Assembly: GCA_949361645.1 (NCBI GenBank)
Contig: OX442415.1
Coordinates: 6,612,899 to 6,676,898, forward strand
Direction: 5' to 3'
Length of the DNA: 64,000 nucleotides
DNA from: Spongilla lacustris
Taxonomy: Eukaryota > Porifera > Demospongiae > Spongillida > Spongillidae
A model generated the notes under the pieces. It made no database searches, was not told the origin of the DNA, and was given only the letters and a program-made list of their open reading frames with translations. A program made the position numbers and the translations under genes. Position 1 is the stretch's first letter. The number at the start of each line of letters is the position of its first letter. Shown here one piece after another: positions 1-64,000 of the stretch.

Positions 1-38
1 CTTTTTACTTTTTTATTTGCCTCGCCATGATAATCAGT

Positions 39-789
39 ATGGCATCATTCTGTCTTACTATCTGCGCTCTGAGCACGGTGCTTTGTGATTTTGCTGCTTC
101 ATTTATTCTACCTAACGTACCAGGTCAGCAGTGGGTAAAGGTCGGCTATCTGAATATGTCGACGTCCGATCCAACGCAGCAGTGTCCTTATCCGTGGCAA
201 ACGGTTTGGTCACCTGCAGGAGCGTCTTGCGAAAAGAAAGACAGTGCACTTTGTGACTCGGTGAATATAAGCACTTCCGGAGCTAGCTACCAAAAGGTAT
301 GCGGAAGGTTCCTTGGCTATCAGATAGGATCGCCTGACGCTTTCGATAGCATCCGCATCGCTGGTCCAGGACTGAGCTGGGATATCGAAAAGTACTACGT
401 CGATGGGGTTAGCATCACCTACGGGTCACCTGGAAACAGGCAACACGTGTACACATATGCCGCCGGGGGGACAGAGTACAATAGCCCCGATTCCTGTCCA
501 TGCACAGGAGGAGCATCCACACCTGCATTTGTAGGATCTGATTACTATTGCGAGTCAGGCAATAACGAAACGACGGACGATGATACGATGTTGTACAACG
601 CTGACGTTCTTTGGGATGGACAGCTGTGCCGTCACGATGAGGTCACGTGCTGCAATCCAAAATCGCTCCCATGGTTTTGCAAAACGTTTCCTAACCCCAT
701 CACTGAGAACATGGAAGTTAGGATATGTTTGGATGAAGATCTTGACAACGAAAATGTGGCCATCCAGTTCTTTGAACTGTATATACTTG
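39..789 (+). CDS. Exon 1: signal peptide and Cys-rich ectodomain of the RTK
   Basis: The exon encodes 250 residues plus one base and ends at a GTGAGT donor; the open frame runs on to 875 only inside the intron. I chose the ATG at 39 over that at 27 because its paralogue at 38470 starts at the equivalent position. A hydrophobic signal peptide covers about residues 1-20. Landmarks are GYLNM at 36-40, QQCP at 47-50, VCGRF at 87-91, YVDGVSITYGSPGNR at 120-134, CPC at 153-155, YYCESG at 169-174, LWDGQLC at 191-197, CC at 204-205, PWFCK at 211-215 and EVRICLDE at 226-233. The many cysteines and N-glycosylation sites (NMS, NIS, NET) fit a secreted fold. I recall similar unnamed domains in sponge and cnidarian predictions but know no assigned function. 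Confidence 0.85.
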
Positions 790-3700
790 GTGAGTGCAGA
801 ATTATAAAATGTTGTTGTTATGCTTGCGTGCACGGAAAAGACATGCATGATCCGTTTGATAAAATCAGCCATTGAGTTTCTGATTTTGCTTTGGAAAAAA
901 ATGCGGCTTTTCTTGTACAGACGTGTATATGAACCTGCTTTTTTTTAACACTTAATCTACATGTATCATACCGTAGCTAGAGCGCACATTTCGCGCAAAC
1001 TTTAGCTTGAGCGTCTAGCAGTATGGTAAACATGCCTTATTACACATCCGCTTTGATGAAACAGATATTATACTCCTAGTCCTAGCTCTATTTGAGCCTT
1101 CCTGCTCGTTCAACCTACAGCAAACGTATCTAGTGCCCGGCACTTTATATTAATTAAACTGCGCTAAGGCTTGAAACCTTTATGTTTAGAAAAAAACATT
1201 TAAAAAACCGGTCGGTTAAGGTGTTACCGGTAATGGACCTTTTGCCTTCTGACGTCACAAATTAATTGGTTGTGTTTGACACAACATAAGTCCTTATAGG
1301 AACTTCACGAAGAAACACAGCAAGTACTAAATTAATGGTAAATGGATGCCTGACTATATTCCAAAATGAAGTACCTTCGCCAGTTACGGTGCAAATGTTA
1401 CAGCGCTCACAAGTTACCGGAAGTTGCCCCCCCAAAAATCGAAAAGCGCGACTTCGCGTGTCTCATTAGCAACTTCCGCAATGTTTCGCTGCATACAAAT
1501 CCCTTACAGAGCTTCATCATGAAATACAACAAAAATGAAACGTGTGGTAATTTACTTCTCAATAAAAATTTAAAAAGAAAAGCATGTAGGAGCTACATGT
1601 ATGATGGTGAAGTTATGCCATTTTTAAAGTTGCCCCCCCCCCCCCCCCCCCCCCCCCCCCAAAATGTCCATTTCCTGTTTAAAAATTAATTATCAATTAT
1701 TTATGCAATTATCAGTTTATTATTGATTAAACAAGCCTTTGCCACATGGCAAGTAAGGTGATATGGTCCGCGGCGTACACCAATCACGTCCCTGATCAGA
1801 TCTCGCTGCGTACGACCAGCAGTGCGCGCGGACTCACCATTACGGTGAATAGAGGTGTTGCTATAAAGTTGCTATAAATATGTACCACGTGAGATGGATC
1901 CCTGCCTTCCATTGTTCGCTCTCGTCCGCTTATTGTTGTCTCGTGCCCAGCAGTAAGGCGCGCGTAACTCGTACTAACTCCTCTATAAAATACCAACCGG
2001 TCGGTTGAGGTTGTTCAAAATCTCTAACAACCGGTTGAGGCGGTTATTAAACCAAAATATAACCAGTTGAGGCGGTTATTTGATTCTCGCGATCGGTTAA
2101 CCGAGCTCCGGAACAACCGGTGTCGTAGGAAATTCTGTCCCCCCCTTTCACTGTCCCTCCGGACATATTTTCCTAGGAATGGCTGTCCCCCGAACAATTT
2201 CTCCTAGGTACCACTGTCCCCCCGGACAACGGTTCCTAGGAAAGAATGTCCGGGGGGACATTTTTGCCTAGGAGAAAATGTCCCCCCCCTGGTAGAAATG
2301 TCCCCGCTAGTGGGGGACATTTTTGCCTAGGAGAAAATGTCCCCCCTAGTAGAAAGTTCCCCCCTAGCGTGGGACTTTTTTTTGCCTAGGAGAAAATGTC
2401 CCCCAAGATAAATTTCGCGCGCGATAATTAATAGTCGATATCGCTTCACTTACATTATGCAAATTGCATATAGCAATAATATATGTATGTACATTAAAGC
2501 AATTAAATGAGCAAAAACGTTTGATATCGATGAATGGAAATAATACATCGTGTATGAAAGAGCTAGGAATGAATTCAAGCCATCGTACAAACGCATGCAA
2601 TGTTCTAGTGAGAACAGCATTCACTGCGCGCAATACCATGTTTGATTTCAGTTGTACTTGTAGCCAAACCATATCTGGAATGCTTTCCGGCACACTTCTT
2701 ATGGAACCATTCATGACATTGATCACATTCTGCCATTTCACCACATTCAGGTTGTCTGCACTTACAAAACACGTGAACAGGAATTATTGCCGACTTTTTG
2801 GTTCTTGGTTTTCTCTTCCTTCCAGGGAATTCAGTCATCTTGCCATTAACCACTGAAGCATTGTAAGAGATGCTTAGTATTGCTTACGCATTGTCTGTTG
2901 ATTATATACCATTGCTGTAGGACAAATTCCATTGCATAGGGAGGTTGCAAAAGCTAATGCAAATAGCCCACAGTCACAAGTTCCTTCTTGTCTCTGTACT
3001 GGACATATAGCTTCACTTGCTAGGTTTTCTCACGTGTGCAAATAATACATGCTATCTGTTCCTGCGCTCTGTCTGGTAAGTCCTTTGGGCATCAAACTAT
3101 CAAACATTTTTACTTCTCCTAAGGAACATCCTATTGTTGATATTGTTACCCAATCCCCGTTGCAGCAGAACAAATCCCCATTGCAAATCTTGGTATCAGT
3201 AGGCTTCCAACCCGACCTTTCGCGAAGGGCGGGCCACGCCCAACTACTTTTTAGCCAGGGTAATGAGTTTTATCAGGCTATGAAACTGTATTTGGAAGAG
3301 TTTTCTTAGAAGGCGAAAGCTGCGGACCAACCTTTTCCCTAGTCTGGGGACCAGACTGATGGCCATCAGTCTGGTCCCCAGACTACCTTTTCCCGCGTAG
3401 GTATAAATCACCGTTCATGCAGCTAATTAATTTTGCGTGCCTAACGTACAGCTTTTCTGTCAAAAAACCATCACAATGCGCGCGCATGTTTCCATTATCT
3501 TTCGCTGCTCATCATTGGTTGTTAAACTTGTTATCAACTTATCACAATCCTCCATAGTCGATCCGATGGTCCCGTAGCCTTTTTGGCGTAAAACAAGACT
3601 TCTTTCTCCACATTGTAGGTTTCTGTCGCCTTTCGCCGAAAGGAACGTTTTTGGTCTTTGGACAATGCAGTTGGGTAGTAGTCTCGTACCCAGACCCACA

Positions 3701-4362
3701 ATGACGTAAGCGTTTAGCGCTTGTAAGCGATAATCGCTTACGTCATGGTGCGTCTGGGTACGAGACTAGTTGGGTAGTGACCATGAGCCAAAAAGTTAAA
3801 AATGTCGTCCAAATCCATGAAACACTTCGCAAGAAAAAGTTCTAGTTCCAACCGTCACTTTATCGTTGCCAATTAACGATTTTATTTAAAAAACAATAAT
3901 TTATTGAGGGGACACTTTTACCAGGGGGGACATTTTTTCCTAGGTACGAGTGTCCGGGTGGACATTTGTACTAAGGAACGAATGTCCGAGGGGACACTTT
4001 TTCCAGGAAGACAGCCATTCCTCCGACACCGGTTTCAAGCCTTAAACTGTGCTGGTGTAAAAATTTCATCATCACACGTCATCACGACACAGCTAGTTTT
4101 CCGTCGTTCCACCATCCATGCATTGCTTTAAGATCAGGATCGCCTGATTCGCAGCAGTAATGATAATCTGATCAAGCCAGGGTCGTTCCTAGGTTCGTAC
4201 CCAGACCCATATTCTCACAGCTGCGGATGGATTACATCACCGCTTTTTTTCAGAATATGGGTCTGGGTACGCGACATGTGTGTACACGTGATGTCTGTTT
4301 CCGTTCAGACAACATGTGTCACAGGAAAATTGGCATCCCCGGAAAAGCCAGGCCCGTAGCCA

Positions 4363-4400
<38 letters not shown>

Positions 4401-7400
4401 GCAAACGGGTGCAATTGCACCCCCCGCTGGATATAATGTCCGCTCGCTCAGATATGAATTTTGTTAACGTTTACCATATTGTTGTATAACCTATACACTT
4501 ATACATGTATATACACTTATAATTATATACACTTATATAGTGTTTAGATTGCTTGCATGCACAACAATTTGTTGTCATAAAAACTTCACCGTTGCTAACT
4601 GTTGTTCAATGGAGCCCAGCCAGCAGCAGGAGCATGGAGCCTGTGCTGCAATTAGCTACATGTAACGCATCACTTGTAACGACGGTACAGCTTTTCACTG
4701 ACAGTGAACCACAAAGCCCCAAACATCGTTCAGCAGCTGCCAACCATAGCAATGGCAAATACACAACCTACTTGCAAGAAGTAAAGCTCAGAAGATACCA
4801 AATTTTATTTTATTATCGTCTTCATGTCTATTTACCAGTACCTGTCCCACCTTTCTGGTACTACTGTCAAACTTCAGAATAGTGCCCTTAATATTGTAGA
4901 CGCTTATGAAATGTTTGAGAGTTTCTACAAGCTTGAGTGTCAAAAATAACTTACAATCGTTCATGTAGAATGGTCGAGAGAGTTGGAAGCTCAGTGTCAA
5001 TGCCTCGCATTGCTGCAAGGCAGCAGCATCAAAGCAATATTTCTTCTGATTCTGTAACATCTGTAATGCATTCAATAATTCTGTCTAATATGTTATATCT
5101 CTCTAAAAAAAGTCTAGAATTGTTGACACTAGATGAAAAGTTAGATTTACAATGTATTTACTATCAATCAAATGTGGTGTAAATGTGTTGATAAATATGG
5201 TTACATGTGACATTTCTGCTACAGTAAATGAGAGCTTCATATTTACTATGGTATTGATGTCACACATACCATGTTTACTAACACTTTTACACCACCACAT
5301 TTGAGTAATAGTAATACCATTGACCTTCCATCCCCTGTGCTTCTGGAGCTAGAAGTAATGCAATGGAAGTCAAAATACAGTGATGTCCCATATGAAAAAT
5401 TACCTCATCACCATTATCAGCCTAAAAAGCTGCTGCAACTTGCTTGCACTGTTCCAGTTACATCGTGAGAATGCCAGTGCTCTCAGACGTCTCAATAATC
5501 ACATGAGATCATGCATCGACGGGGAAGGACGTCTGGCCAATCTTGCATTGCTGCATATTCATTACGAACAGCAAGATCTATGTTAAAAGTGTTATTGACA
5601 TGTTTCTATCGCTTCACCCAAGAGATGAAGAATGTATCTAATTCACCGCATATATAGTTTTTAAATTACATTGCATGCTAGGTTGGTGGTATCTGATTAT
5701 AATGACATTACAAAGGGACAATTGCATATGATTCAGTCCTTACCAGAGAGTAAAACAACCTCCCAAATGCTTATTGCAGTGTAATATGCAAGATGCATAG
5801 TTCACTTATATAAAAACCTGTAACTTTTCATCTGTGCACTAGAATTCAAGGGTACCCCATTCATTCGCTATGGCTACATCTATAATGCATTCAAAACCTG
5901 GCTATGGGCCTGAAATGTAGCACATCTGCACAAGCCACCTTATGTACTGTAAACAGACGCAAAAAAAAACGCCTATGAAAGGTACCAACACTGAATCTGA
6001 AAATTGTTAAATTATGGCAAAACGCATAGGCACTGTCATTTAGGCACATTTTGTTATGTTTTGTGATATAATACACCATATTATGAAGTTATTGTTTTCT
6101 GTCGGTGCTTGTCCCAAGTATGTATACATGTACATATCAGGTTAAAACTTCATGTGTAATGCAGCTATTGTAATGTTGTACTATATATTATTCCAAACTG
6201 GATTCTTTACCCAGTCAATCAAGCTACAACATCACCAGGTATGACAGAAATATAGGTAGTTCTACAAGTACAAAATAAATATTCTTTTGTGAGAATATGT
6301 GAGTGGTGCAAAAAGCTAGAAAACTCGTATCTAGAAACGTATATTAGTAAAAGGGTTTGATTATTACTATTGCATTTCGTATTTATTCGTTATCTTATTA
6401 CACACATGCAGCATTAATGCCTACAGTTGAATTGACATCAATGTACCCCTCAACTTCATCATTATCAGGTAGACCTGCACAAAGTGTGCATTTGGCCAAA
6501 GGATTGCATGTACATGTGATTTATTATGATATGATATATTGCTAGATTGATTCAGATACATTACAATCAGCTATTACCCACACATGCATCAATAGTCAAA
6601 TGTTGAAATTTCCGTTTTCAGTATATGCACTTTAGGGTATTTTCTATGTAGTACCATTTCATTAGTTTTTATTCACAAGCCTCTTTGCTGTTTTGGCAAT
6701 TCAGGAGACATATAGCATGTATACATGCTTAATTTTGTTACTGTGTCACAGTTTTATAGCAGAAAAAAGGCCCTAATTTGTCTTTTTCATTTGCTGCAAA
6801 TTGCTCTGATCACCTCAGTTTGCGTGACTATAATTTTTTTCTTCATTGATATTGTTCATATCTGGCTGTGGTTTTTATAAGTTGATACAAAAAAACACTT
6901 ACGAAATGTCAGAATGTTAAGATTACTTTTATATACCTGCATACTGAGTGTACCAATTATGACAGAAACTGTTGCTTATTAAAAGTCTTTCCCAACAGTT
7001 GGCTTGGCAGTAGGAGTGCCTGTCGTCTCCATTTTGGTAGGCATTCTGATAGTGGGTGTTGTGATTGCTGCCACTGTTCTTTTTCAAAGACATAAGCAAA
7101 ATGAAAAAAGGTAATTATCATGCATCCAATATGAAATACAGATGTAGTAACAATTCATCTTCAAGTTTGGAAAGAATATTAATCACATTTTAAGATATAC
7201 AAATAATCAGGCTAGTGTACATTTTCATATATAATTCAGAGCCTGCCTTATGAACAAAAAGTTTAATAAAAACCTGCAATCATTTTTATTACTATAAGAG
7301 AACGCAATGGGTACAATATCCACCATACTTTCTCCTCCTCCTCCGCCCACTTGGTCTAATATTGATGTCATGGCTATTTGTTAGATTAAAAAGGTAATCA

Positions 7401-10312
7401 GGCTTAGGTTTTGGTTCACTGTAGTGGTTAACAATTTTTCCTTCATACTTGCTGACAGCTCCTAACCTTTCAATGTTCATCTGCATCCTTAGTTTTTGGA
7501 TGTGGATAAACATTATGTAAGTTTTAGGACCCACCAACAACAATTGCCATTATAAGATGCAGAGATGCAGATGATTGTTTTGTATAGGCATGAATGCACT
7601 TATGTGAGTAGAACTGGAGTGAACAAAGGTCTACCCATTAGTTACACACAATCCATAAACTTCTAGATAACTCAAGCTGTTAGTACTGTCTGACAATTAA
7701 TGACTGTAAGTAAGCATTGCTGATCCTAATGCTCTGTTGCTCATAGAGAGCAAGTTATGACTAATGAACTTGGATTTGTCCGAAATCATATCTCCAGTCT
7801 TGGTAAGTTTATTAATTGCACATTATCACAACAGTCATGATGGTGCTGTACTTTTATTTAAGGAACTGAGGGTCAGAAATTGTACAAATTAGAGTGTGAT
7901 AGATACCATTTTGAGGATGTTTTGGTCCGTTATGACCAGCTCCATATGGATGAGCAGCCATGTGGTTCAGGTACATCACTACTACACTTCATATGACAAT
8001 GTCCTACCCTATTTTATATGCTTAATACTCAGGTGAATTTGGTGTTGTGTATCATGCTACACTGACAACAAAGGATGGTCAAAAGCAAGAAGTTGCTGTG
8101 AAGTCAGCCAAAAGTATGTCCATAAGTCATTGTTTGACCAATTCATATCTTACTTTGTTTAGTAAAATCTTATTAAAATCATTCTGTGTGACTTCATCTA
8201 AATGTGTAGGGGCAGAAGTAAGCTAAGCATATAATGCAAAGGTAAACACATGTACTTATACACTATTCACTTGAAATACAAATCATGTACAAAAACACTC
8301 AATCTCAGGCCAAAGCAACTAGATATAGGGGAATCAAGTTGTGCTTGGGAACAAACACAGCTGATATTTGTGTTTATCCTGCATTCATGCTAGTGTGTAT
8401 TGCCTTTGTACCTTATGTTTGCTCACATAGTTATAAGCACTATGTGTTGAGTTTACTGAATATCCCTACGCAGATAAGTACTCTGAAGGTGTTATAAAAA
8501 GTTTCTTAGAAGAGTGTTCATTAAGGAAGTAAACAATGTTTAATGTTTTAATGCACCCACATGCCTGCTTATATATAGGGCAAAGGATGTTTCAAGTGTG
8601 TTTAAAGGGGGGCTTTAGCTAGGATTAGCAGGTCAAGCCTCTGTCAGCAGCCCTCTGCTATGTATAAATGGTGTTCTTGGGAAAGCAAACATTTAGTCTC
8701 ATAGTCTGCCTAATGAAGACCTGTATATTGCTGACCCTCCCACCACTCCGCTTGTGCAGTGCAACCATATCATACCCATGACAGCATCATGGTATGGCAC
8801 ATGTCACCCTTGGTCCCTGGTCGGTCATTGGTGAGGGCCTACCACTCACCATAACCACATCTTGGTGTGGTACATCTGGTCACACCTAAGACCTGACAAG
8901 CATCACTCTTGGACAACACACCATGGCCTTGTCATGGTAGCGGCTCGACCTTGGTCCCAGACTTGGCCTGATAGGTACAGCCTGTTGGCAGGGTGACACC
9001 TGACTCCGTAATTAGGCTACGGAGCATATAGATACATGAAAGTATGAGCATTTGTACAGCGTTAAGTGATTTGTTTAGGTAATATGTTGCACAAAATGAT
9101 TAATAATGCTGCTCAATAAGACCCTGCATTTGGCCTTAGTCAGTTCAGCGGGACATTTTATAATTTTGTTACCACACTATTAGTTTTGATACAGAGCCTG
9201 GCCAACTGTGCATCAATGTCCATCAACTTAGGCTTGGAGCAAACAGATCGATCCAAGTTCTTTGCATTTGTAATCATTTTCATGTTGTTTAATAACATTT
9301 GTGAATCCTGCCTGCTTCTTTTATGGAGACAATTATTCAACTGGTGTATCAATTGTGGCTCAAGCTTCACATGGGACTGGCTTGCAAAAATATCCACAGT
9401 ATTATCTCACAAAATATGAATTCAAAAATGGCAACTAGACGTATTGTAATTTGAATAATTAATTCTTTAGGAGTGAAATGATTTTTACAACAGAAGGAAA
9501 CATTATTTTAATTTATTCCATGCTTTCAGCTGTGGCTCACTATGTAGGAATGTGAATACATGGCAATTATTCACATACAATTATTAATCCATGCTATTTA
9601 ATGTATATAATGATATTGTTAACTTTACACACTAATTATTCATAGGGTGGACATTAACTTAATGATCAAAGTTGGAGACTTTGGACTCTCCAGGGATATA
9701 TATATAAAAGATTACTACAAAATGTCGAACATTGGTCTATGTCCAATCAAATGGATGTCTCCAGAGATGATACGTGATGGAATAAGTAGTGAAAAATCTG
9801 ACATTGTAAGTGTCATGGGTGCATTCACTATTCTTTTGCAAAGCATGTTCATTCAACCCCTTTATCTTTAACTAGAATTAGGTTGGTATGATTGTGTCTC
9901 ATACGTTATCATGCTGTACGTGCTTATACTTAATGCATCATTGATTATTGAAGAATTAAAAAAAAAATCGTACTAATGCAATGTAAGTGTTTGATGTGTA
10001 AAATAAATCCATCAGATACTATTCCATATCCACAGTGGGCATATGGGGTGACATGCTGGGAGGTGTTCAGCATTGGGACAAATCCTTACCCTGGTGTGGA
10101 GAATCGTGACATCCTCCAGCATTTGGATGAAGGGCTGAGGCTGAAGCAAACTACCTTATGTCCTGATCAGATGTGAGCAATAATAAGTGTTACTTTCTGT
10201 ATTAAATGTTTCTTTCAGTTTTGTATTGATGACAAAATGTTGGCTGGAGGATGCCCAGGCTCGTCCAACATTTCAGCAACTTGTTTTGGAGTTGGAGGTT
10301 TACCAAAACTGA
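39..10312 (+). CDS. Receptor tyrosine kinase gene with novel ectodomain (interrupted; overall gene span)
   Basis: Nine exons can be read in order: 39-789, 6412-6468, 6999-7110, 7747-7802, 7863-7970, 8033-8113, 9646-9805, 10036-10172 and 10219-10312. Every junction up to 8113, and every one from 9646 on, keeps phase with GT/AG borders. The predicted product is a type I membrane receptor with signal peptide, about 230-residue Cys-rich ectodomain, Ser/Thr linker, one membrane helix and a cytoplasmic tyrosine kinase. The kinase shows GSGEFGVV, VAVK, DFGLSRD, twin DYY tyrosines, PIKWM and the CW...RPTF C-lobe signature. Sequence for helix C, the hinge and the HRD catalytic loop is not found between 8113 and 9646, so as it stands the gene is probably dead or rearranged. 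That the ectodomain exon belongs to this kinase is inferred from order and phase; the 5.6-kb first intron holds transposon debris. Confidence 0.7.
790..2110. other. First intron of RTK, AT-rich, with ACCGGTCGGTT repeats
   Basis: No credible exon is seen. Short motifs of the form ACCGGT(C)GGTTGAGG recur near 1208, 1996, 2028, 2062 and 2090, close to a long poly-C run and the GTCC array that follows. Confidence 0.4.
1633..1660. repeat. Poly-C run, 28 nt
   Basis: An uninterrupted C run read directly. Translation of it yields a spurious polyproline frame. Confidence 0.95.
2117..2405. repeat. GTCC/CCTAGG palindromic array (copy 1)
   Basis: Imperfect units of about 35-45 bp alternate GTCCCCC, GGACA and CCTAGG. 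The array begins with the boundary motif CCGGTGTCGTAGG, which recurs at other copies. No coding potential. Confidence 0.75.
2605..2853 (-). pseudogene. PHD zinc-finger fragment, probably from a transposon
   Basis: The minus strand encodes PVHVFCKCRQPECGEMAECD followed by QCHEWFHKKC. This is the C-x-C...C-x2-C...H-x2-C half of a PHD finger, preceded by a basic stretch (RKRKPRTKK). The expected IPDxVW and last cysteine pair appear only in another reading frame (ESIPDMVW), so a frameshift has broken it. PHD fingers of this type often end integrase or Ulp1-bearing transposon proteins; that origin is inferred. Confidence 0.5.
3341..3384. repeat. Perfect 44-bp palindrome
   Basis: The arm AGTCTGGGGACCAGACTGAT is followed by GGCC and then its exact reverse complement. 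The core resembles the GTCTGGG/CCCAGAC ends of the small foldback elements nearby, suggesting a minimal relative. Confidence 0.85.
3679..3768. mobile_element. 90-bp MITE with 9-bp target duplication
   Basis: Inverted ends TAGTCTCGTACCCAGAC flank a core with a second inverted motif (GACGTAAGCG). The sequence GTTGGGTAG stands immediately on both sides (3670-3678 and 3769-3777), a 9-bp target-site duplication. That length would suit a Mutator-like mobilising transposase; the assignment is inferred. Confidence 0.75.
3908..4033. repeat. GTCC array (copy 2) ending in CTCCGACACCGG
   Basis: The same GGACA/CCTAGG-type units as at 2117, here in the opposite orientation, closing with the reverse complement of the CCGGTGTCG boundary motif. 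Confidence 0.65.
4192..4282. mobile_element. Foldback MITE, GTACCCAGACCC family
   Basis: TTCGTACCCAGACCCATATT and its inverted partner (AATATGGGTCTGGGTACG) enclose about 35 bp. It belongs to the family of the 3679 element, but no clear target duplication is seen. Confidence 0.6.
4363..4399. repeat. Poly-G run, 37 nt
   Basis: It follows GGCCCGTAGCCA and precedes TGCAAACGGGTGCAATTGCA. The same flanks surround the poly-C run at 20382, so the homopolymer travels with a dispersed repeat. Confidence 0.95.
4848..5586 (+). pseudogene. hAT-type transposase remnant (P52rIPK/THAP12-like)
   Basis: Three broken reading segments follow the family order. The first (about 4848-4950) reads LSGTTVKLQNSALNIVDAYE. 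The second (about 4965-5062) contains ERVGSSVSMPRIAARQQH. The third (about 5340-5586) contains TVPVTSCENASALRRLNNH and LANLALLHIH. The last is the hAT dimerisation motif, and the middle is typical of proteins annotated as 52-kDa repressor of the inhibitor of PRKR. Stops and frame changes separate the segments and the N-terminal part is missing, so it is a decayed element inside the RTK intron. Family recognition is from memory of conserved motifs. Confidence 0.65.
5590..6410. other. Intron sequence without recognised features
   Basis: AT-rich sequence with no exon, satellite or element ends that I can support. Confidence 0.4.
6412..6468 (+). CDS. Exon 2: short Ser/Thr-rich extracellular linker
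   Basis: A 57-nt exon follows a pyrimidine-rich ...CATGCAG acceptor and ends at G|GTAGAC. It takes one base from exon 1 and gives one to the next exon, so it fits both neighbours. It encodes 18 residues rich in Ser, Thr and Pro (MPTVELTSMYPSTSSLS), a typical stalk. The paralogous gene has a similar short Ser/Thr linker at 47418-47501 in the same place and phase. Confidence 0.6.
6999..7110 (+). CDS. Exon 3: transmembrane segment of the RTK
   Basis: After CCCAACAG the exon encodes GLAVGVPVVSILVGILIVG followed by more Val/Ile/Ala and then FQRHKQNEK. This is one long hydrophobic helix followed at once by basic residues, the stop-transfer pattern of a type I membrane protein. It ends AG|GTAATT, and the split AG-A codon joins cleanly to the next exon. 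Confidence 0.8.
7747..7802 (+). CDS. Exon 4: juxtamembrane segment
   Basis: The exon is bounded by CTCATAG and TTG|GTAAGT. It encodes EQVMTNELGFVRNHISSL, in phase with the transmembrane exon before it and the juxtamembrane exon after it. No domain is expected here; its role is to connect the membrane helix to the kinase. Confidence 0.65.
7863..7970 (+). CDS. Exon 5: juxtamembrane to start of kinase domain
   Basis: The exon encodes TEGQKLYKLECDRYHFEDV and so on to CGS, where the glycine loop begins. It holds two juxtamembrane tyrosines (KLYKL and DRYHF) that could be phosphorylation sites. It ends TCAG|GTACAT and its last G completes a Gly codon with the next exon. Confidence 0.7.
8033..8113 (+). 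CDS. Exon 6: kinase N-lobe, glycine loop and VAVK lysine
   Basis: With the preceding exon this spells GSGEFGVVYHATL...EVAVKSAK. That gives the nucleotide-binding glycine loop (GxGxFGxV) and the ATP-anchoring lysine of the VAVK motif, as in active protein kinases. The exon ends AAAA|GTATGT. The next expected exon, carrying helix C and its glutamate, is not found downstream before 9646. Confidence 0.85.
8510..9010 (+). repeat. Intronic segment repeated in inverse orientation at about 16190-16570
   Basis: Reading 8510-8840 forward and 16570-16200 on the minus strand gives the same order of blocks: GGATGTTTC, GCTATGTATAAATG, TTGCTGACCCTCCCACCAC, and CATCATGGTATGGCACATGT followed by CACCCTTGGTCCCTGGT. 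The minus-strand copy lies directly downstream of an RTK catalytic-loop exon, so this may be a duplicated RTK intron rather than a simple transposon. Confidence 0.65.
9646..9805 (+). CDS. Kinase exon: activation segment (DFG to SPE)
   Basis: The exon encodes VDINLMIKVGDFGLSRDIY, then KDYYKMSN, PIKWMSPEM and EKSDI. It contains the Mg-binding DFG, the paired tyrosines of insulin-receptor and Trk-like activation loops, the tyrosine-kinase signature PIKWM, and SPE in place of APE. Its first base G completes a split ATG codon, which is exactly the phase in which the opposite-strand catalytic-loop exon at 16644-16741 ends. Confidence 0.85.
10036..10172 (+). CDS. Kinase exon: helix F and C-lobe
   Basis: Following CCACAG the exon encodes WAYGVTCWEVFSIGTNPYPG, then ENRDILQHLDEG and LCPDQ. 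This is the conserved helix F (WxYGVxxWE) and the NPYPG turn of receptor tyrosine kinases. It ends AT|GTGAGC, in phase with the last exon. Confidence 0.85.
10219..10312 (+). CDS. Last kinase exon with stop codon
   Basis: The exon encodes FVLMTKCWLEDAQARPTF and ends ELEVYQN with a TGA. KCW followed by RPTF is the conserved end of the tyrosine kinase fold, where the RP arginine pairs with the SPE glutamate. The protein stops about ten residues after the fold, so there is no long C-terminal tail. Confidence 0.85.
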
Positions 10313-10562
10313 CACGAAATTGACTTTATATTTTAGCATGGAAGTAATGCCTGCTGATGTAGTGAGTTTAAAAATAAGAAACTCTAATTCCTTAACATTC
10401 AACTTTACTTCTAGTTTGCATTATTTTTTTCATGAAGCCAGTTGATATGTACATGTTGAGAGTCATCAAACCATCTGTGGTAGCTATATATGGCCAGCTG
10501 GCCCTTTATAATTTACTATTTGTTAAACATAATGAGCTATATACAGTCCCAAAGGTGTGCCA

Positions 10563-10568
10563 AATAAA
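10563..10568 (+). promoter_or_regulatory. Possible polyadenylation signal of the RTK
   Basis: An AATAAA hexamer lies about 250 nt after the kinase stop codon. In AT-rich DNA it can occur by chance, so this is only the nearest plausible signal. Confidence 0.3.
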
Positions 10569-11067
10569 GATGCTGCTCATGGCCATAAATTCCATCCACA
10601 GCTGTTGCCCAATTAAAGTCCTGCATGGGGAATCTTTGATTTGGGTCAAGTAGAAATCTGTGGCAGTGGACATTCCTCTGTATTGCTTGTGTGTAGAAGT
10701 GTAACCTTTTTAACAATTTTAGAGCCTTTTACTCAGACTACACTTTCTCCCATGCAGGCCTTTAAATTCATCCTATTTGATTTATACACTTTTTTCTCTT
10801 CAGATCATGTCATTCATTGCCTGTTATAGTTAAGCCATTACAAGGTTGGCTGTAATGCATATAATTAAACATCTCGCTCACACCTACGTGCACAACAATG
10901 AGTTTTTTCTACATGGGGTAAATATGTTAGTGAGAGAGAAGTCCGTAGTGGATATGGATGGTCCAGGGATGATTGAATGAATGCCCTGCCATTATGGTTA
11001 TTTTTACACTAGAATGCTGTCAGGGAGTGGAAAAAATACAGAAAACCTGGTTGCCATTGTCGTAGTG

Positions 11068-11180
11068 TACAATGTCCCCTGGACGTTTTGCACTAGTATA
11101 CAATGTTTCCCAGGACAATCTACACTAGGGCAAACTGTCCCCCTCCAGGGTAGAATGTCCTCCCCCCCTCCCCCCAATAA
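11068..11180. repeat. Divergent GTCC array (copy 3)
   Basis: Units carry TGTCCCCTGGACG, CCCAGGACA and CACTAGG. It is related to the CCTAGG arrays but more decayed. Confidence 0.5.
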
Positions 11181-11558
11181 AATTTTACTTCATGTATGAC
11201 AAGGCTGGGAAACATTTAATACAATCCTAATTTTGACTTGCAACTAGCTAGTGTACAAAACGATGGTATTTTCAAATTCCATATCACACAAAGGCAGTAC
11301 ACGGGAGCGTGTTGACACCTCTTTTCAGTAGCTGTCGTTCTTGAAATGCTCATTTACACTAATACTGGATCCAGGGTCCAGGGGGCTACTTGGGGCATGT
11401 GCCCCCTCCCCTCCACCCCCTAAAGGAAAATATGTATGACATTAACTTTATTTAGCTAAATCCTGGATCCACTGCTGACTTGCACACATACACACAACAT
11501 TTACCTAAGTGCTGGTAATTTTGTGCTGTGTCATTTAGACAGCTAGACAAAAATTGTT

Positions 11559-11583
11559 CCCCCCCCCCCCCCCCCCCCCCCCC
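11559..11583. repeat. Poly-C run, 25 nt
   Basis: An uninterrupted C run followed by GGACATTAAT, again next to a GTCC-type half-unit. Confidence 0.95.
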
Positions 11584-11589
11584 GGACAT

Positions 11590-12550
11590 TAATTTCTTAA
11601 CACGATTGTCACCTTTGCCCCCTCAGAATTTCTGCCTAAGAATGTGTTTCCTTTAGGAAGTATTCTCCCAACACGATGGACATTTGATTAATATCACATT
11701 ATTAGACAGTGGTACATGGCACTCTTTATTATGCTATTAAACACACGGTTATTGCAAGGATCTAAATGGCGATCGCAACAAGAGCAGGAAATAATAATGG
11801 AGATTAAATGCCATGCCTCACTAGAAGGTAATCTGTGACACAACTAAACCAATCTGCCTGACTCACATGGCCAGACTCCACAATAACCCTCCTTGGCCAC
11901 ACAGTCCAACCATCATTGACCTGCATGGACCCCTGGGTTCAGTTTGACCTCCAAGTCAAACATAGGCCTGACACCACTGGCTACTCTCAATGTAACACAA
12001 TACTACTCCCAGCTGACCTTATGCAGACCCACACTGGTCAATACAGCACAAGAACCACGCACAACATAAGCTTTCACATATGCATTGGTTAATCCCTAAT
12101 CGCAAGGCAAGCAATCTCTCGCTAGGTCCACTATATCCACTAAACAAATCACCACCGACCTTCCTGAAGTGCGAATGCAGGCAACACCCTAAAATACACC
12201 AGAAAAGCTATCAAGGCACAATAAAGGTCAGAAGGGGGCTGACTAAGTGCCATCATGTACTAAAAAGCTTGCAGGAATGGAAAGAATGGAAAGAAGCATT
12301 GCTGGGGATTGCATGTTCCTTTCTGCAGATGTACTACTTACACAAAATTAAGAGAGGGAAACAAGGTTTGCAAGGATATAAACTTCATCCACAATTCTCA
12401 AGTTTGCTTGATACCTTCACTGCTTCCTGCATCATTGTTGACCACATTAAAGGTAATCTTACACACTGATTAAAATAAGATCCTACTCCAGTCACAAATA
12501 ATAGAAAAATGTTTCCAGTGAAAAGAGAACATCGAAATTCAGAAAAGATA
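11590..12550. other. Degenerate repeat-rich sequence
   Basis: A 129-codon open frame at 12080-12469 has no recognisable motif and lies next to the PHD fragment that follows. I cannot call it a gene. Confidence 0.3.
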
Positions 12551-12554
12551 ACAT

Positions 12555-12719
12555 ATGAGGATGCATTGTTCATGTAGAATGCCAAAGACTAAAAATGATA
12601 ATGATATGGTTGCATGTTCAAGTTGTGGAGAGCTCTTCCACAATCATGAAGTTCCAGATCTATGGAAATGGGTGTGCAACGATTGTAACTTCAGTTGTAT
12701 TGAATGTTGCATGTTTTAA
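12555..12719 (+). CDS. Short PHD-finger fragment
   Basis: This 54-codon frame encodes HCSCRMPKT, then ACSSCGELFHNHEVPD and KWVCNDC. The spacing C-x-C, C-x2-C, an H-containing LFHNH and C-x2-C matches a PHD finger, although the usual FHxxC cysteine is lacking. It ends a few residues later (CIECCMF). PHD fingers bind modified histone tails and also occur at the C-terminus of integrase-type transposon proteins; with transposon debris around it, the latter is the likelier source. The frame is too short to be a complete gene. Confidence 0.5.
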   Translation: MRMHCSCRMPKTKNDNDMVACSSCGELFHNHEVPDLWKWVCNDCNFSCIECCMF

Positions 12720-13551
12720 TAAATATCCAGGCATTTGTTATTTGGGTATTTAATATGGTAATGTAATTAATTATTAATAAACCCAAAATTGGCTATGGTG
12801 TTATATATGGTGCTAGTTGTAATTGCATCAGCAATACAGATGGAAGTAAGAAAGCAAATTTGAGCCAGAAATTCGTCCTCAAGTGTGAACACACTCTACC
12901 CACTTGCATTCCATGTATTCCTTATTTTAGTCCTTAGTTCAGTTCCATTCCATGGAATAGGCTGGGCAAAATTTTTTAAATTTTTTTCATTGGCAAACTT
13001 ATAACACTGCCACTAAAACTACATTTACCCATGCAGCCACTCTGGTAAGTGGTTCCTTTTCTGGTGCATGCCATGAAGCAAGCCCTTTCTGAAGGTGCGG
13101 TCAAGGCTAAGATAGCTAGATACTTCCTTATACAACATCAGGGGAATGGTATTCTCCACTATACTCTCCCCCTTCAGCATGATAGAACGGATTTTTATTT
13201 TTTTTTGTTGCCACCACAACAATTAATACAGTTGCAATTTTGTTTGCTTATTAACAAATAATTGCTCCACCCAAGTTAATTATACTACAGCACCCACCAC
13301 ATGAGCTTAAACTTAACAAGTCCACACCTATGCACTCTTTCTTCATAAGGCATGCTGTATGAGATTTTAGGCAAGAACTCCTGCTCCTGCTCTTGGTTTT
13401 AGCTACACCTGATTGAGTATTGATCACAATAAAGTTAAACCTCAAACAGCAAGTTATAAAATAAAATTCATTACCAAAGCATTGCTGATGTCTGAAAAAA
13501 GGAAAAACTGAGAACAGGAATATAATTCAATGTCCGACGCAGTGTTTTAAC

Positions 13552-14281
13552 TCACTATGACAACTATGCGAGGAAATGATGGGACAGTGGCATCGTCGTC
13601 CTCTGAATGTTGTACTCTGTAAAACTTTGATGACAGGCTTGCATGAATACAAGACATCCATTGAATCAAGAAATTTTTTTGCTCAAATCCAGTGTTTCCA
13701 GCAGAGTGAAGTAGCCTCTTTTTTGGTTCCACATTTTTTGAGGCATTGAACACGAGGAAGAACATGGTGCGAGAGGTATGAAATGCAGGAAGGACATCAA
13801 CATATGTTGAGATATTGGTCCAAGGCGGTGGGCTCCAAATCAGAATTCTCCAGTGACCTGACAGCTGCAATATCTGTGGAGAGAGCTTCCAAAGCATCAT
13901 CTTCAAATGATTTTAAACCTGCACTTTGTTTTGACAAATAACTTTGTCCTGAATGAAATATCTTCACAGCAACTGATTCAATGATGTTCTTTAGCATACT
14001 CTGAGATCTAATACTGATCATGACTGGCTTTGCCAAGATGGCCAGTTCTTTCAGTTCATCTTCTTCAGTGAGGTCATGCCAATGAGTATTATTAGTTGCG
14101 GCGATCCACTGATACTTCACTTTTTTGGTGTCAGCCATGACAGCACTGGTTGCCTCTGCTGGTAATGGCTTGTTCATAAGAGCCCCTAGCAGAGTGCTTT
14201 TGCCTGCTTCTCCAATGAACATCACCCAACCATAGGCAACCATCACCTCTGCAAGTTTGAGGGCTTCTTCAAAGTCATATG
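13552..14281 (-). pseudogene. Roco/MFHAS1-like GTPase fragment, frameshifted
   Basis: The minus strand encodes YDFEEALKLAEVMVAYGWVM leading into FIGEAGKSTLLGALMNKPLP and ADTKKVKYQW. This is a Walker A P-loop (slightly short, GEAGKST) and the following segment seen in Roco/MFHAS1-type GTPases. In another frame from about 13906 down come TYVDVLPAFHTSRTMFFLVF, LIQWMSCIHAS and FPRIVVIVS, which match the switch II to G4 part of the same fold. The expected DxGGQ is lost at the frame change near 13800-13900. Such proteins bind GTP and act in signalling or innate immunity; this copy looks inactive. Confidence 0.6.
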
Positions 14282-14734
14282 AGGAGGGATGTAAAGTAAA
14301 TCTAATTTCACTGTACCAAATACATTTAGGAATGCCCTAAACCTCCACGTAGCTACATTACAATAGCCCAGGTTAATTAATTATCTTCAAGTATTGATCA
14401 TTGCCACCTCATAATACATAGTGACAATACAACATTGTTTCTTACTTTTGACCAATCAAACACAAGATGAGCAATCTGAAAATATATTTTGCTTCTTATT
14501 AGGACACAAATGGTATCATGGCTTACCTCATAATAAATATCAATGAATACAGTTAAAAAACGCAGAACACAACAATTGGTATGGAGTAAAGATCATCATC
14601 ACACCAATGAAATTTAAGCATACTACACAGTAATGCAAACGATTAATCCTTATACACTTTTATAATATTGCTTTGTGATATTTGCACAATGCTTAATTTT
14701 TTAAAGGATAGTTTCACAACTTAGTCAAAGAATC

Positions 14735-14762
14735 TATCGAGAGTTACGGCAGTAACTCTCAT
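14735..14762. repeat. Short inverted motif TATCGAGAGTTACG
   Basis: GAGAGTTAC and GTAACTCTC form a small hairpin. The 14-mer TATCGAGAGTTACG recurs inverted just after an unrelated open frame at about 45369, so it may mark an element end. Confidence 0.4.
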
Positions 14763-14972
14763 ATAGGATTTGTGCCGTATCATGAATATCATTAAAAAAA
14801 CGCGTCCCGCGTATAACTCACGAACCGAGAAACGGATAGTGTAGCTCTTTATTGCTATCGATCCACAATGGAAAGACGATCATTTTCATGTTTTGTTCAA
14901 GTCGCTAGACCGTGTACTTTAAGAGAACAAAAAAGCTCGTAGTTCTCGTTCCCAGACCGTAATTTGTCCATA

Positions 14973-14996
14973 GTCGTCGTCGTCGTCGTCGTCGTC
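14973..14996. repeat. (GTC)8 microsatellite
   Basis: Eight uninterrupted GTC triplets. Confidence 0.95.
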
Positions 14997-15313
14997 TTTA
15001 TGGGTGAGTATAACTCGAGATAGGAAAGGTTTTAAAGAGCGCCAGTTACACCAAAAATCGTAGAAAAATCTGACAATACATCTTCAGGTATCAGATATAT
15101 AAATAAAGCATATAACCAATATACGTAATTTGCAGCTGTTCTCGCGCGCCAAGATATCAGTACGTAATCTCACGTAATATAGAGAGTTAGCTATATTAAA
15201 ACCGTTTCCATGACAATGCTTCAGAATTGTGGATTGTGTATGATTGGCATGGAACACTTACAGGTGTGAGTTTCGTTTGTGTTTTTAGTTTTGCTCACCA
15301 TTTTTAGCTAGCG

Positions 15314-15655
15314 ATGTTGTATTTGTCAAAATGCCTTTACCGTTTACGGCTACGAAAGAGGAAAGCTAAGCGACTAGAGGAATACCTCCTACATCGAGAC
15401 TATGAGTTAGAGTCCTCCCGAGTTCGGTACCGGTACGATGCTGATGCTGAACAAAGGCGGGCGTCTGCTGAGGCTCAGCTCGTGACATGTACAGAGCAAA
15501 TCTGGAGTCGAACCGAGCTTCTGGCAACAGGAAAAGAATTCTGTTGCGGTGCGAGCTTCTAAGAAGCGACGTTATGAACTGAACTCAGACCAGAAACGAG
15601 CTTCTAAGAGGGAAAGCTTGGCGCGTGAGTTTCGAACTAATGGAACAACTACAAA
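15314..15655 (+). pseudogene. Arg-rich repeat-protein fragment, Helitron-like
   Basis: The first frame (15314-15562) encodes an Arg/Lys-rich sequence with RYDADAEQRRASAEAQ. After a frame change come SKKRRYELNSDQKRASKRES and LAREFR. The recurring pattern (R)RY-x4-6-EQ/DQ-(K/R)RAS is familiar from the N-terminal repeats of invertebrate Helitron/Pif1-type proteins. No Rep or helicase domain is visible, so at most this is a fragment; the Helitron link is inferred. Confidence 0.4.
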
Positions 15656-15799
15656 TGTAACATAACTGTAAACATTGTGTTGCTAGGCAATAAACGTGGG
15701 AATTACAACGGCTGGATTTTATCGTACAATCGTATTCAACATTGTACTACATGTATACCTATATACTAGTAGTCACTTATTAAAAAAAAATGAGTGAAA

Positions 15800-16084
15800 C
15801 AAGATATAAAAAACATTCTCTCTGAGAAAGGTAGTGGTATATAGGATTTGAAAGAAATGGTGGTGTAAAAAGGAAGGGAACAAGGGATTCATGCAGAGGA
15901 GATACAATGATTATTCCTATATTTAGCACTGTATAGAACGTCATTACTATTATGTTGCTAAATATAGGAATAATCATTGTATCTCCTCTGCATGAATCCC
16001 TTGTTCCCTTCCTTTTTACACCACCATTTCTTTCAAATCCTATATACCACTACCTTTCTCAGAGAGAATGTTTTTTATATCTTG
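15800..16084. mobile_element. Foldback MITE, 285 bp
   Basis: Two nearly perfect arms of about 129 bp (15800-15928 and 15956-16084) surround a 27-bp loop. The arms contain GGTGGTGTAAAAAGGAAG, related to the ends of the 36846 element. No coding capacity. Confidence 0.85.
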
Positions 16085-16189
16085 TACAACTAAAGCACTC
16101 ATTAGTTTAAACTGCCAAAGTCTTTACAAAAAAGCCAATCATACATAATTCATCAACATGCAAAAAAAAGTACGCGTACAAAAATGTAA

Positions 16190-16570
16190 AAAAAAAACTC
16201 ACAGGTATAAATGTTACACCTGTCTAAACGACACGGCACAAGCTTGTTGCCCTCACCACTGACTGACCTACCAGGGACCAAGGGTGACATGTGCCATACC
16301 ATGATGCGGTCATGGGTTTGACAACATGAAAATCTGAGTGCAAGGTACAATCAATGCACAAGCAAGGTGGTGGGAGGGTCAGCAATGTACAGGTCATCAA
16401 TAGGCAGGCTATGAGACTGAATGGTTGCTTTTCTATGAACATCATTTATACATAGCAGAGGGTTGCAGACAGAGAGGCAGGCTTAACCTGCTAACCCTAG
16501 CAAAAGCTCCCCCGCCCCTTTCAACACCCCCAGAAACATCCTATGCCTTATCAATGAGCAGGACAGTAGG
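16190..16570 (-). repeat. Inverse copy of the 8510-9010 intron segment
   Basis: See the 8510-9010 entry. In the minus reading this block starts about 75 bp after the donor of the exon at 16644-16741. Confidence 0.65.
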
Positions 16571-16643
16571 TGCATAAAAATATTGTTAACTCCCTAAAAT
16601 TTTTTTTTTTAAAACCACTTAAATTCATTGCTTGTTTACTCAC

Positions 16644-16741
16644 ATGCAGTTTCTTGCTGCAAGGTCTGTATGAAGTCTTTTGTCAGCCAAGTAGCTCATC
16701 CCTCTTGCTATGTCCAAACACATGGAGGTCAGAACATGGCC
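16644..16741 (-). pseudogene. Isolated RTK catalytic-loop exon (HTDLAARN) on the opposite strand
   Basis: After a TTGTACAG acceptor the minus strand encodes GHVLTSMCLDIARGMSYLAD followed by KRLHTDLAARNC, then AT|GTGAGT. This is helix E and the catalytic loop of a receptor tyrosine kinase. The invariant HRD is HTD here: the aspartate and the AARN asparagine remain, but the arginine is changed. The split AT codon would be completed by the G that opens the exon at 9646, giving NCMVDINLMIKVGDFG, an ideal join. Yet this exon is inverted and 6.3 kb beyond the + strand gene's stop. No partner exons were found on its own strand. It may be a relic of a second RTK or part of a rearranged one. Confidence 0.75.
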
Positions 16742-16795
16742 CTGTACAATGGTAGAGTCACAAATCAAACAAAAGTGACATAATTAAACATAACA

Positions 16796-16915
16796 TTGTC
16801 CCCTAGACAATTATGCCTAGGCATCTTTGATCACAGGGGACATTTATGCATAGGCATAAATATCCTACCCTAGGCTCCAGTGTCCCCCACAAGGGAGGGG
16901 GGGGGGGGGGGGGAG
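16796..16915. repeat. GTCC array (copy 4) ending in a poly-G run
   Basis: TGTCCCCTAGACAATTATGC, CCTAGGCAT, GGGGACATTTATGC and similar units end in a 17-nt G run at 16897-16913. Confidence 0.7.
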
Positions 16916-17304
16916 GACAACCATGCAAATCATGATTCTGAACTGAAATGTCCTATGCACTTGAAAAGTTAATTGTACTGAAAATGAGGTTGAATCGATA
17001 TAATACACATGTATTTCATTGTTGCGTATGTCTGCAACATTGTGTGTGTATAGTAATACTGCTAGCTGATTATAAGTTTTTTCCCACTGTGAATCAAAGA
17101 TCAAGGCCGTAGCTATGAGGGGGGTCCCCCTCCTAAAAAAAAAAATAATTCTTTTTTTGGACCTATATACATGTAACTCATGTGCAGATTAGATGTTTTG
17201 TACTGTGTTTGATGGTGCCTGACTTTACAGTACGAACACATTGTTTAATATTTCATTCATTCTTCAAAGAAATGCACATGTATTATAGACAAGCCAATTA
17301 ACAG

Positions 17305-17412
17305 GTGGGTTCTCAAGGATTTCTGTGCAGCTGTGCACGGGATATGTGATATTGCAAAGGAAGTGAAATGGTATAATATTTATAACCTCACTGTCTCTTC
17401 ACTTGATGGATT
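17305..17412 (+). CDS. Candidate exon, possibly death-domain-like
   Basis: A 108-nt segment between AACAG and GGATT|GTAAGT stays open and encodes WVLKDFCAAVHGICDIAKEV followed by KWYNIYNLTVSSLDG. The KWYNI...V(S)SLDG pattern resembles the middle helices of death-superfamily domains in invertebrate signalling proteins, but the match is short. No neighbouring exons were identified. Confidence 0.3.
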
Positions 17413-17647
17413 GTAAGTCTTAGATGTGGTTTTTTGTTCTACCTGGCAAGTATTTATCAACATATTGTCAAAAATATTGACATCTTTGAAGCAAAAAATA
17501 ATTGTTTAGACAGTTATTCATACAGACAGTGACTTGTAGGTACAATTCAAATGTGCATGTCTGCTTTCTCAGGTTGAAAAGCTATAGCACAAGGCACGTA
17601 GTAATCAGTACCACATGCACCACTGTCAAATGTATAGGGAGGGAATA

Positions 17648-17770
17648 TAAAGTGCAGCGGCCAAAGTACCAGTGGAGGGGGCACCCCTCCCACCCAGCCA
17701 GAGGGTATGGGGGAGCACTGTAAGGCCCATTTGGGCCTGCATGGGGCAGAGTCCTAGAAGCCAACGCTTT
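17648..17770 (+). repeat. Partial copy of the right-end region of the 8.8-kb element
   Basis: ATAAAGTGCAGCGGCC, the CCACCCAGCCAG...GGTATGGGGGAGC block and the purine-rich runs match the minus-strand reading of 36540 down to 36395 in the same order. Confidence 0.6.
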
Positions 17771-17997
17771 TGTGTGGAATAATATGCACTAGTTAGGTTT
17801 TTTTTTGCAATCTTGCCTGTGCACATGTAAAAAGACAAAATAACATTGATATTGTATACAGTCAGGATTGCCGAAGGCCAGCCCGGCCTGACAGGTCAAC
17901 CTGTTCGCTTGGCCTGATAGGCCAGGCTGCCAGGCTGGACTGTCCACTTGGCATGGCAAGTCAGACCCTGCCATGACAGGCCGGAATCCACCCACAA

Positions 17998-18025
17998 GGG
18001 GGGGGGGGGGGGGGGGGGGGGGGGG
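17998..18025. repeat. Poly-G run, 28 nt
   Basis: It follows a short array of GGCCTGACAGG-type motifs (about 17870-17995) and is uninterrupted. Confidence 0.95.
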
Positions 18026-18742
18026 AGTAGATTGTCACACCAATGCATGCTTCTATGTGTGCTGGGCAGCATTGACTGATTTCAGGGTGCTCTGTCTCAT
18101 TAGAAAGGAAGCTATTTAATTTACTAACTCTGTGTGGTATTGGTAGTATATTGGAAGTGCTATTATCTATATACATAATATACATACATAAATGCATGCC
18201 AGATCACATATACAGTAGGAGGCCCAAGCATATTTAGAATTGTGTCAAGTGTTCCACATTACATATATCCTGGGGCATATTGCTGTAACTACCAACCATT
18301 TTTATGGAGATGAAGGGGGGTAGGGGGTATGTGGGGGTGGGGGTGTACTGGCCAACAATCCACAACACTGATGCGCTTCATTGATGTGGGTTATAGATTC
18401 CCGTTCCAAGTAATTAACATGTCACATTACATGATGCATTAGAGAAGTCATGCGAATAATGGAGTTCATTAGGATGGTCGGAATGACAAACTCACTTTCC
18501 AAAAAATGTACTTATAAGGTTGCAAGTGCAGCTCTTGCAAGGAGTTGCGATCAACACATGACTTTAAAGATCCAGATTATGAGTGGTGCATGGCACAGAT
18601 AATGGGGGAACCTTAATTCATTGTCAAAAACTGTTCAAGTGCATTGGACTTTTTTTTTAGCTTTTTACGAGACTCTGTGCACCTTGAAATGAGACCAAAC
18701 AAAGGAAGAAGAGTTATATACTTTTGTGGGAATCCCATTACT

Positions 18743-18767
18743 CCCCCCCCCCCCCCCCCCCCCCCCC
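18743..18767. repeat. Poly-C run, 25 nt
   Basis: Uninterrupted C run preceding ACAGAAAAAAAAA. Confidence 0.95.
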
Positions 18768-19111
18768 ACAGAAAAAAAAAATGGCCGGTGTTCAAATAAA
18801 CGTATATCGACGTAATCGTTAAAGCTTCTGCGTACCTGTTTTAACATAAGGATTTGAAAGGATGACACGCAGCTGCGTTAATGATTACGTCGATGCGCTT
18901 GTTTAATGTTATAGGAGCATTTCTTGGGGTGGGCTTGGGGGATATCTCGCGGTGCTCTACGTTAGCTACGAATTCGTCTGGATTATATAACCAAAGATCG
19001 GGGTTGGAAGCAGCACAGCTGATAAAAACGCAGCACAAATTAATGAGTTAGCTGAAGCAACATTCAATTAAAGCAATTCGTACAATCCTAAGCGATCAAA
19101 TTTAAATTAAG

Positions 19112-19149
19112 ATTAAAAGTGCAGCGGTCCGCCGCAGTTCCTACGCCAC
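19112..19149 (-). repeat. Solo copy of the left end of the 8.8-kb element
   Basis: On the minus strand GGTGGCGTAGGAACTG, then a GCGG/CCGC hairpin and TGCACTTTT match the left terminus at 27785 with a few differences. Confidence 0.6.
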
Positions 19150-19407
19150 CGCCGGGCACTATAAAGTTGTATATTTCATACAAAAGTTCCGTTCATTAAG
19201 AGAGGTAGTTAACTACCATCACCAGTTAAGCGGTGGGTGATTGTTCTTAATTTTAATTAATTGTCTCATCCAAGATGTGCTCCCCCTTTTGGAGAAAGTA
19301 AAACAGTTCATCTAATTTTATGCTTTTGCATGACTATATACTTTGTTTGGAAGTAATATAAGTCAGCTAGTTAACGTACATATATCGAACCATTTAGGCC
19401 TATGCAT

Positions 19408-19520
19408 GGAGGGCTGGGGGGACATTTATTCCTAGGCACCAATGTCCGGTGGGACAATCGTGTCTAGGAATGAGTGTCCGGGGGGATAAATTTTCCAGGG
19501 GGACATCCATGCCTCCGACA
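19408..19520. repeat. GTCC array (copy 5) ending in CCTCCGACAC
   Basis: GGGGACATTTATTCCTAGGC, GGTGGGACAATCG and related units, closed by the CTCCGACAC boundary motif. Confidence 0.65.
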
Positions 19521-19639
19521 CATCGTATAGAAACATATCAGATATCGGCTGCTCCATATCAACAAGTGCAAGGCAATCTTGTTTACACTTGAATAAGTAT
19601 CTGATTAAGTAAACGTGAATTGAATGTAATGAAACAATG

Positions 19640-21262
19640 AAACATTGGCAATTTTTCAAGGTTTAAAAAAATTGAAAAATTTCAATGTACATTTGGAATT
19701 TAAATGTACATTTGGATGGAAGATATTACTAGAAAAACAATTGCATGAGTAAATCCCTGATTTGAATATAATGATACAATGAAAAATTGAAGGAAAAAGC
19801 AACTGTATGACAGCGTATAGGAAATTCTCGAATGGCGGACCCATGCAGGGCTCACCCCATGGTCTCCTCTGCCACTCCACTGCATGCACTGCCCTAGCAA
19901 CTGCATGCACCACACCCTCACCCCCTTACCCCAGGGCTAAGGAGTCATGCTAATATTCTTTCACATGTCATCTATTGTGAATAAAAAAAACCTATGCGAA
20001 TAGGTGGATGTATGTATGTTTGTGTGTGCCATGTCCCACAGATACATTGTATGTTGCTGAAGGGTGTACTGCTCACCTGTGGTATGTTGTCCCTCTCTTT
20101 CTCTCTTCTCTCCTATCCACCTCCTCTAGCTTTTTCCTTCCCAGATAATAACATGCAGATCTCAATTTTGACATTTTAGTTGTCTTCATGCAATCCATAA
20201 TATATAGGCCATACACAATTCTAGGTGGAGCTACTTGCGTAAACAAAAGCTGCATGAGTAACTCTGACTGCAGATTGATTGTGCGAATTCCAACAGAATT
20301 GCATCAATTGTCAAGCTTAGCAGTAAAAAGGATTGATAACATAGGCCCGTAGCCAGGGGGGTGCAAACAGATGCAATTGCACCCCCCCCCCCCCCCCCCC
20401 CCCCCACTGGATGCAAGGTCGTAAACGAGCGCATATAAGAGCACTGGTATGGAATCAAGTCAGGGCTGTAGCAGCCGGTCAGGCATTTGGGCTATGGCTC
20501 GACCCTATTTGCCTGAGGTCCACCTCGAAAAAGGATATCCTGATAAAATTGTGTGCATATATCCAGGCCTGAATATTGAAACAATGAAATTTCAATATGG
20601 CGGAAATGCACATTTGCAATTTTAATTTACATTTGGATTGATTCAAAAATTGAGATATTACTAGAAAAACGCGGTCAAAATCGAGTAAATCCCTGAATTG
20701 AATATGACGATACAAAGAAAAAAAAAAACTATAGGAAATTCTCCAATGGCGGAAATATACACGGACCCACACAGGGCCCAACCCATGGTCTCCTCTGCCG
20801 CTCCACTGCATGCACTGCCCTAGCAACTGCATGCACCACACCCTCACCCCCTTACCCCAGGGCTAAGGAGTCATGCTATTATCAAGTTCTTTCACATGTC
20901 ATCTATTGTGAATTTTCTGCCTCATCCTCATGAGGCAGAATAGGTGGGTGTACATGTGTATGTATGTTTGTGTGTGCCATGCATGTCCTACAGATATGTT
21001 GCTGAAGGGTGTACTGCTCATCTGTGGGATGTTGTCCCTCTCTTTCTCTCTTCTCTCCTATCTTCTGCCTCTTCTACCTTCCCAGATAATAACAGATCTC
21101 AATTTTGACATTTTAGTTGTCTTCGGGCCATACACAGTTCTAGGCGGAACTACTTGCATAAACAAAAGGTGCATGAATATCTCTGACTGCAGATTGATTG
21201 CGGGAATTCCAACAGAAATGCATCAATTGTCAAGCGCAGCAGTAAAAAGGATTGATAACAAA
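19640..21262 (+). repeat. Direct duplication of about 0.7 kb (19640-20340 and 20575-21262)
   Basis: Both halves carry, in order, ACTGCATGCACTGCCCTAGC, GCTAAGGAGTCATGCTA, GTATGTTTGTGTGTGCCATG, TTGCTGAAGGGTGTACTGCT and CAGCAGTAAAAAGGATTGAT-like blocks (TTAGCAGT in the first half). A CCGTAGCCAGG repeat with a poly-C run separates them. Small indels distinguish the copies. Confidence 0.8.
20382..20405. repeat. Poly-C run, 24 nt
   Basis: It lies in a CCCGTAGCCAGGGGGGTGCA repeat that matches the flanks of the poly-G run at 4363. Confidence 0.95.
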
Positions 21263-21889
21263 TCATGAACTTCCTTTAAAGGGTTTATTCCTACAACAGT
21301 AGCCCCCATGCAGTGATTAAGATTTCTATACTGCATTCTTATAGTTACTGTCATAAATGCATGCAGTAGAAAACATTGCCGCTGCATGGGGTTCTTGTTG
21401 CCCTATAGAAAGGAAGTTCAATTTGTTATGATGAATTAATTGTACTTCACTCACAGCTGATAAAAAATGATGCAGATAAATTTTATGTGTCACTCAAAAA
21501 AAAAAAACAAGTGCCAATATTAATAAGGGAAGTACAATCGTGACTGCGTTGATCACTATTAAAAGTATGCCGTCATTAGAATACATAAGGATAAATATGA
21601 TGTAACGTAAATAAAATTTTTCACGAGTTAGGAATAAATCCAACAGATACGCCCCAAGGTTTACGCCCTTTGCATGCCAAAAATAATATGCATGACTTAT
21701 GCCAAAATATTATACGGTGCATTCTTCTACACAAATCGTCGTAGTCATCCATCAGAGCTATATATCCTGGGTCGGCTGCTTCTAAATTAACGTCCTGAAT
21801 TGAACTGTATAGGGCCTGTGTCAGTTGTATAGGAGTGGCTTCGCGTCCTCTAGCCAAATCATCCTCTTTTCTCCCCCAACCACAGTGGG

Positions 21890-22620
21890 TCAGAAGTGTT
21901 GTCCCCTTGTTTGTGCACCCTTACCACATGCTCTGGGCATTGGATAAAGTTTGCTATTATGATCATGTTATCCAGAGTATACTTAGGTTTCTAGCTGGGG
22001 ACTCGACCCAAGGCCATCTCTCCCAGTGGATCACAAGGTATAGTAGTGACTCTAGCAGAAGGTCATTTAGAAGTGTTGTCCCCTTGTTTGTGCACCCTTA
22101 CCACATGCTCTGGGCATTGGAAAAGTTAGAAACCTAACTGTCTGGTTAAAACATGAGTACCAAACTTTACCCAATACCCAGAGAATGTAGTAAGGGTGCA
22201 CACATTCACAAGGGGACAACACTTTTGAATGACTTTCTGCTAGGGCCACTATACTATCCCATGTGATCCATTGGCAGAGTTGAGTCAAGTCCCCAGCTTA
22301 CTGCTAGAAATTCGAGCAGTAAGCTGGGGACTCGACTCATCACATGAGATTGTAGATAGTAGTGACCCTATAACAGAAAGTCATGATCATTCTGAAGTGT
22401 TGTCCCCTTGTTTGTGCACCCTTAAAACATGCTCTGGGCACTGTGAAAGATTTGGTACGCGTGTTAACCAGAAAGTTAGGTTTCTAGCTGGGGACTCGAG
22501 TCACTCGACTCATCTCTGCCAGTGGATAGTAGTGACTCTAGCAGAAAGTCATTCAAATATGTTGTCCCCTTGTTTGCACACCCTTAGCTCATGCTCTGGG
22601 CATTGGGTAAAGTTTGGTAG
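21890..22620. repeat. Degenerate repeats of TGTTGTCCCCTTGTTTGTGC
   Basis: A block with GTTGTCCCCTTGTTTG, ACCACATGCTCTGGGCATTGG and GGGGACTCGA recurs near 21897, 22072, 22397 and 22558, with one inverted copy at about 22160-22260. Confidence 0.7.
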
Positions 22621-22699
22621 CATATCTTGCAGGGCTGGCGAAAGCCTTTAAGGATTGGACCGGTGAGGGGGCGGAAAAAGCTCCTCCATTGGGCTGGGG

Positions 22700-23984
22700 T
22701 CTGGGGCCCAAGCCACTTTTTAAGTCATAGAACCTAGCATAATTGCATAGAAATATGGTTGAAAGTAAATACAGGGCTTTAGTATGAAAGGCAAAGTGGT
22801 CCAGCTAATGCATAAGATGGAATTCACTGCAAAATAACCCAAAATTTGGTCCGAGGTGTCGACTACATGTACATAGTGTAAACCAAATTATTAAACTGTT
22901 TCATGGTTTTATGTGCACATACACACTACATTGGTTTAAGGTTAAATTACTGGTTAAGTAGTATGAGAATTAGAGCAACCCTGCCAGTGCATCAACACAA
23001 GTCATGTGTGATGTGCACATGCACGTTTATTGGAAACAGGCAAAGCTAGGCTTAAGGATTCAAAACCAGCCTTAAGGCATTCAATCTCATCATACCTATA
23101 TAAATTCGCATCAAATAGGTGTTTACATTTATTTGGGACATGAGTCACGTGACCAATTTGAGGCATTTTATTTGCATGGGACCTACCTGAAACGTTATGT
23201 ACCAATCAGTGACCATGGACGTACTGTACTTGTGGCTGTGCATGCATGTAGCTTTGCTATTTGCTCTTCTACTTGAACATGCATTCAAACTCACCAACCC
23301 ATTCAAGAGTTGTGTCAATATAGACCAAAGTATTTTGTTTGGGACATGACCACGTACCTTTGAAACGTTATACCAATTTGTGTTTATGTAGCTTTAAAAC
23401 ATTATACCAATCTCTGACCATGTATGTAGCTTTGATACATTATACCGATTTGTGGGCATGTAGCTTTGCAATTTGCTCTTCTTCATGAACATGGCTTCAG
23501 TTTGTCTTGTAAGAAGTCCTTTCTTGCCGCGAAATATTCGTTCTTCCTGGCCACACTGAACTGTGCTGCTGCAGTGGCTGCTCTAATTCACAGATTTTGA
23601 GGTGTCATGTCCTAAACTGTTGGCAGGATTCATACGATTTGGCATACACACCTCACATGCACGATGAATTTATCAAACTGATAACTTAAAAATAACTTAT
23701 ACTCTGACCAAAAACCAGTATACGGCTTATAGGCCCTGAAATACGACATGTTTTTACGGCCTCGATGACAATATGATGTTACTGATCAATCGGATGCTAA
23801 CAAATTTAAACTGATGCTGGGTCTCGTTGATACTAATCAAGAAGCTTTCTAAAATGCATGCACGTAGCAAAGTGCCAAATTGTAATGCAACCATGGGTAT
23901 CTATACGTGTAAGACACCAATCTTACTTCGCTACAAAATACCCACCGCTTTGAAAAGGCAAATTCCATGGGGGGATCATCACTG
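22700..23984. other. No gene recognised
   Basis: AT-rich DNA with a few short direct repeats around GTAGCTTTG...CATTATACCAAT (about 23340-23470). No exon or element end is supported. Confidence 0.4.
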
Positions 23985-25336
23985 CAGGCGCTGATCCAGG
24001 AATTTAGGAGGAGGGGTGGCTGGACCCGGGGTGGTAAAAGGGGGTGGGTGCGTGAGGGGGATGTGCCCCCTTCCGCGCGGAGCGCGGAAGTTTTTTTACT
24101 GGCGGTAGATACCTTATGCATGAAAAAGTGTTTTCTTTAGGACAGGTGCACTCATCGTATCAGATTTTTCACTGAGTTCATTTTGCCTGCTTTCCGTCAA
24201 AGATGTTGAAGTGCAACTCCTTATTGCACTTTTTCGTAAAATACTCAAAGGCTACCAGTTACTTGTGTATCCTACGAGTCCGAATCTATGGATGATGATG
24301 CCGATACAGATTCTGATCTGGGAGCAGTATACATGTATATCTCAATCAGCATCTAAATGACGGGTGTAAAACCTCCTCGGCTGAACATCCTAACACTGAT
24401 CATGCAGACATGAGAAGAAGTCGGAGGAATAGGATCTTGCTCAGGATGTCTGTACAAGATACGATCTGACAGTCAAGAACATTAAATGATAATGAAAGAT
24501 ATCAGTACTGATATCTGAGCATAACAGGCTTGCAGATACTGTTTTTAATTTTAAAATACAGTATGATTTAGTGTCGCTGGAGTAAGGAAAAGGAAACAGA
24601 CTAAATTTCAGAGACGTTGACTTGAAGATTATAAATGGCTCTAAATATGAAGGATGTCTCAAGAAGGTATCAATACTATGCATGCACCATCAACTGATCG
24701 TAAATGAGAATCTATATCTTGGAATATTTTTCATGTAATTTCTCGGACCTACATGTATTATGGTTTGTAAATGGTGAGTACACAAAAGCACCTAAACTGC
24801 ATGCTCCTTTCGCTTTGAGACAAAAACTAAATGCATGGCAGGCACCAAGCAATGCAAAGAATTTCAGATTGAATTTTGAAGTTTTTCTTATTTAGGAGTA
24901 TCATTCATTCACTCAAATGCACCATAGAAAGTTGAGTAGTGAATCAGTGTTGTACACATGTATGAGTAAATCACAAATTTCATATGATGTTCTTGTGTAA
25001 ATGATTTACATATTTGGTAACTTAGTATTATCATGCAGCTTAAAGATGTGCACTGGCAACTATATGCTTACATTGATTTTTCTTTTGTGCCATGTACTAG
25101 TCACAATTATTATGTATGTATCAAAATAAACATCTGATCACACAAAAAAAAAAAAACAAAGCGTCGTCATCTTTTTTTTCACCCCTAAATGGAAGCTGTT
25201 GAATAGTAAAGCTATTAATAGTTCTCAATCAGTATATTAAAGTATTCGTAAATAATTATTTGAAAAGGGGGTGGGTGGGGGGGGGGGGGGGGGGGGGGGC
25301 TAGCCACCCTATCGACCCTCTCTGGATCAGCCCCTG
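23985..25336. mobile_element. 1.35-kb element with CAGG(C/G)GCTGATCCAG inverted ends
   Basis: The left end CAGGCGCTGATCCAGGA and the right end (read inward) CAGGGGCTGATCCAGAGAGG are inverted repeats, and GGGTGGCT follows within about 30 bp on both sides. A 23-nt poly-G run lies just inside the right end. The interior has no intact frame, so the element is non-autonomous. CAG-type ends suggest a hAT-like source, but no 8-bp duplication is visible. Confidence 0.6.
25277..25299. repeat. Poly-G run, 23 nt
   Basis: An uninterrupted G run inside the right end of the 1.35-kb element. Confidence 0.95.
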
Positions 25337-26100
25337 GGATAAAACTTTTGGGAACGTTTACAGCCAATGATCAGTTACAATAAATATATTCAATAGTATT
25401 GCATGCAGCTGCCATGAATAGAACGGTATTGCAGCTACATTACTAAGCTACTAGACTCAGAGTAGACTATCAGGACTCACGGTAGTGGGTTCTATGTGGG
25501 ATTGGCTTCGTGGGCGTGGTTTTCGATCGAGCGTTTTAAAATGAAAATGAAGCGTTGCCTTTATTCGCCAGCTCACATATAATCCATCACAAACATGACA
25601 GATATGCATATATAACGTGAGCTTCGCTAAACAGTGCCGTTTACTTGGAGTGACGAGTCGGTACCAAAATTTCGCCATTTAATTTGTGTTTATCTCCGTC
25701 TTCCGTAGGAACGTCGTAAGAAGACGAGATTAGCTTCAAAAAGTAGCATTTTATTTCCAAACGTACCCTATCATACAAATAAGGCCTACAGTTGTTAGCT
25801 GGTGATGAAATGCCGTGAAATGACACAAGCAGGTGCAATTCTCGGCCGTTGCCTATAGCAGTAGTCGTCACACACGTTACTGTTGCCTGGCTATGCGCAA
25901 CGTATACGCAGCTGCAGACACGTGACCATGGAGGCAAGCCAAAAAAAACGGCTCGTTAACAAGGAGAACTCTGAGTTTAAGACTATAGGTAGGCCTATCA
26001 ATAAAATTAAAGAGAGGCCTATATATACTCAGATTTAATACCCGATACTGATACGAGCGTCCTATGCATTGCAACGAATGCAATAAGCCATATATTATAT
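25337..26100. other. No gene recognised
   Basis: Overlapping minus-strand frames of 73-98 codons are present but show no motif or splice logic. Confidence 0.35.
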
Positions 26101-26125
26101 TGAGTGAACACTCCTTGCAAAGAAA

Positions 26126-26350
26126 AAAAAATTAGGGGAACAAGTAAATCAAAACCTTCTCTATCGAGAAAGTGATTGGTGGGATGTAGAATTTAGGGTC
26201 AACTATCGATAAGGTTTTGAGCTTAGCGGTAATTATCAGTAAGTAAACACCTACTATCGAATATGTACTGAAATTACTCTAAGCCTGTCGATAAAAAACT
26301 TACCGATAAGCTTTCTTACTGAACGGTAATGATTACCGCTAAGGTATATA
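26126..26350. repeat. Copy of a dispersed element, uninterrupted by the 36846 MITE
   Basis: The sequence with AGTAAATCAAAACCTTCTCT, GTGATTGGTGGGATGTAG and GGGTCAACTATCGATAAGG is also found, inverted and split by a 201-bp foldback element, at 36720-37110. Confidence 0.65.
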
Positions 26351-28019
26351 GGCGTGTCCAAAGGGTATATCTGTTGGCATCTTATTATCATTTGGCATCC
26401 GTGATCCAGTAGGTTGTGGCCTTCCTTATTAGTTCCTTGCATGCATTCCTTCATAACCTGCAAGGTTATTGATGGGTTCTCAAGTGTTGTGTGCGGACTA
26501 TTAATGGTCCCTGGTCCAACCTACCCATTTAATTTCGCACTTTGGTTGGCCTTCGCGATCGATGGCCAATAATCTCCTTTGGAATAGCCTGATATTTTGC
26601 AAGAAAATTGCAATGGCAACTTGATGATATGGACCCTGGATTTTTGTGATGACAAAGCGTTTAGCCTGTGGTGTTTCTTATCTAGTAGTTCAGGGATGTA
26701 GCACTGATTATATGGGAGTGATCCGGCGAATTTAACTATTTCAATTCATAGCACAATTTAAACAATGAACTGTCATAGCAAAATCACAAATTAAAACCGA
26801 GAAAACAACCCTGCCCGATGTTGTGAACCTTTTACAAAGTCATTATATGAATCCTTAGGGTCAAGTTTGTCTGTCCTTTCTTTGTGAACATTTTAAGTAT
26901 TAATAAATGATTAAGCCGTTTCTGAGACATTTTTGTCCTGCGATATGTTTTAACCTGTCTAGAAGTACTAAATGATATTTCTGAGGTTGCATTTTGTTTC
27001 TGGCATTACTAAAACAATTTGAAATACCTTTTTCACTTCACATACATGTAAGGGCCTGCTGAAAAATAAACCCAAACGTGATGAGTTGTGCCCCAAGTAG
27101 ACCATGCATTGTTTAAATCATCATCAAATTTTTTATATGTATTATTTAAATCTAATTGCAATCCTATATAATTTATATATACAAATACTGGCTCCGATCT
27201 TATTTTATTCAGTAATACGTTTTAAAAGCTTGCAGGCCTCAATACAAGTATGGCAGAATACTGCGTCTTTTTCCTAATCGTAATATAAAAAAGGCCACTT
27301 AGCAAACAATTGGGGCTGGAAGCTTCTCTGTTCTACCTTTTTGATGCCAAAGAACGCTTCGAACTTGAAGCCTAATAGATGGTGAGGTCGATTGGATACA
27401 TTGCCTCAGCTCAGAACAGCTCGTAGAACAATTTGCCATATCGGGTCGAAGCAAATGACAATATTACAGAATCTGAGATGACAGGAATCAGAAATCGGTT
27501 CAATCATAGATTAATAACGTTGGTTCAAACTGACAGCGTTCTAAATGACGTCACGGGCACTCACAAAACAATAGTTACTTATCTAGTGACTCCGCCTTTT
27601 TAGATCACTCATCATTGATCAGCGATTCACTTGCACTTGCACTCGCAATGACCTGCCTGGTTGTTATACCACTATAGTAAAATGAAACAGACGCACATTT
27701 AAAAGAAACAGTGCAGAGGGACAAGTGGTCCGGTGAAAGCCGGACTTGCCGGACCTATCCCTACGTCCTGTAGCCATATAAGTTCAGTGGCGTAGGAACT
27801 GTAGCGGCCGTGTCCGCTACACTTTTCTGCTGATCTTTTAATTTGATATAAACGATTCCCACGTATTTAACAGTTCAAGTTACATGCGCTCTGGACCCGG
27901 GTATATCTTATATACATGTGTCGCGTTTTCATTAAGGCATCATTGCAGTTAAGGCAAATGCGCGCACCTCACTAATATTCTTGTATGAATATGATTTGTG
28001 GTTTGTACATGAATACAAT

Positions 28020-28980
28020 ATTGCTGTTCACGTACCGACAGGTCGTTGCCGTTAGGGACTGAACGCTGTAATTTAAGTTACATAATAACGCCTTATAGCA
28101 TTTGTGTACCGTAGTGGCCACAGAAAATCATAAGTACCAAACGATGTCCAACATCCAAACGAAGGGAAAATGGTCCGTGCACTGCAGTAAGTTTAAACAA
28201 TCACGGCCACAGAGCCCCCAGTTGAGTAATGCTTAGCCACAACGACCTAATCAACTCGTTTAGAAAATAAGAACACTACAATTGCAATTTTAATTTTGTA
28301 TATAAGCGCCAATTTTTGGCAGTGCCTTTCCCGGCACAACTAACGTGTCACATCAATGGTATGCAAAAACTCTTTCGCATGTAACACAAGTTGTATTCAC
28401 CATTTCATATAATGCCATGAATGCAGTTATATTTCTATGACGTACTGACATGACAATAGTTAGCCACTAGAATGTAAATCCTTAAAACCAAAACATGTTC
28501 GAAGCCAACTTAATTTAAATAAAGTGAGGAAACAGAAACTATACATGTATTGTGTTTTATCAGCGCCATAGTAAATACGTATGTGTTACATTCTAGTGGA
28601 CATTAGCCTATTACTGACATTATATGTGTTGCAGTGCCAAACTGATATTTTAGGCACTGCCATGCACACATATGTAATGGCCATACAACTACGTTTACAC
28701 CAAGTCATTAAATAACCACAGCAGCGAACGAAAAGGTGGACTGCCTTTGATAACCGCGTTGTTCCTACTTAATCACAATATTTTAAACGCTTCAATTTCC
28801 GCATATTCATCGTTATATGCCATGCAAGTGAAGTAGCCCGGCGAGAAGATATAGTAATTTATTTAGGTATTGAATAGCGTTGATTGTAGGTCAGGATGGT
28901 ACAAAATTAACTATATTTGTGTTGGTTCCTTAACGACAACATACTATACATCTGCATGCATGGTCGTTGTAGTTAAGGAG
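28020..28980. repeat. Scattered single copies of the CCTTAACNACAACGAC motif
   Basis: Related motifs at about 28040, 28240 and 28925-28976 precede the tandem array. The last is a hairpin, TTCCTTAACGACAACAT paired with GGTCGTTGTAGTTAAGGA. These look like precursors or outliers of the satellite. Confidence 0.6.
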
Positions 28981-29519
28981 AAAACAGCAACCATTACTGA
29001 AAAAAATCACAAACTAATTGGGCGCGTGGAATGAATTGCTATTCAAATGTACGTGTATACGGTGCCTTAACCACATCACAACTCTTTAATACACACACAA
29101 AGAAATTAAGTGAAGATTAAAAAAAAAAACAACTTATTTCAAGTCGTTGTCATTGGGGGTATGTTTGGCATCAGCACTTTGATAATGGTATTGTTATACA
29201 CTTAGCGTATAACATTGTGTATAGGGACGTCATTGTGTATATACGTGTGTATAACGTCCCAATACGCAGATACGCAGTGTTATATACGTACACTGCTAAT
29301 TATTGTTGTACAATAGTGTATAACAGCCCTTTTTACACAGTGCAGAACCAAACGATGTAATATTTTCAAACACTTCAATTTTGTATATAAATTTGGTAAT
29401 ATCTAACCCTTCACGACAAGGACCTGAATTAAACAAGGGGGTTATGATAACTTTCTCTGCGAGTGTAATAGCTGTTGCATCAATGTCGCTATAAGGTGGC
29501 TCCATGCACGCGCCTCATT

Positions 29520-30952
29520 CAATGAAGTGTTAATTCCTTAACCACAACGACCGGTTGTCGTTAAGGAATCGTGAAGTGTTCCTTAACCACAACGACCCGA
29601 ATTTATTCGGTTGTCGTTAAGGAACTATGAAGTGTTCCTTAACCACATGCAACGATCGGAATTATTCGGTTGTCGTTAAGGTATCATGAAGTGTTCCTTA
29701 ACCACAACGACCGGAATTATTCGGTTGTCGTTAAGGAACCATGAAGTGACCGGAATTATTCGGTTGTCGTTAAGGAATCATGAAGTGTTCCTTAACCACA
29801 ACGACCGGAATTGTTCCGTTGTCATTAAGGAACCATGAAGTGACCCGGAGTTATTTGGTTGTCGTTAAGGAATCATGAAGAATTGTTCAGTTGTCGTTAA
29901 GGAATCATGAGGTATTACTTAACCACAACGACCGGAATTGTTCGGTTGTCGTTAAGGAACCATGAAGTGTTCCTTAACCACAACGACCGGAATTGTTGGG
30001 TTGCCCGTTAAGGAACTATGAAGTGTTCCTTAACCACAACGACCGAAATTGTTCGGTTGTAGTTAAGAAACCATGAAGTGTTCCTTAACCACAACGACCG
30101 GAATTGCTCGGTTGTCGTTAAGGAACCATGAAGTGTTCCTTAACCACAACGAACGGAATTGTGCGGTTGTCGTTAAGGAACCATGAAGTGTTCCTTAACC
30201 ACAAGGACCGAAATTGTTCGGTTGTCGTTAAGGAACCATGAAGTGTTCCTTAATCACAACGAACGGAATTGTTCGGTTGTTGTTAAGGAACCATGAAGTG
30301 TTCCTTAACCACAACGACCGGAATTATTCGGTTGTCGTTAAGGAACCATGAAGTGTTCCTTAATCACAACGAACGGAATTGTTCGGTTGTTGTTAAGGAA
30401 CCATGAAGTGTTCCTTAACCACAACGACCGGAATTATTCGGTTGTCGTTAAGGAACCATGAAGTGTTCCTTAACCACAACGAACGGAATTATTCGGTTGT
30501 CGTTAAGGAACCATGAAGTGTTCCTTAATCACAACGAACGGAATTGTTCGGTTGTTGTTAAGGAACCATGAAGTGTTCCTTAACCACAACGACCGGAATT
30601 ATTCGGTTGTCGTTAAGGAACCATGAAGTGTTCCTTAACCACAACGAACGGAATTGTTCGGTTGTTGTTAAGGAACCATGAAGTGTTCCTTAACCACAAC
30701 GACCGGAATTATTCGGTTGTCGTTAAGGAACCATGAAGTGTTCCTTAACCACAACGAACGGAATTGTTCGGTTGTTGTTAAGGAACCATGAAGTGTTCCT
30801 TAACCACAACGACCGGAATTATTCGGTTGTCGTTAAGGAACCATGAAGTGTTCCTTAACCACAACGAACGGAATTGTTCGGTTGTTGTTAAGGAACCATG
30901 AAGTGTTCCTTAACCACAACGACCGGAATTATTCGGTTGTCGTTAAGGAACA
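29520..30952. repeat. Satellite of about 26 x 55-bp hairpin units
   Basis: Each unit reads CCATGAAGTG, TTCCTTAACCACAACGACCG, GAATTATT, CGGTTGTCGTTAAGGAA. The two long blocks are inverted repeats, so every unit can form a stem-loop with an 8-10-nt loop. The period is 55 bp. From about 30240 on, two unit types (GACCG...GTCG and GAACG...TTGTT) alternate, giving a 110-bp higher-order period. Outer units at the left are more degenerate. Confidence 0.95.
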
Positions 30953-30999
30953 ATGCAACACAAACTGGCGTAGTACTTAATACTTTGATGATAAATCTT

Positions 31000-31858
31000 G
31001 ATACATGTATACTACCACAAATAATGGCCTTAACTTTTAACTTCATACGCAAGCTAATAAAATGGAAGGAATACATGCACGGTGGCTTACCACATCGAAT
31101 CGATTTATAAGGGAAGGAGCTAGCTAGCTATAGTATATTAACAGGTATAGAAATATATATTCATTTCTCCGTATTGAATAAGAAAATCATAAGCCCTATA
31201 TAATCTATCAGCCGTTCCAGACCATATCTAGGCTGAAAGCTATTCTCATAGAAAGGGCCGACTAGTTCTGAATGAAAAGTTTATGTACAGGTCATAAAAG
31301 TTAAACGGCATGCAGCTGTACCAGCTGCAGTGTGATAAGCGGACTGCTTTACTGTGCAGCATGATAATGCACTTTGTAGAGCTTATTTATGTAACATATA
31401 TGTCAAAGCAAATGTGAGAAAGCTGTCTGCAAATGGAGTGACTGTTTGTCGAAATGAAATATAAAATGCATACATGACAGTAAAAACGCACACAACACAT
31501 CAAGCTTTGAACACATTTGCATGAAGTGAAAAACTCATGCACATGTAGGTAGAGATTTATTAAAATAATATTGGGCTGCAGCATCATAAGGTACCCCAAA
31601 GTGCGCAGAAATGAGCATTTAAACAGCATTGAAATCACCATTCTTTTTAAGTGTACTGTTGATTTCATTTGATGTCCTCTCGGTAAAGTCTAAACAGATG
31701 TATAGTGATTTGATTATAAACAGTGAAGTTACTAACCTATTGAGGCTATTGAAGATGTAGCATCAGACTCTAGAAGTATAGATTTCAATGTGCCCTTGAA
31801 TGGAACAACTTGTTTGTAAGTTGCCTGCATGACCACACCATACGGTTTATGCACATAC
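31000..31858. other. AT-rich flank between satellite and protease exon
   Basis: The donor at 31858 implies a further 3' exon of the minus-strand gene in this stretch or beyond. I could not identify it. Confidence 0.35.
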
Positions 31859-32788
31859 CTTTTCAATTTCCCATCCATTAATTATCAAGCTAAAGATTCC
31901 AAAGTGAGGATCAGTGTACATTGTGAGCAAATACTCCGCAAGTTGTACATGATCAATTACAATGGGCAATGACTTGAGTGAATCAAGCAAATAGATATCT
32001 TTGGGGTCTTTGCAAAACATGGTTATGTAATGAGCTGCACGAGGGACTCTTACCAAATATGATATAGGATATCTGTTGCATGGATTGATTGTGTCTATTA
32101 TATTCACTCTCATGCTTTGCTTATCAAAGAACATTAACACTTCATTTATAACACATGTTGCAATGTCACCACGTTGTTTTACTGCACTCAACAGTACTTC
32201 AATGGAGTACCACCCATTTGCATCTCTTAATGGTGTGTACTGCTCAGTGATTGGCATGTGCATCTGAGTGTAGTGCATAATCCACAATTCATCCCCTAAT
32301 TCATTCAACTTGGCATTGTCAAACACATTTGCTTGGTATGCATTATTTAGTGCGCATAACCCACACAATGCACTGCTACCTTGAATTTGCATAAATATTT
32401 CACTTTTGGCATTACTCAGAGATGCATTACCCTTATGCCCAACTTTGCTTATCACCATTGCAATGTAGGTTACATTGCTAGTTATGTTTTTTCTCTCAAC
32501 ATCTGTCAAATACATCCATTTTTCATCTACCAATGTTCGGGTTGTTTTGCAAACAGTAAGAACTGTATCATGTATGCGTGGAGAAAATGAATATTTGTCT
32601 ATCTCTGTAAGTTTTTTTATCAATGATGTTCTATCTGAAGATGTTACTTTTGGACACTTTTTTCCTGTACCATGGTTTGGGTTTGGAATACTGGAAGCAG
32701 TGAAAACAGATGATTTTTTCCTTGATGCAGATGACACTTGTTGAGATGAACTTATGGATTTTTTTTTTGCTTGCATGTATTGATGCAC
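31859..32788 (-). CDS. Josephin-like cysteine protease domain (C-terminal part of integrase gene)
   Basis: The first roughly 70 residues are Lys/Ser-rich. The rest matches the Josephin deubiquitinase fold of ataxin-3 and JOSD proteins: Gln-containing QGSSALCGLCALNNAYQ with nucleophile Cys142, WYSIEVLLSAVKQRG at 193-207, His253 in AAHYITMF, and Asp269 in YLLDSLKSLP. The Cys, His and Asn/Asp sites are all present in the right order, so the enzyme could be active. The frame continues past 31859 into GTATGT, a good donor, so I end the exon at GAAAAG. A ten-A run near the 5' end (32759-32768) links it by frameshift to the upstream reading frame. Josephin enzymes cleave ubiquitin chains; a role here in stabilising the transposition machinery is speculation. 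Confidence 0.7.
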
Positions 32789-32964
32789 CTTTTAATTTTG
32801 ACTTAAGCTTTGAGCGTTGTTGTTGAGTTGAAGGTTTTCTTGACTTTAAATACAACTTATAAGGTGTACGTATTTTTTTGCCACATGACCTTGGTTTCAC
32901 ATTAACATCATCAGAAACAGATGACAGCAGAGTTTCAACTGCAAGACACTTAAAAGATTTTTTT
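32759..32964 (-). CDS. Linker frame between the Cys-rich and Josephin segments
   Basis: Between a seven-A run (32958-32964) and a ten-A run (32759-32768), both read on the minus strand, the coding frame changes. The segment encodes SFKCLAVETLLSSVSDDVN, then KKIRTPYKLYLKSRK and a KLKSKLK tail. It has the charge and Ser content of a disordered linker. Continuous coding character across both runs suggests that one ancestral frame was broken by homopolymer slippage in the genome or in sequencing. Confidence 0.5.
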
Positions 32965-33447
32965 GGTGTGGGAAGTGAATTTAGGCCATTTTGAAATGTC
33001 CAGTAAATCCAAAGGAGTGTTTTGGCTTGTTTGACTATCAGTGTCATTTTTAGTATGAAGAATTTCTTTCTTTTCAATACTGAAACCTAGGGCATTAGCT
33101 TTTGATATTAGCCAGGCATGACAGCATCTATGATTGCAGTCAGCATGAAAGGAAACACATTCCCAACACATATGATTGTAACCAACAAATGCTGGATTTT
33201 CAGAACTTTGAATGGCATACAGTAAAGGAAGTATGTTGTGTGTTCTTGACAACTGCCAGCAATACAAGGCAGTCATATAATATGCAAACTTCATTTTGGA
33301 AAGAAACTGTATAATAAACTTGTGATGTTTTTTGCATTGTTCTTTTAAGCTGACATTAGTAGTAAGATTCGAAACTATAAAACAATCACAAGCATAGCAA
33401 TACAAGTCAATTAATGTATCTGGGTCCTCTCTATCCTTTAGATCCAT
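32950..33447 (-). CDS. Cys/His-rich segment following the integrase
   Basis: This 165-codon frame begins with ATG directly after the integrase TGA and in the same frame, so a single stop codon separates them. It contains CYACDC, CKKHHKF and CWECVSFHADCNHRCCHAW, paired Cys/His motifs that suggest zinc binding. I do not recognise the family. It could be a separate protein, but adjacency and frame suggest a continuation of the integrase polyprotein by stop readthrough or an ancestral fusion broken by a point mutation. Confidence 0.55.
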   Translation of the reverse strand: MDLKDREDPDTLIDLYCYACDCFIVSNLTTNVSLKEQCKKHHKFIIQFLSKMKFAYYMTALYCWQLSRTHNILPLLYAIQSSENPAFVGYNHMCWECVSFHADCNHRCCHAWLISKANALGFSIEKKEILHTKNDTDSQTSQNTPLDLLDISKWPKFTSHTKKIF

Positions 33448-35151
33448 TCATTTTGTTATATGCAAGATAGAATTCAATGTCAATTCATTTACAACAAGGT
33501 CATCATCATCATTTATATGTAACTTATTTTTAAAATGATGCTGCCGTTCAGTTTCTGCAAACCTTAAAACCTCATCTCGTAATGTTTCAGCAGATACAAG
33601 TGACTTATTGGGTATAACACTTATGAGGTTTAGGGTTTCAGGATACGTAAATGTATATGGAACAATAGTGGAAGAGTGCAAGCGCACTCTACACTCATCA
33701 ACACTCTCATCACATTTGATTTCATAGTATCCTCCTGGCAATTCACTAATAATCTCGCCAACCTGGTTAGGAATAATAACCATGCCATGAATATGTGGAT
33801 TGTGGAATATAACTTTTTCATTGCACTGAAACTTTCTTGGTTGAAATTTCTTCATGTGTGCTTGCTGAGATTTGACTGCTGATTGCTCTGTTGCATTAAA
33901 TATGGAGATTTCAATTTCTCTGCGAACTGCATTGATGGAGCTAAAATGTGATGCAGCTTCAACAACAGATTCCATTGAGCAGCAGTTTGGTACATCAGTA
34001 CAAGTATCATCATCTTCTTCATCATCATCAAACTGATCTGCTCTCGCATCATTTGTAGTTTTTGTTGATTCCTTGTCTTGCACTGTATAAGAGCAATGAT
34101 TTAAAAGCAAAAAATACAAATTGTCATCTGGCCACAGTCCTGATGATGCAGGACCAAAATTTCCTGACTCACGGCCATAAAAAGCAGTGAATGGAACTTC
34201 AGTTATACTTGAATGCCAAGTGTTATTCAAATAGTGAGCTATTTCTGGTAACAACCATGGCCAAACATTACTTTGTTCATCCGGTGAGAAACTGAGCAAT
34301 CTAGCAGCTATAAACCTTTTCACCTTTTGATTTAACCTTTCCACTTGCCCTTGACTCTGTGGATGGTACAGTCGTCCATGAATTATTGTAATACCTATGC
34401 TTGAACAAACAGTGGTAACAACATTTGCTATAAACTCTTTTCCATTGTCTGATTGAATAATTTTCGGACAGCCAAATTCTCGGAAAATTGTGCACAGAGC
34501 TCTGGCTACTTCTATTGCTGTTTTTGTACACAAAGGTATTAGCCAACAATATTTACTAAAACAATCCATAACACTCATTACAAGGCGATAATTGTGGCTA
34601 GACTTGGTACATAAAGGGCTTTTAGGCCCATACATTTGCAATAAGTCAATTTGTATCTTCTCCAAAACATACTTAGTTCTGACTGGCTGAGGTGGTGGAG
34701 ATGCAGTATTTAAACATTTTGTTAACTTGCAAGAACCTGTGCAGCTCCTTAGTGTCTCTGTTATAAGTTTTTGACACCCATTAATGGTATAATGCTGATT
34801 AAATATATGCATCAGTTTTGTAATTCCTAGAGGGAGACATTCCTTTCCCTCTGGCTTATGAATTTTTTGAATAATTTCTCTTGCTTTCTTTTCATGTACA
34901 AACTCTTTGAATAAACAAGATTCTTTAGAGGAACTACTGACCCGAAAGATGGCTTCTTCATTGTCTAAATTCTTCCTAAGGACAAAATTAGGCTTGCATT
35001 TGTTACCATTTGAGTATATAAACTTTTTATCTTGACTTGCAAATGTTTCTACTATTGGTTCTTTATTTGGATTTCCTTGCAGTACCTTCAACAGTAATAG
35101 GTATCGTTCTTCTGTCATGGGGCCTCTGTTATCTGTTGATCTTCTTGTTAC
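33448..35151 (-). CDS. DDE integrase (retroviral-type, KRBA2/Ginger-like)
   Basis: The exon follows GTACTTCAG and joins in phase 0 to the first exon at 35815-35952. Counting from the ATG at 35349, a degenerate His/Cys zinc region (H181, H186, C203, C207) precedes an integrase core with D235 (QIDLLQ), D301 (QSDNGKEF) and E337 (QSQGQVERLN). The last two are exactly 35 residues apart. HPQSQGQVERLNQ is diagnostic of Ty3/retroviral-type integrases and their Ginger and KRBA2 relatives. A C-terminal basic segment (QPRKFQCNEKVIF... to VPYTF) resembles the GPY/F-type module. The enzyme would cut and join element ends to target DNA. No reverse transcriptase or gag is adjacent, so a DNA transposon is likelier than an LTR element. 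The frame is intact to its TGA. Confidence 0.85.
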   Translation of the reverse strand, partial: VTRRSTDNRGPMTEERYLLLLKVLQGNPNKEPIVETFASQDKKFIYSNGNKCKPNFVLRKNLDNEEAIFRVSSSSKESCLFKEFVHEKKAREIIQKIHKPEGKECLPLGITKLMHIFNQHYTINGCQKLITETLRSCTGSCKLTKCLNTASPPPQPVRTKYVLEKIQIDLLQMYGPKSPLCTKSSHNYRLVMSVMDCFSKYCWLIPLCTKTAIEVARALCTIFREFGCPKIIQSDNGKEFIANVVTTVCSSIGITIIHGRLYHPQSQGQVERLNQKVKRFIAARLLSFSPDEQSNVWPWLLPEIAHYLNNTWHSSITEVPFTAFYGRESGNFGPASSGLWPDDNLYFLLLNHCSYTVQDKESTKTTNDARADQFDDDEEDDDTCTDVPNCCSMESVVEAASHFSSINAVRREIEISIFNATEQSAVKSQQAHMKKFQPRKFQCNEKVIFHNPHIHGMVIIPNQVGEIISELPGGYYEIKCDESVDECRVRLHSSTIVPYTFTYPETLNLISVIPNKSLVSAETLRDEVLRFAETERQHHFKNKLHINDDDDLVVNELTLNSILHITK

Positions 35152-35814
35152 CTGAAGTACATGTACATGTTGTATAAGTATATACATGTACATGTATATG
35201 AAACGTGTTATGCGATACTGTGCATCACTATAAATTGAAATTGCAATGCTTGTTTTTAAAATATATATATAAACGACAAAATACCATACGTATACACCCA
35301 TAATTGGGTACACATGTAGCACAGAAAATGATCTTTGCAAGTGCCACATTAAATCCTCAATGAATTAATAGTGATGTGACACCGGCAACTTTTAATATAA
35401 GAATACAACATATTTTTATGTATAGCGACCATACTTATTAGTATCATGCAGTGGCGTGTCCAGCCATGTTTTCCGCGTTGCCCGGAAACGGGGTCACCAT
35501 AAAAAAAAAACAACGTATTATACAAACCCCCCTCCTAAGTCCTGGATACCCCACTAATTATAGAAAGTTCACAGTAGCAGCGGCCAATCCAGGATGGAGT
35601 AAATCCCTTAACCCATTTTCAAATAGGTTTCAGTGAATTAAAATAAATAAATAAAAGATGGGCATTTCGGGCTGAGTCGCTCACCCCAGTGGGGAAGCAT
35701 TACCATGTATTCCCTAGCGACGCAAAAAAGGAACCCTCATCCTCTCCAAAATCCCGGATACGACCTGCACACCCTCGGGGTCACCAAGGTACACAACATG
35801 CACACACAAAAAAC

Positions 35815-35952
35815 CTTTGAGTTCGCGGCACTCTTTTTCTTTTTCCGATCGCACTGCACTTTAACCTGGTTCTTGCCCGTGGAGCAGACATCTAGTACAT
35901 CTTTAGCATCACTCTTTAATTCAGCTTCGTTCTCCTCGTTGTATAAATCCAT
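35815..35952 (-). CDS. First exon of the integrase gene
   Basis: The exon encodes MDLYNEENEAELKSDAKDVL, then DVCSTGKNQVKVQCD and RKKKKSAANSK, 46 codons in phase 0, ending CAAAG|GTTTTT. The acceptor at 35151 also opens in phase 0 (VTRRSTDNRG), so the two exons join without stops. The ATG sits in a fair context (ACGATGG). The acidic then basic composition looks coding. The link rests on splice logic, not on homology. Confidence 0.6.
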
Positions 35953-36394
35953 CGTTTCAACAAAAAAAAAACAGCGCACGTGTGCTGTAACAATGGTTTA
36001 CCACATGTATTGCCATGAATTCATTCAGCCGCCCAATTGCCTTATCTGCAACGCAGCCTTAACGAAAACGTGACAACATGTAAGAGTACAAATATATACA
36101 TTTGTGCAACGTAGAAAAGCTGCAGCTATTGGAGTATTGCGCTAGGCGTAGCAAATCGACGTGCGTTATACAGCTGCCATGTTAAATAGCGGCATTGTGC
36201 GAATTCTGCTCAGGTTCAGCTACATGTACCGAAATTCCAGTAACTGCCAACAGTTTTGTTTCTGCAGCACATTTCTGTCAGCCGATTAAAATATATAGCA
36301 CTTTGATGCATTCAAGCCTGCACTACAGTTTAGTTAATAAAAAGTGATCAAATTTCGTATGGCTTTTGAACATAAAAATCGCACGAATTGCAAA

Positions 36395-36574
36395 GCTTCT
36401 GGCCATGGGCGGAGCCCCAGACCCCGATGCAGGGGGAGCTTGCAGCGCTCCCCCATACCCCTGGCTGGGCGGGAGGGGGCCATGCCCCCTCCCGCACTCA
36501 CCCCCTCTGTGCCCCTTCCATTTCTGTTATGTAATCTAGGCCGCTACACTTTATAAGTTCTTCCTACGCCTCTG
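36395..36574 (-). repeat. Right terminal region of the 8.8-kb element
   Basis: On the minus strand, CAGAGGCGTAGGAAGAAC, ATAAAGTGTAGCGGCC and a G-rich stretch with the GGTATGGGGGAGCGCTGC block are homologous to 17648-17770. Confidence 0.6.
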
Positions 36575-36719
36575 AAGTTAAAAAACGTCAAGTCTCTGTA
36601 ATTGTACACCGGTTGGGTGTGTCCGCAAACGCACAGTTCGTTGCTCTGACGTCACAGTGCTAGAAAAAACTTCTATTCAAACATGTAGTACATTAAATAT
36701 AAAAAATCAATAAGAAAGC

Positions 36720-37110
36720 CGAGTGTTACCGATAATATTCGGTTAGAAGATACCTCTTACTGAACGGTAATGAATAAGAAAGTGTCTTACCGATTGCTTA
36801 ACGGTGTAAGCGGTAAGGACAAACCTTATCGATAGTTGACCCTAGTAGAATTGGTGGTGCAAAAAACAAGGAAACAAGGTACTGTATGTTAAAGTGTGGT
36901 TTGGTAGTATCCTTCAACTATAGCAGTCCTACATTTGCAAATAGGCTTCTTTATTTGTAAATTCAGGACTGTGAGTTGTAGGATACTACCAAACCTCACT
37001 TTAACATACTGTCCTTGTTTCCTTGCTTTTTGCACCACCAATCCTACATCCCACCAATCACTTTTTCGATAGAGAAGGTTTTGATTTACTTGTAGTACAT
37101 ATTGTAATTA
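36720..37110. repeat. Second copy of the 26126 element, split by a MITE
   Basis: On the minus strand AAGTAAATCAAAACCTTCTC, GTGATTGGTGGGATGTAG and, after a 201-bp insertion, GGGTCAACTATCGATAAGG match 26126-26220 in order. Confidence 0.65.
36846..37046. mobile_element. 201-bp foldback MITE inserted in another repeat
   Basis: Arms beginning TAG(A/G)ATTGGTGGTGCAAAAA, with AAGGAAACAAGG inside, pair across a short loop near 36945. The uninterrupted relative at 26126 serves as an empty-site reference. Flanking TA is compatible with a 2-bp duplication, which would suit a Tc1/mariner-type transposase. Confidence 0.75.
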
Positions 37111-37143
37111 AATTAGAAAATGAGTGTGGTTGGGTAAAAATAT

Positions 37144-37412
37144 TGGTCCGGCGGCTGCCGGACCTGCCGGACCGGTGTCGTAGGCATGGTTGTCCCCCCC
37201 CCCGCAAAATGTCCCTCCGGACATTCATGCCTAGGCACCGCTATCCCTCGGACACTGGTTCTTAGGCACCATTTTCCCCCGGACAATTATGCCTAGGCAT
37301 ATACATGTATATGTCCGCAGGGGACCTTTATGCCTAGGCATAATTGTCCGGCCTACCCTAGGCACCAGTGTCCCCCATGGGGGGACACTGGTGCCTAGGA
37401 TAGAATGTCCTA
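37144..37412. repeat. GTCC/CCTAGG array (copy 6)
   Basis: The array opens with CCGGTGTCGTAGGCATGG and continues with GTCCCTCCGGACATTCATGC, CCTAGGCA and similar units to 37412. A palindromic GTGTCCCCCATGGGGGGACAC lies near its end. Confidence 0.8.
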
Positions 37413-38104
37413 CACTTTAAATACAGGCCTGGAATGCACAAGCATAAGTATAATACAACCAAATCGGATCGATATACATATTCGTTAGTCGTTTATACGT
37501 GCATGTATTAGCAAACGTCCTGCATGCCATGATACATGTATATTTCTTAATACATGCACATTCGTCTGCGTGCCCGCTCGTCGAGTCAATGTATATATTG
37601 CGCATGGATGTGAAAGATTTGATTTGATTGGTACAAGTGTACAAGGGTAGTTACGTTGTGTGCGAAGCAGCTAATTAGTTATTACCAAAGGCTCTCATTT
37701 CAAGGAAAGGCATTCTTGTGTAAGTGTTTACTAATGTAAATCGTATCATGTGTCAGACAGATATTTGATGCATGCAGTGCAGAGCCATTTACCTTGTAAA
37801 CACCTTTGCCAACAGACTGTATGATTTTTCTTTGCTGGAAGTAAGTGAAAACCCAATATCAAAGTTACAGTCATGCTTCTATACATGGTGGTCGCATGCA
37901 TATATCTATACCTTCCTTTTTTAAAACAAGAACTGAGTTCAAAACGATTTCGTCGTCCATGGCCAGCAACACTCGTTATTCTAAAAGGAAACCTCCACGA
38001 ACGCGTGCGCACATCAGTTTATATACGCATGAGGCAGAGCAGTTACGAGAATTCGAAGGCTAAGTGTTTGGTTGAACTTTTATGGTAAACGAGAAAACAT
38101 GGAT

Positions 38105-38136
<32 letters not shown>
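38105..38136. repeat. Poly-G run, 32 nt
   Basis: An uninterrupted G run about 330 bp upstream of the second receptor gene. Confidence 0.95.
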
Positions 38137-38137
<1 letters not shown>

Positions 38138-38289
38138 AGTTGGGCGTAGCCCGACCGTACCTTCGCGTATTGGCGGAAGGTCGGGTATAGAGGTTATGCG
38201 ATCACATATCTATAACGGTATGTTCAAAATCTGTAGGACAAAGACTAAGGCACAGTTCAATCGCTCGTTAGTACTGAGGTTTATAAGGT

Positions 38290-38361
38290 TCAACCTAGGC
38301 ATGAATGTCCGGGGGGGGACACTTTTACCAGGGGGACAGCCATGCCTCCGACACCGGTTCC
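38290..38361. repeat. Short GTCC array (copy 7)
   Basis: CCTAGGCATGAATGTCC, GGGGACACTTTTACC and the closing CCTCCGACACCGG boundary motif. Confidence 0.65.
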
Positions 38362-38398
38362 GCCAGCCCTGTCTTGTATAGCATATAACAAAGTGCTC

Positions 38399-38463
38399 TT
38401 GGTCTCGTCCCCAGACCATATATGATATTTGCGTCATATTGGTCTGGCCAGGAACGTGACTAA
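38399..38463. mobile_element. Foldback MITE directly upstream of a start codon
   Basis: TGGTCTCGTCCCCAGACCAT and its inverted partner (TTGGTCTGGCCAGGAACGTG, with one interruption) belong to the 3679 family. The element ends about 8 bp before the ATG at 38470, so it would form the 5' leader or part of the promoter of that gene. Confidence 0.55.
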
Positions 38464-38469
38464 AGTGTC

Positions 38470-39208
38470 ATGGCATTATTCAATTTCTGTCTTACTATCT
38501 GCGCTCTGAGCATGGTGCTTGGTGATCTTGCTGCTTCATTTATTCTCCCTAACGTACCAGGCCAGCAGTGGGTAAAGGTCGGCTATCTGAATATGACCGA
38601 TCCAACGCAGCAGTGTCCCTATCCGTGGCAAAATGTTACGTCACCTGTAGCGTCGTGCCAAAAAAAAGCCGGTGTACCTTGCGGCTCGGTGAATATAACC
38701 ACAAGCGGCGCTAGCTATCGAACGGTTTGTGGAAGGTTCCTTGGCTATCAAGTGGGAACGCCTGACGGTTTCTCCAGCTGTTGCGCTGGATTGAGATGGA
38801 CTCTGGAAACGTACTACGTCGATGGGATTAGCATCACCTACGGGTCGCCTGGAAACAGACATCACGTGTACACATATGCCGCTGGATGGAGCGAGTTACA
38901 AAACTCCTATTCCTGTCCATGCGCTGGAGGAGCATCCCCACCTGCATTTGTAGGATCTGATTACTACTGCGAGTCAGGCAATCCCAATGCGACCCCGGAT
39001 GTAACGATGTTCTACTATGCTGACGTTCTGTGGGATAGACAGCTGTGTCGTAATGATGAGGTCACGTGCTGCGATCCACTCAACATCCCGTGGTTCTGCA
39101 AGACGTTTCCAACTAATATCACTGAGAACTTGGAAGTTCGAATATGTTTGGATGAAGGTCCTGACAACGAAAATGTAGCCCTCGAGTTCTTTGAACTGTA
39201 CATACTGA
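38470..39208 (+). CDS. Second receptor gene, exon 1: signal peptide and Cys-rich ectodomain
   Basis: The exon encodes 246 residues plus one base, ending CTGA|GTGAGT in the same phase as its paralogue at 39-789. The signal peptide is MALFNFCLTICALSMVLGDL. The same landmarks follow in order: GYLNMTDPTQQCP, VCGRFLGYQ, YVDGISITYGSPGNR, CPC, YYCESG, LWDRQLC, CC, PWFCK and EVRICLDE. Cysteine positions are conserved, so the fold is under constraint. By phase and order the exon joins 47418, 47577 and 47792 to give a membrane protein without a kinase. It is probably an extracellular receptor or adhesion molecule; the ligand is unknown. Confidence 0.85.
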
Positions 39209-39989
39209 GTGAGTTAACGTTAAATCGTGCAAAGACAGAGTTAGGCTAAATAATGATAGCAAATATACCTGCCGTATCCTATTTATTTTAGTAGACAAAT
39301 CCTACAACACTAATTAATTTAAATTTTTAAGTATCTTGTACACTGATATGCATGTGAACGAAAAAATTGATTGTATAAAGATTGAAGCGATAAAAAAGCG
39401 TGTAAAGAAAAATACAAATAAGCGCAGCTTTCATGCCGATGACCCGAAGGTGCATAGAGGTTAAACAAAAATGTGGAAGAGAAATAGCAGCTGCAAAAAA
39501 GTATCATTGCTGTGAAATGTACAATCTAAAAAGGGAAAGGTAGCCATGTTGTACCATATATATAGCTATGTAAACTATCCTAAGTAGGAATAACATGGCT
39601 GCCAGCCACTTTATGAGTTGTCCCAGCCCAGAGGATATGTGTCCCAGTAAGCTTTATGTTTGGGGTATGATTAGCTAATTCATTCCTATTTTCATTACTA
39701 ATTCATGACCCTGTTAATGTAACATGCCAAGAAATCATTTATGTAGACCCCTATCTATAATGTGCAATGTATTGGATATATTTGAATCAATAAGAATGCT
39801 TCAGAGCTCCGGATATGCTCAACCGAGTGGACCAAGGTTATGAAAATTTAATCAGTTATATTTTTAAAACTGCAATTTTGCATGCTCCTATGGGGAGAAC
39901 ACATGGGGAAAGTAGCATATTAAAACTGGACAATGATGCTAAAAGGGTGGCAAATTTATATAATGGTCACCCTTTTATAACATTATAAG

Positions 39990-40720
39990 GTTATAAAAAT
40001 GCTTCTTGTTTGAATGGCTATATCTTCCGAATGCTACACGCTATCGACTTTCTTTTTTCAACAGTTCATACTACACTATTTCTTTATGATAATTTGCATT
40101 TTGAGGTCTTGCACTTGCTCCACGCTAGTATTGCAACGTTCGATACCCGACCGAGTTCAAATCCGCCATAACTTTAGGTAGGAGTTATCAAATCGCTTCA
40201 AATTCGGTTTGCAGGTACAGAGGTCCTGTACCTATCGATTTGTTCTGTTCGTTAATTTTTATGCCATCCGTTACGGAGATACAGTTGAACAAACTACGTG
40301 CACGTTTCCCGCTTGATTAGCGCCAATGTTATAATCCCCGCCTCCCCATACATTGAGCGTAACGCAATTTGCCCAAATCATTGGCGCGAAACGAGCGCGA
40401 AAATGTGTACGTAGTTTGTTCAACTATATCTCCGTAGTGGATGGCATAAAAATTAACGAACAGAACAAATGGATAGGTATAGGAGTTCTCCACCTACAAA
40501 CCGAATTTGAAGCGATTTCATTATTCCTATACATAAAGTTATGTTGGGTTTGAACTAGGTGTGGTATCGGACGTTGCACTACTGGCACGGAGCAAGTGTA
40601 ATACCCCAAAATGTATTTTACCGTAGAGAAATGGTGTGGTATGCAGTGTTGACAATAAGAAGTTGATAGCCTTAACTTTTCGGAAGTTATTATAATTCAA
40701 ATACATAGCAATTTTATACG
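39990..40720. mobile_element. Foldback element, about 730 bp
   Basis: The arms 39990-40305 and 40396-40720 are diverged inverted repeats: CTTCAAATTCGGTTTGCAGG against CCTACAAACCGAATTTGAAG, GTTCGTTAATTTTTATGCCA against its complement, and ACTACGT against ACGTAGT. Short open frames on both sides are a by-product. Confidence 0.75.
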
Positions 40721-41639
40721 ATTTTATACTTATAAACGAAGGGCCATTTTCTCGGAAACTGTCCCATATATACAGGGTCTTTACGAAAGCATGCAACGCT
40801 TTTGTACAAACATAATTCTTAACACCGGTTCTGTGAGAATCGAATGTTTTTTTGGGCTATTTGCCGAACTCAAGTTTTGGAAAATTAGTCGGACGACCTT
40901 TTTTAGCCACAAAAGCATAAGAACATAGTAGTACAACTCTCTGCATGAGGGTTTGCGCTATTTCTAGCGTCCTATGTACTTCTCGTTGTAACCTGTATTT
41001 GTTTTTAGTCAAACGGTTGGACGCTTCACAAATAAAGGTACACTTTTTTCTGAAGCCTTTTCTAACATCGAAAACAGTCCAAATATACTTACATTTGTAA
41101 GGTGCGTCGGTTTTGTACACATTTAGACCGTCTAACTGTATGCAAGCGTTGAAACAAGCACTTTTTGTTATGTCGATCTTTATTATTCCGCGACTGTCGA
41201 ACTTTGGCTGGTATATAAGTCTACGCGTGCGCTATTTTCCATTTACATACAGTCATATACAGTAGCATTCATACTACACATCAGAACATATATATGTCAT
41301 CCTTGCTGCTAAACAGAAGCTGCTTGCATGTGCTCTGTCTGTTACTCGCTCTGACTTATATCCCGTCTTTTTGATGTAGTGGTGGCTGCAGAGATATACC
41401 TCCAGTTCCACTTGGAGATAGATATCCATATCCAATGCAAATGCTCAAAGCTTATCCTTGCCTTCTTTTGCCTTCCAGAGCTCCCTTCATCCCTTCAATG
41501 CTTTAGCCTCATGCAGATTTCCTGCCAATGCTTTGATATACACACTCCTGGCAGTGGAACTTTAATAGCTTTTTGCAACTGCAGCTCAGCCAGGCAAACA
41601 TATGGCTTGCTGTCAAATGACTCTGAATATTACTGGCAA

Positions 41640-42055
41640 AACAGCAAGCCATGGCCATGTGCTTGGCCATGTGTAGTCATATGACAGCAAGCACAACCAT
41701 GTGACAGCAAGCTACAGCCATGTCTAGTCACATGACAGCAAGCCACATGCAGGCATGTGCAGTCATATGACAGCAAGCCACAGCCATGTGCAGTCATATG
41801 ACAGCAAGTACAACCATGTGACAGCAAGTTACAGCCATGTGTAGTCACATGACAGCAAGCCACAGGCATGTGCAGTCATATGACAGCAAGCTACACTCAT
41901 GTGCAGTCATATGACAGCAAGCTACAGTCATCTGCAGTCATATGACAGCAAGCTACATCCACGTGCAGTCATATGACAGCAAGCCACAGCCATGTGTAGT
42001 CACATGACAGCAAGCCACAGGCATGTGCAGTCATATGAAAGCAAGCCACAGCCAT
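41640..42055 (+). repeat. Minisatellite, about 31-bp unit
   Basis: About a dozen units of GCAGTCATATGACAGCAAG plus CCACAGCCATGT run head to tail, with some shortened copies lacking the middle. Confidence 0.9.
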
Positions 42056-42059
42056 GTCT

Positions 42060-43400
42060 GACCTTCAAAATGTGTGCCTGAGTTTCCATCACTGGTGTCT
42101 ATCTGGGTTATGCGTGAGCTACACATTCAGCCGATCTGGTGATAGTTCAGAATTAGATAAAGCTATTGTCTTGCTTGGTTGACCACGCTTACGTGGATGC
42201 CGCATGCAGCACTTTATGCAGTCTGTTCCTGCATGGCAATTGTTGCACGCTGGCTTCTGAGAAAAATGTTTATTTAAATGCGCATGCGTAAAATAATAGG
42301 TGTAAGTCTGGGAACGAGTTTATGTACCTAACAGAGCAGTTTGTACGTAAACTATGCTAGCTATGAACATGCTATTCACTAGGCCTCTATTTGATATCTA
42401 GGAGAATCCAAAAATGCCATCAGGTTTTGTTGAAACGCGATAGAAAAAAAGTGTAACCGATCAGCTCTCGAACATCAAAAAACGGGAAAGTGCGTAAGTC
42501 TCACCCGATACAAGTATGTTGTTATATATGCCAAAAAGCTAAAATTTATACCAAATGACTCATCGAGAGTTGGCCTATCAGAAAATATGCTTTGTAAAGT
42601 GCACAGACCTTTTCCGACTAATTTTCCAAAATGTCCGTTCGACAAAAAATACATTCGATTCTCACGGAAGCGGTGTTAAATAGGATTATCAATATAAATT
42701 TATGACTACACAATAACCATGATTAGGCATATACCAAATGCATTGTTAAAATTCAATTATCCTTTACTGTTCAAAAGATAAAATCAAATACATGGCAATT
42801 AATTAAATTGACACAGGAATGTACGACAACTTTTAAATAAATACAAGATTTATAATCTAAAGAATAGCTGTGAAAAATATGAAATTTAATTGGCGTTTTA
42901 CTAGTTTAATATTCAAAACAACTAATCTAACTTGAAAATACCAAAGGGCGGCCACTAAAATTGTAATTAACTTTGAGTTATAGTAACTCACCATTACATG
43001 ATCTAATACACAATCAAATTGTGTTTTTTACTTCATTTAATCATGGAATAATTAGTGATAGATATTAATATTAGTTACCCCATAAGAGCTTCAATCTTAA
43101 TAACTTTAAAACAAATTACGGTTTTAAATGTTAATAACTCACTATTGAACTCAGTAACTTGAAATCAGTGCTGTTCCACTGCATTCTAAGATCCTGCATT
43201 ACTTATTAGTAGTTATTAAAATCAAGTATCTCTAACCATAATCTTGAATAATGTTGATAATAGAGGGCTTTGAATATTTTGATTTTTGAGGGCTTTGATA
43301 CAATTACTTAACCGCTTACAATTATTAGTATTTGCCTAAGTTCTGCAACATAGGTTAAAGAAATCAAGCAGTTAATTAATTTCAATCCTAAGTTATAGTG
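42060..43400. other. AT-rich intron sequence
   Basis: No exon is recognised. A relic of the 40800-type repeat lies at 42590-42680. Confidence 0.4.
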
Positions 43401-44911
43401 ATGTAAAAGCATTGCGTTCTTTCGCAAAGACCCTGTATAATTGGGACAGTTTCCGAGAAAACTGCCCTTCGCATTTATATATAAAATGTTATATAAATGC
43501 TTCTCGTTTGAATCGCTATATCTTCCGAACGGTTAACGCTATTAACATCCTATTTTCAACACTTCATACCACACCATTTCTCTATAGTGAAGTACTTTTT
43601 AGGGTCTTGCACTTGCTCCATGCCAGTATTGCAACGTTCGATACCCCACCGGGTTCAAACCCACCATAACTTTCTGTAGGAGTAATGAAATCGCTTCAAA
43701 TTTGATAGTGCTGTGGGCTATTAACTGCCTACTAGCTTTGGCAAGAGTTTATGTTATGCTTGCTTTTGATAAACTTACAGAACTGAAAACACATCTCTGC
43801 CCTCAATGAAAGTAGCAGATACTTCAAGTTGCTCTGGTTTCATCTCTGGGTAGCCCAACTCCTTAGCTGCGTCGGTAAGGCATACAGTGTACATGTAGTC
43901 CAAGCATATTATCACTCAATCAACGGTCAGACTTAATAGCCCACAGCACTACCAGATAGGTACAAATCCAGGTATAGGCTTAATACCCGACCTTCCGCCA
44001 ATACGCGAAGGTCGGGCTACGCCCCACTAGGTGTGAAATTAGTAGCGTTCGAAAGGATAATGGCCGCACAAATGCAAGGTGCAAAAGTTTCATTTGCACC
44101 TTGCATGTGCCATTTTCATTTGCACCCCCTCCTTTTATAACAGATGAATAAAAGGATACATCGGTACATCTACTCAAACCCCCATGATTCACGACATATG
44201 AGTATGTCGAGACTATAGACCTTATTCCTGCGGCACAATGAATAAATTAAAACATGTGACAGCCAAGTGGCGATGTTAGTTTACGGTGATATACAGAGGA
44301 GAGATAGACGACCAAAAAAGAAAACTCACGAAACAAAGCCAGAAGAGCGACCATTACCACTATCGCCGTTTAGAAGGATCCAGGGATAGAAGAGTAAGTC
44401 TCCTACGACGTACAGAAGAGGTGGCAAGCTTTTTACCCCAACATTCAATGGGCCGTGTTGCGATGGTAAATCTGTGTGCTCATCTGTAGGCCCATAGTTT
44501 TGCACAGCAGGATGAAACAACATTTAAATAGTAGGTTGATGATTTCTCTAACTGAATATCTACTTTAGCACGTGCAAAACATATCGATCGTTGACAGATT
44601 TATAGAAAATACAAGACGAAATTAGCGTAACCAAAGGTGCATATTTGTGCGCTCATTCTTGATATCAGTTGTTGCATACTTATCTAGTTCCATATTCTTA
44701 GATGTTTTGACTAACTGAATATGCTAATAGCAGCTCTGTAGCCTTTTATACTCGTCCTGGAGGTGGTCATAAAGTTTATAAGAAATCAATTAATTGTTGT
44801 AATTGTAAGTAGTTCTTTCAACTGTGTAAAAGAGTTCGAGTAATCTGCTTATCAGTATACTTTTAACGTTGATACAAAGCTCACATTTATTGGCTTTTTT
44901 ACAGGTGGACA

Positions 44912-45337
44912 ATGCCACCAAGAAAGCCAAAAAAAGTTAGATGGTGTAGGGTCAAGAATGAAAGGAATACATCCCATTCTCAAGTGCCAGCAACTCCTAA
45001 TAGTTTTCCTACTTTGGAACCAGCTGTGTCAGAACATGGTGGTGTACTGATACCTAACATACCCATCATGTGTGATGATGTAGTGAGAAGAGTTGATGTA
45101 AGTGATCAGACAATCAGTGATTGGTGCAACACTGAATCCATCCCCAGTGGTGTGGATGTTAGCATACAGACAGAAAGCCATTGTGTATGCAGATGTGATA
45201 GCCATGTGGTGCATCATATTAGCAACACTGATAGCAATACCTATAATGATCGTCTTGAAGACCACAGTTATGATGAAGAGTATTTGCTATTGAGGGACAT
45301 GGAGGTTCATGATAGCATGATAAATGAGAGTTACTAA
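44912..45337 (+). CDS. Unrecognised 141-codon open frame
   Basis: The frame starts MPPRKPKKVRWCRVKNERN, 7 bases after a TTTTTTACAG acceptor, and ends MINESY. The first part is basic, the rest acidic and Cys/His-containing (CVCRCDSHVVHH), with two DVS(D/I)QT-like motifs. I do not recognise the family. It lies in the large intron of the second receptor gene, and a TATCGAGAGTTACG motif found near another element fragment at 14735 occurs inverted just after its stop, so a mobile-element origin is likely. Confidence 0.4.
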   Translation: MPPRKPKKVRWCRVKNERNTSHSQVPATPNSFPTLEPAVSEHGGVLIPNIPIMCDDVVRRVDVSDQTISDWCNTESIPSGVDVSIQTESHCVCRCDSHVVHHISNTDSNTYNDRLEDHSYDEEYLLLRDMEVHDSMINESY

Positions 45338-45577
45338 CATAACTCTCAATTACTAACGTAACTCTCGATATGCTTGAATTGCATTGATGGGCCACAGAGT
45401 TGGACATTTTATGGGCACGTGAATGGTGTGATCTACATGGTCCCCAGATCAGACTAGATGTACACATGGCTTTGCACCCTTAATCCTAATTTGGAGAAGG
45501 GGTGGGGTGAAAATCAATATTATTTAAATGGATTTCACCTAATATGATATCACCTATTACCCTGTATGACTTGCCTT

Positions 45578-45626
45578 CCCCCCCCCCCCCCCCCCCCCCC
45601 TTCCCCCCCCCCCCCCCCCCCCCCCC
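45578..45626. repeat. Double poly-C run (23 and 24 nt)
   Basis: Two C runs, 45578-45600 and 45603-45626, are separated by TT. Confidence 0.95.
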
Positions 45627-46084
45627 TGTAGGTATACGGGGAGAGAGTTACTTTAATCTGTACCACATGTTGTCAATCACAATATCAGGCTCTTAGCTAG
45701 TACTGGATCTGTAAATGATAGACCCCTCCCCTTCTGGCCCCCTATACGCACAAGTGTACTTATTTTCAGCAATTTGATTCCACTTACATAACCACTATAG
45801 TGACATAATTCCAAGCTTCGGTGCTCTTGTAGGCCTTCAGGTCATCTTTAGTGCAGGGACTAGGCGAGAAAAGCAGATATGTACCAATATCAGGAAAAGT
45901 GACGTCCGGCCACGACTCAGGGCTTCCAATCTAAACATCCGGAGCAGTAAGATATGGATCCATATCTAAGTGTAGCATATCCAGTTTCTCTCTGTATCTC
46001 CGTTTGCCTACTGAATCCAATTGCCGATAAAACTGAGAATCTGTACAAGTTGTTGAGTTAGAAGCCATTTTGCGAATACGTATT

Positions 46085-47275
46085 AAAGTACTTTTATACA
46101 ATGCGGGTTCTCATGCTGTGCACGGAGGCATACACATAGGAAAAAAAAAACCAATTTCTTTCCTCGCCACACATTTAGCCTTTATGTCAATATTTTTAAA
46201 TTATGGAGATGTGACCTACAGAATACAACCTACTTTTATAAATCATAATCCTATGGGACAGTTTCCACGATAATTTCCTGTTTTATAATAGCATTCAGTA
46301 TAAAAATGCTGCTTGTTTGAATCGCGAATGATTAAAGCTATGGACTTCCTATTTTCCAACATTACATATACCACACCATTTCTCAAATATATATGTATCT
46401 GATGTAGATACATATTGCACGTGTCACTTCAAAAGTCAGTCTCATCATCATGCACATGCATGCACAAAAAATTTCAGTTGCAAGCCAAGACGTGTGCAAC
46501 TGCATGAGTCCCGCTTTTACCCATTGGTGTAATGTATTGACTATCTACAAATATATATAAATGTAATCACGATCGTGTGCGGCATAACTCGAAATAGGAG
46601 ATAACGGTAACGCCCCTTTTCTGCGGCGCTTTTTGTAATAACATCACATGACTAGCACATGATAATTTATTCATTGTGCCGCAGGAATAAGGTCTATAAG
46701 AACAGCGATGAAATAAAATGGCTCTGCGAGGTTCACAGCTTGTTGCTCATTCACGATGTCTCCTATTTCGAGTTATGCCGCACACGATCGTGATTACATT
46801 TATATATATTTGTAGATAGTCAATACATTACACCAATGGGTAAAAGCGGGACTCATGCAGTTGCACACGTCTTGGCTTGCAACTGAAATTTTTTGTGCAT
46901 GCATGTGCATGATGATGAGACTGACTTTTGAAGTGACACGTGCAATATGTATCTACATCAGATACATATATATTTGAGAAATGGTGTGGTATATGTAATG
47001 TTGGAAAATAGGAAGTCCATAGCTTTAATCATTCGCGATTCAAACAAGCAGCATTTTTATACTGAATGCTATTATAAAACAGGAAATTATCGTGGAAACT
47101 GTCCCATAGGATTATGATTTATAAAAGTAGGTTGTATTCTGTAGGTCACATCTCCATAATTTAAAAATATTGACATAAAGGCTAAATGTGTGGCGAGGAA
47201 AGAAATTGGTTTTTTTTTTCCTATGTGTATGCCTCCGTGCACAGCATGAGAACCCGCATTGTATAAAAGTACTTT
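46085..47275. repeat. Large palindrome with two 517-bp arms
   Basis: The arms 46085-46601 and 46759-47275 are equal in length and, where compared, reverse complements of each other, including simple A/T runs. The 157-bp spacer contains TTGTGCCGCAGGAATAAGGT, which also occurs inverted at 44214-44240. The arms contain a copy of the CATTTCTC/TTGTTTGAATCG repeat of the 39990 element. No open frame spans it. Confidence 0.9.
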
Positions 47276-47417
47276 TATTTGATGGGAAATGTATCGATTT
47301 GTGTAATATAAAGGGGCCTTAAAGATACTTTACATTTATAATGATGTATCCTCAGTAAAGTATATTTTATATTCACCTCCTCCTCTATAACATTGCACCA
47401 TACACGTTAATATTAAG

Positions 47418-47501
47418 GCTCAAACGTCCAAGTATCACCAAGTGTCACTGGAGCTGAGGTACATATTGTGCCTACCATTGCCAGTACAGATATTTCAAAT
47501 G
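47418..47501 (+). CDS. Second receptor gene: Ser/Thr linker exon
   Basis: The 84-nt exon encodes NVQVSPSVTGAEVHIVPTIA followed by STDISN and ends AATG|GTCAGT. Its phase fits both exon 1 (38470-39208) and the transmembrane exon. The acceptor (ATATTAAG) is weak, so the 5' edge is uncertain. Confidence 0.5.
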
Positions 47502-47576
47502 GTCAGTTGCTTTCTGTCATGGTTGACATTGTACAGCTCACTTTTATTCATGCCTGTTCAAATTACATTTATATAG

Positions 47577-47690
47577 GTGTATTACCAATTGGACTCATCA
47601 GTGGAGCTGCAGTACTAGTTATAGTTGTGCTGTCACTTATGATAGCTACTATAGCAGCCATAACATGTTGTTTAATGAAGAGGAAAGCAC
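47577..47690 (+). CDS. Second receptor gene: transmembrane exon
   Basis: The exon encodes VLPIGLISGAAVLVIVVLSL then MIATIAAITCCLMKRKA: a single long hydrophobic helix followed by a basic stop-transfer stretch, in the same architectural place as the RTK exon at 6999. Borders are ATATAG and GCAC|GTAAGT. Confidence 0.8.
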
Positions 47691-47791
47691 GTAAGTTAAC
47701 TGTGTACATACTGTATGCATGGCCGGGTTTTGCGGGATCATAAAACTGAGTAGTATAAAATTAATAGCGATGTTATACATATTATGTGCAG

Positions 47792-47925
47792 CTGATCATT
47801 TGGACAACATCAACAACATCAAATTGGAAGACAACAATGCATACGAAGTGGCCATAAAACAGACACCCTTGGATATCAAGGATATGCATATGGAACCATG
47901 TTGTGCATATGGAGTTATTAAATAG
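47792..47925 (+). CDS. Second receptor gene: short cytoplasmic tail
   Basis: After ATTATGTGCAG the exon encodes DHLDNINNIKLEDNNAYEVA, then IKQTPLDIKDMHMEP and CCAYGVIK, and stops. The 44-residue tail has two tyrosines in NAYEV and CAYGV contexts but no kinase or other domain. It could be a phosphotyrosine docking tail, by analogy with small adaptor receptors; that is inferred. Confidence 0.7.
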
Positions 47926-48241
47926 TTCAAGTTAGAGGATGTGTGGTTTCATAGAAGTGATGCAATGTGAAGTCTGCCTTCAGCTGAATAAGTGTTATAG
48001 TGCATGTATCAGAAATATATAGCAGTATGCCACAATTCAAGGTTGAAGTTTTTTTTTGTATGCCTACATCTCCCTGGCTGAGGTCCACTTATTTATTTCC
48101 AGGGGTGAGCAACATAGAACCTGGGGTGTGAGATGCACTCTTGACCTGTAAAGTGCAGAAGCTGAAAGGATTTCAAGGCACGGGGGGATAAAGTGACTGG
48201 CAAGGGATATATTCCCACTCCCCCCACCCATCCATAGGATT

Positions 48242-48336
48242 AGTCTTGTCCCCAGACCCACATACACATTAGCAGATGGATTACATCATTGCTACGTGAA
48301 AATGTATATTGCGAATGCATATAAGGCCTGGGACGT
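48242..48336. mobile_element. Foldback MITE, 3679 family
   Basis: TAGTCTTGTCCCCAGACCCA and the inverted GGCCTGGGACGTGACTA surround a core with GATGGATTACATCA, as in the 4192 element. No target duplication is evident. Confidence 0.5.
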
Positions 48337-48339
48337 GAC

Positions 48340-49600
48340 TACATACTATAGGCTTGGGGGACATTGGTACATACACATGTAATGCCACTAACGTCATTGG
48401 AGTGTCCTCATCCTCAATCCAACTCATGAAGAAGTCTATATGATTGAGATACATATAAATGTTACAAACGTATAATGCATGGATTCAATGTAGAGTAAAC
48501 AAGACACATTAATTAATGGTGAGGAACTACATGTATCGCCCACTTGAAGTGAATATCCATCCTTTAAGAGGAGGCCCTGGCATTGGCTTTTCAAGATATA
48601 GTATCAGCTATTCTAAATGGGATTCTCAACAAATCTCTCCATGCACAATGATTTTTATGGGTATTATTGAGACACAGTGTAGCAGGGTCATAACGACTCC
48701 TGACATGTATATGAGAGAGGGGCTGTACCTAAGTTAGCATATAAAAGCTGTACGTGATTTACAATCTCTTAGTTGCATTACTAAGAGCCCAAGAGAATCT
48801 TCCTTCTCAGCACACTCCACCTCACATGAACCAGTGCAAGGGAAGGGGGAGGAGCCTCTCTGCTTTCTGCTGATTCAGTGTGTTCCTAGTTATACCGAAC
48901 ACTTTACCTTTTATTACAAGTGGGGAGGGGGTCGCATTCAGTCCTGAACCCCCTCTACAATATGGTGACAACCGTGGCACATATTGACAGTCACCATAGT
49001 ACATGCATGCGTGCATACCTCGCTAACCTAGTGCAGTGCCTCAATTAATCCACTCATAACCTAGGTGGGTGGATTGGAATTAGCTGTAAAGATAAATATA
49101 TCCTGCAACCTATTAAGAAACCAACAATACAATTTTATGGCAGTTCACATGTCTACACTTACAATATATAGATGTAAAAAAGCAGTCAAGCAAAATTCAC
49201 AAACAATTATAAACAAAATGCTCTCCTACAAGGTATGGGAATTGGACACATATCTCAATTACCCATATTATGTATCCAGCCCTACCATGTGGTACTGCTT
49301 TGAAGCTTGACACTCTTTATTTCGTCAGTTTCATCAATGTGTGCATGTGTGATTTGATCTCCTCCATCCTGCCATCAGGGGCTGCATATAATTCCTTGCA
49401 AAGTTAATGAAGTTAATTTGCAAGGTGTTTTAATCATCAATAAAAATACCACATGCATCTAGGAGGCAGCCATTGTTGTATGGCTTCTATGACTTATGCA
49501 AGATCATGACTGGAATTAGCATACACACAGCACTCATAGCACAACACCCATGCTCAATGCTTTAGCTCAATAAGCTGTCATATGCACACACAAAAGCTGT
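48340..49600. other. No gene recognised
   Basis: A GTCC half-unit lies at about 48353. The rest shows no exon, satellite or element ends that I can support. Confidence 0.35.
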
Positions 49601-49639
49601 AACCATACACTGGACAAAAAAATGGCTTTACTACGTCTG

Positions 49640-49855
49640 AACGCTATGCGTAAATTTATTGTAAACGTGAAACATCATATTTACGCTCGTATTTACACTC
49701 ACGTAAACATTTATACGCTTTACGCTAATATTTACAATACATTTACCGCGTACGTAAAGGTACAAACATATTTACATACATATTTACGCCACATTTGCAG
49801 AGCGAGTAAATGCGGTATATATTTACGTACGTATTTACCATATGTTTGCTCGTAC
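49640..49855. repeat. Cluster of TTTAC/GTAAA motifs
   Basis: More than a dozen TTTAC or GTAAA pentamers, many as ATTTACG, lie within about 215 bp at irregular spacing. Confidence 0.7.
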
Positions 49856-50149
49856 TAGATTTGGGATCATCTTTACCAGGATGAGCAAATATGACCTTCC
49901 TTCTAATTAAACGTTTACGAAATAGCTATAATTATAGATAGCAAATTAAGTTGCTGGTTCGGTGCGCATGACGATAACTTTTAAACGGCTAGTGTCAAGC
50001 GCAGCGATATAACTAGCTGGAGGACAGGAATGTCAGTGGCTATGTGTAGGTGAGTGTACATCCCTCTGATCTTCCTTGCATTAATTGGCATATACATATG
50101 GGCCACTACCGGTAAACCGTATTTGCTAGGGGCTTTCATGAAAGTCTCG

Positions 50150-51420
50150 GTGCCTTGTGAGCTCAACCCTTACCACTTGACAGGTACAATAAACCATTCC
50201 AAAGTGTTGCCCTGGTGAATGAATATAGTTACCAAGAGGGTATGGCATTGGGAGAAGCTTGTCTGCTTTTATAGTGTGGTACATGGCTCTGATGTAAGGT
50301 CTGGGTACCTTGTGAGCTTGTGTGATTCAACCCTTACTTGACAGGTACAATGAACCATTCCTAAGTGTTGCCCTGGTGAATGATCGAGTATAGTTACCAA
50401 GAGGGTAGGACATTGGGAGAAGCTTGTCTGCTTTTATAGTGTAGTACATGTAAGGTCTGGGTTCCTTGTGAGCTTGTGTGATTCAACCCTTACTACTTGA
50501 CAGGTACAATAAATCATTCCTAAGTGTTGCCCTGGTGAATGAGTATAGTTACCAAGTGGGTATGACATTGGGAGAAGCTTGTCTGGTTTTATAGTGTGGT
50601 ACATGGGACTCTGATGTAAGGTCTGGGTACCTTGTGAGGTTGTGTGACTCAACCCTTACCACTTGACAGGTACAATGAACCATTCCTAAGTGTTGCCCTG
50701 GTGAATGAGTATAGTTACCAAGCGGGTAGGACATTGGGAGAAGCTTGTCTGCTTTTATAGTGTAGTACATGGGACTCTGATGTAAGGTCTGGGTACCTTG
50801 TGAGCTTGTGTGATTCAACCCTTACTACTTGACAGGTACAATGAACCATTCCTAAGTGTTGCCCTGGTGAATGAGTATAGTTACCAAGAGGGTAGGACAT
50901 TGGGAGAAGGTTGTCTACTTTTATAGTGTAGTACATGGGACTCTGATGTAAGGTCTGGGTACCTTGTGAGCTTGTGTGATTCAACCCTTACCACTTGACA
51001 GGTACAATGAACCATTCCTAAGTGTTGCCCTGGTGAATGAGTATAGTTACCAAGAGGGTATGGCATTGGGAGAAGCTTGTCTGCTTTTATAGTGTGGTAC
51101 ATGGGACTCTGATGTAAGGTCTGGGTACCTTGTGAGCTTGTGTGACTCAACCTATACCACTTGACAGGTACAACAAACCATTCCAAAGTGTTGTCCTGGT
51201 GAATGAGTATAGTTACCAAGAGGGTATGACATTGGGAGAAGCTTGTCTGCTTTTATAGTGTGGTACATGGGACTCTGATGTAAGGTCTGGGTACCTTGTG
51301 AGCTTGTGTGATTCAACCCTTACTACTTGACAGGTACAATGAACCATTCCTAAGTGTTGCCCTGCTGAATGAGTATAGTTACCAAGAGGGTATGACATTG
51401 GGAGAAGCTTGTCTGCTTTC
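50150..51420 (+). repeat. Satellite of about 7.7 x 166-bp units
   Basis: Units read GTACCTTGTGAGCTTGTGTG, ACTTGACAGGTACAATGAAC, CATTCCTAAGTGTTGCCCTG, GTATAGTTACCAAGAGGGTA, GGAGAAGCTTGTCTGCTTTT and so on. The period is exactly 166 bp in the well-preserved copies. The + strand of most units holds an open stretch after ACAG encoding PFLSVALVNEYSYQ and GMTLGEACLLL. Confidence 0.95.
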
Positions 51421-52457
51421 CAATTGCAGCAGCGGCGTAGCATTAGCATTTGCGTGTGAGGCAGTACTGGCGTGTGCATGCATACATGTAGCGCACAAGC
51501 AATACATTTCAATTAAGTTGTTAATGCTAGTCTGTTGAAAAATGATTTAATTATTACTATGAAAATCCATCAGAACATTGGATGTGATATTGTCTAGACT
51601 CTGACACTCACACAACCTGTAATGTACATGAGTGAGCATGTTCAAATGGGTGTGTTTCTCATCATGGTAGTCACCATTCCATTTTATACTTATTAAAGGC
51701 ATATGTATGCACATCTCTGTTGTGTTTGTGTGGGAATATGATGTTATCCGATCACCAGATAGGCTGGTACAGCAGAATAACTCGTTTTAGATATACAGGC
51801 CTGGAACTGAATTTCTGGAATGGAATAAACTTGGTTCAATGCCTTCACTTTGACCATATAAGGATGCTTACATATGTTCATGTCTATAAACATTCAATGG
51901 ACAGGTGCTAAGGCCATTATGCTTGCATGTGGCATATTTATAAGACATGTACAGTAAAATTTGGTCACATGCTATAGGGCACTAGCTGAGCTGATCCTGG
52001 GTGTGCTATAGTGATCTGTTCCGTAATGGTAGGAGGGGTGGGTGTGGTGGTACTAATGTGTACATGTACATGTATGTAGAGGTTGGGGGACAGATGTTCC
52101 CCTCCCTCCCTCTATCTGTGTCCCTCCCTCCCTCTATCTGTGCCCCTCCCACCCTCCTCTCCCCCACCTCTGCCCCTCCCATGCTCCCTCAGCTGCAGTT
52201 GGCAGGTAACCCTATTGCTGCCCATCAGGAGTATCGTGTCAAGGTCGCTGCACACCTCTCCTCAATGATATATTGTAGGTCACATGCTGTGTCTCTAGTG
52301 CGCACAAGGGGTGTGCTAAGTGTGTCTGGAGTGATGTATAGATAGCCGTGCTGGTGTGCTGGGTGTGTCTGGAGTGATACATGTGTAGATAGCCGTGCTG
52401 GTGTGCTTAGCACACCCTCACCCTCCCAGTCGTCCTCAGCACACCCTCACCCTCCCA

Positions 52458-52580
52458 GGTACAATAAATCATTCCAAAGTGTTGTCCTGGTGAATTAGTA
52501 CCAAGAGGGGTTGACATTGGGAGAAGCTTGTGTGCTTTTATAGTGGACTCTGATGTAAGGTCTGGGTACCTTGTGAGCTT
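52458..52580 (+). repeat. Outlying partial copy of the 166-bp unit
   Basis: AGGTACAATAAATCATTCC to GGTCTGGGTACCTTGTGAGC matches the satellite unit with small deletions, about 1 kb beyond the array. Confidence 0.85.
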
Positions 52581-52729
52581 TGTTGTGTCAGTCTATGTAA
52601 GGTTGGCATAAATCATATTCATTTAGGTGGCAGGACTATCATAAGTAAACATTACATGTAGGTGGAAAAAACAGGGTATCTATAGCCTAAATGAATATGA
52701 TAGTGAAGATGTGATAAAGCTTAAGGTGT

Positions 52730-53200
52730 GTGGTGTATGTGGAATGTGTGGTACATGTATGTCTGTGTACAATTTGAAGATGTGTGGTGGAGTTGTGTCT
52801 GAAGGTGTGAGGAGGAGTCTGTAGGGGTGATTGTACATGTAAGTGTAAGGTGTGTGTGCGTCTATATATGTATGTGTTCAGAGGTATGTTTATGTGAGTT
52901 TTGCATTTGTCTGGTGTAATAAGAGATTTTTTCTGAGTGTTCTATGCACATACATGGGAGGGAATGATTTCGTGCACATACATGAGAGTGGGTGTGTGAA
53001 GGGTAAGTGGATGTGTGCACTGTTTGTGTATGCAATGTAAATGCTTGTAAGTGTGGAGTGAGTAAATTCAGGGTAGTATGTATGTGCATTGTATTTGCAT
53101 AATGGGTGTTGCTAGTGTGCAAGTGGTGTGTTGTGGAGTGTGTGAGTTGTGTGTGGGTATGTGTGAAGGTGTATGTGAGTGTGTGGAGTGTGTACATAGG
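52730..53200 (+). repeat. GT-rich low-complexity DNA
   Basis: Irregular TGTGTG/GTGGTG runs. His/Thr-rich minus-strand frames are artefacts. Short CACAACACTCTACCAC repeats follow to about 53285. Confidence 0.85.
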
Positions 53201-53989
53201 CACACAACACTCTACCACAGGTGTGCATACAACACTCTACCACTGTATACGACACTCTACCACGGGTGTGCATACAACACTCGAAGATAAACTGTGCAAA
53301 AAAATGAAGCACTAGAAGACTATAGTTTAGGCAGGGTTTGAGCCTAATTATCTTTTGAATGAAGTATCAGTCTAATATGGCAGCTCAGGTGTGTGTGCAT
53401 TATGTGTATGGTGTGAAGTGTTATCTGCACTGTACAAAGTAAAGGGGGTGATATCGCGATATGAATGTGTATAGGTAGCACTCAAAGCGGAGAGACACAG
53501 ACACTTCAACGTATCTTGAGTGCTCGTTCGCCCTATCTTTTGGATTGTAGCGTCCACTCCGCGTTCAGAGTGCTATGAATTAAGATGGCAAGCACTCTAG
53601 AAATGATGGGCATTGGGAAGTGTTTTTACATATATTCCTACACAAATCCTTATGCTTATATCAATTAATGCCATTGGTTGTAGGCATGTTTCAATGAAGC
53701 TTTCAATGTACTTTGAACATTGCCCAAAAAGTAGGTACAAATATATTCTCAATGCTATCGCAGGATCCGGACAAGCAGGATAGCATCGAAGGGGTGCTAG
53801 TACTGAGGTTAATATTTATATAAAATAGGAGGCCCTCATCTTATCAAAGCTTCCCTTACCGATGACCTTCAGTAGGTCAAAGTTGGTAATGCTAGCCTCT
53901 GCATCACATCATTCAATGGGAAGGTAGCATGTTGTGGACATCTCTCTGTGGATGGTAGCACAAGATACTTCCCATCATTAGCACCTCAG

Positions 53990-54695
53990 CCATCGAGAAA
54001 GTGGGCTTCCTTTCTTTGCTTGATGGAGCATCCACAGTAGACAAGGCTAGACTACTAGCCATCTCTGCTCCCCAAGCACATGCATGGCTGGAGGACACAA
54101 TCATCTCCAAAATTTTCTACCCAATGAAGTCCAAGCCTTAGTGAAATGGTGGCTCAGGATTCCACTTTTTAAAGATGCAGATGTCTGCCCACACTGCTCC
54201 TAAACCATGGAGATTCATTTATACCATGCCCTGATATTATGTCATACAGATGGTGATGTAGTCACAAGAGACAACCGCCTTCATGACAGCTTTACAGATT
54301 TCTGCCTTAGGGTTTGTCTTGCTCCTGGACATGAAAGAGGTTGTGGGCTCACCTCATCAAAGGAAAGAACACATCTGGCTGATGTATTGGTGCCTAGCTG
54401 GTTTCTCTCATGTTCAGCAGCATTTCACTTGGAAGTGATTAATCCAAAATTTTTATTGGGAGTGAGCATGACCTTAAGCTATATTGCTAAACTGGGAGAG
54501 TAGGACAAACATGCCATTCCCTGCGGAGGTATTTCATGGTTGAGGAAAACAAGGCACAACAAACTCTCTCAAGGGTTGCCAAGAAGCCAACAGTCAATTC
54601 TGGCCTGAGGTGTTACTGCCACCTGGGGATTACACTGATGCAGAATGCCAGGGCTTTGCTTGGAAGAAGAATCAGAAGTGAAGGAGATATTTTAT
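53990..54695 (+). pseudogene. Retroelement ORF C-terminus remnant
   Basis: Several broken + strand segments follow the order of a protein end often seen with reverse transcriptases in invertebrate genomes: ALVKWWLRIPLFKDADVCPH, GDVVTRDNRLHDSFTDFC, ERTHLADVLVPSWFLS and, after a stop, NSGLRCYCHLGITLMQNARA. The CPHCS...H...C zinc-knuckle-like stretch and the HNRLRD/ADVLVP motifs are the recognisable parts. Stops near 54203 and 54502 make it inactive. The reverse transcriptase itself is not present. The family call is from memory. Confidence 0.55.
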
Positions 54696-54806
54696 AGTGT
54701 AGCTCAGTATGTAGTTTTCTGCAATGCATACATATGAACAGCTAAATATACTTTACATGTACATTATTAAAAAAATTATACGGTGTAAAATATTTACAAC
54801 ACTGAC

Positions 54807-54950
54807 CTTAAAAAATGGAGGAGCAAAGATTCCTATTCCCATTCCTTCCAGTACAAGATCCCAAAGTTCACTGACATCAGATACCTTCACGTGTTTCATA
54901 CGTGATGATGTATTTTTCCACTCAACAGAATAGTCAATTGAAATAAAAAT
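54807..54950 (-). CDS. Exon of an unrecognised minus-strand gene
   Basis: A 144-nt, phase 0-0 exon lies between CCTACAG and TTTAAG|GTCAGT. It encodes IFISIDYSVEWKNTSSRMKH, then VKVSDVSELWDLVLEG and MGIGIFAPPFFK. It joins in phase with the exon at 55540-55669. Composition and splice sites look like a real conserved gene, but I cannot name the family. Further exons should lie below 54807. Confidence 0.5.
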
Positions 54951-55539
54951 CTGTAGGTATCAATTAAGTTAATTAATGCTTAGTATTTAATACTATTCAG
55001 TTGTAGAGACTAATCAAATTTGCACCTTTGTCAATTGTGATGCAATTATGCTTATATTTTTTGCAATTGGTGTCAACTAGCACATACATTGTACATTCAG
55101 TATTCATGATGTACCTATGAAATGATTAATATTTCACAATGGAACTACACTGCCATAATACATAAGGTATGTGAGTCATCAAATAATTGCATGTGAAAAG
55201 GAAAGCTGAAACAGCTTGTATGCATGAAAAGGAAATGTGCCGATCTGTGAGAAGAACGGCCGTTTTGAATGTGTGAAATGCAATCAACCAGGGCAACTCT
55301 TAATTTTAATTCTGAAGTACATTAAGTGGTATACATGTATGGTTATTTTAATATCTCTATATGTGTACAATCATTCTTATCACCATACTATTGTCCAGTA
55401 GTGCATACATAATTATAAAACAGTAAAGTTTATAATCATTAAAGGATGCTGGTACATGTAATTAAAAAATCTAGAGACCACACTGTTTCTGGTCGAAAAA
55501 TATTCATATGAAATCAGTACTTTGAGCTTTAGCGCCTAC

Positions 55540-55669
55540 CTTACTAACGAAATCCATAGCTGATGTGTAGGTTTCTTTTTTCATATGATTACCATCGGCC
55601 AGTGGTTGCAACCGTTGTATAAATGCATCTGTACACTCGCAGAACTTCTGGCAAAGGCTCCCCACAAAA
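55540..55669 (-). CDS. Exon of the same unrecognised minus-strand gene
   Basis: The 130-nt exon between TTTCCTGTAG and GTAAG|GTAGGC encodes FVGSLCQKFCECTDAFIQRL, then QPLADGNHMKKETYTSAMDF and VSK. It opens needing two bases from an upstream exon and closes in phase 0, matching the exon at 54950. It is likely helical, amphipathic protein sequence; function unknown. It overlaps the space just upstream of, and opposite to, the third receptor gene. Confidence 0.5.
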
Positions 55670-56458
55670 CTACAGGAAATCAATGTGCATAAATCATGCA
55701 TGCAAATCGGTTGACGTACCATGCCATTTATCGAAGACTTGGTCATAAAGAGGTGAAATATTATATCATAATCACAAATGCATAACAACCCATCTCCGAA
55801 TATCTGTTCGCATTGAATGGCTAATGGTACTATTTATCATATAATTTCATGTTTTTCGACAATTGCACTCCAGATCCAATGTACAAAAGAGCTACAGAAA
55901 AAACCAACCTCATTAAAGGATGTTATCAAAACGATGGACCACTAAGCTGTTTTAGTGTGTCTCCAGCTGCAAAAGATAACACAAGTCTAATTCATTTATT
56001 CCATACCTTTAAAGGTATTCCTTAATGCATTTATGTGGTGTTCACGGTTGTTCGGAGTTGGAAAGTAGATTGCGTATTAAGAACGGGCTCTTAACACAAC
56101 TTTTAATGAGCTCATTATCGCAGGCGTTTTATCGTACCTTTTCAGAGGTCTATTTCTTACTGTATTAACACTCTTATTAAAAACCAAATATAGCTTCCAC
56201 ATCTTCTAACATTCCTCTTCTAAAATATGTCTGCATGTGTTGATCTCATGTCGTCTAATGTGTGGTCAGACGGGTAGAAGGAATACAAATGAAAAGTAAA
56301 TAATTAATTTTAAAATCTCCATCGTAATATCCGTTCGAATTTTGTACATGGCCAATTATGTGACATACCACATGATACCAGCATACATCTTCATTACGTA
56401 ACCACTATTGTATATATGTATTTGTTCCCACCTCATTAGCCACGATAATATGATGCAT

Positions 56459-57194
56459 ATGGCATCCTACCTGGCTGTCTGCCTTCTGAGCACGATGTTT
56501 CCCGATATTACTGCTTCATTTCTTCTGCCTGATATGCCTGGCCAGGTGTGGAAAAAGGTCGGCTACCTAAATATGACCGATCCAACGCAGCAGTGTCCCG
56601 ACTCGTGGAAAAAGTTTACATCACCTGCAGCGTCGTGCGGGAAGAACGACAGTGCACCTGTACTTTGTGACTCGGTGAATATAAGCACTTCTGGAGCTAG
56701 TTACCAAATGGTCTGTGGAAGGTTCCGAGGCTATCAGATTGGATCGCCTGACGCTTTCAGGAATGTCACTGTATTGGAAATGGATCTGGAAAGGTACTAC
56801 GTTGATGGGGTTAGCATCACATACGGGTCACCAGGAAACAGGCATCACGTATACACATATGCCGCTGGGATACAAGAATACTATACACCCAGTGCCTGTC
56901 CATGCGCGGGAGGAGTAGCCGCTCCAACTTCAATTGTAGGTTCTGATTACTACTGCGAATCAGGTAATTCCGCAGTATCGTGGGATAAAACGACGTTCTA
57001 CAACGCTGACGTCCTGTGGGATAGACAGCTGTGTCGTAATGCCGAGGCCACGTGCTGTGATCCACCATTCCTCCCGTGGTTCTGCAAAATGTTTCCTAAC
57101 CCCATCATCGAGAATCTGGAAGTTAGGATATGTTTGGATCAAGATCTTGACGACGAAAATGTGGCCCTCGAGTTCTTTGAACTGTACATTCTAG
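56459..57194 (+). CDS. Third receptor gene, exon 1: signal peptide and Cys-rich ectodomain
   Basis: The exon encodes 245 residues plus one base from the preferred ATG at 56459 (MASYLAVCLLSTMFPDITAS) and ends CTAG|GTGAGT in the same phase as its two paralogues. Upstream in-frame ATGs at 56408, 56450 and 56453 are possible starts. It keeps GYLNMTDPTQQCP, VCGRF, YVDGVSITYGSPGNR, CPC, YYCESG, LWDRQLC, CC, PWFCK and EVRICLD. The linker, transmembrane and cytoplasmic exons are not identified in the window, so it cannot be said whether this is a kinase or kinase-less type. Confidence 0.85.
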
Positions 57195-57310
57195 GTGAGT
57201 CAAGGTGGTATTGGATATAGGATATTATTGTCAAGCTATGATTTGTGGTACATGATGCCATTACTTGCCTTTGTGTAACTGACATGTGCACATAAATTAT
57301 TATCATTACC

Positions 57311-57362
57311 ATGTAGGATTGGTTATGCAAAAAGCAAGGAAACAAAGTACAGTATGTTAATG
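57311..57362 (+). repeat. Single arm of the 36846 MITE family
   Basis: TGTAGGATTGGTTATGCAAA, then AAGCAAGGAAACAAAG and ACAGTATGTTAATGTTT match one arm of the 36846 element; the other arm is missing. Confidence 0.6.
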
Positions 57363-57364
57363 TT

Positions 57365-58990
57365 TAATTTCCCGCGATCCTTATTTAAGGATGGCCATCC
57401 TTAAATAAGGATGATGACCACTTTCTAAAAGAATGAAGCATACTTGGCGCTTTATTTTATATTAGTGATTAACTAGATTCAAGATAAGGCAGGTTAGCGT
57501 TACTGCCGCCATTACAACAGGTTTGGCTCACAAAAAAACCGATATTACCTACTCATTATGGCGATACCGCCATTTGCCATCACAGCGACTCGCTAATGCA
57601 AATACGGTACTGCATGCTTACGTAAGTGCATCCGTATTCGGAGGAGTACGGACATCGGCAGTCATAGGCTTCCGATCCCCGTGTGTGGACTGATTGCATA
57701 CGGATGTGGATACAGATCCCTGCAGTTAGTACGTCCGCTTACGTATTTAATTTGTATGCATTACATTTCACCCGTCTTTCAATCCGTTCTTACACTGTAG
57801 CGGTACGTATACAATATCAATGCCCCGCCTTTTAGTAGCTAGTATACCTACTCCGCTAAACATCGCACATTTAATGACTATACAAACGATGTTTATATTA
57901 TTATTATTTTAAAAACACAACAGCAAACAAATCACTTGATCAAGCAAAGTCACTTCACAGTCATAGATATTAGAGATACCTCTAATATCTATGCTTCAGT
58001 TAACTCATAAATTCACACTCTTGTGCTGTATGGGGAAAAGGCAATACTAACACATGCAGAGACGTCGCGAATAGCACTAACCTGAACATGTTGCGCTTCT
58101 GTGGCCACAATGAGGATTGTTTTGAACTAGCGTATTGCATTGGATGACGTGCGTTACAATCGCTACACACAAAGTATTAGTCACTCACCAAGATTGGAAG
58201 AGAACTGACTTCTGTCGTAGCGCGTGACACAGCAATGACGCTAGTAGTAGGCTAGGAAACAATAACAATGCTAACTTACAGATTTTCTGCGAAATCGCCT
58301 ATAGGACAAGTAGCATAAAAACAAGCAAAACACAATTGGTTATCAAAACGGACGCACACCTACATCCATGTAGCATGTTCGAGATCGAAGCCATCCCTAA
58401 ATAGAGGCACATGCATGTTGAATTATGTTTCGCTTACCACCTAGCATGTCCGATTGGCGCTCGAACCGCTATAGCCATGCATGCGCTGTTATTAGAACGA
58501 AAGGCATATAAATAACGGCACGTTTTGTGTTTACCTAGCTTTCTCAGCGTCCGAGGCATCTTTTACGTTGCAAATATCGACAAGTAGGCCAATTTATATA
58601 TCCAGAGCAGCGTGAGCATCGACGGCGTGAGCATCATAGGCTCATGATCACATAGTCGAAGTGTACTCTGGATTCGCACACAACAAAGGCCATTGCTTTG
58701 CTATCAGGTGAAGCTGCATGCTGTTGCCTCTCTCGTATGAAATGGAGCATCACAAATTCAGCTTCCCGGGATTCAGTCCAAAGTGACTCTAGTAATAATA
58801 TAGCGCATGCAATAAATAGAAATACGATGGCAATCCACGAGTAATACAAACCTCATTTCAGTTGACGTAGTAATCTGTCTCGTTTACTGTTAAATGAAGA
58901 ATCGAAGAGCTCTAAGGTCGCCATTTCAACCGCCAAAAGCTACAGCCAAATAATAGTCACGAGATCAAAACGATAATAATTAATAAACTC
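57365..58990. other. No gene recognised
   Basis: A small palindrome around AAGGATGGCCATCCTT lies at about 57380-57412. The rest shows no supported exon. Confidence 0.35.
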
Positions 58991-58994
58991 GACA

Positions 58995-59235
58995 CACAAG
59001 AGCTAGCGAGGCGGATCTGAAGCGATATAATAAAATTGTATTAACACCTGACGCGACTCTAAGAGCTGTATGCAGGGGAGCAGATTGCCTTTTGGAACGG
59101 AGTCAACGGACGATGATTACGGCAAGAGCTAGCTAGCTCGAGGCGGAGCTGAAGCGATATAATAAAATTGGATCACATGACGCGACTCTAAGAGCTATAT
59201 GCAGGGGACCGGATTGCTTTATTGGAACGGACGAT
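58995..59235 (+). repeat. Two-copy tandem duplication, about 130 bp
   Basis: AGCGATATAATAAAATTG, TGACGCGACTCTAAGAGCT and ATGCAGGGGA occur twice in the same order. A hairpin of CTCTCTTTCATCCACATGCA and its complement follows at about 59250-59286. Confidence 0.8.
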
Positions 59236-60336
59236 GACACTGCATGTGGACTCTCTTTCATCCACATGCATGTGAATGAAAGAGAGCATACAGTAGTGAC
59301 ATACTACAGACTACTATACATGTATATATAGTAAAGAGAGCATCTACAGCGGACTACCACAGAAAAGAGAGCACACAGTACATAGTACTACAGACTTCTG
59401 ACTACATGTAGTAGTCTGTAGAATGCAGTATGTATATAATGATAATTTTTATTTGTGCTTGTCAGTTACCTGCATGCTTGCATGTGTCTTATATATACAC
59501 ATGCATGCATGTATATGCATCGATCATTGTCCATGCTGGGTGTATACTGTAGAACTGCATGATGATGCACAAAAGGCAATAGCAATTGACGTATATAGTG
59601 CATCTTGTATGAATAAAAACCCAGATAATTGGTTTGAAAATTCATGTACACTGCATATAAAAAGTATAAGATTGTATAATCATTCCATGCAATACATACC
59701 GGCGTATTTAGCTATATACATGTATAGTATAGCTGACTACTCCATGCCGGAGTACTCGCTCTTATTATAAGCAATGTACTGGCATTGAAGACTTTAGAGT
59801 TAGGTTTAACATACTATAGCCGGCTGTGACACTCCGGCAGGTGCACTGATATGATGCATATATCAGTATCCTATCTTGATATGGCTGTTCTTTTTATGTT
59901 TGTGTACTTCAGTTTATTCAGCTGTGCATCTTCTAGTATAAGACCTCTAAGAGAAGAGGTATATCGATCGAGGCAACTGCAAATCACTTTCACTTCTGAT
60001 TTGACTCGAACTGCATGCATGCATGCATGGGTTAATAGTGATTCACCTAATGTATATTTATATACAGACCATATACTATGATTATTGACACAATAAACAT
60101 ATAATGTTTATGCTTGTGTATTAGAAAGGGATTGATGTTTTAGTGAAAACATGTATTGAGGAGCGGAATTTAGTTTCTGAGTTCGAGAGACGAATAATTA
60201 CTACGCGTTATACTGATAACTTTTCCACTGTTCACGTAGCTTCGCATGCATGTATGTATTGTTATAGACCGATGTCAGCACTAACATCACAGCAAAGAGA
60301 AGGAGCTCTGCCGTTAGAGAATGCATGCATCTGTAG

Positions 60337-60531
60337 TGCATCTAGGCTATAGGCCTATTTCTGATCCGTCAGTGCAGGTTGATGACGTCCACCAAGACAT
60401 GTACATTAGCTGCATGGAGGACGTGATTATAAATGTAAATTGTACATATTTTGGTAACCACAACGTGTACCGGTGTCTCATGCAGTCACGTCTTGAGATG
60501 TTTACCTGCCCCGCCCCCGATATAGTTACAG
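60337..60531 (+). CDS. Candidate Cys-rich exon of the third receptor gene
   Basis: A 195-nt phase 1-1 segment between ATCTGTAG and TTACAG|GTATGA stays open. It encodes PSVQVDDVHQDMYISCMEDV, then NCTYFGNHNVYRC and EMFTCPAPDIVT. Four cysteines and the symmetrical phase fit an extracellular module, and the phase matches the donor at 57194. The acceptor has a poor pyrimidine tract and I recognise no domain, so this is tentative. Confidence 0.35.
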
Positions 60532-60884
60532 GTATGAGCAATCGAATATCAGCACGCACTGATTGGTTATCTCGTGAGAGATTTTGTTACTAACACAACA
60601 TGGTAATCCAGGTGCATGTCGAATAGATTCTCACGATCACTTGTGCGAAGCGCGCGTTTTTAAATTAGTGAACCGCCATTCCATTTCCAACTCAACGAGG
60701 ATTAAGTGACAGCCATACTGTTCGAAAGCAAATATTCACGTCATAAAAAATATATCATATGTACAAACTAAACGTCTATTAACTGGAGAAAATCGGCTGG
60801 GAAGGAGGCGGAACGAAGGAAGAGTCTGAAAATTTCTTCTTGAACATTTATGCATTCATGGGAGGCAACAGGAACTGTGGAACA

Positions 60885-63240
60885 CTGTGACTCAAGTAAC
60901 GGTAACGCCCACTTCTGGTCACGCCATTCACAGGGGGTAGTCACACCACATAGATCCGTCCCAAGTGGTGTATCAAATATGAAGTGTACCTGAAATAGGT
61001 CAATATAAGTGGATTCTGCATGGAAGAGTATGGCTCACGTGACGGTAACGCCCACTTCCGGTCACGCCATCCCCAGGGGGTAGTCACACCACATACATCT
61101 GTCCAAATTGGTGTATCAAATATGAAGTGTACCTGAGATGGGTCAATATAAGTGGATTCTGTGTGGAAGAGTATGGCTCACGTGACGGTAACGCCCAATT
61201 CCGGTCACGCCATCCCCAGGGGGTAGTCACACCACATACATCTGTCAAAGTTGGTATATTAAAAATGAAGTGTACCTGAAATAGGTCAATATAAGTGGAT
61301 TCTGTGTGGTAGAGTATGGCTCACGTGACGGTAACGCCCACTTCCGGTCACGCCATCCCCAGGGGGTAGTCACACCACATACATCTGTCAAAGTTGGTGT
61401 ATTAAATATGAAGTGTACCTGAAATAGGTCAATATAAGTGGATTCTGTGTGGAAGAGTATGGCTCACGTGACGGTAACGCCCACTTCCGGTCACGCCATC
61501 CCCAGGGGGTAGTCACACCACATACATCTGTCAAAGTTGGTATATTAAAAATGAAGTGTACCTGAAATAGGTCAATATAAGTGGATTCTGTGTCGTAGAG
61601 TATGGCTCACGTGACGGTAACGCCCACTTCCGGTCACGCCATCCCCAGGGGGTAGTCACACCACATACATCTGTCAAAGTTGGTGTATTAAATATGAAGT
61701 GTACTGAGATAGGTCAATATAAGTGGATTCTGTGTGGTAGTGTATGGCTCACGTGATGGTAACGCCCACTTCCGGTCACGCCATCCTCAGGGGGTAGTCA
61801 CACAACATACATCTGTCCAAATTGGTGTATTAAATATGAAGTGTACCTGAAATAGGTCAATATAAGTGGATTCTGTGTGGTAGAGTATGGCTCACGTGAC
61901 GGTAACGCCCACTTCCGGTCACGCCATCCCCAGGGGGTAGTCACACCACATACATCTGTCAAAGTTGGTGTATTAAATATGAAGTGTACTTGAGATAGGT
62001 CAATATAAGTGGATTCTGTGTGGTAGAGTATGGCTCACGTGACGGTAACGCCCACTTCCGGTCACGCCATCCCCAGGGGGTAGTCACACCACATACATCT
62101 GTCAAAGTTGGTGTATTAAATATGAAGTGTACCTGAAATAGGTCAATATAAGTGGATTCTGTGTGGAAGAGTATGGCTCACGTGATGGTAACGCCCACTT
62201 CCGGTCACGCCATCCCCAGGGGGTAGTCACACCACATACATCTGTCAAAGTTGGTATATTAAAAATGAAGTGTACCTGAAATAGGTCAATATAAGTGGAT
62301 TCTGTGTGGTAGAGTATGGCTCACGTGACGGTAACGCCCACTTCCAGTCACGCCATCCCCAGGGGGTAGTCACACCACATACATCTGTCAAAGTTGGTGT
62401 ATTAAATATGAAGTGTACTTGAGATAGGTCAATATAAGTGGATTCTGTGTGGAAGAGTATGGCTCACGTGACAGTAACGCCCACTTCCGGTCACGCCATC
62501 CCCAGGGGGTAGTCACACCACATACATCTGTCCAAATTGGTGTATTAAATATGAAGTGTACCTGAAATAGGTCAATATAAGTGGATTCTGTGTGGTAGAG
62601 TATGGCTCACGTGACAGTAACGCCCACTTCCGGTCACGCCATCCCCAGGGGGTAGTCACACCACATACATCTGTTAAAGTTGGTGTATTAAAAATGAAGT
62701 GTACCTGAGATAGGTCAATATAAGTGGATTCTGTGTGGTAGAGTATGGCTCACGTGACGGTAACGCCCACTTCCGGTCACACCATCCCCAGGGGGTAGTC
62801 ACACCACATACATCTGTCCAAATTGGTGTATCAAATATGAAGTGTACCTGAGATGGGTCAATATAAGTGGATTCTGTGTGGAAGAGTATGGCTCACGTGA
62901 CGGTAACGCCCACTTCCGGTCACGCCATCCCCAGGGGGTAGTTACACCACATACATCTGTCAAAGTTGGTGTATTAAATATGAAGTGTACCTGAAATAGG
63001 TCAATATAAGTGGATTCTGTGTGGTAGAGTATGGCTCACGTGACGGTAACGCCCACTTCCGGTCACGCTATCCTCAGGGCGTAGTCACACCACATACATC
63101 TGTCCAAATTGGTGTATCAAATATGAAGTGTACCTGAGATAGGTAATATAAGTGGATTCTGTGTGGAAGAGTATGGCTCACATGACGGTAACACCCACCT
63201 CAGGTCATGGTATTCTCAGGGGGTAGTCACTCCATATAGA
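60885..63240 (+). repeat. Satellite of about 16.5 x 143-bp units
   Basis: Units read GTATGGCTCACGTGACGGTA, ACGCCCACTTCCGGTCACGC, CATCCCCAGGGGGTAGTCAC, ACCACATACATCTGTCAAAG and so on to GTGGATTCTGTGTGG. The period is 143 bp. Every well-kept unit has a CACGTG hexamer and several CpG sites. The end units are the most diverged. Confidence 0.95.
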
Positions 63241-63409
63241 CCTGAAATATCAGAGAGGTCAATACAACGAGAACAACTTTGTTTTCAAGACTATGCAAGG
63301 GATTGTGGGTGGCCTCTGAACAACCTTATTCAGTATTTTTATCGTGAACTACTTGTTGCAAAGCCTAATATGCTGTCTTTATGAAAACTCTGTTATGTAG
63401 AGGTGGAGT

Positions 63410-63600
63410 GCCTAGGGATTGTGGGTGTGGACATGTGTGGAGTGCCATGAGATTTTCACTTGTGGGTGTGCATGTACATGTGTGGGTTGTGGGTGTGTGT
63501 ACATGTGTGTAGTGCCGTCGGATTGTGGGTGTTGTACATGTGTGTGATTGTGGGTGTGTACATGTGTGTGATTGTGGGTGTGTACGTGAGTGGAGTGCCT
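63410..63600 (+). repeat. GT-rich low-complexity DNA
   Basis: Repeats of GATTGTGGGTGTGTACATGT. His-rich minus-strand translations are artefacts. Confidence 0.85.
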
Positions 63601-64000
63601 AGGCTTCCACTGCAACCATCGAGCGGGTACGCTTACGCTCCTCAGCTGTGCTAATTTAGAGTGCGTAATTATAAGATGACGACATACCTTCAAGTGCCGT
63701 TTAATACTTTCGTGAAATTTGCAAAGTAAGTAGACGTTTAGATAAATTCGGCGCAGTGTTGACAGAAGGCTGGCGTAGTTTTCCATTCATCGAGATTTGC
63801 AAATGCAAAGTGAGGACTCTTTCTGATATTACTTTCGTACCGATTATATGGAATTTTATTACACGTATATTGTACGGCTATCTCACGTACGTTGACTATA
63901 CGCAATCATTTACATTACGGAACTTACGAATGCCCAAAACCACACGTTTCGTCTGTAACACGCTAGCAACATGAAATACAGGATTTGCGACGATACGTAT

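Follow-up and report, generated by a model that had tools for sequence, protein, structure and literature searches.

A Josephin domain joined to the integrase-type transposase of a DNA transposon in Spongilla lacustris

Proteases carried by DNA transposons

The tag ubiquitin often marks proteins for destruction, and Josephin domains are otherwise known from ataxin-3, JOSD (JOSD1/2) and bacterial JOS enzymes. Ginger1 DNA transposons have been described with a C-terminal protease of the OTU or Ulp1 type (Bao, Kapitonov and Jurka 2010, PMC2836005). According to the same paper, Ginger1-1_BF has neither, so that the protease is not strictly defining for Ginger1, and peptidase C19 has likewise been reported on DNA transposons; its sections on these elements that were consulted describe no C-terminal protease for Ginger2. 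VTD deubiquitinases occur on Helitrons, and their authors think that they have spread via transposons (PMC9741609). The element reported here resembles VTD Helitrons in being a DNA transposon that bears a predicted deubiquitinase, but VTD is another class of these enzymes and Helitrons are rolling-circle transposons.

An initial annotation of a 64-kb stretch of Spongilla lacustris DNA (hereafter the window) proposed one gene encoding both an integrase and a Josephin-type protease, a pairing for which it knew of no described transposon class. No report of a Josephin domain joined to a transposon was recognised, by title, abstract or passages, in the PMC literature searched. The precedent is wider than the Ulp1-type modules named there, as OTU proteases occur on Ginger1 (PMC2836005). 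We conclude that the Josephin domain on an integrase transposase is new as a module, whereas arrangements of this kind are already known.

The window element and its gene

The transposon copy in the window occupies positions 27919..36075 on the minus strand (8157 bp, ends TGTCA...CGACA), with end points common to copies in the genome; its 5' end was found by letter-pattern search and the other end by reading and copy comparison. Both termini conform to TGTNR (TGTCA and TGTCG) and lie in 46-bp terminal inverted repeats (36030..36075, minus strand, and 27919..27964, plus strand) that are identical at 38/46 positions. Reading of the flanks gives the target-site duplication CATGT, in minus-strand letters, at 36076..36080 on the 5' side and at 27914..27918 on the 3' side. 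Among the 11 copies of this family (family 1) read at both ends, six have exact 5-bp duplications (CATGT, CATGG, CACAT, CTTGG, AGGGT and CAAGC), one has the 4-bp GGGC and four have none, with CCGG or CCGT found in none of the 11. The 3' part of the element contains a 55-bp minisatellite (29552..30955, 25.4 copies). A 2.1-kb segment is present in five family-1 copies and, in copy L014, holds no frame of 180 aa or longer.

As the initial annotation had proposed, the gene lies on the minus strand and has a predicted first exon at 35815..35952 (46 codons, with a GT donor at its end). The sequence reads as a GT-AG intron at 35152..35814, with the AG acceptor immediately before 35151, and joining the two exons keeps the frame. 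The integrase part of exon 2 (33451..35151) is open up to a TGA at 33448..33450 and matches Pfam rve at 45.1 bits (E 1.3e-11; curated cut-off 32.6). Its catalytic core (34339..34656, minus strand) has the DD35E spacing claimed for it, D-66-D-36-E, with codons at 34647-34645, 34449-34447 and 34341-34339; only the residue numbers needed correction, from D235/D301/E337 to D215, D281 and E317 of the spliced product. The N-terminal zinc-finger-like region (34729..34860, minus strand) reads as an H-C-C-C variant of H2C2 and scores 12.5 bits for Pfam H2C2, below the cut-off of 25.5, as does the fused relative P0014 (17.3 bits). The C-terminal region of the integrase (33655..33831, minus strand) appears SH3-like from the predicted model of another relative, P0013, which has strands at 436-488 and whose alignment with two-domain integrases of retroviruses extends as far as approximately residue 490; structure comparison of full-length P0013 placed integrases among the 50 matches listed, one domain filling that list. 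GPY/F letters are absent from this region, and reading of the integrase alignment finds the motif absent from the window lineage. Given the integrase core, inverted repeats and 5-bp duplications, insertion of the integrase type is shown at the level of anatomy, while excision in a cut-and-paste manner would be expected from the class of the element.

The in-frame TGA is common to eight copies, with AGA in its place in four others. The frame that continues after it (32950..33447, minus strand) holds the Cys/His-rich segment that had also been claimed, HMCWECVSFHADCNHRCC, at 33174-33121, here called the HxCxxC-CxHxCC module, and a further open frame on the same strand (31850..32791) encodes the Josephin domain at about 32404-31886. 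The window copy is broken between integrase and Josephin by the TGA and by two frameshifts relative to L014. Neither the TGA nor the frameshifts had figured in the initial annotation.

The Josephin frame encodes 314 aa and matches PF02099 at 37.9 bits (E 2.1e-9; cut-off 26). Structure comparison finds the Josephin fold in the predicted model of the domain, and the triad is conserved, which bears out the Josephin-like domain first proposed from Cys142, His253 and Asp269; the residues are the same, but become Cys143, His254 and Asp270 in a frame that begins one codon earlier, and they lie within 32371-32354, 32035-32024 and 31990-31976 of the minus strand, respectively. The domain shares its fold and Cys-His-acid triad with the Josephin family (ataxin-3, JOSD1/2, bacterial JOS), and differs from it in being fused to an integrase and in showing 19–23% identity to ataxin-3 and ataxin-3-like structures in Foldseek alignments. 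Its third catalytic residue is Asp, whereas ataxin-3 has Asn: in the alignment of the two, the window Cys and Asp stand against the Cys and Asn of ataxin-3, the Asp stretch aligning only as a sub-threshold piece. A sequence search of the PDB with the single window frame found no relative, and a six-row Josephin profile reached ataxin-3-like at only E 0.0026. Profile A3, which replaced a profile (A1) swamped by integrase matches, picked out 33 stretches by pattern in viral contigs and 21 in genome contigs, none of them coding for a relative by tblastn, and a viral or prokaryotic source of the domain was rejected on this ground. The Josephin entries matched in structure comparison carry descriptions as Josephin proteins or as proteins that bind or cleave ubiquitin. 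Judged from its sequence, the domain is a predicted ubiquitin-stripping enzyme.

Recurrence of the pairing and relation to Ginger1

Integrase and Josephin domain are paired in 14 family-1 copies of this genome (Pfam counted 13 and missed the fourteenth, which is split by a frameshift) and fused in eight unnamed public proteins. The pairing is therefore neither peculiar to this locus nor a product of chance; the outcomes named beforehand as speaking against it, a missing Josephin match or domains that never co-occur, were looked for and neither was found. Both domains share one continuous open frame in L014, the only unbroken one among the family-1 copies scanned. All three triad residues are kept in 8/8 fused proteins, whose integrases are 29–37% identical to the query. 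In P0006 the His is replaced by Gln. Five of the eight were rescanned for Josephin, with P0017 (32.6 bits) and P0018 (38.5) scoring above the cut-off of 26 and P0011 (25.1), P0014 (24.9) and P0022 (25.8) just below it. Between families, pN is well below pS; the window copy and L014 differ by 0 synonymous and 2 replacement changes, and some close pairs of copies show replacement changes only. Five copies that carry the TGA between integrase and Josephin have clean 5-bp duplications (the window copy, L015, L016, L019 and L020). A deubiquitinase in cis is therefore not required for every jump; another copy may provide the enzyme in trans, or transposition may do without it.

This genome also holds a second family (family 2; seven copies, L009–L013, L025 and L027), with a related Josephin domain scoring 45.3 bits for PF02099. 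The six 5' ends found are preceded by CCGG (five) or CCGT (one), L009 having no 5' end within its locus, and CCGG stands on both sides in 2/2 copies read at both ends. TGTNR ends are present, H2C2 scores 55.8 bits, above its cut-off, and DDE and GPY/F letters are present by reading; SH3_Tf2-1 (24.9 bits) and rve (18.8 bits), scored on single exons, are both below their cut-offs. In family 2, Josephin takes the place of OTU or Ulp1. Being like Ginger1 in ends, duplication, H2C2 and GPY/F, this family fits Ginger1 on the points tested by sequence, with Josephin as its protease. The integrase and Josephin trees, both weakened by long branches flagged by the tree tool, place Josephin in two different transposon lineages. 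Josephin is probably an accessory module exchanged between at least two lineages of integrase transposons, the window lineage and Ginger1.

The window element resembles Ginger1 in its retroviral-type integrase transposase, TGTNR ends, inverted repeats, introns and C-terminal cysteine protease of the ubiquitin/SUMO type. It differs in its 5-bp non-CCGG duplications, the lack of GPY/F, the H-C-C-C reading of its finger, the added HxCxxC-CxHxCC module and a Josephin domain in place of OTU or Ulp1. Because of the duplications, the lack of GPY/F and an H2C2 match below cut-off, we do not file it as Ginger1, and place it in a lineage that, by sequence, is related to Ginger1. The Ginger-type affinity suggested initially holds for a DNA transposon with a retroviral-type integrase and both domains in one gene, but does not extend to membership of Ginger1. 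Ginger2/Tdd, compared by description, is similar in its TGTNR ends, 4–5 bp duplications and integrase without GPY/F, and differs in its RTATAY target, unmatched by the six window-family duplications, and in H2C2, for which the window match is below cut-off. IS3EU/GingerRoot elements have TA..TA ends (GingerRoot occasionally TG..CA) and a 6-bp duplication (PMC10045372), and were set aside in view of the TG..CA ends and 5-bp duplication of the window family. A Gypsy LTR retrotransposon was also rejected, the terminal repeats being inverted and not direct and no reverse transcriptase being found in Pfam scans of three window frames.

Possible roles of the Josephin domain

We propose with good confidence that this is a DNA transposon whose retroviral-type integrase is linked by the conserved HxCxxC-CxHxCC module with a Josephin cysteine protease domain at the C-terminus of the same protein, likely a deubiquitinase acting in cis and probably part of an exchanged module. 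Ubiquitin would most likely be taken off the transposase itself, or off proteins held in the transposase-DNA complex, with the outcome that the transposase would evade the proteasome or the insertion would receive favourable repair. More tentatively, and with somewhat less than even weight, the window lineage could form a superfamily-level group of its own (H-C-C-C, no GPY/F, HxCxxC-CxHxCC, 5-bp duplications) with an active Josephin deubiquitinase, a module that this lineage and Ginger1 would exchange to counter control of the transposase by ubiquitin.

Instead of the transposase, the target could be chromatin of the host, ubiquitinated histones for example, or factors of DNA repair present where the element inserts. 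A repair role has been put forward for the OTU and Ulp1 proteases of Ginger1 by Bao et al. (PMC2836005), and the integrase fusion in L014 would put Josephin at the insertion complex; however, the sequence names no substrate and does not separate this possibility from self-protection of the transposase, and we regard it as conceivable but unlikely. The spread of copies with a TGA ahead of Josephin, together with the single unbroken frame among those scanned, would suit a passenger or decaying domain captured by chance and without a role in transposition. Such a passenger seems improbable in the face of the triad retained across divergent fused proteins, the low pN relative to pS and the presence of Josephin in two transposon lineages.

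The initial annotation had also suggested that the protease processes a polyprotein, and in L014 it does share one open frame with the integrase. The matched Josephin entries are, however, ubiquitin-directed or simply Josephin proteins, and positions 20000-31000 of the window hold no other open frame of 150 aa or longer that could be released, so the suggestion finds no support and we consider it very improbable. Ataxin-3 exons of the host are present elsewhere in the genome (C20), which would be in keeping with a host ataxin-3 or JOSD paralog adjoining an unrelated integrase relic. This arrangement, to which we assign a negligible probability, is ruled out by recurrence of the pair in independent copies: the 14 family copies have common element ends, the frame is continuous in L014, and public proteins carry the same fusion.

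Returning to a deubiquitinase that most likely acts in cis, Josephin would add a further class of ubiquitin protease to OTU, Ulp1 and peptidase C19 (PMC2836005) and VTD (PMC9741609) on DNA transposons. This would make a comparative test out of an older comment, according to which control of ubiquitin is something that transposons need. A module seemingly passed between two lineages of integrase within a single genome also provides a ready-made swap experiment, with a related protease on a different transposase. The Josephin family, in turn, gains a mobile, fast-evolving branch.

The window gene and its copies

The minus-strand gene claimed in the initial annotation is real, and its exons, integrase, Cys/His module and Josephin domain were all located. 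Exon 1 is predicted from the sequence at 35952-35815 (-), with GT at its end, and exon 2 is predicted to begin at 35151, preceded by AG and in frame with exon 1. The exon-2 frame encodes the integrase core (rve, 45.1 bits, E 1.3e-11; D-66-D-36-E spacing), the Cys/His module lies downstream of it (33174-33121), and an open frame downstream of the integrase matches Josephin at 37.9 bits (E 2.1e-9; curated cut-off 26). Because a TGA at 33450-33448 and two frameshifts relative to the related copy L014 split the integrase and Josephin parts, between which they lie, the window copy itself lacks a single-frame fused protein. A single frame of 1168 codons in L014 encodes all three parts: the integrase (rve 49.7 bits), the Cys/His module and the Josephin domain (37.1 bits).

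A PF02099 search, in which every one of the 27 initial candidates was scored, gave 22 matches in the sponge's own genome and none in 14 control genomes. Thirteen belong to the family of the window element (family 1), seven to a second Josephin transposon (family 2) and two to a locus on contig C20 (L028, C20:4.127M), where the compared exon matches ataxin-3 (PDB 2dos, E 3.2e-10). Judged by sequence, L028 holds exons of the host ataxin-3 gene; every other Josephin detected in the genome at the sensitivity used belongs to a transposon. In a fourteenth family-1 copy (C5:10.1M) the Josephin domain is broken by a frameshift. Family-1 integrase-gene sequence accompanies the Josephin domain in 14/14 copies, including L021, where only the last third of the integrase gene was matched (query 376-567), and L026, where it lies 14 kb from the Josephin domain, yet between the same two element ends; the integrase search scored 77 of 1694 candidates and is not a count of all integrases in the genome.

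The TGA is shared by eight copies (the window copy and L015-L021), and four others (L014, L022, L023 and L024) have AGA there; L026 has no match at this position and C5:10.1M is outside the comparison. A 2.1-kb segment (at window ~31618) is present in L014, L022, L023, L024 and L026 and absent from the TGA copies, the window copy included. In L017 the TGA is followed by 532 open codons that include the Josephin domain, and in all eight TGA copies an ATG follows the stop directly, in the same frame. Such a layout possibly reflects a split gene that yields two products, or else copies mobilised in trans.

Comparison with other copies placed the window element's ends at 36075 and 27919. Its termini read TGTCA... 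and ...CGACA, the terminal inverted repeat (TIR) is imperfect (46 bp, 38/46 identical), and CATGT flanks the element on both sides. Both ends were readable in 11 of 14 family-1 copies examined; the 5' end was not found in L017 and L021, nor the 3' end in L024. Six of the 11 show an exact 5-bp duplication (window, L015, L016, L019, L020 and C5:10.1M), one (L018) a 4-bp duplication, and four none. Those four are L026, L014 (most of its 5' flank is N), and L022 and L023, which look like one duplicated insertion since both flanks are common to the two.

The 3' part of the element has no frame of at least 150 aa and holds a palindrome-rich 55-bp minisatellite (29552-30955, 25.4 copies), in which the letters GTTAAGG recall the element's terminal repeat. 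Upstream of the element, 36845-37093 is MITE-like and matches L015 in both orientations, and a 31-bp tandem repeat occupies 37212-37299. A related transposon family is seen by its ends at loci L045, L046 and L047 (C9:1.32M, C16:1.40M and C5:3.14M); these termini read TGTAGCG and are close in sequence to the TIR of the window element. At C9:1.32M, 2 kb from such an end, there is an integrase match of 42% that contains many stops.

A Ginger1-like transposon with a Josephin domain

The seven family-2 copies are ~94-98% alike where aligned. Their integrase differs from the window's, lies ~0.6 kb upstream of the Josephin frame, and is predicted from sequence to span several exons. It was detected by tblastn in 5/7 copies; in L009 and L012 the stretch upstream of Josephin gave no alignment to L010. 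The integrase has a GPY motif, and its H2C2 finger scores 55.8 bits. The 5' end lies within the locus in six copies, all beginning TGTGG and preceded by CCGG (five) or CCGT (one), and the two copies whose sequence was followed to each end are flanked on both sides by CCGG. These are the Ginger1 marks in the account of Bao et al. 2010 (PMC2836005), where OTU, Ulp1 and PHD are given and the word "Josephin" is absent from the text; family 2 shares the Ginger1 marks and carries Josephin. Exact CCGG plus family-2 end sequence occurs at 17 places in the genome. Four of them are termini of copies with Josephin (L010, L011, L025 and L027), so non-autonomous derivatives may account for the remaining 13.

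Relatives and conflicting trees

Searching public proteins with the integrase and middle region of L014 returned 32, marked as rve with Josephin (8), rve with OTU (P0023 alone), rve alone (P0010, P0012, P0015, P0016, P0021 and P0038) or rve with retroelement domains (17). Among five of the eight fused proteins rescanned, Josephin was above cut-off in P0017 and P0018 and just below it in P0011, P0014 and P0022. The HxCxxC-CxHxCC motif of the Cys/His module was present in 14 of 17 proteins checked (absent from P0010, P0015 and P0023). Of the family-1 loci, 13 were scanned and 12 have it; in the thirteenth (L026) the integrase portion of the gene falls outside the stretch scanned. The motif occurred in 0/7 family-2 loci. 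The Josephin frame found nine proteins (seven marked PF02099), and the Josephin region of P0018 found three, itself included.

The integrase tree was built from family 2 and 32 of the 33 rows matching the query core (all but P0038), 33 rows in total. It unites the window lineage and P0023 in a 15-row group (support 97/94; 99/99 for the same rows in an earlier tree without family 2) and places family 2 among Gypsy-type rows. A single clade of family 2 and the 14 window-type rows was rejected (p-AU 0.012), as was a sister relationship between family 2 and the window copies (1e-7). P0023 sits on a long branch, grouping with the window lineage and not with Gypsy-type integrases. The Josephin tree (20 rows), however, joins window and family-2-like Josephins in one group (99/98) and rejects a clade of the window with P0011/P0013/P0014 (p-AU 0.0004). 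This conflict is the pattern expected if the Josephin (or integrase) module had moved between transposon lineages, an apparent exchange read from trees that both contain long branches, family 2 itself being one in the integrase tree, and whose tested groups were named after first identities were known.

Novelty and a possible role for the Josephin domain

Ubiquitin-type proteases on integrase transposases are already known, so the Josephin integrase transposon is a variant within a known arrangement. In the portion of the literature covered by our searches, no account was recognised of the Josephin class, the HxCxxC-CxHxCC module or an apparent lineage exchange in such transposons.

The anatomy shows an integrase-type transposase with TIRs and a short duplication; in one copy without interruptions, that protein also has a domain of the Josephin fold. 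The spread of the TGA copies argues against a strict need for Josephin in cis. Retroviral integrase is described as prone to ubiquitin-proteasome degradation (PMC10144533), and for other transposon deubiquitinases authors proposed shielding of proteins needed for transposition, or repair roles (PMC9741609, PMC2836005). We suggest that the Josephin domain is probably an active deubiquitinase that works in cis, with the transposase or its complex as target.
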